Shown piece by piece: positions 1 to 64,000 of a stretch of 64,000 nt of DNA; the stretch's first letter is position 1; the number at the start of each line of letters is the position of its first letter. Location of the stretch: assembly GCA_020912385.1 (NCBI GenBank), contig CP087211.1:248001-312000 (forward strand). Reading direction: 5' to 3'. Below the pieces are notes generated by a model, which saw only the letters and a program-made list of their open reading frames with translations, was not told where the DNA came from and did not search any database. This DNA is from Neofusicoccum parvum. Taxonomy: Eukaryota > Ascomycota > Dothideomycetes > Botryosphaeriales > Botryosphaeriaceae. The translations under genes and the position numbers were made by a program.

Positions 1-1
1 T

Positions 2-881
2 GTCCGTCTGGAGGAGACGCGCAGGAAGATTGCCGAGAAGGAGCTGGAGGCCGCCAAGAAGCTTGATGAGCTTGAGCGGACTGTGGAGAAATACAACTCG
101 CTAGGCTACCAGATTGGCGTGATCCCCGCCACTGCTCCCAAGGCCAACGGCGCAGACTTTGAGCTGGTGTTGACCCTCAGCGAGGCGCCCTTCAGCTCGT
201 CACAGATGGACAGCCAATCCGACCGGTTACTCACCAGCACGGGCAACGGCTACCAGTACCATGACCTGCTCAACCTCGACCCGAGAAGAGACCTGAAGAA
301 CGCCATCCACGGCTTGAAGAAGGACATCCGGGACCGCATGATCTCGGCCCAGGAAGCCGACTTCGAGAACCACGAGATGCTCGACAAGGTCAAGGAAGCC
401 ATGGACGACAAGCTCTCCGAGGTGGAGGCGCTCGGCCACCGCGTGCGCGCCGCCGAGGAGGAGTTCGAGAAGACGAGGGAGATCACGACGGCGCAGAAGA
501 TGGGGTCGGACACGCAGATCGAGCGCATGGAGAAGGAGCTCGCGAAGATGCGGGCGGGCCTGTCGGAGAGCGTGCAGCTGATGGAGCAGCGCGAGATCAA
601 CACGAACATCGAGTGAGTTTGCCAGTCCCTGGGTCTCGGGAGTCTTTTGCTAACGCGGCGTCCGCAGGTACGAGCAGCTGACCATCCGCGCCTCCGACGT
701 CCGCGAGCAGCTGCACACGGAGACGGAGCGCATGATCAACGACGTCGTCAAGTTCAAGGTCTACATCCAGCAGAGCTTGGAGGAGTACGAGACGTTTGTC
801 GAGGACTCGTTGACGAGGGAGTCGGATGACGCGCAGATGGAGGGGATGTACGACGAGATGGAGGGGGTTGAGGAGGCGTGA
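2..881 (+). CDS. NDC80: Kinetochore protein NDC80, C-terminal part (5' end outside window)
   Basis: This is the C-terminal coiled-coil half of the NDC80/HEC1 subunit of the NDC80 complex, which links kinetochores to spindle microtubules in the nucleus. The frame is open from base 2 and reads into a diagnostic block ([13 protein letters not shown], from about base 89) that follows a basic/acidic coiled coil. It then continues through more heptad-rich helix to an acidic tail ending GVEEA. One intron lies at 613-667 (GTGAGT...CAG); splicing completes a GAG codon and keeps the frame to the TGA at 879-881. The N-terminal calponin-homology domain is beyond the window edge. Family assignment rests on the conserved block plus the coiled-coil layout. 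Confidence 0.9.
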
Positions 882-2308
882 GTGTGTCGCAACGCTTGTT
901 GATGTGTCTGTTTCTATACTCCGGAGTGATTGGGGTTGCGGACGGTGGCTGGCTTTGGTTATATATCATGACGTTGGGGGTTCTTGGCGTAGGGTGTCGT
1001 GTGTTGGGATGCCTGGGGCGTCGTGGATTTGGGATGAGATACCTCTTCTGCCTTGACTTCTTAATGATGACGGATTGATCTTTCTGTTTTGAATCGTGTT
1101 GCGTAATTGGTTGTTTATCCTCTTGGTGGCTCAGTCTAGGTGTGGTGGCGTTAGGGTAATGATGTCGTCGTCTTCATGAAGTTGAAAGAAGTTGTGGATT
1201 GACAGATGATAGTAGTATAGAAGGGGCACCATTTTCTGTTTGCATCTTAATGAGTCTGTATCGTCATTCGACTCGAAGATGCTTGTTACATCTTCGTGGT
1301 TTTTATTGTTAATGGGACTAATATTATTATACGCGAATAAAACTTTCTTGTCAATCAATTCTCTGCATGAAAAGCACAGCCATATCTAGCAAGGAAGTTT
1401 TACCAGAATAATCGGATGTCACTCCGTGTTAGCAACGGCTTCGCCGGGCATTATACCATAGACGTACGCTTCTCAAACAACGCCAAAGTGATTAAATCTT
1501 CTTTTTATCTCTTAGAGACCTTGTGCAGAACGAAAGGCGTGCAGGTGCCCACCAAAATCTATACTTAATGACCTTCCCGCAATTAACGTAGTCTGAGTCC
1601 AAGATAGCCCTTCCTAGTTTACAACAGGCGGCGCATGCGATAATAAACGTCAAAGGTGGCGTCGAAGTTTGAGCCCTGGTCTTGTCTATCGTTAGCAGCC
1701 CTATTGACTCTGAAACTATTATTAAAGTGCCTCGCATCTATCAATTCAACTTCCGAGACCGTGCGCAGTGAATTGAAGTCGTTGATATAGGCGAGCGCTT
1801 GGGAGTCTAGCATGAGAAGCATCACTGCTACGATTTATGCTCATACGGTACAAATCAAAGCACAGCCATTCTCGAAACGATGCCCTAGTGATATCGTCTA
1901 TTGTCGAATTCTACCAGAGTGTCTCGGTGCAAATGATGCTAGTAGAATATTTCACATCCAGTTGTTAGGCGTGAACACTAATGGTCCGGCAGCTGGAAAT
2001 TGGGCACTAATTGGGGATGCATGGAGAATGGGTAAGAGCCCTGTGTGTTGAGAGAAATTCTTATTACCGCCAGGGATTCAAAACTAGGATAAAGGGCGTA
2101 ACTTCCCTTTATTCTACTTAACATGGCTGTGCAATTGGTTGTTTGTGCTCGGAGATTGAGCTCGGATGCGGTGGCGTCAGAGCGGCGACGTCAGACGACG
2201 TCGCTCACCGGAGCTCTCTTTCCTCGCGTAAACAACATGTGAAAGCTCCACGCTCAACCACACCATCCGCAACCCTCCCTCAACCCACACCGGGCACGAC
2301 GGCTCACC
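882..2308. other. Intergenic region, AT-richer, no gene seen
   Basis: About 1.4 kb between NDC80 and the seipin gene. All frames are short or broken, and 1100-2120 is visibly AT-richer than its surroundings. The only structure I see is a pair of related stretches near each end (listed separately as a repeat). The last 150 bases before 2309 are GC-richer and pyrimidine-rich, as expected for the seipin promoter and leader. Confidence 0.6.
1101..2200. repeat. Imperfect direct repeat arms about 1 kb apart
   Basis: The arm at 1103-1172 and the arm at 2131-2200 share AATTGGTTGTTT exactly. About 38 bases later both have GGTGGCGT, followed by a similar GTC-rich stretch. The spacing between the two shared blocks differs by only about 2 bases between arms. 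The left arm is more T-rich. It may be a diverged duplication bounding an AT-rich insertion. The match is too weak to name an element. Confidence 0.3.
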
Positions 2309-3791
2309 ATGGCCGCCTCGACCACCTCCGATGACGACGAATACGTCAAAGGCATCCTCCAGATCGCCAAGGTACGCTTCAACCACCTCTCCGCCCCTCC
2401 CTGCCTCCCTTCCCTCCCCACCAACCCGCCGCCAACCCACGACAACAGGAAAAAGCCCTCTACCCCCTCCACGCCGCGACCTCCAAGCCCGCGCGCCGCG
2501 CCTACATCCAAACCGCCCTCCTCCTCGCCGGCGCCTGCGTCCTCTTCTCCCTCGCCGTGACGGCCTACTCCGTCTTCTACTACGCCTACATCCCCACCCG
2601 CGGCTTCTCCGTCCCCGTGCACCTGCAATTCGACCACCACCACGCTGGTGCCGCCGCCGATGGGCCGCAGTCCTACCGGCACCCGTGGGGCGCGGCGACG
2701 GGGCTGCGCCGCTGGCTGGTCAGCGACCAGGCGTACGACGTGCGCGCCGAGCTGGCCCTGCCGCGCTCGCGCGCTAACCGCGACGCCGGCAACTTCATGG
2801 TCGAGCTGGCGCTGCTGGGGCCCGCGGCCGCGCGTGGCGGGACGCGCGTCGGCGATGGCATATCTGCGTTCGCGGCCGCGCCCGCCGACGGCGAGGGGGA
2901 GGGGAAGGAGGTGCTGGCGGTGTCGCGGAGGCCGGCTTGTCTGACGTGGTACAGCGATGTGGTAGAGGGAGTGAATAAGGCGATGGAGATGCCGTGGTAT
3001 GTGCTGGGGTGGCGGCGGGAGGCGGAGACGCTGGTGGTGGGGATGATGGAGGGGGTGAGGTTTGAGCGCGGGTGGAGGAATTTGCCCGAGGGGGTGAGGG
3101 TTGAGGTTAGGGCGGTGGAGAGGTTGCAGGTTTATGGGGTGAGGGTGGTTTTTGAGGCGAGGTTGGCGGGGTTGAGGTATGCTTCTTTGATCTTTCCCCG
3201 TGCTCTCTGTATTTCTGCACGAGGGGGGAAAATGCGGCGTCCGAATTGGGGTTGGTTTGCTAACGGAGAACCAGGTATATCATGTACAATTGGCGTATCA
3301 CATCGGCCCTCGTCTTTACGACGGCTTTCTGGGCCGTAGAGATGACCTTCATGATCCTGGCCTGGGTCGCGCTGTCCAACATCTTCGCCCCAGCGTCTCC
3401 CAGGACCAAGCAGGAAGGCAAGCCCGAAGACGAGACGGATGTCAAAACTGAGGGCGAAACGGAGACGGATCTGCCCGATCTCTCGGACACGCCACGCACG
3501 TTCCCGACGTACGCCGGGCAACCGTCGCTGCGTTACGAGTCTCCCCGCGTCAAGAGCGAGGAGGAGGATGAAGCAGCCGGTGGAGTGTCGGCGGACGTGC
3601 CGCCGGTGGGAGGGCAGGGTCAAGAGGCCGACGATGAGGATGAGGATGCGGATTTCGTGCTCGACACGGCTGGCCGGCACATGGACCGCGACTCCGGGCT
3701 GGGGACGAGCATGGAGAGCGGGCAGGAGAGGAGGGAGGCGGTCAGGAAGCGGAGGTCGGGGCTGTTCAGCTCGGGGAGCAGGAATCAGTAG
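2309..3791 (+). CDS. Seipin-family ER membrane protein
   Basis: A 435-residue homologue of seipin (yeast Sei1/Fld1), an ER oligomer at ER-lipid droplet contacts that controls droplet formation. Three exons: 2309-2371, 2449-3176 and 3275-3791, all with GT..AG introns and matching phases. Topology fits the family: a short cytosolic N-terminus, a membrane helix around residues 35-58, and a lumenal domain opening with YIPTRGFSVPVHLQF. That domain contains the family-typical LALPRSRANRDAGNFMV stretch. A second helix (about residues 270-292) is followed by a long acidic cytosolic tail rich in Glu, Asp, Ser and Pro. The tail is longer than in yeast, as is common in filamentous fungi. The start is the first ATG in good context (CACCATGG). 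It converges on the gene at 3867-5153, with only 75 bases between stop codons. Confidence 0.88.
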
Positions 3792-3866
3792 ACAGGCATG
3801 ATACCCATACAAAGCCGTAGAGCTTCTTCTTTTCAAGCAGTATATAGTCTTACACTAATCAATCAT

Positions 3867-5153
3867 TCACTCACCCCCACTCCCACTCCCACCACCGCCA
3901 CCACCGCCAAACCTCTGCCTCGCCAACGCCCTCAGCATCTCCATAGTCTTCTCCTCCTTGGCCCGATGCTCCGCAAACTTCTCCTCCCTCTCCGCCGCGC
4001 GCGCCCGCAGCACCTCCTCCTTCCTGATATCCCTCTCACTCTTCTTCCGCTCCTCCTCCCTCTTCCTTGCTCTGAACTCGTCCACCCCGTCGCCTCCGCC
4101 CATCAGGTCGCGCTCCCCAATCTCCTCCATCTCGCCCGGCGCCTTTGCATCGCGGAACGCCCGCATCGCGTCCGTCGTCTCGCGCCGCTTCTCGAGCTGG
4201 CGCTCACGGCTGCCGGGGTCGGCGCGGGGCACCATTTCCTCGAGGCGTTCCTTCTGCAGCGCGCGGTCGGCCTTGCGGAGGGCGCGCATGTGCGCGAGGC
4301 GGTCGGCGGCGTCGTCGGCGTTGAGTTCTGTTGCGGCACGGTCAGCGCGGCTCGTTCGTTCCACTTCCCTCGCACGCCCGTTCGCAAACGCACCATTCCG
4401 CATATCCAGATCCTCCAGCCGCGGTATCGCGGGGCCAGACTTGCGCGACGACGACGCCGCCGCAACGAACCCCACCGCATCCCCCGGCAGCGCGGCGGGG
4501 CCGAACTCGTCGTCGTCGTCGTCGTCGTCTTCGTCCTCCGAGCCGTCCGCGTCCGCCTTCTCCTCCGCCCCCCGCCGCGCCGCGCCGCCGTAATCGGGCG
4601 AGCTCCTGCGGCGCCCCCGGCCCTCGGCCTCCCCTGCAGGCGCTCCGTTCTCGGCGGCGGCCGCGACAGCCCTCTCCAGCGTGGCCGGGTCGTACCAGCC
4701 CTCTGCCAGCTCTCCACGGTTCCTCACGAGCGTCAGCCGCAGTCCCCTCCGCGCACACGAAAACGAGGGTTGGGAGGGGGAAAAGGTGCGGTCCAGAACT
4801 CACCACTTCCCGACAAAGCTCTTCCACCGCCCCTTCGCCTCGTCGCCATCCAGGTCCTCCAGCACCAGCTGCTTCTGGATGTCGAGGTACAGCGCGAACA
4901 TGGGCGCGTGGGCCGCGTAGTCGCGCTTGGAGAGCGGGCGCGCGTTGAGTGGGAGGGGCGCCGCGGGCGCCGTGGCTGCGGGCTTCCTGTGCTTGGGCGA
5001 GCCGTGGTGGCGGCCGTGGTGGTGGTGGCGCCGGCTGCTGGTCGTGCCTGGCGAGCGCGTGCGGTGGTGGCGGTCGCGGGACGAGCGGTGGGGGGAGCGC
5101 GTGCGCGAGCGCGTGCGGCGGCGGCGGCTGTCGTGGTGGTGGTCGGTCGGCAT
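3867..5153 (-). CDS. RS-rich, coiled-coil nuclear protein of unknown function
   Basis: A 401-residue protein from two exons (5153-4804 and 4722-3867; intron of 81 bp with GTGAGT donor). The first 60 residues are Arg/Ser/His-rich like an SR-protein tail. A short conserved-looking block follows (WKSFVGKWNRGELAEGWYD, spanning the splice junction), then an acidic run with GPAALPGD. The C-terminal half is highly charged and predicted coiled coil, ending in Gly repeats. Similar fungal proteins are often labelled HEL117-like, but I see no helicase motifs here. GPALPP-type splicing-associated proteins share the acidic-GPxxP style. A nuclear RNA-processing role is inferred from composition only. A 492-codon open frame on the opposite strand is a GC-bias shadow. 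Confidence 0.7.
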
Positions 5154-5521
5154 GGTGGGCTGGTTGGGTGGTCGGTGGGGGTGGAGGGAGGAATTGTGTC
5201 TGGGGTCGCGAAAGAAAGCTCCGGGGCGATGATGCGGGTGCGCGTCGATCCCGCGAAAGCTTGGCGGGAGGCATAATCTTTTTTGGCTGCTCGCGGAATT
5301 GGGTTGCAGAAAGTATGTTCTTTTTGGTTTGTGCTAATATATAATACATGAAGTTCATAATGCTGTTCTTCCCTGACAGCGGCGGTGTCCTGTCCCATGC
5401 AGGTAGTGAACGGTGTCCTTACGACAACAGCAGACCCTCAAGGCCAACGACCGCCAATATCCACAACCACCTTCGGGCCGGCCTACATGATTACAACGTG
5501 GCTGCTTGACACCTCCTAAAC

Positions 5522-6317
5522 TCAACCCGAGAAGGCAAGCGCATGCCTCTTCCAGCCGTCGCCCACCTGCTTGCCGCTCCACTGCGAGCAGTCGACCTCC
5601 TCGGCCGTGCCCTGCGCCAGGCCGATGTCGTCGCCACCAAACACGGCCTTGGACGCGCCCGAGTCGATGCACAGGTCGAAGTTGACGTTGGCTCCGTACG
5701 AGTTGGTGTCCGACAGCGTCTTCATCGAGCAGACCGAGTTGCCGGAGGCTGCGGGAAGTGCCGAGTCAGCAAGTGAAATGGTCGCTGGTGATCGCAATAC
5801 CGCGACGTCGTGGTGCAAAGAGTTCGACGGCGACAGCCGGGCGGGCTGGGTGAGATTGCGAGATCGCCGCTCTCTCGTCCGTCCCGTCCGGAGGGGACTG
5901 AGGGTTCGGTGGGAGGTGTGGGGGTGAAGAGAAGGGTGCATCGCTTACCAGGGCAGAGGTTGTCGACGCGGACGACAACCGACTTGCCGGCGCCGCTGAG
6001 GGCGTTGCCGGAGCTGTCCTTCTCGGCCGTCAAGGCATAGCATTTGCCGCAAGCAGGGCCGGCGCCTTCGCTGGGCCCAACACCGTACAGGTTCTGAGAG
6101 ACGGCGGCCGTATAGCCAGGCTGTGCTCGAGTCTTAGTGGACATGTTGTCGTGCGGATTGGGAGGATGCTCACGTCGAAGTAGTAGCCGCAGGCGCCGGT
6201 CTTGACGCAGTTGCCGGAGCCGTTGTTGTCACTGGAGCCATAGGCGGTCATGGTGGCCTTGTAAGCGTTGGCAGCGCCCAGCGCGGCGGTAAAGAAAACG
6301 AGAGACTTTCCGAACAT
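5522..6317 (-). CDS. Secreted GH45-like / expansin-like double-psi beta-barrel protein
   Basis: A 180-residue protein from three exons (6317-6174, 6120-5949, 5748-5522), all junctions in phase. It opens with a signal peptide of about 18 residues (cleavage after GAANA). The mature part starts YKATMTAY and contains GYTAAVSQNLYG, CGKCYALT, VVVRVDNLCP and VNFDLC. These blocks line up with GH45 endoglucanases of the Trichoderma Cel45A type. Cysteines are plentiful and there is no cellulose-binding module or linker. In GH45 the acid is the Asp of the HFD motif; here that Asp is kept as NFD. The base region (TRYYD in Cel45A) reads TAYGSSD, so hydrolase activity is uncertain and an expansin-like loosening role is possible. 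Likely acts on plant cell walls. Confidence 0.78.
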
Positions 6318-6961
6318 GGTGACGGCAAAAACAGAGAACGATGGACAGTTTAGGGAGTGTGGTCCGGTGCAGAACCCAATGCTCGACGAGCGAGCGGGTG
6401 CTTAAATACGTGCATGCGCCCCTCCGCACTCGTCCCTGACTGAAACGGGGCAGCCATTTCCGACGTCATGCGTGGAGCCCGCGTATTTGGATGTTTTGGC
6501 AGCGTCCGCAGGGCCTGGACTGACGGAGCAGCGATGAGTGGTGGCCCTGATGCCCGGTGCGCCGCGGATCGCGTGGTCGGTGTCCCGTTTCGCAATCAAA
6601 GTGATGCCCTGGCGCTGTTTCCGGCCAGACCACGAAACAACAAGCTTCGCCGCCGCCCGCCAAGGTTGCCGCCACAGTCCCTGCAAGGCAATAAACAAGC
6701 TCGTTTCAGGTGCTTTTGTCGCCTGTCGCCTGGCGGGTGGCGCCTCAGGCCGGCGGCGGGATGCGCGAGGGCAAGCGCCGGGGCGATCTGCCGTCGATCC
6801 ATCTGCACAGCAAACCTTACTGTGCCTTGGGCAGGCCGTCGAGGGTCTTCGCGGCGTGCGAGGAGGCGGAGTGTGGTCGATATTAGAATAGGTGGATATA
6901 GGTCAAGGTTCGACCGAACAGCCTCGCGCGAGATCCCAGTGGACGCAGGCGATGTTTAACT
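6318..6961. other. Intergenic region, promoter of the GH45-like gene
   Basis: No convincing gene. The part next to 6317 holds the promoter and leader of the minus-strand GH45-like gene. The remaining open frames have no recognisable content. Confidence 0.6.
6401..6408 (-). promoter_or_regulatory. TATA-like box of the GH45-like gene
   Basis: Reads TATTTAAG on the minus strand, about 85 bases before the ATG at 6317. Position and sequence fit a core promoter TATA element of a highly expressed secreted-protein gene. Confidence 0.45.
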
Positions 6962-7453
6962 TCAGTCGCTGTCTACCTCTCCTCTTGGCCTTGTCGCGGA
7001 GTCGGACCGCGCCATCTTGCGCAGGACGGACCAGGCCTTGCCGCACTGGTGGTCGTCGCTGAAGCCGCATCGCTTCCACGCGCCTCTGTTCATCACCTCC
7101 ATGGTGAAGGCTTCGGGCGGCTGGGCTATCAGCATGCGCCGCCACGACGCGGTGCGGCACGACAGCAGCCGGTCTCGCCATTCGCCTGGCTCTTTGATGT
7201 GCAGCCAGCCGTTTTGATCCCGGCGGAACCTGAAACGCTGCACGAGTAGGGGATTCAGCCCGTAGACGTCCACGCCACGCCAGTCCGGCACGAAGAAGAG
7301 GCAGCGCTGCAGCTTGGTCGACCCCAAGACCACCGCCCGCCACTGCTGGCACGTCTGCTGCGCCGCCAAGAGGAGGTCGGCCATGGGAAGGAACGAGAGG
7401 ATGAGCTCGAGCAGCTCGGTGCAGTTGAAGACAATGTCGGCGGCGCTGTTCAT
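6962..7453 (-). CDS. Small F-box protein
   Basis: A single-exon 163-residue protein. Residues 14-45 form an F-box: LLELILSFLPMADLLLAAQ, then a QTCQQWRAVV stretch matching the helix that contacts Skp1. It continues with LQRCLFFVPDW, a continuation often seen in short fungal F-box proteins. There is no LRR or WD40 substrate domain, so the target cannot be guessed. The expected role is as an SCF ubiquitin-ligase adaptor. The last residues are basic and end EVDSD. Confidence 0.72.
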   Translation of the reverse strand: MNSAADIVFNCTELLELILSFLPMADLLLAAQQTCQQWRAVVLGSTKLQRCLFFVPDWRGVDVYGLNPLLVQRFRFRRDQNGWLHIKEPGEWRDRLLSCRTASWRRMLIAQPPEAFTMEVMNRGAWKRCGFSDDHQCGKAWSVLRKMARSDSATRPRGEVDSD

Positions 7454-7829
7454 CTCGAGAGTCGGGCAAATTGCTGGAGGAGCTGGGGCAAGCTGGAGAA
7501 GAGCAGCGGCAGGGGTTTTGAGTGGGCAGAGGCTGCGCGCCTGCTCCAGGCATTGAGGAGCGGAGTGGTGTGTTGGGCGAAAGGGCGAAACTACGGATTA
7601 GGCTGATCAGCGTCTCCGCCCTGCCGCCCGCCGATTCCGTCGGCCCAGCAAACTCTCTCCTCTACCACGTTTCACGCTGCTCTCTGCCCCGCGAGCCCGC
7701 AGTCGACAAACCCGTGCTACGGCGGCCACAGCTTGGCATTGCAGCTGGCTACGCTATGGTACATGTGCCCCGCACCGTGTCCTGGAGACGCCGCCACCGT
7801 TCCGTTACCCGGCACATTGCCCCGAGTCC

Positions 7830-8284
7830 TCACGCTTTCCCGTCTTCATTGCTGGCATGGCTCGCCCCCTTCAGATTCCTGCAGTTGCTACAAGAACTTG
7901 TTACTGCTCAGTTCTTTGCCTCTCCATTGGGGAGCTTACCTGCAGTGGTCGCATTGCACGAGGTTGAAGCTGTTTGAGCAATGCTGGCTGCTCTGGCATG
8001 ATTCGCAGTTGCTACAGTTGGAGCAATTGTGACAGTCGGTGCAGTTGGAGCAGTTGGAGCAGTTCGTGCATCCGACGCAATTGCTGCAATTGCTGTTGCC
8101 GTCCTTGTCCATGCGTTTCACTTCGGCACTGTACAACAGTCAGCAAGGAGCCTTGAGCTGCTGTCGCATGCGCTTCCACTGACTACGAGGGCGGGTCGGC
8201 CGTTTGCGAGGACGATTGACCCATCCTGCGAAATGGCTGGCAGATGCACTTCCCACACTTGTGCACGACTCCGTAGAGTATCAT
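7830..8284 (-). CDS. Small cysteine-rich protein with a Cys-X-X tripeptide repeat
   Basis: A reconstructed 111-residue protein from three exons: 8284-8187, 8128-7940 and 7878-7830. All junctions are in phase; the last intron has a GTAAGC donor, the first a weaker GTAGTC donor. An N-terminal CGKCIC cluster is followed by a middle segment in which cysteine recurs every third residue for about 30 positions, mostly as Cys-Ser/Thr-Asn. There is then a looser CESCQ part and a C-terminal CDHC. No signal peptide is evident. The strict period of three suggests a regular helix or a metal-binding array. I do not recognise the family. An alternative upstream ATG at 8348 reads a different frame, but it sits before the expected transcription start given the TATA box at 8367-8374. 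Confidence 0.5.
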
Positions 8285-8366
8285 AGAACAAATCAATTGC
8301 CAGGAAAGGTTGGACGGTTGAAATCCCAGTTCTGGTAACTTTGTTCATTTTCGTCCGTCGTTGCTG

Positions 8367-8374
8367 CCTTTATA
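8367..8374 (-). promoter_or_regulatory. TATA box of the cysteine-repeat gene
   Basis: Reads TATAAAGG on the minus strand, 83 bases before the ATG chosen at 8284. This supports an expressed gene here and favours that start over the ATG at 8348. Confidence 0.45.
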
Positions 8375-8783
8375 CACTACAGAATGCGGAGAAGATAAGA
8401 AAGAGAGATATCCGAGTGAGAGGTGCGTCATTGCCGGTCATCAGAAAACGAAATGCGAGAACTGTGCCGCCTGTCTGTTGATGGCTGATGGCGGTGGCGC
8501 AGCGGGGGAACCATAATCATCCTTCCATTCGCAGTATCCCTCCCAAACGCGGCAAGAAGGCTGGCCAGACTCCAGGTATATCGAGGGCGCCGTCCGAATC
8601 GAATTCTCAGAATTCCATGCAGGATGACGCCCGGGCTTTTCGACGACACCTATCAGTGGTGTGGCCGAGGAAACACAAGTCCGCAGCCCTCTCTTTACCC
8701 GACCAATCAGTCACATAACGACGCTCATTCAGAACACAGCGTCTCTTCCAGCCCCCATTCAGCCACCACCGTCTGGCCCCTCA

Positions 8784-11700
8784 CTAAGCATACGTCCCGA
8801 TCCTCGGCCCAAAATACTCGCCAGACGGCAGCTTCAACCGCGTGCACGTCGAGCTCTCGCACCCCGAGTCCGGCGAGTTGCCCCACCAGTCAATCGCGTA
8901 GCCATGATACTCGACCGCGAAGAAAATGATAACGGCCGAGATAGCAATCGCCGTCGACAACGCCGCCGAAAGCACGTAGTTGTACTTGGCCCAGAAGTTG
9001 AGGTAGCGCCTGCGGATGTAGACCATGCTGAGCCAGCCGGGCAGGACGGCCGGCCACATGTACGCGATGTTGTACTTTAGGACGAAGTCAGTACCGGTAG
9101 GGTCTTTCTGATGAGGGGAGACAGCGGAGGACGTACAGGGGACCACAAGCTCCCGCCATTGAGAAGGGGGATCGGATGCGCACGACGGAACCAGTGGGTC
9201 TTGGGCAGCCGGCGCTGGATCAGGAAGAAGATGATTGGGACGGCGGCGCCGACGGGGAAGGCGGAGAGGAGCGCGGTGTACTGGCCGCCTTTGCCGAAGA
9301 CCTTGCGAGCGCCCATGCTACCGAACAGGACGGCGGCGGTGAAGTAGGTGTTGACGCCGGGGCAGGTGAATTTGTCTTTCTGATCACTGGGGTGGACGAG
9401 CAGGTTAGTGGACCGGGAGTACGAGGCGTTTGGACGGCTGGCTTACGATTCGCAGATGTCGTGGATGTTCCGCATCTGGAAGTTCATGACGCCGGTGCAG
9501 ACAAACGCCGATACCAACGTTGCCGCACACTGGGCCCAGAATGTGGTCCGAGGAGGAATCTTCACGTAGTGCGCAAGCTTCAGATCATTGGCGAACGCCA
9601 ATGCATGGGCGGTGGTGACATAACTGGGATTCGGGGTGAGCATGGGGAGTGTGGGGTACGTGCTAGCAGCTTACCCGTAGCATTTGAAAAAGTTCATTGC
9701 TAGAGCGTTGCCAGGCAGCCAGGCTCCGCCGATGAACTCCGCGAGATAGCTAATAGAATCGTTGGTCAGGGTAGGATAAGACATGGGCGGACGTTGAGCT
9801 TACTTGTACTCGACATCTATCCCAGTGGTTGCTTTGATGATTCCTGTAGGGATGACAAAGACAAGGGCGAGGCCGATACCAAAGAAAACGACACCAACAT
9901 TGGTCTGCGAGCTCACTCAGCCTTCGTTTCTCTCAGATAATGGAACAGACTACTCACGTAAGTTGGCCAGCCTGCTACAGCACCAACGCCGAGAACGATG
10001 GCAAAAACATTGAGTATGGCGTACCACCATTCAGGAACTGCAGCAGAAGTTAGCGAGGACCACAAAAATGAGGGAACACACATGCCTTCTTTGTACGCAG
10101 CCATCAACTTTGTATGAATATCCTTGAACTCTTCGGCCGTTTTCTTGTAGCCCCGGAAGAGACTGCGGAACCCCAACGCGATATCCTGGCGATGATACAT
10201 GATCGCGTAAGACACAGCCGCAGGATACACGGCGAACGCCCACCAGTACATAGTCAAACTGCTTGCTGCAAGGTAGACAGGCGAGTATGCTTGGTACTTC
10301 TCCTCGTCCAGCCATCCACGGTCGTCCAACACGGCAGAAACGTTGTAGGACTTGGCGTAATGATTGAACATCGAGTTCGTGTTGATAGGGAGGTAGCCAG
10401 TGTGATACGTGTTCGTGTAGTACAAGCCGATAAGTGTGATACCTCCAAGGAAGCAGCCGATAAAAGTGTTCAACGTGACGGCAAATGGAATGACCAGTGG
10501 ATCGATGTTGTGAGTGGCCACGTTCCAGTCAAAGGTAGGCAATGGATTGAACCCGAGGCCTTTCTTGACGCCGGTGATGGCCGTCAAGTTGAAGTTCTCT
10601 GGGGCTATCCACGCTATCCAGTTGAAAAGGCTAAGGGCGGCAAAAATGTAGTTCGGAAACCAGAAGTAAACGAACATCAACGCAAAGGCGTAGGAAAAAA
10701 GTCTGAACCTGGAAATGTTGTACAATCTCTTGAAAGGGCCGGGTATAGCATGATTTGTCTCTTGAAAACCAATATGTTAGTGTCAAAGTATGAGAATAGT
10801 AACGGAGAGGCCATACCGTTGTGTAGGGAGCTATTGAGAGCGATGGTGACCATTGTTTTCGGCCACAGACAGTATGACGGATAAACCAAGAACTTCCTAC
10901 AAAGCCCAGCCAACCCGTATCCTGAAATTGAAGCACATGTAAGTTTGCATTCCAAGAAATGCAGATAAGGACCATACCCATGAAATCCGTAGACAGAGCC
11001 AGCAATATCTGGTATGCAAAGGACCCGGCATATTTCTGATCGAAGTATCGGTCCAGAAACTGCGTAAAGATAATGTACCTTGAACTGGGCAGGGTCTTGC
11101 CTACACTCGCCATGATCGAAATAAGCATGTGCTCCTTCTTGTTGAACGGTCCGGGGTTCAGTCGGAGACGATATCCGAAAAAGGTGAAGGCCACGTCGGG
11201 GAGATAACGCTCCGCTGCCTTTCCAACCGGATAACTGAGCAACTGCACGACTGGTGCTTCAAGGAAAATCGACGGTTGCCGAACGCTAAAAAGCTGGTTG
11301 ACAAAGGCCAATAAGATAACAAATCCAAGGCCAATGACCCATGCGCGAATGGTTGAACACGGAAGTTCCGGGTCGTCATGATTATCTACCACAGCTCGGA
11401 CCTCGGCGTATGGACTGTTGGTTGTGAGGAGTGAAACTTCGAGCTTAGTTTCTTCGATGATCGAGGCGTGCTTTTCTGGAGCATCGGTGATTGAGTGGTC
11501 CTCCAAAAACTCATGTAGTCGATTAAGGGCTTCCCTGGGGAAGTTCGGATCATACTGGTGCTTTTCGAAAAGCTGACCAGCGAGCTATGAAGAGTCAGCA
11601 GTCGCATCAGATGCTCGAAGAGTTTGCAGATACTGACCTGCTTTGTCTCCTCCAAACTCAAATTTTGCGCGTACTCTTGGGCGGCAACAACCTCCTCCAC

Positions 11701-11933
11701 GGTCGCGTTGAGCTGTCTGTAAGGTCATGTTGGTGAGGAACCCACACTGCAAAAGTGGGGTGAAACTTACCTGGCCGCATGCTCAACAGACGTCTGATGG
11801 TTATCAACACCACTGCCCTGATTCTCGTGTCAGCGTCTCTCCGATTTTCATCTTGAACGCCGCAAAATGTTACCCTTCCGACCTCGGAAATGGCCGCCGA
11901 GATCTCTCTGCCCTTTTCTGACGAGTGCGCCAT
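8784..11933 (-). CDS. OPT-family oligopeptide transporter
   Basis: A plasma-membrane proton-coupled transporter for small peptides or glutathione-like substrates, of roughly 790 residues in about twelve exons. The first exons are short: 11933-11874, then one encoding a GVDNHQTSVEH stretch after a 55-bp intron, then QLNATVEEVVAAQEYAQNL. The core has the family NPGPFN motif (around 11160), many membrane helices, and conserved patches such as GYGLAGLCRKFLVYPS, WWYAILNVFAIVLGVGAVAG, GGAWLPGNALAMNFFKCYG and FWVDWWGN-type C-terminal blocks. It ends after PSGEYFGPRIGTYA. All introns are GT..AG. No neighbouring gene suggests a specific substrate. Confidence 0.85.
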
Positions 11934-12783
11934 GTCTAAGGGAGACGAGTGTGTGGTAGGGGAAAGAAGATCATGTTAAAAGTTGGAAGAACTGCACCAG
12001 CGGTGTCCTCAAATACCCCCGGGCCCTTACGCGTCCTACAAGGGAGCATTATGTCAAGGATATGCGTCGGTCCTGACTGGGCGCCAAAAGCTAACCAAAT
12101 AGCGAGCACTCCGGAGGGTCCCCTCGTGAAAATGATGGTGCAATGCATCTTGGCCGGGCCTGATCTCGGACGGGAAGGAGCACGGGTACCCCATTTTCGG
12201 GATCGAGAACCAAAACGCAAAAGCTGCGGTAACCTTGCGCTGCATCGAACGCACGTAAGCTTATCAGATGCGGTCGAATCGCTTAAAGTGGAGTCTGCCA
12301 AGCCGGGATGGTAAAGCACAACATTTGCCGCCATTCTGACATCTTCGGATTCGACGTCGTAAACGAAAATAAAGACGAGGCAAAGCCAACATGACATGAC
12401 ATGACATGAGGAAGACCACAAATAAGAGAGACTCATAACCCCTGTTTGCAATGACGTCAGGTGGACGACGAGATAGACCCTGAAAGACTCAGTGAGCCTG
12501 TTCAGGGAACTCAATCTATGATTCGTATGACTGGACTTTCATTACTTATAGCACTGTCCAATTAGCATTCACCCCTTCAGGGGTGTGATTAAACAAAATC
12601 TGTTGCAGTGTTCTATAAATTATTACGGTTTCAAGAATTACTCTCTTTGGTATCAAGGGATCTGCATTATGCAATTGCGCCACACCAGAACACCGGCAAC
12701 ACCCGACACGGAATTTTCTTTAGTATCAACCGTCTCCCAAGGGTCGAAAATTTCTCCAAGCTCTTTTCCCCAATGTGGTCAGA
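11934..12783. other. Intergenic region between the OPT transporter and NLR genes
   Basis: About 850 bases with no supported gene. The half nearest 11934 is the OPT promoter; the half nearest 12784 is the 3' flank of the NLR. The only pattern seen is a short pentanucleotide repeat at 12391-12409. Confidence 0.6.
12391..12409. repeat. Short tandem repeat (ATGAC)n
   Basis: Almost four perfect copies of ATGAC in a row, in non-coding DNA. A simple microsatellite with no assigned function. Confidence 0.8.
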
Positions 12784-15700
12784 CTACTGGTATGATCTGG
12801 AGAAAGGTTGATCAGTAGAACCAACAGCACGCAATACTGAATTGAAATAATCCTCCCTCCATGCCTTCGAAGTTCTCTTCCTTCTCTTCATGTCTCTTGT
12901 AGGGCTTGGACTGTGCCTTCTTTTCCCGTCCGTGGGCACTTGAAGATGCGTCGCCTTCTCGACATCTCTGTGGGACATCTTCCGCCGAACATGTGTTAAA
13001 AGCCTTTCAGCCTCCATACCTGGTTCGTCATGCCCGTTCTCATGGGAGATCTTGATCACATCTTTCAAAAGCACCCGAGCAGCTTCATATCGGCCCGTTC
13101 GGTACAAACAGTCGGCAAGAATTAGTTCCGCCTCGCTCAGCTCGGAGTCTGAGGAGGCCTGGTGTCTGTGCTTGAGGAGTAAATCGCAAGCGCGGAATAG
13201 AGGTGCCAGTGCCGATTCGTAGTCTCCGTTCAGTATGTAGGAGTTCCCAAGGTTGCGTTCTGCTCTCGAGAGAAGTGGAGTCTTTTCGGATGGAATCAAC
13301 TCCACGGTGCGTTTTTGCAAGTCTATTGCATCTCCGAAACGATGGGCTTTCCCGTAGAAGATGGCCAGGTAGTGCCTCGTCATAAGCGTCAGATCATGCT
13401 TCTCGCGGCACGAATTTATTTGCTCGTGCAAGACATCTTCTAGTGTCATGATCGCTTGATGGTACCGGCCTTCCTCTCCGTAGAGGAACCCAAGAAAGCC
13501 CTTGTATGGTAGAATAAGGCGAGCGTGATCCGTCGGAGCTTTGTGAACGACACGACTTAATGATCGCATAGCCTCCTCGCGCATGCCACGTTCCAACATT
13601 ACTACAGCAAACATGGCTCGTGCGATCGAGACGTTGTGGGGTAGTATGTTCTGTCCGCTTTTGAGGAGTGTCAGGATGTTCTCAGCGTGGTGGAACTGGC
13701 CGGTACGAATGTAGGCTTTAGCGAGGGCAAGTTGCCAGAATCCCAAGGGCGTGGTCGAACTGTGAAGGTTTGCGTTCTGTTGGAGAAGCGAGATACATGT
13801 CTTGTGTGATGTTCGGATGTCTCGAGGGGGAATAGATCCTTTGTATAATGGAAGAAGTTCCTTGCTCGGCGTGGCGGGATCTGAGTCCAGAAGGTCAAAG
13901 ACATCATCCGCAATCTGATCCAAGTAGGGATCATCTGTTTGATACCCCGAATCCATCAGAGTTTGGACCAATTGACTCAGGATTCCCGCAAAGTGAGTCA
14001 AAAATCCCTGAGAGAAATTTTTGTAATGTTTGTCGAGAAGTTCGGAGCGCCAGCGAGACTGGAGAAAAGCGAACAGATGCATCCTAAGATGACTGGCATG
14101 CATGTATGATTTTCTGCCCCCTGAGGCCAATACGGAGCCGACAATAGCCCAAGATTCAACATGTTCCCTCGTCTTCTGTCGTCTACTCGCCCATTCCCGT
14201 ACAGAAGGATGAATTTTCAACTGGTCGTAGGTAATTGAGATGAATGAGAATGATGTTAGCAACTGCAGAGCGTCTTGAAAGGACGACAGGTCGCAGCTCT
14301 TTAGTATATCTTTTGCGTACGCCAGAGATCCATTCTCTAGTGAACCATGACCTGTCTCTCGGTTCCTGACGGACATCCTAGACGGGTAATGCTTCCAAGT
14401 GTCCTCCAAAAGACTTCCTGGAAAGGGGTCGCAAGGTAACGCGGATATGAGATTGAGAAGCCTCAAAGCTGCGTTTCCAGAACTACCGAACTTGGTTGCC
14501 AGGGCTTTTGCAGATACCTCATAAGTGGTGTGTGGCCTTAGATATGGGGGAATCTGGCGATGCTGCTGTTCATACTCAAACACATACTGCTCAAAGGCCA
14601 AGTGACATCTGGCGATACAGGCTCCAGCCTTTACGAGAGAATGAGTATGGTAGTCCAGCATAATAGCAACTCTCGATGCTGATTGTGCCTCCAGGGAACC
14701 GAGTGTGACTGGTCGATCGACAGCTCGGTGTAGGAGAGTGATTGAGTCAATCATTCCCAGATTCTTGAAATTCAGAAAGCCTACTGTGTTGTCGCGAGTA
14801 GCTTTCTGATGCTTCGAACTGAGAATGATTGATCCGTGTTGGCAGGGTGGAAAATATTTAGCGTAGTCGACATCGGGGTCATTCGCATTATCCAAGATCA
14901 GCAACCAATTCTCCTGAGTGTTGGCCATGCACTTCAGAGAATCATTCAAACGCCTAATGGTGAAACCGATTTTTCTGGTGATAGACATGAACCCAGCTTC
15001 CGCCAATTCATGAGTGCTCACATCAACCCAGAAGATTCCCCAAAATCTATGATTGTCAGCGCAGCCAACTTTCGCTGGTGAAGGTAACCTACTCTCCACG
15101 AAGTTCTTCTGCAATCTTTACGCATAGCTCGCTCTTACCTTGGCCCTCTACTCCAGTAACAACAAACCGCTTTTGGATATCAGTGGAAGACGGTGTTGAA
15201 TCCTTCAGCGCTTCTTTGACAGTCTTCAGTTCCCGAACGCGTCCAACAAAGTTGCAACAGGTCTGTCTCGGAACCATCCAGTGTCTGTCTCGCAGGCTTG
15301 TTTTCCCTTCCAAGAAATCAGCGCCTGCGTCAACAAAGGGAAGGAGGGACTGAGGTGAATGCGTACACGCTTTCCGAATTTCCAAAAGTTTTGGTGCTTC
15401 GTTTGCGAACTCTTGAATGCGTTGGGCAACAACCTTGAAATTGTCGTCGTTTCGATCGCGGAACTTGTTCATCAGACCGTGCCTGACATGCAATGGAGTG
15501 CGTTCGCCGCAATCTACACATGCCGCATCCTCATCAACGAGCTACGTTGGACGCGTGAGTGACAAGCTGATCAAGACGATATTCCATGAATCGGAGAAGA
15601 GTAGAGGACATACCAATTTTCGGATAGATGCTCGGCCCACGACTTCCTTGTACACCAATGTAGTTTGGGTTTCGTAAAAGCAATGGATAGGAAGAAATAA

Positions 15701-16574
15701 CCAGCGCTTGTTTGCAGTCTCGCAGAACTCTTGGAGAAGCTTTCGAAGGAGCTCGGATTTGCCATCGAGGTCTTTCACAAGGGAATCTGATGGTTCCTTG
15801 CCCAGAACACCATTGACATATATTTTCCACATTGCATCACTTGCAGATTTGCACCCCCGTAGAGGAGATGCGAGAAAAATGATGCCAACCGTTGCCTGAA
15901 GAAGAGGGCTGCACCGATGCTTAGCTTCTGCTGCCCGTTTGATGGCCTTGAGAATGCGCCTGTCAGTAACGCATACCACTGTTGAAGGCAACTTCACATA
16001 CTTGCATAAGTAGAATTCCACCGAAGCATGAGGCGATGAATATAATCGGCTTATGTACCGAGCCTCTCTGACAAAAGTTTTAGCCCGGAGCAGTGGTGCT
16101 GTCTTGAACCACCTACATTCTGCCTGTCTTGAAATATGACAGCGAGAAGCCTATCCGCTTGTCCCAGTATGGTGGCGACAGGTGCATTGCTGCTGTAGTT
16201 TGCGTTCCAATCGAGCGTGGAGATCCGAGCGTGGGGCACCATCGAAGGTAGCATGTCCGGATCGCTCAGCCAATTCACCGATCCTGAGCTTGGATCTCCT
16301 TCCTTCTTGTACGCTATCCATGTCTTTGGTGATTCAGTGTCCAGACCATGGATTGCGATAATGCTACCGAGGTATTAGCCATCAAACAAAACCCGTTGGG
16401 TTGTTTACTAACTCGAGTGATGTTTCATCGCTGGGGTTGGTGGGAAACACTTGCTTCAGGCCCAAGTGACGCTGAGTCTCCAGGGACTCCTATAATAAGA
16501 GACTTGTTAGCTCTTCAGCCTTGCGAATGGTTTGCGGTAAAGTGGGGGCATACTGAGGATCCCACACTTTTCAT
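12784..16574 (-). CDS. NLR-like STAND protein: alpha/beta-hydrolase-like domain, NTPase, TPRs
   Basis: A fungal NOD-like receptor of about 1140 residues, reconstructed over roughly eight exons from ATG 16574. The N-terminal domain resembles the SesB-type hydrolase: IIAIHGL, KPIIFIASCFGG, GIIFLASPLRG and HGLMNKF in the usual order. The NTPase has a P-loop (GVEGQGKSE, around 15125) and a Walker B-like WLLILDNAND (around 14890). The C-terminal half carries about six TPR-like repeats, for example LALAKAYIRTGQFHHAE and NLGNSYILNGDYESAL. A basic, NLS-like tail (KRRHSPSPTRDMKRRKR) follows. Relatives act in non-self recognition and heterokaryon incompatibility. The nucleophile Ser of the hydrolase motif is replaced by Cys. 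Exon 1 is only seven codons and depends on one inferred splice, so the extreme N-terminus is less sure. Confidence 0.82.
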
Positions 16575-16987
16575 CTTTGAAGCCGGAGAAGACTCAAGAA
16601 TAAGCAGATGGACGTGGAAGTTACGTGACTACACTCATGGACCTTTCTTGACATATGTTTCCGTACTTCGCTGCTTTATTTTAATGCTGATAGGCCCAGT
16701 GATGTGGCGATGCCAAGCAATCACCCGATTGCTTAGCCACTGCGCGAGGCAGTGAGAATGCGCGCCGCTCCTGGAGCGGTAGGTGTGACATGGATCCGTT
16801 CACCCCACCAATACCGCAAGGTGTGCTGCCTGGACCGGTCAACATGGGTACACGACAGCAACCCTGAGCTCACGCACGCCTTTCCGCAATATTGTTTTGC
16901 CTGATTCCGCAGCTCATGCATAAAGAGATGGTCTGCCTCGTTTCGCCTTGAAATGTAGCGGTCCATGCCTCAACAACTTCCAAAAAC
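16575..16987. other. Divergent promoter region between the NLR and DUF6601 genes
   Basis: About 410 bases shared by two divergently transcribed genes. No motif stands out beyond short TA-rich pieces. Confidence 0.55.
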
Positions 16988-18142
16988 ATGGAAGTATTGG
17001 TCACAAACGACGCACAACTTGAGAAGCGACTCAATATTGATGATTCGTGTGGGAAAATCCGGCTGCGCCTCGCTGAGGTCAATGTCAGCCTCGCGCAGCC
17101 AACCTTGCCTGGACAGCCACGACAGCTACTGGAAGAGCCCGGCCTTCTCAACTACCTCAAAAATGAACATCTGACGCCTGATCTAGATGCAATGGCTCCC
17201 AAACTCTGGCTGGTAAGATCGATGGACCTACGCAAGGCTGGGAACCAACTTACAGGGGTGTCATAGTTAGCAACTCCGAGCAGCTCTCACATATGGGCTC
17301 TCCACCACCAAGCCGCGCGAGGCCGTCAGATAATCCTGTCGGAAACGCCAGCTCTCCATCTGGTGTGGCACTTCCAGTGCATCTTCATCAAGCCCATCCC
17401 TCGATACATGCTTTCACACGCGTTCTGGCAGTACGCGTTTCACCACAGCACGGACACGAAAGACCTCTACGGCGCATCTGCTGGCTTCATGCGATCATAC
17501 TCGTACTTGATCCGGTACCAATCGGATTTCGACAAGGCAATCAGCGAGTCTTTGATCCCCGGCAAGGACAGCGAAGGGAATGCAATTACCTTTGAAAGAT
17601 TCGCCAAGTTCATCGAGCCTTTTGCAAGGCTTAAAGATGAGCGGGTCAGCCCTCGCTTCCAGTATGGCGAGTTGCGTTTGACAAGACTGAATATTTTCAC
17701 ACGCTTCTTGCTGGGTAAGCTGACGTACTTCCACATCAACGCGCAATGGGCGTCCTACCTGAAACGCTACTTGACGCCGATGATCACCACTTTCGCGATC
17801 TTTTCTGTTGTGCTCAACGCCATGCAGGTTGCCCTGGCCGCACAAACCATGTCTGAATCTTCGGAGAACTGGCAGACCTTCTCAGACGCTTCGTGGTACT
17901 TTTCGGTGACCACGGTAATCACCGCAGCCATCGGAATCTCAATTATAGCCTCCTTGGTTATTTTCATGTTCATCAATGAACATTTGTTCGCCCGAAAGGT
18001 TCTACTCGACAAGAAAAAGGCAAAGGACGGTGATTTGCCACAACCACGCGGGTCTGGTTGTGTGAAACCTGAGTCTCACCAAGTAGTAGGGCGACGTGCG
18101 GAAATTGAGATAGACAGGTTATTCCACGCTTCCAACCCTTGA
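16988..18142 (+). CDS. DUF6601-type membrane protein of unknown function
   Basis: A 366-residue protein from two exons (16988-17212, 17267-18142; intron with GTAAGA donor). It matches the fungal DUF6601 pattern: an N-terminal LxxPKLWL segment, then ATPSSSHIWALHHQAARGR, a HLVWHFQCIFIKPIPRYLL-like stretch with SHAFWQY, and YGELRLTRLNIF. Two hydrophobic helices follow (about residues 230-255 and 275-305). The C-terminus is polar and basic. The family has no known function. It is divergent to the NLR gene, but I see no reason to link them functionally. Confidence 0.72.
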
Positions 18143-18471
18143 GAAGTCAAGTACACAATAGCAGGAAAGGGTACCTATGCAGAATACATATACATGAGAA
18201 AAGGTCACAATCAATGTATCTGGGAGTAGAAGAAATTGATTGAATCATTATCAAGACGTTGAAGATTTCTTGGCCAGATCTGAGGCCGAAAAGGAAAGTT
18301 CTTCAAGATACCGGGATTCAAACTCGACCGTGGAAAAATATGCGCCTGTTCCGGGTTATTGGGGGGTGAGAAATTTCTAATTGGACGACGCTTCGGTAAT
18401 TTCAGCAATCTTTATCTCACAAACCAGCCGCAGAGTGATGGTTACAAAGACGCAAGTTGTCTTCGTCTGCT
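18143..18471. other. Convergent 3' intergenic region
   Basis: About 330 bases between two convergent stop codons, somewhat AT-rich. It contains no gene and no copy of the cluster palindrome, and marks the left edge of the tricarboxylate cluster. Confidence 0.55.
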
Positions 18472-19739
18472 TTATCTACTAAGTGGCCTTTCCTTCCAGA
18501 AGATTGTGCCCTCCATCAGTCTTCTGGCTGTACGAAACACTGTTGCGTCCATCACATTGCCGTCCTTGTCGAAGTTCGCTGAGACAAGAATCTTTCCACT
18601 ATTATGCCCAAGAGTGATTCCATCCGGATCGACAGGGTTCGAAGAGATATTCCTTTGGACAGTGGACCCCTTAGTCTTCGCAGAGGCAGCGAGTGCCATT
18701 GCTACGGTGATCGGAACAGCTCCATGCGCTTGCCCAACAGAAATCGCCCGGACAACAAGATCACAATCCTGCTCAGAGAAGTGCTGACCTGACAGAATCT
18801 TATGCGGCTGCGACGCAGACACCATGGCTATCTTTGGAATAGAGCCAGGTACCGAGTCCACGTGTGCGGCCAGTTTCATAGCCACTCCGGCTTGCCGCCT
18901 GATGGAGTCTAGGCGTTTCAGGAGAGTCGGATGTGCTTCAATGGAATCAGAAAGAATGGTACCCTCGACGCCCAGATCTAAGGCCTGAACGAAAACACAC
19001 GGGTTCCCAACGTCGATGCAAGTTGCTTCGATACCGTCAAAGACATCTGTCACCTTGCCGGTAGGTAGGAGCATCCCCGTCTTTGAGCCTCTGATAGAAG
19101 AACTTAGTATCATTGCAAAGAATGTACATATCATACTTACGATGGATCCAAGAAAGCCAGTTGAATCTTGGCAGCAGTCCCAGCAACCCCATCAATGGCA
19201 AAGTCTCCGGAGCTGGAAGCCTCTGATCCTTCGACGCAAAACTTAGCATGTATGACTTTTCCGGTGTTTGTATTGTGGATTCGAACGACGGCGTGACCGG
19301 TTTCAATGGGCTGGACCAACCCGCTGTCAATCGCGAAAGGGCCAACAGCACTGGTCATGTTCCCGCAGTTGCTTGAGAAGTCAACTTCGGAATCTTTGAC
19401 ACCGATGGACACGAATGTGTAGTCCACGTCTGCATCGCTGCGGCTCGACGGGCCCACGACGCATACTTTTGAAAGACTCGACACACCGCCGCCCATGCCG
19501 TCCAGCTGTCGACCATTGGGATCAGGGGATCCGATGACGCTGCGGAAGATGTCATCCCAGGCTTTCCGGTCCGCTGGCAGATCCTCCTGCCGGAACATCA
19601 CTGCTCGTGAAGTGCCGCCTCGGTAATACGCAGCCGGGAGTCGGTTCTGCGGTTTTAGCAGGAGGGCCGACTGGTGAAATAGTCGTGTTCCTGTGCAGAT
19701 TGGTGTGGTGTTCCGAGATAAGAGCCTGAATGCTGCCAT
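18472..19739 (-). CDS. PrpF-family isomerase/tautomerase (methylaconitate or 4-oxalomesaconate type)
   Basis: A 405-residue protein from two exons (19739-19141, 19090-18472). It belongs to the PrpF fold, whose members include 2-methylaconitate cis-trans isomerase, GalD 4-oxalomesaconate tautomerase and fungal aconitate-delta-isomerase (Adi1). Diagnostic parts are YYRGGTSRAVMF (about residue 39), DGMGGGVSSLSKV, the active-site block SSNCGNMTSAVGPFA with its Cys, and GSKTGMLLPTGK. The first 35 residues are basic with a QSALLL stretch and look like a mitochondrial targeting peptide. It lies downstream of the LigI-like gene on the same strand, with a perfect cluster palindrome 112 bp before its ATG. 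Which substrate it isomerises cannot be told from sequence. Confidence 0.85.
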
Positions 19740-19850
19740 AGCTAGAGGTGGAAGAGTAGGAATGTGTTCGGGAAGTCCTATGCTCGATGGGTGGACATGT
19801 CATTTAATGGTTAGCACCTGTGGCATTGTGGTGGGGTTCGTGCTTAGGGT

Positions 19851-19862
19851 CGGATGCATCCG
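19851..19862. promoter_or_regulatory. Cluster palindrome, PrpF-like promoter
   Basis: CGGATGCATCCG, a perfect palindrome with CGG and CCG half-sites six bases apart, 112 bp before the PrpF-like ATG. Predicted binding site of the Zn2Cys6 regulator at 28709-30799. Confidence 0.75.
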
Positions 19863-20172
19863 ATAGTTGACCCACCCAAATCTGAGTTGTGCAATCCGAC
19901 CATCAGACAGTGCAACAACATCGCTTCTATGATTTCAAGGTATCAATATGCTCCAGATAGAAAGCTTCTTTCTCCTACAAGTTCAGAGACTCATAGGTAC
20001 CTACAGAACCGTCTGATAATTACAATACCTCAATGAGCTGTCAAGTGCTTGTTGGGAGGCCACACTACCAAAGCGGCACACATTCGTCAATCTCAAAGTG
20101 ACTCAACTGAATGGCCATAATGTAGCAAAGCTACTGCATCTCCCATGGACATAACAGAGTAGCGTTATCAAA

Positions 20173-21289
20173 TCAGAAGTACAGCTTCGCCGGCGTGACA
20201 ACGGTCATTTCGTGCCACAACCTGGGCCCAACCCACTTCCTAATGTTTCTCAACACCGCTTCATTATCAATGATTCTGAACGGCTCTGGCACGTATCTTG
20301 TAGCCTCTGTCCTGTTTGATCCTGTGTGCGGCCAATCCGAGCCCCAGATCAGCTGTTGCGGAATCTCCTCCGCAAAATACCTAACCAGCGGCTCCAGATC
20401 GTCGTAACCACCGGTGGTGTGGTTTGATGAACGGTATAGTGCAGAGACCTTTACGAACACTTTCCCGCTTTTGGCCAGAGCCATGAGGGATGCAAAGCCG
20501 GGTTGTGCTGTGACGTCTTTGGTTCCCTCGGGCAGTTGGGAAAGCCCTTTCATGCCACCCTGGTGGTCCGCAATGACTTGAATCGGCAGGTCTTTGATGA
20601 TATCACTAATGTCTGCGCCAAATTTATCAGATGATTGTTACGAAACGATAGAAAATTTGGAAAACTTACAGTCCCAGCTTTCACCGGAAATGTACAGCTG
20701 GCATTTCCAATGCTTGAATCTTGCCACTCTATCCACAGTGCTCGTGATAGCCTTGCGTAAATCTTCATATGCGTCATCCGAGGTAGAAGCTTGGGTGTTG
20801 ATGCGGACGCCTCTCACACCGAGGACATCCATTTCATTTAGCTCGTCATCATGAACCTGCTCTGGATCGATGACCGCGATTGCACGTAGCAAGCTCTCCG
20901 GCTGGGAGTGGTTGCGGAGAAGATCCAGCACCAATGAATTGTCGGTTCCGTAAGTCGACGGCTGAACGAGGACAATGTTCTGCGGCGTATGCGTTACGGT
21001 GAGGTTGGAATTGAACGTAAGCAACTCCTGGTAAGATGCGGGTACAGGCGTATACGAGCGATCAGGCGAGTAGGGATATACTTCCGGGTCGAAGACGTGG
21101 ACATGAGTTTCCCATGAGTGCCGAGGCAGATGCCAGTCAACATCATCATAGGCCGTTGAGTGGCCAAGGCTGCCAAGTGTTAGTCTTGCTTTGACTATAT
21201 ACAGCGGATGCTTACCTCGAAGTTATCCCGACTGAGCCATTGATGTCAGGGATAAGGGATGGAATGGCTACTGAACTGACTGGTGCCAT
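20173..21289 (-). CDS. Amidohydrolase-2 protein, LigI-like (2-pyrone-4,6-dicarboxylate lactonase type)
   Basis: A 337-residue TIM-barrel hydrolase from three exons (21289-21216, 21169-20670, 20612-20173), all in phase. It follows the LigI pattern along its length: ETHVHVFDPEVYPYSPDRSY, NIVLVQPSTYGTDNS, RAIAVIDPEQV, GVRGVRIN, VIADHQGG, LIWGSDWPHTGS, and a C-terminal VTPAKLYF. The catalytic set expected for LigI (His-X-His, a later His, and Asp in SDWPH) is present. The stretch after GVRGVRIN differs from what I recall of LigI (an LKRL carboxylate-binding piece), so the lactone may not be PDC itself. LigI hydrolyses PDC to 4-oxalomesaconate, the substrate of PrpF-family GalD, which makes the pairing with the neighbouring PrpF-like gene notable. 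No signal peptide. Confidence 0.82.
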
Positions 21290-21465
21290 AGTGTCGTTTA
21301 CCTCATTTGAGTCATGGCCATGGCGTTGGCTCGACTGAAAAGATTTTCCACGTTGACTTGGCATTTCATGCAACCGAGGTCAGCCCCGCACGTATCTGCC
21401 AAGATGTTTACTCAATGGCAGTTCTTCTGTCTCTCATCCTATGTATGCTTAAGTATAAGCTTCTT

Positions 21466-21507
21466 CGGATCCATCCGCAGGACATATCCGGCGGCGGATG
21501 TTATCCG
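21466..21507. promoter_or_regulatory. Two cluster palindromes, LigI-like promoter
   Basis: CGGATCCATCCG at 21466-21477 and CGGAT-GTT-ATCCG at 21495-21507 (spacer of three), 177-218 bp before the LigI-like ATG. An extra half-site ATCCGGCGG lies between them. Confidence 0.7.
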
Positions 21508-21879
21508 AAAGGCTGGCAGCACCTTCCTTGTGGGGATAGTCATAGGCGCTGCAACGTTGTTGTATGGATGAATCTTTCGGGAGTTACCAACGCTCTTATG
21601 TTGAAGGCTAAACAATATTGATGATCGGAAATAGCTCCGATACAGGTTGGAGGTAATACGCTGTTCGTTAAGACGCATCGCTCATTCGAGAACCAATTTT
21701 GTAACACATCGCAATATATTGAGAATGAAGCATGACTGTATAGTTTCTCCCGAAACAGAGCGTTTTTCATGAGGCTCCTTGCTTGCTTGCTGTGGCACAG
21801 TGTATTGATAAAGCCGTGCCAAATTCCCTCCTCATCAAAATCATCATCCAGCATATCCTGTGGAATAAATAGACTTCTC

Positions 21880-23670
21880 TCATTCCAAATATTCAATTTT
21901 CTCAATTTCGTTCTTTTCTGAGATTTCTCTTGGGTACTTTGAGAAATTTCTGGAGCGAAGTAAGTGAAAGATCACCCAAGACCGAGTTCAAACTCACGTA
22001 GATGCTGTTGTGATTGGCTCCTTTGCACGAGCATACTTCCTCATTAGATACCACGGATGCTGGAAGAGCTCGTCAATATTCTCCAATGCCCTACCGGCTG
22101 TTTCCGGGACCATGACGAAAACATATACGATGGCGACCAGGCACCATACAGCGAAGAATACGAATGCGCCCCATTGGTTGAGTGAGTTCAGAAGTGAAGG
22201 TGTTGCCTTTGTGATTCCGAAGTAGAAGAGCCAGTGGAAGCACTGCGATAGTGATCCACCAAATGAACGGAGTCTGTTAGGCCAGAGTTCAGCTCCAAAG
22301 AGATAAGGAAGCGTATACAATCCTGGTAGTTGGTTAGCGTTGTCTGTCCCAGTGCGGCAGCTGGTCAAAGTCATCTGTGCACTTACCAACGGCCCATCCA
22401 AAAGCGTGTATGTAGATAGCTGCTATGGCGAAGTCGGAGGCTCCTTTCGGAACGCTGTCTTCGTCCCTTATAAAGAAGTTCAGATAGCCTGCGAGATAGC
22501 TGTGACATAGTATCTGCACAGTGATGCCAATGAACAAGGACTTCCTTCTGCCGACCACGTCGACAAAGAACAGCGATGCCGCAATGCAGCATACCAGCTT
22601 CACCATTGCATACAACCCAGAAGCGTAGACCTTGACATCTGTTGACTCAACGCCAACAATACCGAAGATCTCCGGCAAGTAGTTCGTGATCGCATTCGCA
22701 CCCGACAACTGTGCAAGGATATAGGCGACGACCACCAGCTGAACGCGACGGAGGTTCGAGCGGACGCAGAAGGTCTCGCGCAGAATGGAACCGTACCCAA
22801 GACCTCCAAACTCTTCGTTCTCGCGCGTGAGCTGATCTTTCATCTGGTCCCACTCCTCAAGGATGTACGGGTGGTCGGAATCCAGCCCACGGATGGTGAT
22901 CAATGTGGCCAGCGCCTCTTCCTGTTTCCCCCGTAGGCAGAGCCAACGAGGAGACTCGTAAAGGAAGAAAGACATGATGATTCCAAGGGCGGGAACGAAG
23001 CATTGGACGAAGAAAGGCGTCTGGTACTGCAAGTTCCTCGATGCCGGTACGTGACGGTCGCAACCGTACACGGTGAATATCCCTATCATCTGGGACGACA
23101 GCATGCAGACGTTGAACCAAAGCGTCATAAGTCCCCTTGTCGTAGCTGGTGCTATCTCAACGATGGCCATCGGACCAACGACCGTGCAGGCCCCAATACC
23201 TGCGCCAGCTACCAACCTGCCGACGTAGAGAGCAGGGAGATTCCCGTTCGAAAAGGTTTCAATGATGTTTCCGACGGCATAGATGAACATGTACAGCCGA
23301 TATGACCAGATGCGACCCAGCCTGTCGTTCAGGAGGAATGAAGCGAGAGCCCCAGCGCCTGCTGTGATGTTCACGAAGGATACGATGTTCGATATCTGTT
23401 CAGGGTTTCCTTTTGGTGTGATGTTGAACTCTCGTTGGAAGCTCTTCAGCTGAGTGATTGACGCCGTCGTACCCTCGTCCCATCCTACAGTGAGTCGTCA
23501 GTCCGTTTCAAAGGTTTCAACAGGAGAGGCCACGACGGACCTTTTGGCATCCCACACAAAGCGAACATGATGACGGTGAGAAGAAGGTTTCTGTTGTAGA
23601 GGCCTTTTGGTGAGGCCTTGATGCTAGCAAGATATTTCCCGAAGGGTGAGTTTGAGAAAGCGGACAGCAT
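21880..23670 (-). CDS. MFS transporter, sugar/quinate-permease type
   Basis: A 540-residue twelve-helix transporter from four exons (23670-23541, 23484-22387, 22322-21998, 21949-21880). Signatures of the sugar-porter branch are present: DRLGRIWSYR after helix 2, GRLVAGAGIGA, YESPRWLCLRGK, DVVGRRKSLF, and VPETAGRALENIDELF near the end. The last exon is short and adds a Lys/Glu-rich tail ending IEYLE. It is the only plasma-membrane protein in the cluster and presumably imports or exports its carboxylate or a precursor. Sequence alone does not give the substrate, and sugar-porter-fold proteins carry quinate and other acids as well as sugars. The cluster palindrome lies 194 bp before its ATG. Confidence 0.85.
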
Positions 23671-24339
23671 GATGACAATCTTGATAGAGAGTATCACTCA
23701 TACAAAGTGTTTCGGTGGCTGCAGCAGATGATTATAATGGAAGTTCTTTATTTATCAGGTATGTTGAACCAGACACAACTTGGTCACGGCTGGCTGCCGA
23801 TGCGTTTGCCACATCGCAACATGCGTTAATTCCCATTGGTGGCTTCAGACGCATGTCTCATGACGGATGTATCCGATATCTCTACCGAAGTTCCGAACTG
23901 CAAACTGGTGATGGCCTGATGAGAAGTCCGGAGAGAGTCCGTGGAAGTGCGGGGTAATAATAGTGGTCTCTAAGATGGGCCGTTGGTGTCATCCGCCATC
24001 TCTGGCTCCCGTCATTGGCAAGGTCAGAAGACTTTCACAGTCCAGTTACGGGTATCACGCCAAAACATAAAGCATTTGGTTCTATTTCTTATGCCAATGA
24101 CGTCCTTAGTTTCTCCTTCCACAGTCCTGGTTGAGTCATAATATTAACCTCAAAAAACTAGTTAATGACCATGTGCAGACAGAGACGCCCAGTAGAATTG
24201 CTGCAGGTCCACCGTCGGGGCTAAGATATCACTCAAGTAGGATGCATAATTGGAACAGTTCTGATAAGCAAAGCGTAAACTTCCGATCCTTACTTGCCAA
24301 AATAAATACAGGCTCCAGCATCTGATTCTGAGGTCGCTA
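23671..24339. other. Intergenic region, MFS promoter and aconitase 3' flank
   Basis: About 670 bases. The right-hand part is AT-rich and without coding signals. The MFS promoter, with its palindrome, occupies the left part. Confidence 0.55.
23864..23875. promoter_or_regulatory. Cluster palindrome, MFS promoter
   Basis: CGGATGTATCCG, 194 bp before the MFS ATG. Identical half-sites to the other copies, spacer GT. Confidence 0.72.
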
Positions 24340-26870
24340 TCAAATTGACTGGGTTGAGCCCCGCTGCTGCTGCGTCATCTGTGCCATCAGATTCAACGCA
24401 CTCCCTGCTTCGAAATACTCAATCTGCTCCTCGTTGAATGTGTGATCCAGCTTTGTCCGCCACGTGGATCCATCACTCCTCTTCACAAGCATCGTAATTG
24501 AGCGGCCAGGACGGAAATCGCTAAGACCAACCAAGCTGACGCGATCTTCCGCCTCGATTCGATCATAGTCCGCAAGGTCATTGAACGTGAGTGGCAGCAT
24601 CCCCTGCTTCTTCAAATTTGACTCATGGATGCGTGCAAATGACTTCGCGATGATCGCAACGCCATTCAGGAACCTTGGTTGAAGCGCGGCATGTTCCCTG
24701 GACGAGCCCTCACCGTAGTTGTGGTCTGCGATGACCACCCACTGCTGGTTGCGCTGCTTGTAGTCTTTCGCCGTGTCCGGAACCCCGGAGATCTCGCCAG
24801 TGAATACGTTCTTCACTTGATTTACTTTTTTGTTCGCAGCATTAACCGCACCAATAAGGGTGTTGTTGGAAATGTTCTCCAGGTGTCCGCGGTACCGAAA
24901 CCATGGACCTGCGGGTGTGATGTGGTCCGTTGTGCACTTGCCCTCGACTTTGATTAAGATGGGCAGGTCGACAAGGTCCTTCCCGTTCCAGGGCTTGAAC
25001 GGCTCCAAGCGCTGAATGCGATCTGATGTGGGGGAAACATCCACTGTAACAGACGATCGGTCTGATGGTGGTGCTGAGTAGACGTGGTCAGCGGAAATGT
25101 ATCCCTTTGGAGGCAATATTCCTGGTCGTGGAGGCTGAAATGTGAAAGGTCCGTCTGTTGTGTTTATGATGTCCGTAGCCGGGTCGAAATCAAGCGTCCC
25201 GGCGAAAGCTTTGGCTATGACAGTTTCTGGAGACGCCAAGAAGATACTTGTAGCCGGATTGTTATCCAGTCGGCCCGTAAAGTTGCGGTTGTAGGATGTT
25301 ACAATTGAGTTCTCTACTCCCTGTCCCGACTTTAGCGTGTGATGCCATGTTGGAAATGTATTCTGCTGTCCTACCTTTTCCATGTCTTGGCGATCCCAAG
25401 AACCGCAACAGGGCCCACAAGCATTCGCAAGTAGAGTCGCTCCCGCATCCTCAAAGATGGACAGAACTCCTGAATCTTCCAATGTGGCTCTAGTTTGCTC
25501 ACTGCCAGGGGACAGGTAGAGGGGTGCTTTCGGCTTCAGGCCGGCGTCAATGGCTTGCTTTGCCAGAGCGGCTGCGCGGCTCATGTCTTCGAATGAGGAA
25601 TTGGTACAAGACCCAATCAAGCCAGCACTGACCCGCTTTGGCCAGGTGTTCCTTTCCACTTCTTTCTTGAAAGCCGATGTTGGTGTGGCAAGATCTGGTG
25701 TTGCAGGCCCATTGATGAACGGCTCCAGCTCGGAGAGGTTGATATTGATGACTTGGTCATACTCTGCACCAGCATCCGCGCTTAGATTCTGAGTCCAATG
25801 ATCTGCCTCACTTTTGAGATACGATCGATCAGTAGCGTCAAGATATGCGGCCATGGACGAAGTGTACGGGAATATGGATGTTGTCGCTCCAGTCTCAGCT
25901 CCCATGTTGGAAATCGTGGCCATTCCAGTAGCGGAAAGTGAATGGACACCATCTCCGAAATACTCTATAATCGCTCCTGTTGCGCCCTTGACAGTCAAGT
26001 CCCCAGCAAGCTTGAGAATGACATCTGCAAAGTCAGCAAGACTGTTCGAACTGGTGAAAAGTCACGACACACCTTTGGGTGAAGCCCATCCCGACAACTT
26101 CCCCGTAAGATTTACCCCAATGACCTTTGGCGTCTTCAATTCCCACGCAAGTCCGGCCATAACGTCCACCGCGTCTGCTCCCCCAACGCCTATAGCTGCC
26201 ATGCCAAGGCCGCCGGCGTTTGGCGTGTGAGAGTCAGTGCCTATCATAAGGCCTCCTGGGTACGCGTAGTTTTCAAGGACGATCTGATGGATGATACCGG
26301 CACCAGGTCTCCAGAATCCAGCCCCATACCTTTTGCATACTTGCTGGAGAAAGTTGTACACCTCCAGGTTGGTCGAATTAGCCATCACCAGATCTGGCTC
26401 GCTTCCCTCCTTCGCGACAACCAAATGATCGCAGTGTACGGTGGTGGGAACTGCAACAGCATCTAGGTTGGCTGACATGAATTGGATGAGCGCCATCTGT
26501 GCTGTCGCATCCTGGCATGCAATCCTCGTAGGCCGTAGCTTGAGGTAAGACTGGCCGCGGCGGATGTCAGCCTCTTCAACGTTATCCAAATGCCCGTAAA
26601 GCACTTTTTCCGAGTATGTGAGCGGACGCTTCAATCTGGTTGTGAACATTAGCCCTGTATTGCGAGATGTGTGGGAAATCCATACTTTTCTCTGACTGAG
26701 CGGATTTTCGCGTCCACACCCGTATAGTCAATGAAAGACTGTTGCTCATAGCGGCTCATAGGCACTCTGGCCGTCGATGCGCTCACGGATGCAAACGATT
26801 GAATGCGCGTATAAGAACAGCGCAATGGGCTGCAGCTCAGCCGCTTGACACATGGAAAGCGTGTCGACAT
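24340..26870 (-). CDS. Aconitase-family hydratase, mitochondrial paralogue
   Basis: A 792-residue protein from four exons (26870-26686, 26635-26073, 26024-25375, 25320-24340). It follows mitochondrial aconitase over its whole length: [39 protein letters not shown]-like [24 protein letters not shown] and [10 protein letters not shown]. The three cysteines that hold the [4Fe-4S] cluster (one in GSCTNSS, two in CGPC) are kept, as is the active-site Ser-Arg of SSREH. A basic N-terminal region of about 45 residues looks like a mitochondrial presequence. The third intron (25321-25374, 54 bp) is a multiple of three without stops and could be misread as coding; removing it restores the family alignment. 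It is likely a cluster-specific paralogue rather than the housekeeping enzyme. It could act on citrate/aconitate, 2-methylcitrate or 4-oxalomesaconate. Confidence 0.85.
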
Positions 26871-27034
26871 TGGGAGACCTGGAATTGTGACAAGAATGAT
26901 GTGCTGCTTTGCACGTAAATGCGGAGGATACACCTCGCTTATCAACATCGGAATTGCCTTCGCCAATGCTGCTATCACGGATAACGTCAGCACCGGGGGA
27001 TGAACGAATTTCGGAAGGTTGGCTTAGTTTCGGT

Positions 27035-27106
27035 CACATATGATTGGAAGGCGGATACATCCGCCTCATTTCTCGCGGCAAGGCATCTCAGACCCACATA
27101 TGATTG
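27035..27106. repeat. 12-bp direct repeat flanking the aconitase palindrome
   Basis: CACATATGATTG occurs at 27035-27046 and again at 27095-27106, on either side of the palindrome at 27052-27063. It may be a second regulatory element of this promoter, or chance. Confidence 0.5.
27052..27063. promoter_or_regulatory. Cluster palindrome, aconitase promoter
   Basis: CGGATACATCCG, 182 bp before the aconitase-paralogue ATG, in the gap between that gene and the carrier. Confidence 0.72.
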
Positions 27107-27242
27107 TAGCCTGGAACAATGTGCTTGACAGTCCATATTGCCGCAGGTGTTGGGTGCAATCAATGCCTGGATATGATATTGGTATTTACTGGAAGCGTGT
27201 CGGGCACAACGTATCGCCACGGTCTATTGGCCAGCACACTTC

Positions 27243-28429
27243 TTATTTCGATCCGAAGCTCTCACGAACCGCATCTCCAAGGCCAACCATGCACACAGTA
27301 GCCCACGCAGCAACTCCAATCCGAGGAACGACACCTCGAAAGAAGCCCCGAACACCATTCTCTCTCCAGATGAGCCGGGCAGTCGACAACATTGTCGGCC
27401 TGCCCACCGCTTCCGTACCCTTCACCGCCTGCATATCCACCCGAATCACCTACAGATCCCACTGAGCATCAGCAAGCGCACGAAAAAGAAAACCCCCTCC
27501 CCTCCGTTCCCATCCACCACACTCACCTCAAACGGCTGATTCCAACAACTCACCGCCCCGCCCACCACCGCCGCGCCCACCCTCTCCGCAACCCCCAACC
27601 GCTCCCCCGGCCCCTTGCCCCGCACCCTCCGAATCGGCGCCTCCGCCGCCCGCGCGCCACCCATCCGCGACGCCCAGCCCGACACCTGGCGCAGCGCGAC
27701 GGCATTGACGCCCCTCGTGACGCCGCGGACGCCCTGGCCGCGGACGATGCGCGCAAACGTCGCCAGCGTGCCCGGCACCTCTCTCCCCGCCGCCGCGGTC
27801 TTGCTGCGCGTCACCTCGACCGTCTTCATGCACGTCGTCACGCCCATGACCAGGTAGGCCTGGGCGGCGCCGCCGGCCAGGCCGCCGAGCGCGGCGGCGG
27901 CAGTGGGGGAGAGGGCGAGCGAGTGGCGGGCGCGGTGGTCGATTTCCGAGGCGGTGAGGATGAGGATGGCGCCTTTGGTGGAGGCTTCGAGCCAGGCCTG
28001 CGTTGTCGGGGAGGTGTTAGTGAGGGTGTGAGGGGTGGGGCGGGGGCGGGGGGCGGGCGTGCCCATGGGATCAGGCCTTGGTACAAGCCTGCGATGCGTC
28101 CGCGGGTCCAGAGGTGGCGGACAGCGGACGAGAGAGGGGCGTTGCGGTTGGCGGATACCTGGGCGGGTGTTAGGGGGAATGGGCGTTTTGCTGGGCTGGG
28201 GCGTCTTTGGTACATAGGTTTTGATGTTTTCGAGGGGCTGCCCGAGCGTGGTGACTGTGCAAGAGGCGGGTGAGCGAATTCGTCGATCAGGAGCATAGGA
28301 CCAGAAGCTACCTTGGAAGATGTTCATTCCAGCTCCAATGAGAAGATTACCCCATGTAATCTTTTTCTTCTGTACCGCTTGTAATGTGTTTGATGCATGT
28401 TGAGTTTTGGACATTTCAAGTGTTGCCAT
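27243..28429 (-). CDS. Mitochondrial citrate/2-oxoglutarate carrier, YHM2 type
   Basis: A 310-residue mitochondrial carrier from five exons (28429-28312, 28254-28214, 28158-28063, 27997-27527, 27449-27243). It follows yeast Yhm2 closely in pattern: VTTLGQPLENIKT, GLYQGLIPWAWLEASTKGA, AYLVMGVTTCMKTVEVTR, GVNAVALRQ, WNQPFEVIRVDMQ and RGVVPRIGVAAW. Yhm2 exchanges citrate for 2-oxoglutarate across the inner membrane. A carrier of that type suits a cluster whose aconitase paralogue and isomerase both carry targeting-like N-termini. The third intron appears to use a GC donor. Another candidate upstream start (TTG-frame) is ignored because the ATG at 28429 lies right after a CAG that may end a leader intron. 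Confidence 0.85.
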
Positions 28430-28582
28430 CTGAGCAGTGTTGGAAGGGAATGTGGACAAAGTGGAGAGCTTGCCGTCGCTGGGATATCCAAATTTATGAT
28501 TTCAAAAATCTAAATCCTGGAATCCAGCAAATTTCAGGATATAGGTACTCTTTCATGAGCGCTTGAGGGTGGGATTGTCTCT

Positions 28583-28594
28583 CGGAAGCATCCG
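28583..28594. promoter_or_regulatory. Degenerate cluster palindrome, carrier promoter
   Basis: CGGAAGCATCCG, one mismatch from the consensus CGGAT-N2-ATCCG, 154 bp before the carrier ATG. Both CGG and CCG half-sites are intact. Confidence 0.55.
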
Positions 28595-28708
28595 TCGACG
28601 TTCGCCAGGCGTCGGGAACTGCGTAGCTGCGCCCGCTCGGTCCACTCACTTAGCACGCTTCAGTCGCCAGTCAGGACAGTCCGGCCTGCAGAATAAATTT
28701 GATTTTAC

Positions 28709-30799
28709 TCAGTGGAAAAGACTATCGAAATCCGGCAGCATGTCCAAGTTGTCAAAGAACGGAAGGCCGAGATCCACACCGTTAAATGGGCGCGTCTGCT
28801 CTGCCGAGTTCCCAAAAGCTGCCAGAGAAGAGACCACATGAGATTCTCGAGTTCCGAACCAGTCCATGTAATCAGACGTGATCTGATCGGAATACTGCTT
28901 TTCTCCGCCTGCCGATGGGACTTCTCCCGACGCGGTCCCGTTTGGCGAATCGAATAAAGCTACAGAGGCACTCCCAAGGCGGTCTATAATGTCGTGGCAT
29001 CGTGCTGCCAGAGGCCAGTACTCCGCCATTACCTCGAAGAGGGCGAGACATGACGCCACGTTTGACTTTGCTACCCGCTTGGTGGTACTCCTGCGAATGT
29101 CTGGGCTGACCCACAAGGTGTACAACATTGTGATGCTGGCCATGAAAAGCGAGTGAAGAGCAATCCAAGTATAGCTTATCTTGTTTTTTGCGTACAACGA
29201 AGAGTACGAGCTTATGAGACTGATTGCGGCGTCGGCGCAAATTTGCAGAGCTCCAAGGGTGGCGGCGGGGAAAGCCGGAGATGGCCGATAGAGAAGTAGA
29301 AGAGAGTGGGAGTAAGCAATCTGGAACCATTCGCTCGATTGGAAGGTAACATAGGTCGGGTTTGGATAACGGGGAGCCTGGGCAATCCACTCATCAAGTT
29401 CACTGCGGATGGCTGTCCGATGAGATTCCAGATCGTTGGAGGCGATACTTGAAAGATATGCAGGATAGATGGTATCCTGTATCCGGGATTGTAGCTGACG
29501 GATTTTGACAATGTGGTTGAAGGTGGACATGTCAAGGTGATCCGGTGGCCGTGTCTGCGGCGCACCAATAGCGGAGATTTCATCATCCCGTAACGGCTCC
29601 GGAAGAGGTACGTTGATATCAATATCTCGCAAGGCGAAAGGCCGGCCCAAGGCCATTGATACATTGCGGTCCAATATGTAAGCACACCAGAAAACTCTCT
29701 TCCTCATTTCTGAACCAAGCAGGTCACACGGCTGTTTGACAGGAACTCGATGCAGGCCAAGGTCGACGGCCAACCGCATAGCTTGCCCAGCGACATGCCA
29801 CGCATTTGCACTGTGTTCCTCGTGTATTGCAAAGTCAGCAACAAGGCACAGGCCCTGGACAGTTTCCAGATTGTCCGCTTTCATAAGCCCGTTGAGGTGG
29901 ATAAGTGATGCTTTGTGGAAGAAATCCAGGTGCTGGTCACCCAAGTCTGAGGTTTGCCGCCGTAGATCCATTGCACCCAAAGCGAAGATCATAAATGTGA
30001 GAAACAAAGACGCTCCATCGGCCTCGTGTTTCAGAGCCATGACTGGCGTGAAATGATTCTTCAGAAAGGTTTCCCGGTGTATGACAGGAAGAGCTGGCCA
30101 TCGATGGGTGAAGTATGCATTCTGAAGTTGGTCTGCCAACTCAGGCGCTGGAAGGCCAGCGGGTGAAGATGCTGCCGATGGCGAGGCGGTCGATCCGCGA
30201 TCACCCACACGCATTCTTAGACTGTCGCGAGACGGTCCGTGTTCCTGCTTGTAGTCCGCTTGGGTGAGGACTGCCTGGACAATGTTTCCAAAGAAAGATC
30301 CGCTCGAGTCGCCAACATATTTCATTTCGGAGGTGACCTCGCGGGGGACAAGATTCATGTTTTCTGCAAAGCCGTCTGCGGCCTCGTTGGGAGACTGCTG
30401 TTGGGTATCGAGCCCCCGAGGCCTCGCATTATCTTCTGCCCTGGCTCGACCTCGCAGCAGCTGAGACTCTTGTTCCAACTCCAGGATCCGGGCATTCAAA
30501 CGTTTCACATCGGCCTCGAGGTCGTCGACGTACCCGCGCGGGTATTCGCGGTACGTCAGCCGGTCAAGGACAACGCAAGGCACGCCAGCTCGCTTGCACA
30601 GCGAGCATTCGGGGAGCTTCCCGTCGCACTGGAGCGCGTCAAAAATGCCACACGGCGCTGGTGAAGATCAGCATACCTTGTTTTTCCTTTTGCGGCAGCG
30701 TTCACAGGCTATCTGCACGCGCTGCAGGCCGGGTCTGTGCTTCCGTCGTGCTATCGGCGCATCCGACGCAGCACGTGGCGTCTGCTCCGTCGATGACAT
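28709..30799 (-). CDS. Zn2Cys6 transcription factor, candidate pathway regulator
   Basis: A 680-residue Gal4-type regulator from two exons (30799-30677, 30628-28709). The zinc cluster spans the splice junction and has spacing C-x2-C-x6-C-x6-C-x2-C-x6-C (CERCRKRKNKCDGKLPEC, then SLCKRAGVPC). Next come a linker and a leucine-rich dimerisation coil (DDLEADVKRLNARILELEQE). The middle is a fungal-specific transcription factor domain with AWHVAGQAMRLAVDLGLHR and RKRVFWCAYILDRNVSMALG. The C-terminus is acidic and aromatic (DMLPDFDSLFH), plausible as an activation segment. Its own promoter has two perfect palindromes, and the same element recurs before the other cluster genes, so it is the likely pathway regulator with autoregulation. 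Confidence 0.88.
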
Positions 30800-30911
30800 G
30801 GGGTTCGGATAGAAGAGGCGATTCCAAGCAAAAGCTTTTGCGGGTGAGAAGTGTGGGTGGGTCTGCATCCAAAGCCAGTCGGGAGCAATACATTGTTGGC
30901 GGCGGACGCAT

Positions 30912-30942
30912 CGGATACATCCGACGCAAGCGGATGCATCCG
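30912..30942. promoter_or_regulatory. Two cluster palindromes, regulator promoter
   Basis: CGGATACATCCG at 30912-30923 and CGGATGCATCCG at 30931-30942, their starts 19 bp apart (about two helical turns), 113-143 bp before the regulator ATG. This suggests autoregulation. Confidence 0.75.
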
Positions 30943-31381
30943 GCCGGCGCCACCTTCGTCGTGGTGCGGGGAACGGAACCACCCGTCTGCCAACCCATTG
31001 ATTCGCCCACGCTCGCGTTCTTCCTTTTCCAGTCTGTATTGAATGCGCCCCGCTGTTATGGGTTCATCAGCTCTTGATGGCAGTTAAGCTCGAGTATAAT
31101 GTGCAGCATCGTATCGGGAAGTTTTATGATGTTTTCAAGCTTAAATGATCCATCCATGTAGAAGAGAAAAATGAGGTCTGTGTGGGTAAAGTATACATGA
31201 ATGAGGGGCGTCAAGCGTGCCCGCCGTCACAAGGAAGTATTCTCGCTGTCTCCAACGCTCTCCCAAAATGCAGGCTTCTCTACCTCTTCTGCTGATCATC
31301 AACTCAATCTGAACCAAACAACCGCTGGAGAAAGAAGAGGGAAAAAAAAAGAAAAAGAAAGTGATCCGACACGAACCTCGC

Positions 31382-33235
31382 TCACTCCTTCCCCATGACC
31401 CTGTACTCCACCCACCGCGTAAACTTCACGCACGGTATATCCACCACGCGCCAGAAAATATCCGCCAACCAGATGCTCACCGCCAGCAAAAACACCCACC
31501 CGACGAACAGACAGGCCGCGAAGCTCGCATTCCCCATCGTCCCCGCGTCCACCACCTTCGGCAGCTCCGCGTCCGCGGCGGCGCCGGCGCCCGGCACCTG
31601 GCCCTGGTCGACGGGCTCGATGTACTTGTACCGGCCGGCGACGCCGAACAGCCAGCGCATGGTGACGAAGCCGAGCGAGTGCAGCACCGGGCCGTGCACC
31701 AGGTAGAAGGCGTAGCTGACCTTGCCGAGGTACTGCGCCAGCGGCGTCTGGAAGGGCCGCCGCAGCACCGCCGCGTTGCAGATGGCGTGCAGCGCCAGCA
31801 CGGCGCCGATGCTCTGCCAGAACCGGTACGCGCAGTTGGCGCGGTACGCGGCGGGGATGTTGCGCGAGAGCGTTGCGTAGCCTGGCGTGAAGTCGCCGAA
31901 CTCGTCTGGGAAGGAGAGGAGGTAGAGGCCGGCGACGAAGAAGGTGGCGTGGAGAAAGGTGCGGGGGAGCGACGCGACTTGAGAGGAGGTGGAGGCGGAG
32001 GGACCTGCGAGGCGCTTGTCGGCCGGCGTGGGTGTGGCTGGCGGAGTGGTGGGCAGCGGGATGGCGGTGGGGAGGATGGGTGCGCCGCCGCGCCCGCGCC
32101 CGCTGCCCCAGGTGTTGGCGATCAGGTCGAGCTCGGCGAGGAGCGCGCCGGCGAGGAAGAGCACGATCTCGAAGCGGCCCCAGCGTCCGCAGAAGATGAT
32201 GAAGGCGGACGCGAGGACGAGGCGCCATGCAGTGCGAGCGCGGGACAGGCCGACGAGGACGACGAAGAGGACCATGCTGGCGCGGAACTCGAGCGGGATG
32301 GTCCACACGTGTGGGTCATACAGGTTGTACCACTCGCCCCAGTTGGTGAAGTCGATGTAGTGGGTCACGAAGTTCCAGTAGTCCCATGCCTGTTCCTGCC
32401 ATGTTCCGAAGTAGACGGGGTGGTGTTCGACGAAGGCCATTGTTACTCCGTCCCGGGCGACCTCGGTAGCGCGCTTAAACCAGCCGGCGCGGATGGTCAG
32501 CATCACGATGAAGGTGCTAATGATGGTTGGTAGGAAAAGACGGATGCCGCGGCGGAAGATGGAGGAGGACAAGGACTGCAGCATTGAGTCATAGGATTTG
32601 GACCGGAGCGCCATCAGAGGCTTGCGGGAGAGAACGTAGCCCGAGAGCACGAAGAAAACACACACCATGGAGCGGCCGCCGTAGAGGAGCTTGACGATGG
32701 GGAGCTGGTGTATCCACCGGTTGGAGGCGCCAGTCGGGTCGACACCATAGCCGCGGACAGACGTCAGTGTGTACATGAAAAGGAAGTGAAAATTGAAGAC
32801 GAAGAAGCAGGCGAAGCCTCGCACGCCGTCAAGTGTCGCGATGCTGTTGACATGTGCGGGCTCCGACGTCTCATTCAAACCGCGTGGCCTGAGGAAGCTG
32901 GGCAGGATTGGGCCAAGGGTTGTTCCACCGAGACATCGTGATATGTCGTACACCCAACGGCCGCGAGATCGGAGATAGGCCCTGAGCTTCACTGAGACAT
33001 CCGCGAACGACTCCTCGAACAGCTCGATCGTGGCCGTCGCGGTGGACTGCTTCTCGTTGAACGAGACCTCGGAGACGGAGCTGCTTGGTCCGGGCGAGCC
33101 TGGTAGAACGTAGTCCGTGGCGAAGATGCTGGCGTCGGAGCAGCCAGATGGCACCCGCTGGTACCCGCCGTACATGGTGGAGGGTGTTGAGCTGGAGGGG
33201 CTCTCGCTGCTGCGGCTGCCTGGCCAGAGACGCAT
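31382..33235 (-). CDS. Acyltransferase-3 family membrane protein
   Basis: A single-exon 617-residue integral membrane protein. After a polar Ser/Pro-rich N-terminus of about 125 residues comes the acyltransferase-3 core: SIATLDGVRGFACFFVFNFH (family LDGLRGLA...H pattern), VFFVLSGYVLSRK, FRRGIRLFLPT, and PLEFRASMVLFVV. These are followed by about ten hydrophobic helices. A disordered, Pro/Thr-rich loop (around residues 400-430) interrupts the helices. The C-terminal helices include YLGKVSYAFYLVHGPVLH, typical of the family. Members transfer acyl groups to sugars, lipids or secondary metabolites, and the target here is unknown. It lies next to the regulon but its promoter lacks the palindrome, so it is probably outside it. 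Confidence 0.83.
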   Translation of the reverse strand: MRLWPGSRSSESPSSSTPSTMYGGYQRVPSGCSDASIFATDYVLPGSPGPSSSVSEVSFNEKQSTATATIELFEESFADVSVKLRAYLRSRGRWVYDISRCLGGTTLGPILPSFLRPRGLNETSEPAHVNSIATLDGVRGFACFFVFNFHFLFMYTLTSVRGYGVDPTGASNRWIHQLPIVKLLYGGRSMVCVFFVLSGYVLSRKPLMALRSKSYDSMLQSLSSSIFRRGIRLFLPTIISTFIVMLTIRAGWFKRATEVARDGVTMAFVEHHPVYFGTWQEQAWDYWNFVTHYIDFTNWGEWYNLYDPHVWTIPLEFRASMVLFVVLVGLSRARTAWRLVLASAFIIFCGRWGRFEIVLFLAGALLAELDLIANTWGSGRGRGGAPILPTAIPLPTTPPATPTPADKRLAGPSASTSSQVASLPRTFLHATFFVAGLYLLSFPDEFGDFTPGYATLSRNIPAAYRANCAYRFWQSIGAVLALHAICNAAVLRRPFQTPLAQYLGKVSYAFYLVHGPVLHSLGFVTMRWLFGVAGRYKYIEPVDQGQVPGAGAAADAELPKVVDAGTMGNASFAACLFVGWVFLLAVSIWLADIFWRVVDIPCVKFTRWVEYRVMGKE

Positions 33236-34490
33236 GATTTATTGGAAGAGAGTGAAATGATAAATGGAGAGTATGTTGTTGGAACGTGCCTAAGCAAGGA
33301 TGCTGTTCACTGGGGAAAGGGATGCGCGCCTGGGCGTGGGCTCAAGGGACTTGACGAGACGGCGGGCAAGATGCAGCTGGGCACATTTCAAATGTACTTT
33401 CCCGGTGAAGTCTAAGAGGGAAAATAGGACAGACACTGCAGTCATTGTAGCTGTCGTGTTCGCGATTCGTATAAAAGTGAATCGGGAGCGGGAGGACTAA
33501 TCGCTGGTGCGGGAAAACAGCCAACACTGCACGTTTGAAGATGGATTGCCGTGCGATATCCGGGGCTTAGCCTCGCACAAGCCATTCCTCAGGTCAAAAC
33601 ACCGAGAGAAATTCGCCGCTGGTGATTGGCAGTGACAAATTCTGCCAAGCATAAACGGTAACGGAATGGAGCCCTTGATATGCAGCTGGAATGCTGCGTC
33701 TGGCCTGACCGGTGCGGCAACAGGGCGCGGCCGCTGCGCCGCCTGGAAGGAGGGCGAAATGCAGAGCGGAGGACCTACTGCTGAAGAAGCTTCATGGTGG
33801 GTGGATCTGAAGCACTCGCTCCCGCTCCCTCGGTCGCGTATCGGCATTAGCCTCTGGCGGCCACCGCGCCGTCGACTCAGCCTGCGTGCGATGCCACAGG
33901 GAAGGACGTGCGAGAGAGTGGCGGGGTACTTGAATTCGAGATAGAGGCACGTAGTGCGGCATGCTGGTGTGTTGGCAGAGCATCTGATGGGCCGGGCTGG
34001 CGAGTCGGCGTTGAGGAGAGGAGAGGAAAGGAAAGGTGGCACGAGCGGCTGAGATTCCCGCGTGCCTGCCACCCGCGGCGCGCTCTGCCTCGGGAACAGA
34101 GCCTCCAGAGCTTGGCTTAGCCCAAGCCGCCATTTATCTTGGCAACACATTCTTGCTGTTTGGAGCGCTTGTCGTTCATCGTCAAACACAGCCAAGCTTT
34201 CTCACCGTGCTCAAGCGGGTTAAAACACCTCCTGCCCAGTTCATCGAGACTGACGGAAGCTCACGTTCTCCTTCGGAACGAAATGCACCCGATGGTGATA
34301 TTGCTGTTCACAGACAATTCAGTCTTCAGGTTCTCTGGTGCCCCCACTACTCAACGATGCAGCCTTCGCTTCAACTCTGGCACTCCCAGCAGAATGTATC
34401 ATCCTGCTTGATCAACCATACTTCAACATCCGGATCTCTCAGGAATCGCAAAATTGAAAAAAAAAAGGCCCAAAGCTGATCTTTCCAATT
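33236..34490. other. Intergenic region, no gene seen
   Basis: About 1.25 kb. The left end is the acyltransferase promoter. Several open frames of 90-230 codons exist on both strands, but they lack family resemblance, good starts or splice support. A poly-A run lies at about 34457-34467. Confidence 0.55.
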
Positions 34491-35236
34491 TCACTTCGGG
34501 GCCTTTTGATGGCTTGCCTTGTACTCTGCCCAATCATCCTTCCGCGGGAACGGAGCATCAGGAACACCCTTCCCCAGAAACGCGCAAAGCGGGCCCCAAC
34601 CCTCCTTGACGTTGAACTCCAGGAATTTTCCTCCGGGCGCAGCTTTCCTTACGAGCTCGTTGTGATCCTGGAAAAGCTTCCTTCCGTTGGCCGGGAAGTC
34701 GCTCTTCCACATATACTCATGGTACTTGTCGCTCAGTGAGCGCATCGGATTAGCCTCGGATTTCGATGTGCTCCAGGCGTGCCAGAGGGTGTCCATCATC
34801 GAATTGTACCATCCGTCTTCGTCGCGAATGGAGAGAATGACCTTGGCATCAGGATAGGCCGCGATGAGCTCTTCCGCGAAGATTGCCGCAGGATAGTCGG
34901 AAACACCCTACAGTTGTCAGAGCTCGTTGCCTACAGCGAGTCGACGGTCGGTTTCATCTCGCACCGAGTATCCGCTCAAGAAACTGTCGAATTCCTCGCG
35001 GCCAAACTCCTTGCCTTTTCCTTCGAACTTTGCCTCGAGTGCTGCAATCCAATACGGCTGATGCTTGTTCTTGCCGACTTCGCGCATGTGGTAGATTGGG
35101 CCGTAGCCCAACAGTGCCAGACCGTCTGCGATAGCTGCTGAGCCGTCAGTACACCCCCGTTCTCTATCTGGGGCTTCAACTTTTATGACTGACACTGAGT
35201 AGCCGTACGAGGCAGACCCAGCACGAGAACCTCCAT
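34491..35236 (-). CDS. Small sulfotransferase-like P-loop protein
   Basis: A 209-residue protein from three exons (35236-35194, 35134-34965, 34907-34491). It matches the fungal family often annotated as sulfotransferase-4 type: N-terminal VLGLPRTATQS (P-loop-like PAPS motif split by intron 1), LALLGYGPIYHMREVGKN, DYPAAIFAEELIAAYPDAKV, ILSIRDEDGWYNSM (the 3'-phosphate-binding Arg/Ser region), and a C-terminal WGPLCAFLGKGVPDAPFPR. Intron 1 uses a GTCAGT donor, which is uncommon but keeps the frame and the motif. Substrate and true enzymatic activity are unknown for this group. Confidence 0.78.
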
Positions 35237-35890
35237 AGTCCCTGTATCAATCTCTCTGATCCAACTGATGATGCTGGTCTTTGCCTGGTATGGGTCGTGA
35301 CTCCAAAGTTGCGGAGCGAGGACGATCACATCATGCGGCACCGCTATGATAGATACCCATATCTATAAATAGATCATAGCTCGCTTACCACCTTCCTAGT
35401 CGAGGTTTCAGCTCCCATTGTGCAGTTGCCTAACAGCCTTGACAGATAAGTGGGCCCATCTGCGAGGTCGACTCTCATCTCACATTCTAGCAGGCTATCG
35501 TCAATAATGTCTAACAGCCTGCTTTCACCTTTCTGGACGTTTCAAACTTTCGCGTTATCTTACGAGTCGTAGCCGTAAAGAAAAGCAAGGTATTCTGCTC
35601 AGACTTTTTAAGAGGCCCATCAAACCTAACGGCGTTGCATAAAAGGCACGAGTTGAGCTTTAGAACTTATTTGCTTATAAGTGGAGCATGCAGCTGGATT
35701 AAGGCATTGCACATGTATCTTGCCGCGCTGGCAGTGCTGCGAGTGACACAGGCACCTCACGTCGCACAGGAAATGTACTCCGCCACACAAAGTGGCTATG
35801 CAGCATGATTGTACAACCGTTGGCTGGATTTATAAACTCGACGCTGCCATGATCTAATAATGATAATCATGTCAAGTTCTCCTCTCCGCT
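35237..35890. other. Divergent intergenic region
   Basis: About 650 bases between the sulfotransferase-like gene and the DUF6536 gene, AT-rich in places, with no gene or clear repeat. Confidence 0.55.
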
Positions 35891-38532
35891 ATGGCAGCAT
35901 ACGAACCGGGACTCGAGCTGTGCAACCTCACAGCCTTATCCTCATCTCTCGATACCAAATCAACAAGAGAAAATGCGATCGGTAGAAACGATCCGCAGGC
36001 AATCGTGCAGGAAATCTCCCCGTATGAATCATCTCCCCCACCATCCAGATCAGTCACTTACACTTCTCAATTCCCTAGTCGCTTTGGAACGGTTGCACTT
36101 TTCAAACAGTGGTTTCCAGGGGTTGACCCTGGAAATGATACATCTCGTGGATTATCGAATCGCACAACCAGCCTCATAATCCATCAACTCATCTCGACCG
36201 CCATCTTGCTTCTCAACATAGCACTTGCCATATCTTCCATCCATGGCTATAGAACGACTCGATACACCGGGCAGTTCTTCCAAGGAAACTGCGACAGTGT
36301 AAAGACTTTTAATAGGTGGCTCCATCTTGGCATCAATGCCGCATCAACAATTCTCCTCGGATCGAGCAATTACTGCGCTCAGATACTGGCTGCACCCACG
36401 AGGACTGAAGTTGATCGGGCCCATGCTGCAGGCAAGTGACTAGACATAGGCATACAGAGTTTTCGAAATTTAAGAAGGATCGAAAAGCGAAGAAGCATCA
36501 CCTGGATGCTTCTCATGGCCAGCTCGGCCTGCCTCCATCCAATGTAAGCTGCTCTGTACCTATCAAGCCAATAAGTCTACCATCACTAATAGCGCTCAGA
36601 TGGAACTCTGCAATATTCTCCGCTATTCCAGTCAGCAGATACAGCGTTGCTCTAGTTACAAATGACTTTGCAGCTGACCACAGGCCTTGGGAAGAAGCGA
36701 CTCCCAATCTCAGAACTATGAGAGCAAACATCAGCGAACTCGACCGCCTCAATAAAACGGAATGCATAGAACGCTATATCAACATTCAAGCCGGAGTAAG
36801 AGATCTCTTGGTAGTTAGCGCGAATGTGAGCATGGCAGATCGGCAGTCCCGTATGCTTGACAATAGCTCCTCAGTGCTCGCGCTTATCACTACCGCACAC
36901 AAGGCCAAATGGAACATCGCAAACATATGGATTTGTAGCGCTTGGGCCAATCTCGGCACCAGGATTCCCAAAGCGTGGTGTCGAATGGAATTCCTGGAAC
37001 AAGAGGTTGATAATTGGGTTTGGAAAGACATGGTTTTCAATGATCAAGGAGAACTTGAAAGAGCCCGGTGGTACAAAATCGACTATTGCTTGAGCGACGG
37101 CCGAAGAAACGAAACAATGGACCACAAGTGTGCACTGAGGTTCAATTCAATCATACTTGTCCTGGTATGTATCCTCAACCTTACAAAGTGCATCTGCATT
37201 GGTTACACAAGTCACCTCCACCACCGGAGCAAACATCTTGGAGATAATTTCAGATCTTCCCGGTCCCAACCAGGAACAACAAAAATGAAAACTTGCAAAG
37301 TTGAACAGAAATCTCGGTATCAAAGTCTGAAAGAATGGTGGACGGGAATACGGGTACCAGAAGAGGTGGATTATACCAGAGACTCACTTGTCACAATTGG
37401 GGATGCGATATCCAATTTTCTCCAACACGAAGATATGCACACAAACGACATGGATCTCATGGGAAAATTCAACTTCACTTCCAAGTGGCCATGTGTAGAG
37501 CACCCGCTCGAGGTCAACAAACCAAAAGCCTATAGCTGGTGGCGTGCTGTCAGCCTGAGGAGATGGTGTTTCACCTACCTTGTGTATACTGGATTCCCAA
37601 AGGTGCTTTATTACTGGCCGATGTAGCTAACGTTTCTCAGAACATTAATTTACGGTGCGATTGGCGGCGTGCTACTCGGCCTGGCACTTTTCAATCTCAA
37701 AAATGCCGACATTGAGATAGACCTCCAATCGCTATGGAACCAAGGTCTCGGCACCTTCAACGGATACGCATACGTGGTACCGCAGGTTATAGAAAATCTC
37801 TCTCAAGCAGAAGGGTTCTTCTTCGCCACATTTCTTGCCAACTCGTTCCAATTGATACTCAGTGGGCTCTACTTGTTGCACAACAGCCTTATCACAACGA
37901 TGTTGGTCACATATGAATGGAACGGATACGTCACAAAGCGTAAAACACTACGTCTGTCGTGTCCAAGGGGCATTCAGCGATCATCTTACTCTATCTCGCT
38001 ACCACTCCGATATGGCCTCCCACTCTCAATCGGGTCAGGTGTCCTGCACTGGCTAATATCCCAAAGCATTTTCGTGGTCTCGTCTATCTCCTTCATCACT
38101 CCTGATTTCCATTACGTACCGGAAGATGACGCGACCATCATCGGATTCTCAGCCATTGGACTTGTCTTGTCTTTGACTGTTGGTGGGCTCATGTTTTCGG
38201 CGCCACTCGCATTGGGCATTCTGAAAAGCAACCGTGGACCACGCAAGCCAGGTACGTCGAATCAGTCCGGCATCGAGACTATCCTTAGGACTGACAGTTC
38301 CATACCAGGCCGCGGGATGGGCGATGCTGGCGAAACTGCTGCATCGCTGTACCCTATGCCACTTGCATCAACATGCAGCGCCGCGATCAGTGCAGCATGC
38401 CATAGGCACGAAAAAGATGTAGATGCGCACCTTTTGCCTGTTATATGGGGATTTGTACAAGACGACACCAGCGATCCAGTAGGAGGCCGCTTTTGCTTCA
38501 CGACTGCAAATGATGTCAAATGGCCATTTTGA
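35891..38532 (+). pseudogene. DUF6536-type membrane protein with an in-frame TGA at codon 183
   Basis: Three exons (35891-36543, 36600-37583, 37641-38532) with clean GT..AG introns and matching phases would encode 842 residues of a fungal DUF6536-like multi-helix membrane protein. The N-terminal part has TSLIIHQLISTAILLLNIAL, a GNCDSVKTFNRWLHLGIN stretch, ASTILLGSSNYCAQIL and APTRTEVDRAHAAGK. At 36437-36439 the expected Trp codon is TGA. The family pattern (K-W-L-D-I-G-x-x-S-F-R-N-L) resumes at once in the same frame. No other break is visible downstream over 660 codons. It may be a recent nonsense allele, or it may be read through, since the stop sits in a TGA-CTA-G context. Without readthrough the product is 182 residues. 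The function of the family is unknown. Confidence 0.72.
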
Positions 38533-41500
38533 ATCGACTGATGGATTGAAACTCAATATTCGGGCCAGCTACTCCCAATTACGTTCCTTATACCCCGGTG
38601 GCGCTCCCAACGCTGCTCTGCGCCTACAAATAGAGTTCGCCTAAATAAGCTTAATACCAAGATTACGCTCGTTTAAGAAACCTCATTCGTCCACTTTCTC
38701 CACCAGTAGCGTGCGCAAGGCTACGTTCATCCTTGCCCCAAGACCCTGTTTCCGGTGCGCGGTTGAGACACGTAATAAACTTTGTCGGCGACAACGTTAA
38801 TGAATGCTTGGATCGAAGCTTGCTGCATCTTTAAACAATCTTTCCCGGACGGTCGGCAGTTTGCATGCGATGGAATGAATGAAACGGGTTGCGGGAATCG
38901 CGTTTACGATCTCCAGACCCGGAAGTAAGGATCAAGGTACTACTACCGTGGGTTGAATATGTGGCAGTGAAGCATCTCTGGCGATTAGCAAGAAGTGGTG
39001 TCATGACGCTTTTGATTTAAGTAAAATAAATCATGAGGATGTGGTGGCCAATAGACTCGAGCACAGCCCTCTGGTGGTAAAGTAATGCTCGGGATATTCG
39101 GTGATGGACTTTCCAACTTCGTAACAAGAGGTGGAAGGGCCTGCAAGCTCTACCACAGCGGCGGCCGAGAAATAAGACAAGAGAGCAGCTATGGGTCGAT
39201 GTGATTCCAAAAGTCGTACCGTATCTCGGATTAATCCAAAGTTCCACGTACCCTCGGGTATAGAGCGGATGCGCGGACTCGGGAACGGAACGGTCCCGTG
39301 TGACAGAAACTGGATTATCAACTGCTTGCGTTATGATGCTTGGGCAGCCTTTCCCCGGAGACTGCGGGAACACTCAAGCCCGTGTGCATCCATTGCCAAC
39401 TGGAGTGTTGGAGCGATCACGAGCAGTGACCTTGAAGTGTGCAGGGCGCGCTCTCATCTCAAAGCAATGGTGCAAATCTCCTGCGCGGTGCTTACCGGTC
39501 AACTCCGGCCAGAACGCTGGTGTTGTTGAACTTGGCCACATTCGTATCCGCAGTTCGCAGGACCGTGGAGTGCCTTGCCATGGGCACCCTCGTGTCCGTA
39601 CTAGATCCACCTATCGCGCCTTGGTGGCGGCCGGCCTGACTGCCTATCTAGTCCTCGAAGGCTGAATTTCGGGTGATGATGTGCAGTCGGGCGCTGCGGC
39701 TCTGCCAGAGATGTCTCACGGGAGGCCGTATAAAACGAATGAAGTAAGTGATGTTTTCCGGGTTCGGACTCGTGAAGGCAGTGAGGGTGGCTCGATAAGT
39801 TCAGGCCAGCGAGTCATGGCGCTCACCGGCCGACGTGATCGGCGAATGGCTGAGGCCTTCCCCAAATGTGTCTCACCCTGGCTACCCAAACAGGACATCA
39901 CATGAAACCGGCGAGAACCGGACGTGACGATATAGGGATGGCGATGGAGCGGCTGAACGTTTTGCCACCTCGCGACATCCTTACCATCCATAACCATCGA
40001 AGTGCAGAAGGAGTACGCAGTCGCAGTTTTCGAGAAACACTTCTCATGTATCTGTAGATCGCTCCCTACAATGCGGAGAAACGGCCCGTCCAGCGAACAT
40101 CGGACCGCGCTCAGTGCGACGTGGCCAGGTCGTCCCGGTAGGATCTGTAGGGCGGATCACACGATATCCTGTAAGCGGACATGATCTCCGATGAACCAAT
40201 TTTACACAGTGAAATACAACGTAGTAGATGCTCAGATGGACGAGTAATGGGATAGGACAATGTAAGCACCGGAGCACCACTCGAGAGCGATTCGAGGTCA
40301 TGCGGAGCGCTGGTAGTCAGTTCAACGGTGTGTGATGGCCGATCTCAATCCAACGGCATGCTAGTAAACACGATGAGATGGCTGGCGTGAGGATGCATAT
40401 GTGGGTTGTTGCATTGAGCGTGTGTTTGATTGTTCGGCAAACAAGCAGGTGGAAAAATAGCATAATGCTGGGGGCTAGCGATCGAGTCGAGCCACTGCAA
40501 CGGGTTGCGGAATCGAGACCGGTCCACCATGTTTCAGTGGAGGGATATTCAGGAACCGCCGAGGTTGAAACATCGACCGTGACGTATGCTTCTCTTGGTA
40601 GGGGCGAATGGTTGCCTATCCAGGTTCCTGGGTCTCAGCAGGCAGCAGGAGAGCTTCGACCCAGGTCGGGCAAAGCAACCGAGAGCGAAAGGAATAGGTG
40701 AGCGTGTTACTTGAAACTAGGAGAGGCTGCTGTCCATCTCTAGTGGCTTGGCTGGTGCATGCAGGGAGAAGCTGCATAGAAGGATGAGCCTCGTTCTGGC
40801 TCAGGATTCGTGGAGCAGCTAAGAGAGCCCCGGTGGGACGTCACAGATGGTTCCCGTGTCTTGTCGGTCTGGCGTAGACGACCGCACTTCTTGGATCTGT
40901 CCGGGCGCATCGCAAAAATCCGCAGCATTCCATCGGAAGTGGTGCGGGTTGCAGACTGGCGTTCGGAGAACACAAAGACCGAGCAGCACTCAACCCGACT
41001 GCGGGGCGAGCGAGTCAGTGCGCGCCCATCGAAATATGGTGCTTACATCCCTGCATGGCGCAGGCGAGATCTCAGAGGCGTTTCCTCCAGCTGGCGCGGG
41101 CCATTCTCGAAGCGATTTTGTAGGAGGTCTTGAATATTAGGCGCTCCGCTATAGATGCGATTAGGGACGGAGTGGGCTTCCAGAACACGAGTCGAGCGGG
41201 CGCAACAGCCGACGATGGCGCTCCGCTGATGACGTACAGTAGTCCAGTTTCAGCGCAGCAGTGTTTCAGGAATGCCCAGACTACAAAGCTCGTCCGCCCG
41301 CCAGAAACGCTGCCAAACTGCCCTCAACACCACCTGCCTTTTCATCAGCAACTCTCCAGCTCGCCGCCGACGCACCCGGTCGCCCGCAAACCGCGGGCCT
41401 CAACGAGGGATCTTCAGCCGGTATGCTGATCTGGACGAGCTTGAAAGCGTCGTGTGGGTTTCCGTCCACAGGCCCGCCGCCAAGTGCGTAGGTTGACGGG

Positions 41501-42350
41501 ACAAGCCCTTGGCTCGTCTCGCCAGGCAGGTCCGCTGGCAATTCCGCACCTCGATTGTCGCAGCACGTGGGGCGGAGTCGCCTCGCCTGCCGGCGACTCA
41601 GTCACTCAGTGGCGGAGAAACAGAACGACAATCTCCTGAGCGCAGCGCAAGGCACCCCGCCCAGAGCAGCGTCCATATCACGATCTGCCAGACATCCACC
41701 CGAACTACTGCCGCCCGTAGCCGGCGGTAGCAGGTGCTTGCTTGCCCCCAGCTAACCTTATCACTTTGTTTGGAAGAAGCTTCGGAAGGGCCACTGCGTG
41801 CCTCCCGATGGACCACGATCGGGACGGGCACAACGCGCCTGCACAGGAAATATGTCTGCACGCATCACAAGAGATTGGGGAAGCAGCACAGCAGCGGAAC
41901 AAACATGCTGGGCGGTGCAGGATGACGCCGGAGCGGAAACGGGCACAGTCCGCCGCCAGCTCACGACTGTGACAGGGAGCACCTCGCCCAGCTGCCGAAC
42001 ATCTATCTGAATCTCTTGGGCGCGGGTCTCCACCCCGCCAAGGTGTCTCCAAACAGACACCATGGTCAGTGTCAGGGTCCGTTTGGTCTCGTTTAGTCCG
42101 GAACGAGATTGGCCTTTGCGGCTGTGGCTAACCAGAAGCCCCATTGCGGTGCCCGGCGCGGAGGGCAACCACCACTGCGCCAGGCGTATAAAGGCTGCCG
42201 TCGAGCCGCCTCCATCTTGTCTTCAGCAAGCAGGCCTTCCTCTTCCAGCAGTCACAAAGCAACCAGCATCAACCACCAATCCACTCTCTACAACAATCAC
42301 TCACTTCCCTCGACGGGTCATCAACAAGTCCAACTCCACCAACCACCAAA
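38533..42350. other. 3.8-kb region without a convincing gene
   Basis: The longest gene-poor stretch of the window. Open frames of 60-135 codons occur on both strands but overlap each other, lack splice-site support and match no family I know. From about 41,000 on it is GC-rich and unique-looking. The last 250 bases are the promoter of the PL3 gene. I see no transposase, reverse transcriptase or terminal repeat. Confidence 0.5.
42187..42193 (+). promoter_or_regulatory. TATA box of the PL3 pectate lyase gene
   Basis: TATAAAG, 164 bp before the ATG at 42351. It is followed by a long pyrimidine- and CAA-rich leader, typical of strongly expressed secreted-enzyme genes in filamentous fungi. Confidence 0.5.
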
Positions 42351-43217
42351 ATGAAGTACACCACTCTCTCTCTTGCCGCCACTCTGGCCGTCGCCAACGC
42401 CGAGCTCCGCTCCGCCGGCATCACCCGCCGCCAGAACGGCATCTCCATCCCCTCCTCCGCTGGCACCGAGACGCTCAGCGAGCCTCAGTACATCACCGGC
42501 TCCTTCGACGGTGGCCTCAAGACCTACGGCCGTGGTGTTTCCTGCAGCTCGGGTGAGGGTGGCGAGTCTGACGCCGTCTTCGTTCTCGAGGATGGCGCCA
42601 GCCTGAGCAACGCCATCATCGGTGCCGACCAGATCGAGGGTGTCTACTGCCTGGGTGCCTGCACTGTCTCCAACGTCTGGTGGGAGGCCGTCTGCGAGGG
42701 TAAGCATTGAGTCATCCCCCCGCCCACCGCTATCAAACTCTAACCTTGAACTCCCTCAGACGCTCTCTCGATCAAGGGTAACGGCGACGCCACCGTCTCC
42801 GGCGGTGGTGCCCAGGGCGCCAAGGACAAGGTCGTCCAGCACAACGGTGTCGGCACCGTCACCATCGACGGCTTCGAAGTCTCCGACTTCGGCAAGCTCT
42901 ACCGCTCCTGCGGCAACTGCGACGAGCAGGGCGAGCGCCACGTCATCATCAAGGGCGTCAAGGCCAGCTCCGGCAGCCTTCTCGCCGGCATCAACTCCAA
43001 CCTCGGTGACACCGCCACCATCTCCTCGGACGTCTGCGCCTCCTCTGTCGATGCTGTAAGTTCCCACCTTCGCGCCACCTTTACCTTTCCAGGGGCTAAC
43101 ATCTCGATTTAGATCTGCACCGAGTTCGAGGGCAACAACACCGGTGACGAGCCCAGCGAGGTCAGCTCTGGCCCCAGCACTGCCTGCTCTTACACCGAGC
43201 CCATCAACTCCTGCTAA
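42351..43217 (+). CDS. Secreted pectate lyase, family PL3
   Basis: A protein of about 249 residues from three exons (42351-42699, 42760-43055, and from about 43113 to 43217). A signal peptide of 17 residues ([17 protein letters not shown]) is followed by a short propeptide-like stretch ending at ITRRQ. The mature enzyme has the PL3 beta-helix pattern: [80 protein letters not shown], and CGNCDEQ with nearby basic residues. PL3 enzymes cleave de-esterified pectin by beta-elimination with calcium. Codon use is strongly C-ending, suggesting high expression. With the GH45-like gene it points to growth on plant material. Confidence 0.92.
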
Positions 43218-44053
43218 GCGGGCAGCGGGTGTAATGCGATCTTTTGGCTTGACAATTAGCGGAACTTCATATGTGGCCGGTTTCCAGAGTCGCATCTATC
43301 CTTTTAGTCTTTCCCTTTCCCTGTACACATAAGCTCTTGATGCTTGTATATATTAGAAAACTTTGTGCACTGCAACCAAATTTCCTCGCCTCGAGTTGAA
43401 CGTGCTGCGATGCTCCGCCGACTGCAATGTGATGAAGTAAATACTGAACACAAGAAAATATGAAGCAGAACAAAATACCCTGAATATTGGTAATGAAAGA
43501 TAGCTGTGTTTTCAATCATTGAACCTCCAAAAAGATGGTCGTTGGATCGCTTACCGTAATATACGACAAATTCCAGTGAGGCGGTTCTCCGGGTATTCTG
43601 CCCTGCTTCAATCTAATATGCACACTTGGGCCCTAAGTGCACATCCCTCCAACGGCTTCTGCCGGCTGGCGCGAGGTTGGCCGGGAGAGTATTGTAACAT
43701 GCGTATATCTATATGGGCAGTTCAAGAATTCGCCCGGACCTAAGTGGGCGGCAAAAGAAATATTGATCCAATCCGAGTGATGATTTTGCCCACCCATGTG
43801 TGAATTTATCACAATACTTTCCCAGCCGACTTCGTAGAAGTCCTTCTGGCGGCAATCATTCTCTAAGCCACGATGGATCGTATCAGAGGGGAGTGGAGAC
43901 ACCGAAAGCACCGGACCGGACGAGGATCCTGCTAATATATGAGAATAGGTTCTACCTTGAATTTGTTCCACTTTCCCTACTCAACCACGAGACTCCTAAG
44001 CCGCAAGTTTGAAATTGCAGCACTATACGCAGTTCTTTCCATCGCCCTTAGGG
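43218..44053. other. Convergent intergenic region
   Basis: About 840 bases between the PL3 and SDR stop codons. The AT-rich first half is the 3' flank of the pectate lyase. No gene seen. Confidence 0.55.
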
Positions 44054-44855
44054 TCAATGACACCACTTCGTCCTTCTCTCCCAGTCAGGCTCCACGATCT
44101 CAATTTCCCTCACATCAGGCCCTTGTTCATAGAGGTCCCAAGCCTTTTCAGCTATGTTCTTCGGGTTGCACTGCTGCGCCTCAACACTCACAAATCCTCC
44201 GACAAGAATCATGGCGCAATGGACCCCCGAGCTCTTGAACACCTTGTGAAGCGTGCACACGAGGTTGTACTGCGCAGCCTTGACTGCAGAAAGGGAAAAG
44301 AGGGGTGGATACGGATCTCTATGCAAGAAGCCGCCGGTCACCAGCAGAGATGGTCTGTAGGACGCCTTATCGCCATCCTGAGCCAGTCGGACGAGGCGCG
44401 GAATGATCCACTGCGCAACGGTGTACAAGGACGACACGGAAATCTGCCGTATTGTTAGCCCGCGGGGTTGCTCTGGCTCGTCGAAAATAGCGCACTTTAA
44501 AATCGTCTTCCAGCTCCTCGGCCGAAAACTTCAGTACCTCGCTCTCGCCCACTCGCGCGGCGTTGAAGAGCACAGTTTCCACGTCGATGGCGTGTCCGCG
44601 GAGCTTTTCGTCGACCTGGGCGAGGGCCTCCTTGAGGTGCGTGGCGCTGGAGACGTCTGCGGTGACTGTGTGCACAGTAGCGCGAGGCTCCGTGGCAGTC
44701 ACCTCGGCGGCATCGTCTTGGAGGCGGGAGGCGTTGCGCGAAAGGAGTACCACGTGATGGAAACCCTTCGATGCGAAGTGAGATGCGATATGTCTGCCGA
44801 TGCCAGGGCCGGAGCCAAACACAACGAGAGCGCCGCGTGGCGATTGCAAAGCCAT
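44054..44855 (-). CDS. Short-chain dehydrogenase/reductase lacking the usual catalytic Tyr
   Basis: A 249-residue Rossmann-fold protein from two exons (44855-44496, 44443-44054). The nucleotide site is clear: VVFGSGPGIGRHIA (Gly-rich loop), LLSRNASRL, and TADVSSATHL. The NNAG region reads LFNAARVG. In the expected catalytic segment (FSLSAVKAAQYNLV) the Lys is present, but the position four before it is Leu rather than Tyr, and no clear catalytic Ser precedes it. It may be an atypical SDR, a reductase using another residue, or a cofactor-binding protein without SDR chemistry. Product and pathway are unknown. Confidence 0.78.
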
Positions 44856-46847
44856 GATTGTGGTAAAAGAAATTGGAGGATGTGCTTGAGATGTAGCAGG
44901 AGCGGAATGGAGGTTGGAGAACGAGGATTTTAAACGGGATCAATGCTGCTGTTGAAATTCAGTCTGGATAAAGAGCTTTATATCGTCAGGATTTTTAGAA
45001 AAGCGCAGAATTACGGAGTGATGAGGCTTTTAATTGCGTCATGAGCAGTACAGGTGCTGTAAGCAGGTGGTGTTACGTTTGTGCAATAAGCAACCGGGTA
45101 ATGCTTACCCGGGCAATAGCCAAGTCCGGGAAAGGCTAGTGCCAAGTGGAGTAAGGGGAAGCATTTCCCATTGAGGCTACCTAGCCGAATTTTGATCAGT
45201 CGTCTTTCCATATAGCCTAGGTGATTGATAATGAAAGTGCGCTTCTCTCCGACTGTTGTGTAATTTGAGTTCCTAAGACACTATAGTGGGGACCGCCAAG
45301 ACATCATCGCTGGAGACACAAGTACGGATGTTTGATTCTGCGTCCCCACTCGACTGTCAAGTCGATCATCTCAGACATCAAGAACGGGTTATACTAAGTT
45401 GCAGCTAACCGTGGATAAAGAAAAGTCATAGCAATAAACTTGAGCCATCTGCTTTGGATACTCTGTCCAGCCGATGATGGTGGACGATACCTTCTCACTT
45501 GTTAATCACGCCTTGACGTCATATTCGTCTGTCTGCATAGTGCAGCGATAAACCAACGCAGTGCTGAGCTGGGTGCTCTTCATGAGGCCAGGAACGCCGA
45601 CATTCAGCTTGCAGACACAAGCGATAGTGGGCCAAATGCCATCGGTATCTCATGTGCGTTTGAGCCTGACTTGAATATTACCACAAATGATCTTAGAAGC
45701 CTAAGCATCAAGTCTCAATTGTGACTCCCAGAATAAAATCATTCACCTCTTAAGATCTTTACATGTTATTCACAGCTGAAAGGTGCTATATTCATCTAGA
45801 CAGCCATCCGTACCTTGAGCAAATTCTGCTCTGCGATGAACGTCTGTTTCGCTAACAAATCTTCCATGTCCTCTTTACAGCTGATGTATCTCCCTGCAAG
45901 CCACTCCCCGCGTTCTTGCACCAAGATAACGATCGAATCTGCCGGAAGCTCGATATTTTCGGTCAGTTATACCTTTGCTGTTGATTTGTCCAAGGCGCGT
46001 GACATACCGTGTCTATTCCCTCGGGATTTACGCTCGCTTTCGCTGGTGTGTGACACAATCAAGTATGCAGCGGCCTTGTCCTCTCGAAAACGGATGGCGC
46101 AACGTGGTTGCAGTAGCGAGCTGCTAGCACCATGCCATGCATTGGCGCACTTAGGTAGCTAACCCGTTCCAATATGGATGTTGCGTTCGTAAAAACGCGT
46201 GGGGGCCACATCTGTTTTTTTGCCGGTGCGTATCTGCATTCTCGTGGGGCGACTTGATCTAAATAACCGGGGAGAATAGCTTGGGGGAAAGACGTGATTC
46301 GCGATACTGGTTAACCGAGAGATCTCGGAGCGGTCCAGCCGTTGACATGGGCTCCAACTGGGGAAGCAAGACCGGCCCGCGTCCGATGCGGCGACTCGCG
46401 GATATCGGGACGACCAGGTCGCTTGGAATGCCGTTTTTCCCACTTTGTTCAGACAAGAATTCCATCACAACTCGAAAGGAAACCCCTCCAATATCTAAGC
46501 ATGCCCTTAATGGTTGTTTCTATCTCTATGAAACTTCGTTCTGAAAGGTCCCTATAAGGATTCGTCCAAGCTTTACCTCCCCCGCGCTGACCGTTGACCG
46601 CTGCAGCCACAATAAGCCAAGGATGCAGGGTCTCGATAGGTGGGCCAGCCGCACACCGAGAAGTTGTGGCTGCATGAAGGATTGCATACCTTGAGAGCAC
46701 TGCAGACGGATACGAAAACTGCTTTCCGGCAGAACGCAATTCAAAAGCTCTAGCAACTGCCCCGCCGACAATGATTTCGCCCTCACTTTCCCTCTGTCGG
46801 TCTCGCTGTTCCCAGTCCACATCAATTGCGCGATACTTACCGCCGCG
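44856..46847. other. Intergenic region with an SDR relic
   Basis: About 2 kb. Besides the SDR fragment at 45796-45948 I see no gene. The right-hand 300 bases form the promoter of the FAD oxidase gene. Confidence 0.5.
45796..45948 (-). pseudogene. Fragment of a short-chain dehydrogenase C-terminus
   Basis: On the minus strand this reads 50 residues typical of the last exon of a fungal SDR: LPADSIVILVQERGEWLAG, RYISCKEDMEDLLAKQ and NLLKVRMAV before a stop. An acceptor-like site with an upstream CTGAC sits just before it. A short open piece (DKAAAYLIVSH, around 46080) may be the preceding exon, but the Rossmann domain is missing and nothing upstream continues the frame. It is most likely the remnant of a deleted gene. 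Confidence 0.5.
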
Positions 46848-48888
46848 ATGAGGAATCCGGCCCCTTCAAGGTGCTTCTGGCATCTCCTCACCCCTTTGAT
46901 GCTGGCTGGGGCAGTTGTAGCCACCGATTCCACCACGTCCGGCCTGACGCCTGTCTCGTTCTTCTCGTGGGAGCAAGCAGTGCTGACAAACACCACACTG
47001 GCATCCATAGAGCCACAGTACAGAAAGTACTTCGCCTTCGGCGACCCGAGCACCCCAGCCCTTACCAACAGCACCTGCAAAGCCTTCCCCGGCGACTCCG
47101 CATGGCCCTCCGCCGACGTCTGGCACGCCCTCGACGAAGCGACGAACCACGCGCTAATCGAGACCGTCCCCTCCGCGCACGCCTGCTACAGCAGCGAGTA
47201 CGGCGCCTACGACGCCGCGCAGTGCGCCCACGTGGCCGCCAACTGGAACAACTCTTACTTCCAGTAACGCGCTCCTTTCCCCTCCCATACCTCCCACCAC
47301 TCGAGCTCTTCTTCTAACGCACACTCCACAGCGCCGACGACCCAACGTCCGTCTCCTGGCCCCTCTTCCAAGGCCGCACGTGCCTGCCCACTGGCGTCAA
47401 CGTCACTTCGACCTGCACGCTCGGCGGCTACCCGTCCTACGTCGTCAACGCGACCACGTCTTCCCAGATCCAAGCCGCGGTCAACTTCGCGCGGAACGCC
47501 GGCGTGCGGCTGGTGGTCAAGAACACGGGGCACGACTTCGCGGGGAAGTCTGCCGGGGCGGGGGCGCTCAGCGTGTGGACGCACCACCTGAAGGACATCC
47601 GGCTGATCGAGGAGTACGTGACGCCGTCGTGGCGGGGGCCGGCGGTGCAGGTGGGGTCGGGCGTGCAGGCGGGGGAGCTGTACGCGTGGGCGGAGGAGAA
47701 CGGGCTCACGGTTGTGGGCGGGGAGTGCGAGGTGAGTAGTAACAACAACGCCCAAAGACAACACACACTTACCCACGGCTGACGCACCACCAGTCCGTCG
47801 GCGTGACGGGCGGCTACATCCTCGGCGGCGGGCACTCGCCGCTCTCCAGCATCTACGGCATGGGCGCCGACCACGTCCTCGCGCTCAACGTGATCCTCCC
47901 GTCGGGCCAGCAGATCAGCGCCACCGAGACGCTCAACACCGCGCTCTTCTGGGCGCTGCGCGGCGGCGGCGGCTCGACCTTCGGAATCGTGACGTCCGTC
48001 ACGCTGGCCGCGCACCCGCGCATGCCCGTCGCGACGACCACGCTCTCGTTCAGCACCTCCGCCACAGTCCCCGCCGCCACCTTCTGGGCGGGCGTGCGCG
48101 CCTACTTCGACCACTTCCTCGCCCTCGCCGACGCCGGCACCTACGCCTACTTCTGGGTGATCCCGCTGGGCTCCTCCCAATTCCTCTTCCAGCTGCGCCC
48201 GCTCTTCGCGCCCAACCACACCGCCGCGCAAGCCACCGCGCTGCTCGCGCCCTGGCTCGCGCAGCTGCGCGCCCTCTCCATCCCCGTCGCGCCCAACACC
48301 ACCGCGCACGCCTCGTTCCACGCCGCGTGGCGCGCCGGCTTCGCCACCGAGACCGTCGGCAACGTCGACGGCCGCTCGGGGTCGCGGCTGTTCCCGCGCG
48401 CCAACTTCGAGACGCGCGACATGCTGGACGCGACGTTCGCGGCGCTGCGCGGCACGACCGAGGCCGGCGTCGTCATGCTCGCGTTCAACATGCGCAACGC
48501 GGCGCCGGCCGGCGCGCCGCCCAGCGCTGTGAGCCCGCACTGGCGGCGCAGCTACCTGCACGCGTGCGCGGCGTCCGGGTGGGCGGCCGACGCGAGCGTC
48601 GAGGAGGTGCGCGCCGCGTTCGACTACTTGACGTACGACGTGTTCGGCCGGTGGCGGGCGGTGAGCCCGACGAGCGGCGCGTACATGAACGAGGCCGATC
48701 TGCAGGAGCCGGACTGGCAGGACGCGTTCTTCGGGCGGGAGAACTACGGGAGGCTGCTGAAGTTGAAGCGGGAGGTGGACCCGTGGGGGTTGTTTTACGC
48801 GCCGACGGCGGTGGGGTCGGAGAGCTGGGAGGTTAGGACGGCGGATGGGTTGCCGACGCAGGATGGGAGGTTGTGTCGCAAGGCATGA
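46848..48888 (+). CDS. Secreted FAD-linked oxidase, berberine-bridge-enzyme type
   Basis: A 636-residue protein from three exons (46848-47263, 47332-47731, 47794-48888). It has a hydrophobic signal peptide (about residues 1-25) and many N-glycosylation sites. The FAD_binding_4 domain contains [20 protein letters not shown], the GHDFAGKS loop carrying the His that links FAD, and [20 protein letters not shown], whose Cys is the second attachment point. Bicovalent flavinylation is therefore likely. The C-terminal BBE motif includes [18 protein letters not shown]. Relatives oxidise alcohols, sugars or secondary metabolites with oxygen, making hydrogen peroxide outside the cell. A 513-codon antisense frame over the gene is a GC-bias shadow. 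Confidence 0.88.
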
Positions 48889-49105
48889 AAAGGGGAGAGT
48901 GAGAGTTTGGTTTAAGGATGATACCTGATTACATTGTAGGGGAAAGAGATGTTGAATGTCTTCCCCAGTGTTGCCCACTGTTAAGATGTGGGTCTTCGAC
49001 CAATGAGTGACTACAGCTAGTGAGTACGACTACGGATTGTAGAAAAGCAGTCCTCGCAAGGGAAAACGCAATCCATGCCCTTGTCACGAGGCTTCACCGA
49101 ACAGT

Positions 49106-52100
49106 CTAAGACCAGTTCTTGATGAACTTGAGCTGCAGCGCAATCAAAATGACTGGAAACACGCTCACGACCTCGCCCAATCCCGCAAACTCAGGTGGGA
49201 TGCGCGCATTCGGGAATGCTCCCGCAGCTAGCAGAATGGCAAACAAGTTGTACACAAATGACCAGCCGAAGTTCATGACGATACGGGTGAAGGCCGAGCG
49301 CGAGATGCGCAGCAAAACCAGCAGGCCGGAGAGTGAATCGGCGGTCAGGACGGCGTCAGCGGCGCTGGAGGCGACGTCGGTGCCACCGCTCATGTGCAGA
49401 CCTACCGTCGCTTGTGCCAAGGCGACACTGTCGTTTGTGCCGTCTCCACAGAAGAGGACTGTGTTCGTGCTGTTCTGGAGAAGATGTCGGACGTATTCCT
49501 GTTTGTCGCCAGGGGAGACTCGAGCGCGGACGTTAGACGGTGGAATACCCAACTCCGACGCAATAGATTGCACCGCGCCGTCATCGTCACCACTAACGAT
49601 GTGTACGGAGATTCCTGACGAGATGAGATGGTCAACCACAGATTGGGCCTCTGGGCGTAGAGCATCTTTCAGACCATAAGCGGCATGCAGTACCCCATCT
49701 ACTGTGAAACATAAGACGGTCAAACCTTCTGCCAGCAGAGAGGACACCTCCGGTTCTGATTCCATACTGAGCCACCGCGAGTTTCCTGCGCGGATAACCA
49801 CTCCATCCACAAATGCCTCTACGCCCTTTCCTGGAAGTGACTGGATATCGTTAACCGACACCTCAACGGCGCCCTGTTCTTCGAGGTGAGATGCTACAGC
49901 AACAGACACGGGGTGCTTGCTGCCGCGTACAAGTCCAAAGAGAATGCCAACGGCAGAGTCCATCGACCCGTTAGGGAAGACCTCTCTTGAAATGCTGAGC
50001 TTTCCCTGGGTCAGTGTTCCAGTCTTGTCCAGTACGACATGCGACGTCTTCCGTGCAACTTCCAACGTCTCCGCAGTCTTCACAACGACGCCATTCTCAG
50101 CCGCAATGCCGCTGGCCATGACGATGACCATAGGCACAGCCAGGCCAATGGCACAGGGGCATGACACGATGAGCGTTGCGATGGCGTATGTGATTGCCTG
50201 CACTGCCGCCTCGGACCCGCCCTGGCCCCGTACACCCACTCCAACACCGATCCAGACGGCAAAAGTGACGATCGTGATGGAGACGACCACGGGCACGAAA
50301 TACCCCGCAATCTTATCAGCGAGGTCCTGAATCTTCGGCTTCGACATCTTCGCCTCGTCCACCATCGCCGCAATCTTGCTAATCGTGTTCGATCCCGGTA
50401 GCCGGCTTACACGGACGAGCAAGACACCAGAGCTATTGACCGACCCTGCGATGACGGATGAGCTGGACTCCTTCGGGACCAGACGTGCTTCACCGGTCAC
50501 CATCGACTCGTCCACTTCCGAAGAGCCGGAAATGACGGTACCGTCGGTAGCAATGCGCGTCTCTGGGAGGACCTTAAAGATGTCTCTGAATTGTAGCAGG
50601 CGGGCGTCGATCTCCTCAGCGGTTTGGCCATCCGACGAGGAGAGAATGGCGGTTGATGCCTGCAGCGAGAGGACCGAGACGCTCTCGACGGCCTTCTGGC
50701 GCGCAACCGCGCTGAGGAACCGGCCAACCATGATCAGCGTGACCAGTAGAGTTCCAGTCTCGAAGAACTCGCCGGTGGAAAGAGGATTTCCAGCCACAAG
50801 GTAAGCAAAAGCCACTACGGAGAAGATGTACGCAGCAGATGTGCTGAGGACAATGAGGAGGTCCATCTCAATGACCCTGGAGAAGACGAGACTGCGAACG
50901 GCACTGGAATAGAACGGACCAGCAACTACAACTTGGATGATGGTGGCAAGCGCCAAAGACGCGCTGCCGTACGCCAGCTCGTTCTCTGGGAGGGGGGCCC
51001 AGGCCATGATCAGGACCGGGATGGTGAGCAAAGCTGAGAGGAGGGTCTTCCAGCCGACATTCCACACGTGTTTCCGGCCTGATGAGATGGACGGGGGAGG
51101 CCGGAGCGGTGCCAGTTCCAGAGGAGAGCTGAAAGCATGATTGACCAGATCGCGAGCACCGATGATTTTGGGATCGTACTGCAGGGCAACTGTCTCTTTG
51201 TCCACGACCGAGGCGCCGACGACTCCAGCAGGCATCTCGCGGGTGAGGAAGGCCTTGGCATCGCCACCCGCGAGTACCTCAATGATTTCCAGCTCCTCAT
51301 CGTCATTCGTGACCCTGTCAAAGTTGAAGCCCGTCTCCTTCTCGAGGCGAGTCTGGACCTGTTCAGCCGAAAGGACCCTGCTATCGACATTGAACTCCGC
51401 CCTCGCGAGAAGCAAGCTCGTCTGCACACGCGACACAGACGGAATGGCGGCGAGGGATCTCTGCAGCTTCGTCTCGCACCCGGTGCACGTCATGCCATGA
51501 ACGGTCAGCACGACACGCTCATTCTTCGCATCCCCGCGCTCCACGTCGACCGCATCAACGCCGACCGTAACACCGGCGCCCGGCTTCTCCGCACAGCACG
51601 CATCCTCGCACGCCGAAGCCTGTCCACGCCTGCCGGCAGGCCCGCGCTCGCCCGACGACTTGCGTCCACCGCCCTGCTTCTCGACGCTGCTACGGCAGGA
51701 CGACGCCCGCGACCCCGCCGGGCGCGCGCCGCGCCTGCGCCGCACGGCGGCGGTCCGGTCGCAGCACGACTCGAGGTTGCGGGCCAGCAGGGCGCGGCAG
51801 ATGCAGCCGAGCGCGTCCAGCGAGGCGCGGTAGCGGCGGCGCGCCTGCTTCTTGTGGTAGTCGCACGCGGCGTCGGCGGCGGCGCCGGGCTGCTGGGCGG
51901 CGGGGGAGGAGCATTTCTCGGCGCACTCGCGCAGCGCGAGCTCGTCGAGGCAGCCGTCTGGGACGAGGGTGTGGTTAGCGGGGGGACGGCGGTTGGGGTG
52001 GTGGCGGAGGGGGGTTGGTACCGTCGCAGCATTGCGCTTTCTTGCCCTTCTTGCTGGGCGGGGCGCAGCAGGCGGCGCGCGTGCAGGTGGGCTCGGTGGG

Positions 52101-52484
52101 AGAGATGGGAGCGGGTGCTGGGGTGTCGTTGGAGCAGCATCCGCGCGCGCAGCCGTTGTCGGGGGACTCGGACTGGCGGGCTGTGGGCGCGGCGGTCGGA
52201 TTGGCAGGGCATTGGGGCGCGGCGCTCGAACAGCATCCGTCGGCGCAGCTGTCCGCGTCCTCGGACTCCCGGGCGGTGGCTTGCTCGGTCGGAGGAGGCG
52301 GTGTCGAGCAGCAGCCACCACCGCAGTGGTCCTCGGACTGGCTGAGTTGAACTTCGGGAGGCGGTGGTGGTGAGGGTTCGCGGGGCGTGGAGCTCGAACA
52401 ACAGCCGTCCGCGCAGCTCGCGGTCTCGGACGGAGCTGGCGGGTCGGCTGGAGGCGGTTGGGAAGAGGAACAGCAAGGACTCAT
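49106..52484 (-). CDS. Copper-exporting P1B-type ATPase, CrpA-like
   Basis: An 1104-residue heavy-metal ATPase from two exons (52484-52022, 51957-49106). The first 170 residues consist of Pro/Ser-rich linkers joining five or six repeats with a C-x3-CC core (CADGCCSS, CGGGCCSTP, CARGCCSND), plus further CC pairs. One HMA domain follows (HGMTCTGCETKL, around residue 370). The ATPase core has the actuator TGEARL in place of TGE(S/A), the membrane metal site SCPCAIGL, the phosphorylation site DKTGTLT, a KHPVS in the nucleotide domain, and GDGTNDSVAL. This arrangement is that of the Aspergillus copper-detoxification pump CrpA rather than the Golgi Ccc2. It should protect against excess copper, including that met in host cells. 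No other metal gene is adjacent. Confidence 0.88.
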
Positions 52485-54272
52485 CTCGTAGAGTTGTTTT
52501 CACGCACGAGAAGAAGAATTGATGGCAAAAAAAGGTTGGAGGAGCAGGACGGACGGTGAGGGCGGGCACGCGAAACCCCAGCCGCGACGCGGGGTCGCAG
52601 GCGCGTCTCAGGCATTCATTTCGGGGAACCATGCACACCGGTCAAGCCGCCTACAACTACCCTAGTCTCCGCTCTCGGAACACCACTTGTTGCCTGCGCA
52701 AGATTCCCTGCCTTAATTGACGGCCAGCGAGCCAACAAAGGCCGGATATACTTTAGCGCCGCCTGTATCGACTACAATGAAGACTTTTGACACAGAATTA
52801 ATTCCCTGGATTAGACGCCTCTCTACACCCCGAGTTTTGAGAGCCGCTTTTGCATTTGCGCTGGCAGTGCTATTCGCACGGGTCGGGCCGGCCCATTCGG
52901 ATCCTCGCCGGCACATGCAGTTTACACCAAATTGAATCCCGTGACTCTTATTGCCACCCTTTATCCTACTCATCCTCGCGCTCTACCTCGCATCCAGCCC
53001 TGCCTTTGCTCTTAAGATATCATCGGCTCAGATTGCCAGATAATATAGGAGGTGTTGGAGTCGTGGGACACAAAAATTGACTCTCAACCACCGTGGGGGG
53101 ACAATCCCACCAGCGTCAGTTATTGGAAGACAGATTGATCATACTCTCCGGATTATCCTTGAATACACCCAATTATTTCATCCGCTTCGTGCTATTCATA
53201 TGTTTCGTCAGCACAACCTTGAATACAGACCTCAGCACCGGGTCGTCGACAATGTATTGCAGAAACTCCGTGACGAACTGAAGACCCTCGAGTGCCTTTT
53301 CTTTGTCGAAGCAAGATATGCCGTCAAGCATGCGGTACAAGTGGTATCCGCGGGGAACTATGACAAGAGTGTGTGAAACATGGCGCAAAGCCCTTGTAAG
53401 TCGTGCTCCTCCAAGGCCACCAGATATGCTGTTGGTCATAATAACCCTCAACCTCCGCCGCCGCCTCGCTATCACCAGGCCCCGCGGCCCGACTACAAGC
53501 ACCCGCGGCCAGCACAGCAACATGACATTGGAGCTCTCCCCTGCGGTGCCGTTTCCTATGGAGATGTTTAATTGGTTGCGGAAGTGCCTACGGCCCTCAC
53601 AAAAAGCAAAGAAAGTGGCGGTCTACTACGTATGTTCGATATCTTCGTATTGAGCATTTGTGGGGAGTGGATCCCAATTCCCCGGGAAAGAGAACGCCGG
53701 ATAGTTCCGAATCTGAATAGAACCCGCAATGTACACTGCACGTGTTGACGTGATGGTCTCAAAGACATTTCCCCACAGCGCTAGTAAAGATGGGGGAGAT
53801 AGGATAATGGCGCACTGGGGGCCAGAGCTCGCCAGCACCAACAGACCCGCAGACCACGTATTTGTGGAAAACAGAGCCTCGTTAAACTTTGCTACATTCG
53901 TGATGCTTCCGAAGCAAACTCCGGTACACGGACCCTGAAGATCATCAGATAGGCGACCTGAGCACTCCAACAGGGCAAAAGGGTATGCAGTGCTTGTCCA
54001 AAACACGCAAAAATGATTTTGAAAAATCCGAATGGGCCGGTCCAATGCGCAGGGGTATTTTTTTACCTTCAAGTCTATCTTCTCGCGCATAACATTAACG
54101 TAATTCCTTCCTTCCGCCGACTACGCTATCTCAATATTAAAACTCCATCCACAGTACCACTCGTATCGAGTCACTACGGCACTGATGTAAAGTTTTCCTC
54201 GGCGTTCAGCCAGCATTCAAATCATCCTCACTCTTTCCTGCCATCGGAATTGGCATTTTACTCAGGGAAGCC
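52485..54272. other. Intergenic region with unsupported open frames
   Basis: About 1.8 kb. It contains minus-strand open frames at 53173-53439 and 53626-54090 that could be exons or relics of one gene, and a plus-strand ATG frame of 63 codons at 53380. None matches a family I know, and the opposing frames overlap. The left end is the copper-ATPase promoter. Confidence 0.45.
53173..53439 (-). CDS. Hypothetical protein or C-terminal exon
   Basis: An 88-codon ATG-started frame. Its C-terminal half reads like a folded protein (GYHLYRMLDGISCFDKEKAL, FVTEFLQYIVDDPVL). It could be the last exon of a gene extending through the frame at 53626-54090, but I could not find a clean splice joining the two. 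Family unknown. Confidence 0.25.
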   Translation of the reverse strand: MTNSISGGLGGARLTRALRHVSHTLVIVPRGYHLYRMLDGISCFDKEKALEGLQFVTEFLQYIVDDPVLRSVFKVVLTKHMNSTKRMK

Positions 54273-57200
54273 ATGGAGGATTCTCTCAAAGACTCTTCGC
54301 ATGACACGACCATGATGGCGGGGATTCAAACAGCAATATCTGCAAAACCTGCAGGCACTGGAGAACGAACTGCACCTTCTGCCGAGACGAAAGCCTCAAA
54401 ACCCCACGTGAGCAAGTCTGAAGGGGAGCCTTCGTGCCCCATATACTGTTAGTCATCCCGCTTCTTCTCTACTATGGCATTCCCAACGTATGCATACAGC
54501 TAATATACATATAAACACAGCTTCACAAATTCCCCCAAGTGCCCCGGAACTGGCCAGGACTCGCGAGACATACGCATCGTTTGGTGATGCAGAAGGCACC
54601 ACGGTCAGTGTCAACGCGTACGGCAACATCATGCAAATCGCGCGATTCTTTGGATATGGCCGTTCAGGCTTCTTCTGCGTTGATCTTCCCGGGATTCATG
54701 ATTCATTTTGGGTGACTACTCGAATGAACGACCTGATGGACTTGGCAAAAAAATGCGATGAAGGTCTCCGACTTCAATTCTCGGAAAATTCCGGTCGTCC
54801 ATGGAAGATTAGCGAGACAGTTCCCTCGCTGGAATTTGTTCATGATCGCTGGCCTCGGTTTGGGCTGAAGGCTCATACCCCCCAGTCATTTGCTCCAGAG
54901 GTTTCCCTGCAGTACTTTTGCAGAGACGGAACTGTGTTCCAACAATACGATCTGGGTTATGATGCGAAGTGGACTCCAACTCTACAAATAAACGCCAATC
55001 TACTTATCCGAAACCTGGACTTTGTCGCGAACTCGGATTTCAACAATGCCCTTTGTGGTAGTTCTGAGTATGACCGCTTGATTAGCAATGACAAAAGTAG
55101 CCTCATTATTGCTCATAAGATATTCCCAAGAAGCGCCCAGATGCAAGGGATTGAGCACGCACAAGGCCCTTCCGCGATTCCAGACTCGGTCAATTTTATC
55201 ATGACGCCGTTTGCGGATGAAGTCCCTCAAAAAATGAAACAGATCGGGTCCGGTGTTTACGAGGTTATCCTGCATGAGGACGCCAGGAAGAAGGTTCGGG
55301 AGTCAAGAAGACTTAAGATTACAATGGCGTACAGGCTCGAGCTCACGTCAACATTGGAGAGCCAAGCCGAACTATGTGTACCGAAGTCTCACATACTTCA
55401 TATGACGGACTTTTCATCACACGATGCGGCATCTTCCCAAAACATCAAATTCTCTACTCATCCACACTTGGACTTTGTCATCAGAAGGAATTTGGAGCAC
55501 ATCCTCTCTGTTTGTTCCATACCTGTTCCGAAATCTCCCTCCTTTGGGAAACCCCAGGAGACCAAATTGAAGACCAGTCAGCCAGAAGACACGGGGATTT
55601 CTCTGACCTGTGGGGATATTTCCGGTCACCGTGTTGCATCATTCGCGAGCTTGTAAGTGCCGATCATAGGATTAGACTCGTCTACGTGCTGACATGATAT
55701 AGTTTTGCATTGGAGTTCCTCCACTCCATACTCGGATACCTCAAAGACAAAAAGAAGCCTCTCCGGGAGTACTTTTCGGATTCAAGTGTTGAGGACTGTC
55801 TGTGTCAAAATATGGGTCCAATTCGAGTAGATCGCCGGTATTGCTCGCATTGCCAACTGGTCCTGAAATCTCTTGAGAATCTCCGAAGTCGCATCGAAGA
55901 CACATGCGAACGCCACCTGATATGGGTGGTAGAGAGAACCGATCTACCTGAGGAGATGTTTTCGCCGCATTACTGGGCCACAGGCAAAACTATCTCAGAC
56001 TGGCAGAAGAACTCCTGGCTTCCTCCTAGGTCTCTCGCTGACACGCCTCTGCAACTCATGAAGATCTACAATTTGATGGACCTCAAATCCATGCCTGTTT
56101 CTTGGAAAAATACACTCACCAGTAGGATCAAGAAATGGATCCAGACCCTGGATAAAGACGACAAACAAGGAAACTACGTGTTTCCTAGACCCTCTTCAGT
56201 TGGATCTCGAGAGTATCATTTGGCAGATCACGTCCTCATTTGGCAAGGTCTGAATTCCGCAGTGGGACTTGGTTTAGGAGATGCATTGAAGCAAAAGATT
56301 TCGGAACCAAACAAGGAATGCATCTCAAAGGACTATGATAACCCTCTCGAAGCCTGTCGGAAAATCTTGAAAAGGTTTACGACAGAACTCAGTTCCACGA
56401 AACAGCGAATGCTCGCGACGCAGCGCACCTCTACCGAAACTCGGTTCATGTTCCACGCCAGCGATACGGTGTTGCTCTATGACTACAATAAGATGTTCTT
56501 CGAATCAGCCAAAAATAATGGAAGAGGGGAACCACTTGAAGAGTGGGAACGAACGATTTTTTCCCAAGCGTATCACCAGGAGTTCCAGCGACTAGATTGG
56601 AAAAAGCCACTGTATTACGCTCTTGCCCTTGCGATTGCCTCAACAGAACGGCAAATCAGCTCCCTCACAGTTGATCACGTGATGAAAATCACTACAACAT
56701 CACTCCTTGGCGCCTCGTCAGCAAATGGACTCATGCCTGGAATGATGACCCGGAACCGAGATCCTGCGATGTTCGAGCACATGCTTTATCGGGATTTCTT
56801 TTGGCATACATCTTTCGAACTTCCATACGCACTCTGGCATCATGGTAGAAAACACCTTGAAGAGGTTGCAAAGACGGAGGACGCGCTGCACCAGAATTTC
56901 CCAGAAGGGGCCCCAGAGGTGGAGATTTCGCAATTCCCCAGAGCCACTGGTATCCTCCAAACCGAACAAATCATGACAAAGAGGATTCCTTTCAACAGTT
57001 TCAGCAATCTCATCGATCGGAAGGGTCTCATGAAGCTGTCTGATGGCTGGATTCTTCCAGGACCACAGGCACTGGACTTTAAGTTCAGCCCGAGTTTCAT
57101 AGACCATGATGCAGAGAAGCCAGATATCGAGAGACTCTATATACCTGCGGTATGGTCTTGGGAGACGGGGAAGGTCATTTCTGAAGCCATAGAGTCGTAC

Positions 57201-58985
57201 AAGGGCGAATTTCATGACAAGGATGGCGGAAAAGGCTTCATCATCGACGTGCCAAAGAAAGGGACACAAGAGAAAAATCAAATATTGAATCTGGAGATCA
57301 AGACAAACGGGCAGATTATGAAAGTTCTGGGATCCATACGCACAGTGCAAGATGCCAAAAAGAGACTGATTTGGCTTCCAAACGCGGACAAGGAAACAGC
57401 ACTACTCTGCTCCCTGGGGTCGCCTGGGCCTGAGAGGGAGAACATGGTGTCATTTTTTGACAGGCACGGTACGTATGACAAATATTTCTTTGACGGCACG
57501 AACGCAGCTCGGAATGAATGGAACACCGAGCTTCATCTTTCCTTCTTCAGAAAAATCGAGACCAACGAGAGGTCCTTAGGAGGGATTCCCGCAACAAACA
57601 TCATCGAGCTGGAGAATAACATAAGCATTATACGTGCTGCAATGGGCTTCCGATTTGTCGGCGACTTTTTTGATCACTACTGGACTTGCCACTTTCTTGA
57701 GCATGGGACCCGGATGAAGGACGAGGGAGACACCGTGAAAGAAGAACGTAATATCCAAACGCACTTCGTGAACGTACTGGAAAGTATTGGGTCTTTCAAA
57801 GTTCAAGATAGTGCTCATTTCGGATACCCATGGAAGCAGCGGAAGATTCTCGAGCTACTTCTGTTCCAAGACATGCTTGAGGAAATGGTCCATTTCACGG
57901 AGGAGATATTCAAGTGGGCAAGGGAGTTTATGCTTGAAACTACTCTTCGCCGTCGCCTCGGAAAACCTATGCGAATCAAGAAAGCAACCTGTGGGACTAT
58001 TCATCATACCACGCCCTTCAAAGTCAAGATTGAGGACTCCGAAAACCCTATTGCGGCTAGCATTCATGAAGTCATTGATTTGCTAAGAAATACCGACAAC
58101 GAAAACTATTTCTCGTTTGCCGAACGCTGGCGTGTGTTTGAACCCGTTCTTATAGCGATCGAAGACGACATCGAGGAGAACTTGGAACGAATCGCGGAGT
58201 GGAAGCGGCGCGAGATCGACCGGAAGCAAGAGAATCCCGCATGGACCTGGAACGACGAAAGAAAATACGGTCCAATCGTCGCAAAACAGGAAGTCCTCAA
58301 TCAGCGGACGATTCGAGAGTTGGAGCGCGGGAAAGCGAGCCTGGAAGGCTTCAGGGAGTCTCTGACGGGCAGACTCGCATCTATCCGGGAAGACATTAGC
58401 TTCCGTGGCTCCGAGAACATAAACCTCTTCACGTACGTCACGGTGGTGTTCGTTCCGCTCGGTTTCGGGTCCGCGATCTTCAGTATGGGGGATCCGCCAA
58501 CGACTGAAATACTGGGATATATGATACTGACATCCATCATTGCCCTTGTCGTCACTGTTATCGCCTTGGCCAACGCCAGATCATTGGGCAACAAACTCGT
58601 CAGACCTGTCATCAGCCTATCCTGCTGGCTTACCAAATTACTTCTCTATCCTGCTCTTCTCGTGGTAAGGCTTATATCCCGCTTTATCACTTCGCGAATC
58701 GCGCATTTTCTCCGAACACACGACGAATACCTGCTTTGGATCAATACCTTTCATCCGACCGTGGAAGGAAGGGAGCAATACGATGATCATCGTGAGAAGA
58801 AAGGAAAGGAGCAGGAGCAGAACAGAGGCCGAAGTGACGCGTCCCGACAGGCTGCCAAAAGCAACGGGGCGATTTCTCAACCTAGGCCGGGGGATTCTAG
58901 TCCTAAACTCAGCGAGAGTGATCTTGAAAGCTTAAAGCCAACTCCAACCAGGTCCTTTATCTCACTTCTAGGGAGAAGGTCTTAA
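54273..58985 (+). CDS. Very large fungal protein with CorA-like C-terminal membrane domain
   Basis: A 1529-residue protein from three exons (54273-54447, 54521-55652, 55703-58985). The first 1250 residues are soluble and of no family I recognise. They include a Cys/His-containing stretch (CLCQNMGPIRVDRRYCSHC) and a long mixed alpha/beta region. The C-terminal part has an extended helix followed by two adjacent membrane helices (FTYVTVVFVPLGFGSAIFSM and LGYMILTSIIALVVTVIALA), laid out as in CorA/ZntB magnesium and zinc transporters. Where CorA has the selectivity motif GMN, this protein has SMGD, so ion transport is doubtful. The tail is basic and disordered. The start was chosen at the ATG in CCATGG context; it needs the first intron (GTTAGT donor), which is weaker. 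Confidence 0.75.
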
Positions 58986-59220
58986 GCCTCTGATCGACGC
59001 TTTTTTCGATGTCTTCATCAGGATATTTCATTCATTTCCTATGATTGGAAAATTTCAGGACACGACTTGTCACAGAGTCAGGAAGCTTTCTTTGTTTTGT
59101 TTGACTTCACGTCAGTGACACGTAAAATTTGAAAATTGAGAGGTGGTAGTACTTTTCAATGATCACACATGGTCTGTATACCTTAGTCCAGTGCATCGCA
59201 GATGACCGATCTCTCCCCAT

Positions 59221-62200
59221 TTATCTTCGAAATCTTCTTTCCCGTACCCATATGATCACAAACGTGAGCACAACATTACTGACACAGAATGCCGCAAATA
59301 CCCCCAAATCCCTCCACCTATCCGTCCAGTAAAATTCCAAAGACTCCGCATACTCATCTCCACTCGCATACGCACAGTACTCACAATCCGCCATCGCCTC
59401 TGGGTTCACCACATACCCGGCCCCGCCGGCGGCGAAGTAGCTCCGCATATACTCCCCACACGTCCTCCCGGGCGGGGCATCGAACACGGTCAAGTCCCTC
59501 GCCGCGCACCGCACCGGGGTGCCACGCAGCACGTTTGCAACGCTGCCGCTCACGAAGTAGCGCAGGGGGTCGACCCAGAACATCCAGGGGCGGTAGAAGT
59601 CGGTCATGACGGCGTGGGGAATGGCAGCACCCGTGAAGGCGGTCAGGACGACCCAAGCGAGCGAGTTGGCGTAGCCGGCCGTCTTCTCGCGCGGGAAGAG
59701 CGCGGCGACAACCTGCGCGAAGCCGGTGCCGAAGACGCCGAGGAGCAGGAACATCAGGTATTCGTAGCCGGCGACGGAGGAGGCGCTGGGGTAGCCGACG
59801 GTCCAGTAGATGCAGAGGAACACGATGGTAAGGTTGAGGAGCTGCCACGGCAGCTCGACGAGGACGAGGGCGGCGGTGAGGGCGTGCGTGGAGTAGACGC
59901 CATTCTTCTCGCGCGCGGCGTGGATGGCGCGTTTTTCGAACCATACGGCTTGGATGTCGGGAACGATGGCGGGGACGAGCCAGGAGATCAGGAGGAAGAA
60001 GAGCATGCGGTTTTGCGTGCCTTGGAGGGTGGTGTCGGAGTGGAAGAAGGTGAAAGCGATGAAGAGCTCGCAGAAGATGCTTTTGAACAGCTTGCTGAAG
60101 TTGTAGGGTCCGTCGCGCCACACGGAGATCCAGTGCCGTTGGGTGACTTTGATGATCTGATCTTTCAACGGAAGTGCGAAGGCTTGGTTGGAGGTCTGAT
60201 GGCTGTCTCTGCCCTGTGCGGATGAGGATGTGCTCTTGTACTCGGAGATCTCCGCGTGGAGTTCTTGGTTTTCGGGAGACTCGGACCATGTGCGAGCCCA
60301 GTCTTTTGAGGGATCATCCTTGGAGGTGGCGGTATTGATGATGAACTCGGCGGGATTCTCAAACTCTCCCATGACGGCACCGTGCCGGGCGAAGTAGTCT
60401 ACAACTTTGTGGCAGTTTTGACCAGTCTCTCCAAAGTATAGTGTCTTCCCGCCGGGTGCCAGAAGTAAGACGTGATCGAACATGTTGAATATGATGCCGG
60501 AGGGTTGATGGATTGTGCAGATGACCGGGGTTCCTTGGGCTGCAATCCTTTGCAAGAAGCGGACAATCGAAAAGGCTCCCTGAGAATCAAGGCCAGATGT
60601 TGGCTGGACGCGGCAATCAGTAGGAAACTCGTTCAACACCGGATCCGGAACATACCTCGTCAAGGAAAAGAAGAGCAGACGGTCTGGCCGCCAGCTCAAC
60701 CCCAATCGTAACCCGTTTTCGCTCTTCAACCCCCAAGCCTCCCACACCAAGCTTTCCAATGATAGCATCTGCAATCGGGGCCAGTTCAAGCAGAGAGATG
60801 ATCTTCTCAACGTAAGCCAGCTTCTCCCCTTCCGGGACCGACGCGTCTTGCCGCATGACCGCAGAGAACTGCAATGCTTCTCTGACCGTAGCGTTCGGCT
60901 CATGAACGTCCTGCTGCATGCAGAACCCACATGCACGGCCAAAGGAGCCGTCAAGAGGCTTGCCATCCAGCAGCACGGTTCCATCCACTCTGCCCTCACT
61001 CTTACGCCGCGCGAGCGTATCCAGCAACGTTGTCTTCCCCGCTCCGGACGCACCCATGAGGGCAGTCAGCTGGCCCGGCCTGACGATTCCGGTAACTCCA
61101 TCCAACAACTGCTTTTCCTGGCCATCCGCAACAATCGTGTAGGTGACGTTCTCAAACGTGAAGGCAGAAGTGGCAGCCGGATCGCCCAACTGCTCGCCAT
61201 CGCTGCCATCGTCCTTCTCCGAGTCTCGCGAAGACCCTTTCGACGACAACGACGACCCGGATCTCTCACCCGGTCCTGCCGGCTGGCCACGTCTCTCAAC
61301 ATCCTCCTCCGGCCCATCCAGCCCCTCTTCCTCCGCACGCGCAGCCCCGCGCTTGAACACCACGCCGCCATCCGCGCCCGCCCGCCCAACCATCACCGAC
61401 AGCCCCACCGCCGCCAATACCACATACACCGCCCAAATCGCCACTATCACGCCGACATTCCGCCATACATGCTCTTGCCGGTACTCGAAGTAATCCTCCA
61501 AATACCTCTCACCCTGCACGACAGCCCGCCCCTTCGCCGCGCCAGGCAGCGGGCAGCCGCGCCACGCGGCGTCCCCTTCGCCGTACCCGGCGCCGCTCGG
61601 CACCAGCTGGTTGTCAGAGCAGTGCAGCTCGATGCCGGCGAACTCGTTCGCCAGCAGCGCCTCCAGCGCCCACGGGCTGGGGCTTACGCGGCGGATCCAG
61701 GCGCCCCAGCCGGGCATGGTCGGGACGGGCGGCGCGTAGCCGGAGTAAGCCAGCAGGACGGGTAGCGCGGCGCCGCCGACCAGCAGCGCGGTGCTGGCGT
61801 TCGGCGACCAGGCGCCGAGGGCGCGGAAGAGCGAGAGGGCGGCGGCGTAGGCGAGGAAGAGCGTGAGGAGAAAGGTGAGGAAGGCGCCGGCGGCGGGGCG
61901 CAGGCCGAGGAGGAAGTAGTAGGGCAGGGAGAAGGCGGTGACTTCGAGGAGGGCGAGGGGCAGGTCGGCGAGGGTGAGGCCGAGGGTGAGGGCGAGCGGG
62001 TGGATGAAGCCGAGGCGGTGCTGCTTGGCGAGGATGGAGCGCGAGGTGACGGTTGAGGAGAGCTGTGGGAGCGCGTTGAGGAAGAAGTAGATGAGCGAGA
62101 AGAAGATGCCGCCGCCTTTCATGAAGGAGCCCGTGGAGGTCTTGGGTGCCATGTAGAATGCGGAGCCGTTGATGACTGCCGTGACGACGGTCATGAAGAG

Positions 62201-63519
62201 CCCGGTGAGGGAGGAGCGCCGGTCGCCCCAGAGGAGCAGGAAGTGCCGCCATGCTGCGAGCAACGCCTGCTTCATGACGGACCCTGGTTGGGGCGCCCCG
62301 GTGACGGCCCATCTCGATCGGAGTCTTGAGTGCTCGGCAATGAAGGCCTTGACGTTTGATGGATCTGATGAGAACTGGGATTTGTATTCTGCTATATCAT
62401 TGCGGAGTTGCGCATAGTGGGAAGAGTCTCTGAACGCCTTTGCAAGCGCATCAGGATCAAGAGGGACATGCCTCTGGTGGTCTTCGCGGATTACGCGCTC
62501 AATCGGAGAGGTCACGGCCGTCAGGAACTCAGCTGTAGTCTGGCGGCTGTGGCAGAAGAAGCCAAGATCAATAAAGTACTGCTTTGCCTCAGTGGCTCTG
62601 CCGCAGAAGATCATTCTGCCCTCATAGAGTACCATGACCCGGTCGAAGCACTCCGCGTACATGGTTTCCGAAGTTTGGTAGAGCGTAACCACGTTGGCCA
62701 TGCCAGTGGCTCTGGAAACCTTCTTGAGGGTGCGGAGAAACTTGAGCGCCGCTGAGCTGTCGAGCCCACGGATAGGATTGTCCCAGCATGCAACCACGGG
62801 GTTGGACACCAAGCTCTCGGCCAAGGACACACGGCGTCTTTCTCCCCCAGACACACCGCGGACGAAAGAGTCGCCAACGATTGTGTTCTTCGTATGCGGT
62901 ATGTCCAGCGAATGCAGCAATTTGTCGGTCATATGCTCCACGAACTCGGCGCCCGAAGCCCCGTCTCTATCACCTCGAAGGTGTAGTCCAAACCTTGCAG
63001 TATGACCTACAGACAAGTTGGGAAAGTGCAAATCATCCTCGCCGCAGTACACAACTTCAGAACTGTATCGCCGTCCCATGTCTTCGGCTCCGATAGTGGC
63101 GTATCGAACCTCGCCTTCGACGGCGGCGAACGACTCCCGGTGGTTGCCAATTACCCTGAGCGTTGTCGAGCATCCTGATCCGGGTCTTCCAAGCACAAGC
63201 ATTGTCTCCCCAGGGAACACGACGCCGGAGACACCGTGCAAGATGCGCTTGGCTGGCCGTTTGCGGGTACGGGCGAACTGACGAAGTAGTGTAAACGGTG
63301 CTGTCACGATGCTGGATAGAATTGCGGGAAGGTCAAGGACGGTGGTGCGGTTGTTGACTGAGCCGAGGACACTGATATCGCAAAACACGACACCAAGAGA
63401 TCTTCCGTTGCGGCGGTAAACTGGAAGGTCATCGTGGACGGTGGCATGGCCGATGTTCTGAGGAGCGTCAGGTTCCGAGCTTTGAGGTAAATGACATCAC
63501 GAACCTTTTCGGACGGCAT
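59221..63519 (-). CDS. PDR-type (ABCG) full-size ABC transporter
   Basis: A 1399-residue transporter from three exons (63519-63505, 63457-60656, 60603-59221). Domain order is NBD1-TMD1-NBD2-TMD2. NBD1 has the degenerate Walker A typical of fungal PDR proteins (GRPGSGCST) and the signature VSGGERRRVS. NBD2 has a canonical Walker A (GASGAGKTTLLD), a degenerate signature region (GVEERKRVTIG) and DEPTSGLDSQ across the second intron. TMD2 ends with a Cys-containing extracellular loop and a short Arg-rich tail (RERRFRR). The N-terminus before NBD1 is shorter than usual for the family. The five-codon first exon is inferred from a 47-bp intron with a strong CTGAC branch site, so the true start may differ. 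Likely exports lipids, drugs or toxic metabolites at the plasma membrane. Confidence 0.87.
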
Positions 63520-63865
63520 TCTCAAGGCTTGAGGCTTGTACTACCAGTTTTTTGTCCTTGCCGTAGACCTTGAGGGTATATAGCCTTGCTTGGGTAGAGA
63601 GCCATGGTGATGCGAATTCGTGACTATAAAGCTCCTTTCTGAATGCCCAATAAGGGGTACCGGACAATTTGTCATCTGTGAGCTCAATGATGCAGAATAT
63701 TTCCATCGAAGCGCCACCGGCGGTGTGCACCTTAGGTTTATTCAATTCAATGTCATGGAAGACCATCTCGGGCCGAGCATGGTTCTTGGCAGCATCGGCG
63801 GAATTCAAATTCCTCTCTGCTGCCAGAGCTCCTGCAGAGATCGTATTGGCCAGTGTGACTGTCAT
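63497..63865 (-). CDS. Hypothetical protein overlapping the ABC transporter start
   Basis: A 122-codon ATG-started frame reading protein-like sequence (for example YWAFRKELYSHEFASPWLST and LYTLKVYGKDKKLVVQA). It ends 22 bases inside the inferred ABC first exon, in another frame. It may be a separate gene, a 5' exon of the transporter joined by splicing I did not resolve, or the remnant of a gene whose rest is lost. No family recognised. The window ends 135 bases upstream of it. Confidence 0.3.
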   Translation of the reverse strand: MTVTLANTISAGALAAERNLNSADAAKNHARPEMVFHDIELNKPKVHTAGGASMEIFCIIELTDDKLSGTPYWAFRKELYSHEFASPWLSTQARLYTLKVYGKDKKLVVQASSLENAVRKGS

Positions 63866-64000
63866 GTCCGCATCGTCTTGCCAGACCAATCGTTTGCAAG
63901 AATGCTGGAGGCCTGCATCAGAACGGAATAGATTTATCAGCACCAAAGTGGGTGCAGAGCGAGGATTTCTTCTCTTTTAGGGCAAGGTTCGGGCCGATAG

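What the first reader, a model, noticed from the sequence alone, without database searches (positions are those of the whole stretch)
19851..30942. Shared palindrome CGGAT-N2/3-ATCCG in the promoters of a six-gene cluster
Seven perfect copies lie 110-220 bp before the ATGs of the PrpF-like gene (19851), LigI-like gene (21466, 21495), MFS gene (23864), aconitase paralogue (27052) and Zn2Cys6 regulator (30912, 30931). A one-mismatch copy precedes the carrier gene (28583). Six of the seven have a 2-bp spacer and one has 3 bp. I saw no intact copy elsewhere in the 64 kb. Inverted CGG/CCG half-sites are the classical target of Zn2Cys6 dimers, and the cluster encodes such a factor. The sequence alone therefore gives a predicted regulator, its site, its targets and the cluster borders.
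Basis: partly seen in the sequence, partly recalled or inferred. Interest (0 to 1): 0.88.

Follow-up and report, generated by a model that had tools for sequence, protein, structure and literature searches.

The report
Zinc-cluster regulon for tricarboxylate metabolism
Six neighbouring genes of a plant-associated fungus share a rare palindrome in their promoters that fits the expected DNA target of the regulator encoded beside them, so the genes probably form one co-regulated pathway that feeds an aconitate-like acid, or its lactone, into mitochondrial metabolism.

Summary
CGGAT-N2-ATCCG occurs six times in the 64 kb (0.04 expected), each copy 112-194 bp before a start codon. A one-mismatch copy precedes the sixth gene and an N3 copy the LigI-like gene. 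The 44-Mb genome has 47 exact N2 sites: six here, 41 scattered (reversed control 34). The cluster stands out; the scattered sites look like background.

The link to the regulator gains independent support. Its zinc cluster and linker align without gaps to yeast Ppr1 (1PYI, E 2e-12). Ppr1 is reported to bind CGGN6CCG (PMC11534201 passage), the spacing found here. Binding, and motif conservation in other fungi, could not be tested.

The enzymes are a PrpF-family isomerase, a LigI-like lactonase, a sugar-porter-family MFS, a mitochondrial-type aconitase (21 of 22 recalled active-site residues kept) and a mitochondrial carrier. I read the cluster as uptake and mitochondrial catabolism of a tricarboxylate such as trans-aconitate, or a lactone leading to one; the substrate is unproven. 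A diverged paralogous cluster lies elsewhere in the genome, without this motif in its promoters. Relatives of regulator, LigI and PrpF share contigs in other fungi. New member of a known kind.

The parts
18472..19739 (-). PrpF-family isomerase gene; exons 19739-19141 and 19090-18472 (405 aa); first 33 residues lack acidic residues, mitochondrial-presequence-like
   Evidence: gene model; Pfam PF04303 E 7e-58 and 3e-41 on the two exon frames; PDB best 3g7k 3-methylitaconate isomerase E 6e-74; 99% identical to a Neofusicoccum parvum DUF453 protein
19851..19862 (.). CGGATGCATCCG, 112 bp before the PrpF ATG
20173..21289 (-). LigI-like amidohydrolase/lactonase gene; exons 21289-21216, 21169-20670, 20612-20173 (337 aa), no obvious presequence
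   Evidence: gene model; PF04909; PDB best 4d8l LigI E 5e-19
21466..21477 (.). CGGATCCATCCG, 177 bp before the LigI-like ATG
21495..21507 (.). CGGATGTTATCCG, N3 spacer, 206 bp before the LigI-like ATG; not above chance by itself
21994..23670 (-). MFS transporter of the sugar-porter family; exons 23670-23541, 23484-22387, 22322-21994 (518 aa)
   Evidence: gene model; PF00083 E 3e-66; PDB best GLUT5 4ybq E 4e-26
23864..23875 (.). CGGATGTATCCG, 194 bp before the MFS ATG
24340..26870 (-). mitochondrial-type aconitase paralogue; exons 26870-26686, 26635-26073, 26024-24340 (810 aa), presequence-like N terminus (first 41 residues lack acidic residues)
   Evidence: gene model; PF00330/PF00694; 1aco E 8e-298; 60% identical to bovine aconitase, 21 of 22 listed active-site residues kept
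27052..27063 (.). CGGATACATCCG, 182 bp before the aconitase ATG
27243..28429 (-). mitochondrial carrier gene; exons 28429-28312, 28254-28214, 28158-28063, 27997-27527, 27449-27243 (310 aa); one intron modelled as GC-AG
   Evidence: gene model; spliced protein PF00153 E 9e-23, 80.3 bits against cut-off 22.3; PDB best uncoupling proteins E 1e-7
28583..28594 (.). CGGAAGCATCCG, one mismatch, 154 bp before the carrier ATG
28709..30799 (-). Zn2Cys6 regulator gene; exons 30799-30677 and 30628-28709 (680 aa); intron inside the zinc cluster
   Evidence: gene model; spliced protein PF00172 E 2e-10 and PF04082 E 5e-32; best PDB match Ppr1 1pyi E 2e-12 without gaps
30912..30923 (.). CGGATACATCCG, 113 bp before the regulator ATG
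30931..30942 (.). CGGATGCATCCG, 132 bp before the regulator ATG

Best explanation
The six genes are a pathway-specific, self-regulated regulon. The Zn2Cys6 protein at 28709-30799 binds as a Ppr1-type homodimer to CGG-AT-NN-AT-CCG (CGG-N6-CCG) about 110-210 bp before each gene, its own included, and probably activates them together. The products probably take up a tricarboxylic acid or its lactone (MFS), open a lactone in the cytosol (LigI-like enzyme), carry the acid into mitochondria (carrier), convert a trans or shifted double bond to the cis-aconitate form (PrpF-family isomerase) and hydrate it (aconitase) for the TCA cycle. Shown: motif positions, rarity, gene families, Ppr1-like DNA-binding region, recurring gene association. 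Inferred: binding, activation, mitochondrial location, uptake direction, substrate.
For: Six exact copies against 0.04 expected, and 6 of 47 genomic copies in 11 kb. Each of the six genes has a site 112-206 bp before its ATG, the carrier's being a one-mismatch copy. Look-elsewhere control. The regulator aligns gaplessly to Ppr1 (1PYI) through the linker, which in this class sets half-site spacing (recalled); Ppr1 site CGGN6CCG (PMC11534201 passage). Of the first 79 regulator hits, 38 show the same zinc-cluster spacing in their first 200 residues and 17 of those also a linker of the same length and form. Aconitase active site kept. PrpF-family Adi1 of Ustilago maydis interconverts cis- and trans-aconitate (PMC4720413 passages). 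13 of 65 regulator relatives share a contig length with a listed LigI-like and/or PrpF relative; for the 54 on contigs over 5 kb, shifted lengths give 0.02. Neighbouring tags such as PFICI_09503/09504 and EG329_011382/011381. A diverged paralogous cluster MFS-regulator-LigI-aconitase lies at C2:2468487-2477760.
Against: No binding or expression data. Motif conservation in other species not tested. The carrier promoter has only a mismatch copy. The paralogous cluster, with a 30% identical regulator, has no CGGATNNATCCG in its promoters; it has one CGGAGTGCTCCG and one CGGACTACTCCG, and CGGAGNNCTCCG is not enriched in the genome (62 against control 67). Of the 13 contig-sharing regulators, three (P0054, P0060, P0063) lack the Ppr1-like linker and four (P0010, P0018, P0026, P0030) show no zinc cluster in the protein given. 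PrpF and LigI-like proteins fall below the curated cut-offs of the named equivalogs, so the reactions are uncertain. Among 80 bacterial LigI-like loci (kept of 574 relatives; many with short flanks) none had a PrpF match and 5 had an aconitase-family match.
Confidence: 0.65

Rival explanations
1. The palindrome is the target of another zinc-cluster factor encoded elsewhere; the cluster's own regulator controls the genes indirectly or binds another site.
For: CGG-N6-CCG is shared by several zinc-cluster factors (Ppr1; UaY recalled), and the genome encodes many relatives: 68 matching places to the regulator at E <= 0.001, some of them pieces of one gene.
Against: Two sites precede the regulator itself and the sites track exactly the genes linked to it. 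Its closest solved relative has the matching half-site spacing.
Confidence: 0.17
2. The cluster is biosynthetic, as in Ustilago itaconate production: aconitate leaves the mitochondrion through the carrier, PrpF makes trans-aconitate, the MFS exports it.
For: Same parts list in part: PrpF-family Adi1, mitochondrial carrier Mtt1, MFS Itp1 (PMC4720413 passages).
Against: No gene like Tad1 (carboxymuconate-lactonizing family) among the six and a different regulator type (Ria1 is helix-loop-helix). The PrpF here has a presequence-like N terminus, whereas Adi1 is cytosolic. The MFS is of the sugar-porter family, often uptake by proton symport (recalled). An extra aconitase and a LigI-like lactonase are not needed for export.
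Confidence: 0.2
3. The cluster is a fungal analogue of the bacterial lower gallate/protocatechuate 4,5 pathway: 2-pyrone-4,6-dicarboxylate opened by the LigI-like enzyme, 4-oxalomesaconate isomerised by the PrpF-family enzyme (as LigU/GalD), then hydrated or oxidatively decarboxylated to aconitate.
For: LigI is the nearest solved relative. The PrpF protein scores highest in NCBIfam against 4-oxalomesaconate tautomerase (319 bits). A perfect site lies 70-106 bp before the two in-frame ATGs of an RraA-like gene, the family that includes the CHA aldolase. Old work cited in PMC10512348 (passages) reports cis- and trans-aconitic acid from gallate in Aspergillus niger.
Against: Below the equivalog cut-off (440 bits). 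In the PDB the PrpF protein is nearer to 3-methylitaconate and methylaconitate isomerases than to LigU. The LigI residue recalled as Arg130 is not conserved. No ring-cleavage gene among the six. The RraA-like protein reads T where the recalled aldolase motif wants E/D. In A. niger and A. nidulans gallate is now thought to go through tetrahydroxybenzene (PMC12388069 passages).
Confidence: 0.15
4. Chance or compositional artefact.
For: 41 other copies exist in the genome, close to the reversed control of 34.
Against: Six copies in 11 kb, each in a promoter at 112-194 bp.
Confidence: 0.01

Closest known systems
Ppr1 (S. cerevisiae, PDB 1PYI) and the Ppr1/UaY group of Zn2Cys6 regulators (UaY recalled)
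   Same: gapless alignment from zinc cluster through linker; inverted CGG half-sites six bases apart
   Different: inner bases AT-NN-AT; targets are tricarboxylate-type genes, not pyrimidine or purine genes; overall sequence diverged
Ustilago maydis itaconate cluster (adi1, tad1, mtt1, itp1, ria1)
   Same: PrpF-family isomerase, mitochondrial carrier, MFS and a regulator in one cluster
   Different: no Tad1-like, P450 or helix-loop-helix gene among the six; extra aconitase and LigI-like lactonase; PrpF appears mitochondrial
Bacterial LigI-LigU-LigJ-LigK / GalBCD pathway (recalled)
   Same: LigI-like amidohydrolase with a PrpF-family isomerase
   Different: no LigJ/GalB or dioxygenase among the six genes; aconitase and mitochondrial carrier instead; eukaryotic
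Methylcitrate route with AcnD and PrpF (Shewanella; abstract of PMC5690661 in the listing)
   Same: aconitase-family enzyme plus PrpF
   Different: aconitase is of the mitochondrial type, PrpF below the TIGR02334 cut-off, no other methylcitrate-cycle gene among the six

Membership tests
Zn2Cys6 regulator, Ppr1 type | CX2CX6CX6CX2CX6C zinc cluster | tested here: met
   spliced protein; PF00172 E 2e-10
Zn2Cys6 regulator, Ppr1 type | Linker of Ppr1 length leading into a dimerisation region | tested here: met
   ungapped match of residues 29-111 to 1pyi; dimerisation itself not tested
Zn2Cys6 regulator, Ppr1 type | Fungal_trans regulatory domain | tested here: met
   PF04082 E 5e-32
Zn2Cys6 regulator, Ppr1 type | Binds CGG-N6-CCG | not testable with these tools
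   a site of that form is enriched at its neighbours; binding itself is not shown
LigI (2-pyrone-4,6-dicarboxylate hydrolase) | Amidohydrolase fold with HxH and SDWPH metal/catalytic motifs | tested here: met
LigI (2-pyrone-4,6-dicarboxylate hydrolase) | Substrate-binding arginines (Arg124 and Arg130 recalled, from no call) | tested here: not met
   Arg124 aligns with Arg; Arg130 aligns with Ser
PrpF 2-methylaconitate isomerase (TIGR02334) | score over 440.55 bits | tested here: not met
   289 bits; the Pfam PrpF superfamily cut-off is met
4-oxalomesaconate tautomerase (NF033377) | score over 440 bits | tested here: not met
   319 bits
4-sulfomuconolactone hydrolase (NF042924) | score over 500 bits | tested here: not met
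   LigI-like protein 114 bits
Mitochondrial aconitase | Fe-S cysteines and substrate residues | tested here: met
   21 of 22 positions of a recalled list identical to bovine; Ser571 is Thr
Ustilago-type itaconate cluster | trans-aconitate decarboxylase Tad1 in the cluster | tested here: not met
   none of the six genes is of that family; definition from passages of PMC4720413

The most novel reading that the evidence does not exclude
A eukaryotic route in which an aromatic-derived lactone or keto-tricarboxylate (from gallate or tannin breakdown) is opened by a LigI-like enzyme, becomes trans-aconitate and enters the TCA cycle through a PrpF isomerase and a dedicated mitochondrial aconitase, under one CGG-N6-CCG regulator that also reaches a distant RraA-like gene. 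This would give genes to the 1965 report, cited in PMC10512348, of aconitic acids from gallate in Aspergillus niger.
Probability: 0.12. Interest if true: 0.75.

Novelty: new member of a known kind. Interest (0 to 1): 0.48.

Why it matters
It links an uncharacterised zinc-cluster regulator to a concrete site and a concrete gene set from sequence alone, in a plant-associated fungus. It points to a fungal tricarboxylate (aconitate or lactone) utilisation cluster that I did not find described in the papers searched. trans-Aconitate is described as toxic and as an inhibitor of aconitase (passages in PMC4720413 and PMC6320622), so a mitochondrial isomerase with a dedicated aconitase is a testable solution to that problem. 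A diverged paralogous cluster in the same genome offers a natural comparison of how site and regulator change together.

Tried and rejected
Motif in the paralogous C2 cluster: no CGGATNNATCCG in its promoters; the only copy nearby (C2:2468855) lies inside the MFS match. The CGGAGTGCTCCG found there is not enriched in the genome (62 against control 67).

A third cluster (C2 PrpF 1328514, MFS 1339318, regulator 1344849) was considered and dropped: the genes spread over 17 kb, that PrpF sits beside a frame that I take by eye for GrpE, and no shared CGG/CCG palindrome was seen in the pieces read.

Bacterial context of LigI-like genes: 80 loci kept of 574 relatives, many with short flanks; PrpF match in 0 of 80, aconitase-family match in 5 of 80. 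Of 10 neighbouring frames scanned from eight loci, three were GntR regulators, and one each an HpcH/HpaI aldolase, an Ldh_2 dehydrogenase, an MFS, a 2-hydroxyacid dehydrogenase and an aconitase; two had no family. It does not fix the substrate.

The other 41 N2 sites: at least one neighbouring frame was scanned by Pfam for 36 of 41; L013, L014, L038, L039 and L041 were not. Most frames had no family; others had unrelated ones (for example KH, EH, TCP-1 chaperonin, two P450s, an amino acid permease, a sugar-transporter piece, TPR, Zn_clus, DUF1932, DUF2306). Two looked relevant. The RraA-like one is kept as a lead. The tannase one (C4:1495010) was dropped because only 15 bases lie between the site and the probable ATG and the family has about 14 places in the genome by my grouping of 24 matches. 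Having looked at some 40 frames for anything relevant, the RraA match is suggestive only. My coding classifier was too weak to sort sites into promoter and coding and I do not use its count.


Full report
What was checked. The window is 64 kb of a 43.99-Mb fungal genome in 18 contigs (C6:248001-312000). The PrpF protein is 99% identical to a Neofusicoccum parvum entry, so the source is that species or a very close one. The best database hits of the regulator and LigI-like protein are only 72% (Lasiodiplodia) and 70% (Diplodia) identical. Six genes, all on the minus strand, lie between 18472 and 30799 (gene models; Pfam).

The motif. CGGATNNATCCG has six exact copies (0.04 expected), plus one copy with a single mismatch before the carrier gene and one N3 copy before the LigI-like gene. 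Start-codon distances are 112 (PrpF), 177 and 206 for N3 (LigI-like), 194 (MFS), 182 (aconitase), 154 for the mismatch copy (carrier) and 113/132 bp (regulator). A position matrix built from the seven N2 sites ranks them as the seven best 12-mers of the window, 17.5-20.7 bits against 13.4 for the next; this is partly circular, since the matrix was made from them. A less biased check counts all 5-mer palindromes with spacers 0-12: CGGAT/N2 has six copies, CGGCG/N1 also six, and 20 simulated windows do not exceed four; in the six 250-bp promoters CGGAT/N2 is in 5 of 6 genes and no other palindrome is in more than two.

The genome. There are 47 exact N2 sites, 41 of them outside the cluster; the reversed control pattern has 34. 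The N3 form has 27 against 15. The scattered N2 sites are thus near background, and the cluster holds 6 of 47 copies in 0.025% of the genome.

The regulator. The spliced zinc cluster reads CERCRKRKNKCDGKLPECSLCKRAGVPC. Among solved structures the best match is Ppr1 (1PYI, E 2e-12), aligned without a gap over residues 29-111, which includes the linker; Hap1/Cyp1, Leu3, Lac9, Gal4 and Put3 score lower. In this protein class the linker and dimerisation region set the half-site spacing (recalled). A passage states that Ppr1 binds CGGN6CCG in both S. cerevisiae and Candida albicans (PMC11534201). The window's site is CGG-N6-CCG. Of the first 79 regulator hits, 38 show the strict zinc-cluster spacing in their first 200 residues and 17 of those also a linker of the same length and form, DR(L/T)(T/S)-x4-(P/A)R(G/D/S); a group including the Aspergillus hits has another linker.

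Recurring association. The LigI and PrpF lists were cut at 120 of 2764 and 120 of 7937 hits, so this is a lower bound. Against it: some contigs are megabases long, so sharing is not always proximity; three of the 13 (P0054, P0060, P0063) have the other linker, and four (P0010, P0018, P0026, P0030) show no zinc cluster in the protein as given. Consecutive or near-consecutive locus tags (PFICI_09503/09504, EG329_011382/011381, PAC_02215/02211, OPT61_g7284/g7288) and an Aspergillus mulundensis model that fuses regulator and amidohydrolase (P0062) show neighbours in those cases.

A paralogous cluster. On C2 an MFS (2468487, 29% identity), a regulator (2470813, 30%), a LigI-like gene (2473649, 34%) and an aconitase (2475343-2477760, 46-73% by piece, 52% for my hand-joined frames) lie within 10 kb. 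So regulator, MFS, LigI-like enzyme and aconitase occur together twice in this genome. Its promoters lack CGGATNNATCCG but have CGGAGTGCTCCG between regulator and LigI-like gene and CGGACTACTCCG before the MFS. The first pattern is not enriched in the genome; whether these are the paralogue's sites is open.

The chemistry. The aconitase is of the mitochondrial type (1aco, E 8e-298) with 21 of 22 recalled active-site residues kept, so its substrate should be citrate, cis-aconitate or isocitrate, or very near these. The PrpF-family protein is nearest to 3-methylitaconate isomerase in the PDB and below the cut-offs for both named equivalogs. PrpF-family Adi1 converts cis- to trans-aconitate and back (PMC4720413 passages). 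PrpF and aconitase have N termini without acidic residues over their first 33 and 41 residues, consistent with mitochondrial import (sequence). The LigI-like enzyme is of the lactonase type but lacks one LigI arginine recalled as substrate-binding. The MFS is of the sugar-porter family and the carrier is a mitochondrial carrier. Together these favour uptake and mitochondrial catabolism of a tricarboxylate or its lactone over export; this is inference.

Distant targets. Of the 41 other sites, one (C5:2096936, in the top-scoring form CGGATGCATCCG) lies 70 and 106 bp before the two in-frame ATGs of an RraA-like gene; an ATG nearer to the site is out of that frame. RraA-like proteins include the CHA aldolase that ends the bacterial gallate and protocatechuate 4,5 pathways (PMC5065237 passages); only two RraA-like places were found in this genome, a lower bound. 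The recalled metal motif reads RDLET, with T where E/D is expected, so the aldolase role is doubtful. A tannase gene also has a site, but only 15 bases before its probable ATG. I treat the first as a lead and the second as chance.

Literature. Papers were searched. Passages only were read of PMC4720413, PMC10512348, PMC12388069, PMC6320622, PMC11534201 and PMC5065237; PMC5690661 was seen in a listing. No paper found in those searches describes this site or, as far as titles, abstracts and passages show, this gene set.

Verdict. The kind is known: an autoregulated zinc-cluster-controlled metabolic gene cluster. What is new is the specific regulator-site-target assignment and a gene set that points to aconitate or lactone catabolism.

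Noticed in passing
C2:2468487-2477760 of the same genome (L013, L063, L064, L067): Diverged paralogous cluster MFS-regulator-LigI-aconitase, with CGGAGTGCTCCG at 2473314 and CGGACTACTCCG at 2470105 in its promoters.
   Followed up: partly
C5:2096936 (L022:2037-2048): Perfect CGGATGCATCCG 70 and 106 bp before the two in-frame ATGs of an RraA-like gene, possibly a target in trans.
   Followed up: partly
C4:1495010 (L016:2011-2022): CGGATCTATCCG 15 bases before the probable ATG of a tannase-family gene; probably chance.
   Followed up: yes
L096:7359-9983 and 10001-10846: In Bosea sp. an aconitase-family gene lies directly before a LigI-like gene, a bacterial echo of the fungal pairing.
   Followed up: partly
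C2:1328514-1329617, C6:2154909-2156166: Two further PrpF-family loci; the first has a presequence-like N terminus and lies beside a frame that looks like GrpE by eye.
   Followed up: partly
window 12784-16374: Minus-strand frames beside the cluster: the part 12784-15117 has TPR repeats; the upstream part looks by eye like a P-loop NTPase but matched no Pfam family.
   Followed up: partly
P0053 and P0062: Database proteins that carry the regulator sequence with a HET domain or an amidohydrolase domain; probably gene-model fusions, the second reflecting regulator-LigI adjacency.
   Followed up: no
Only the PrpF protein has a near-identical Neofusicoccum parvum entry; the regulator and LigI-like protein have none in the listed hits, perhaps because these intron-bearing genes are unannotated or modelled differently there.
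   Followed up: no
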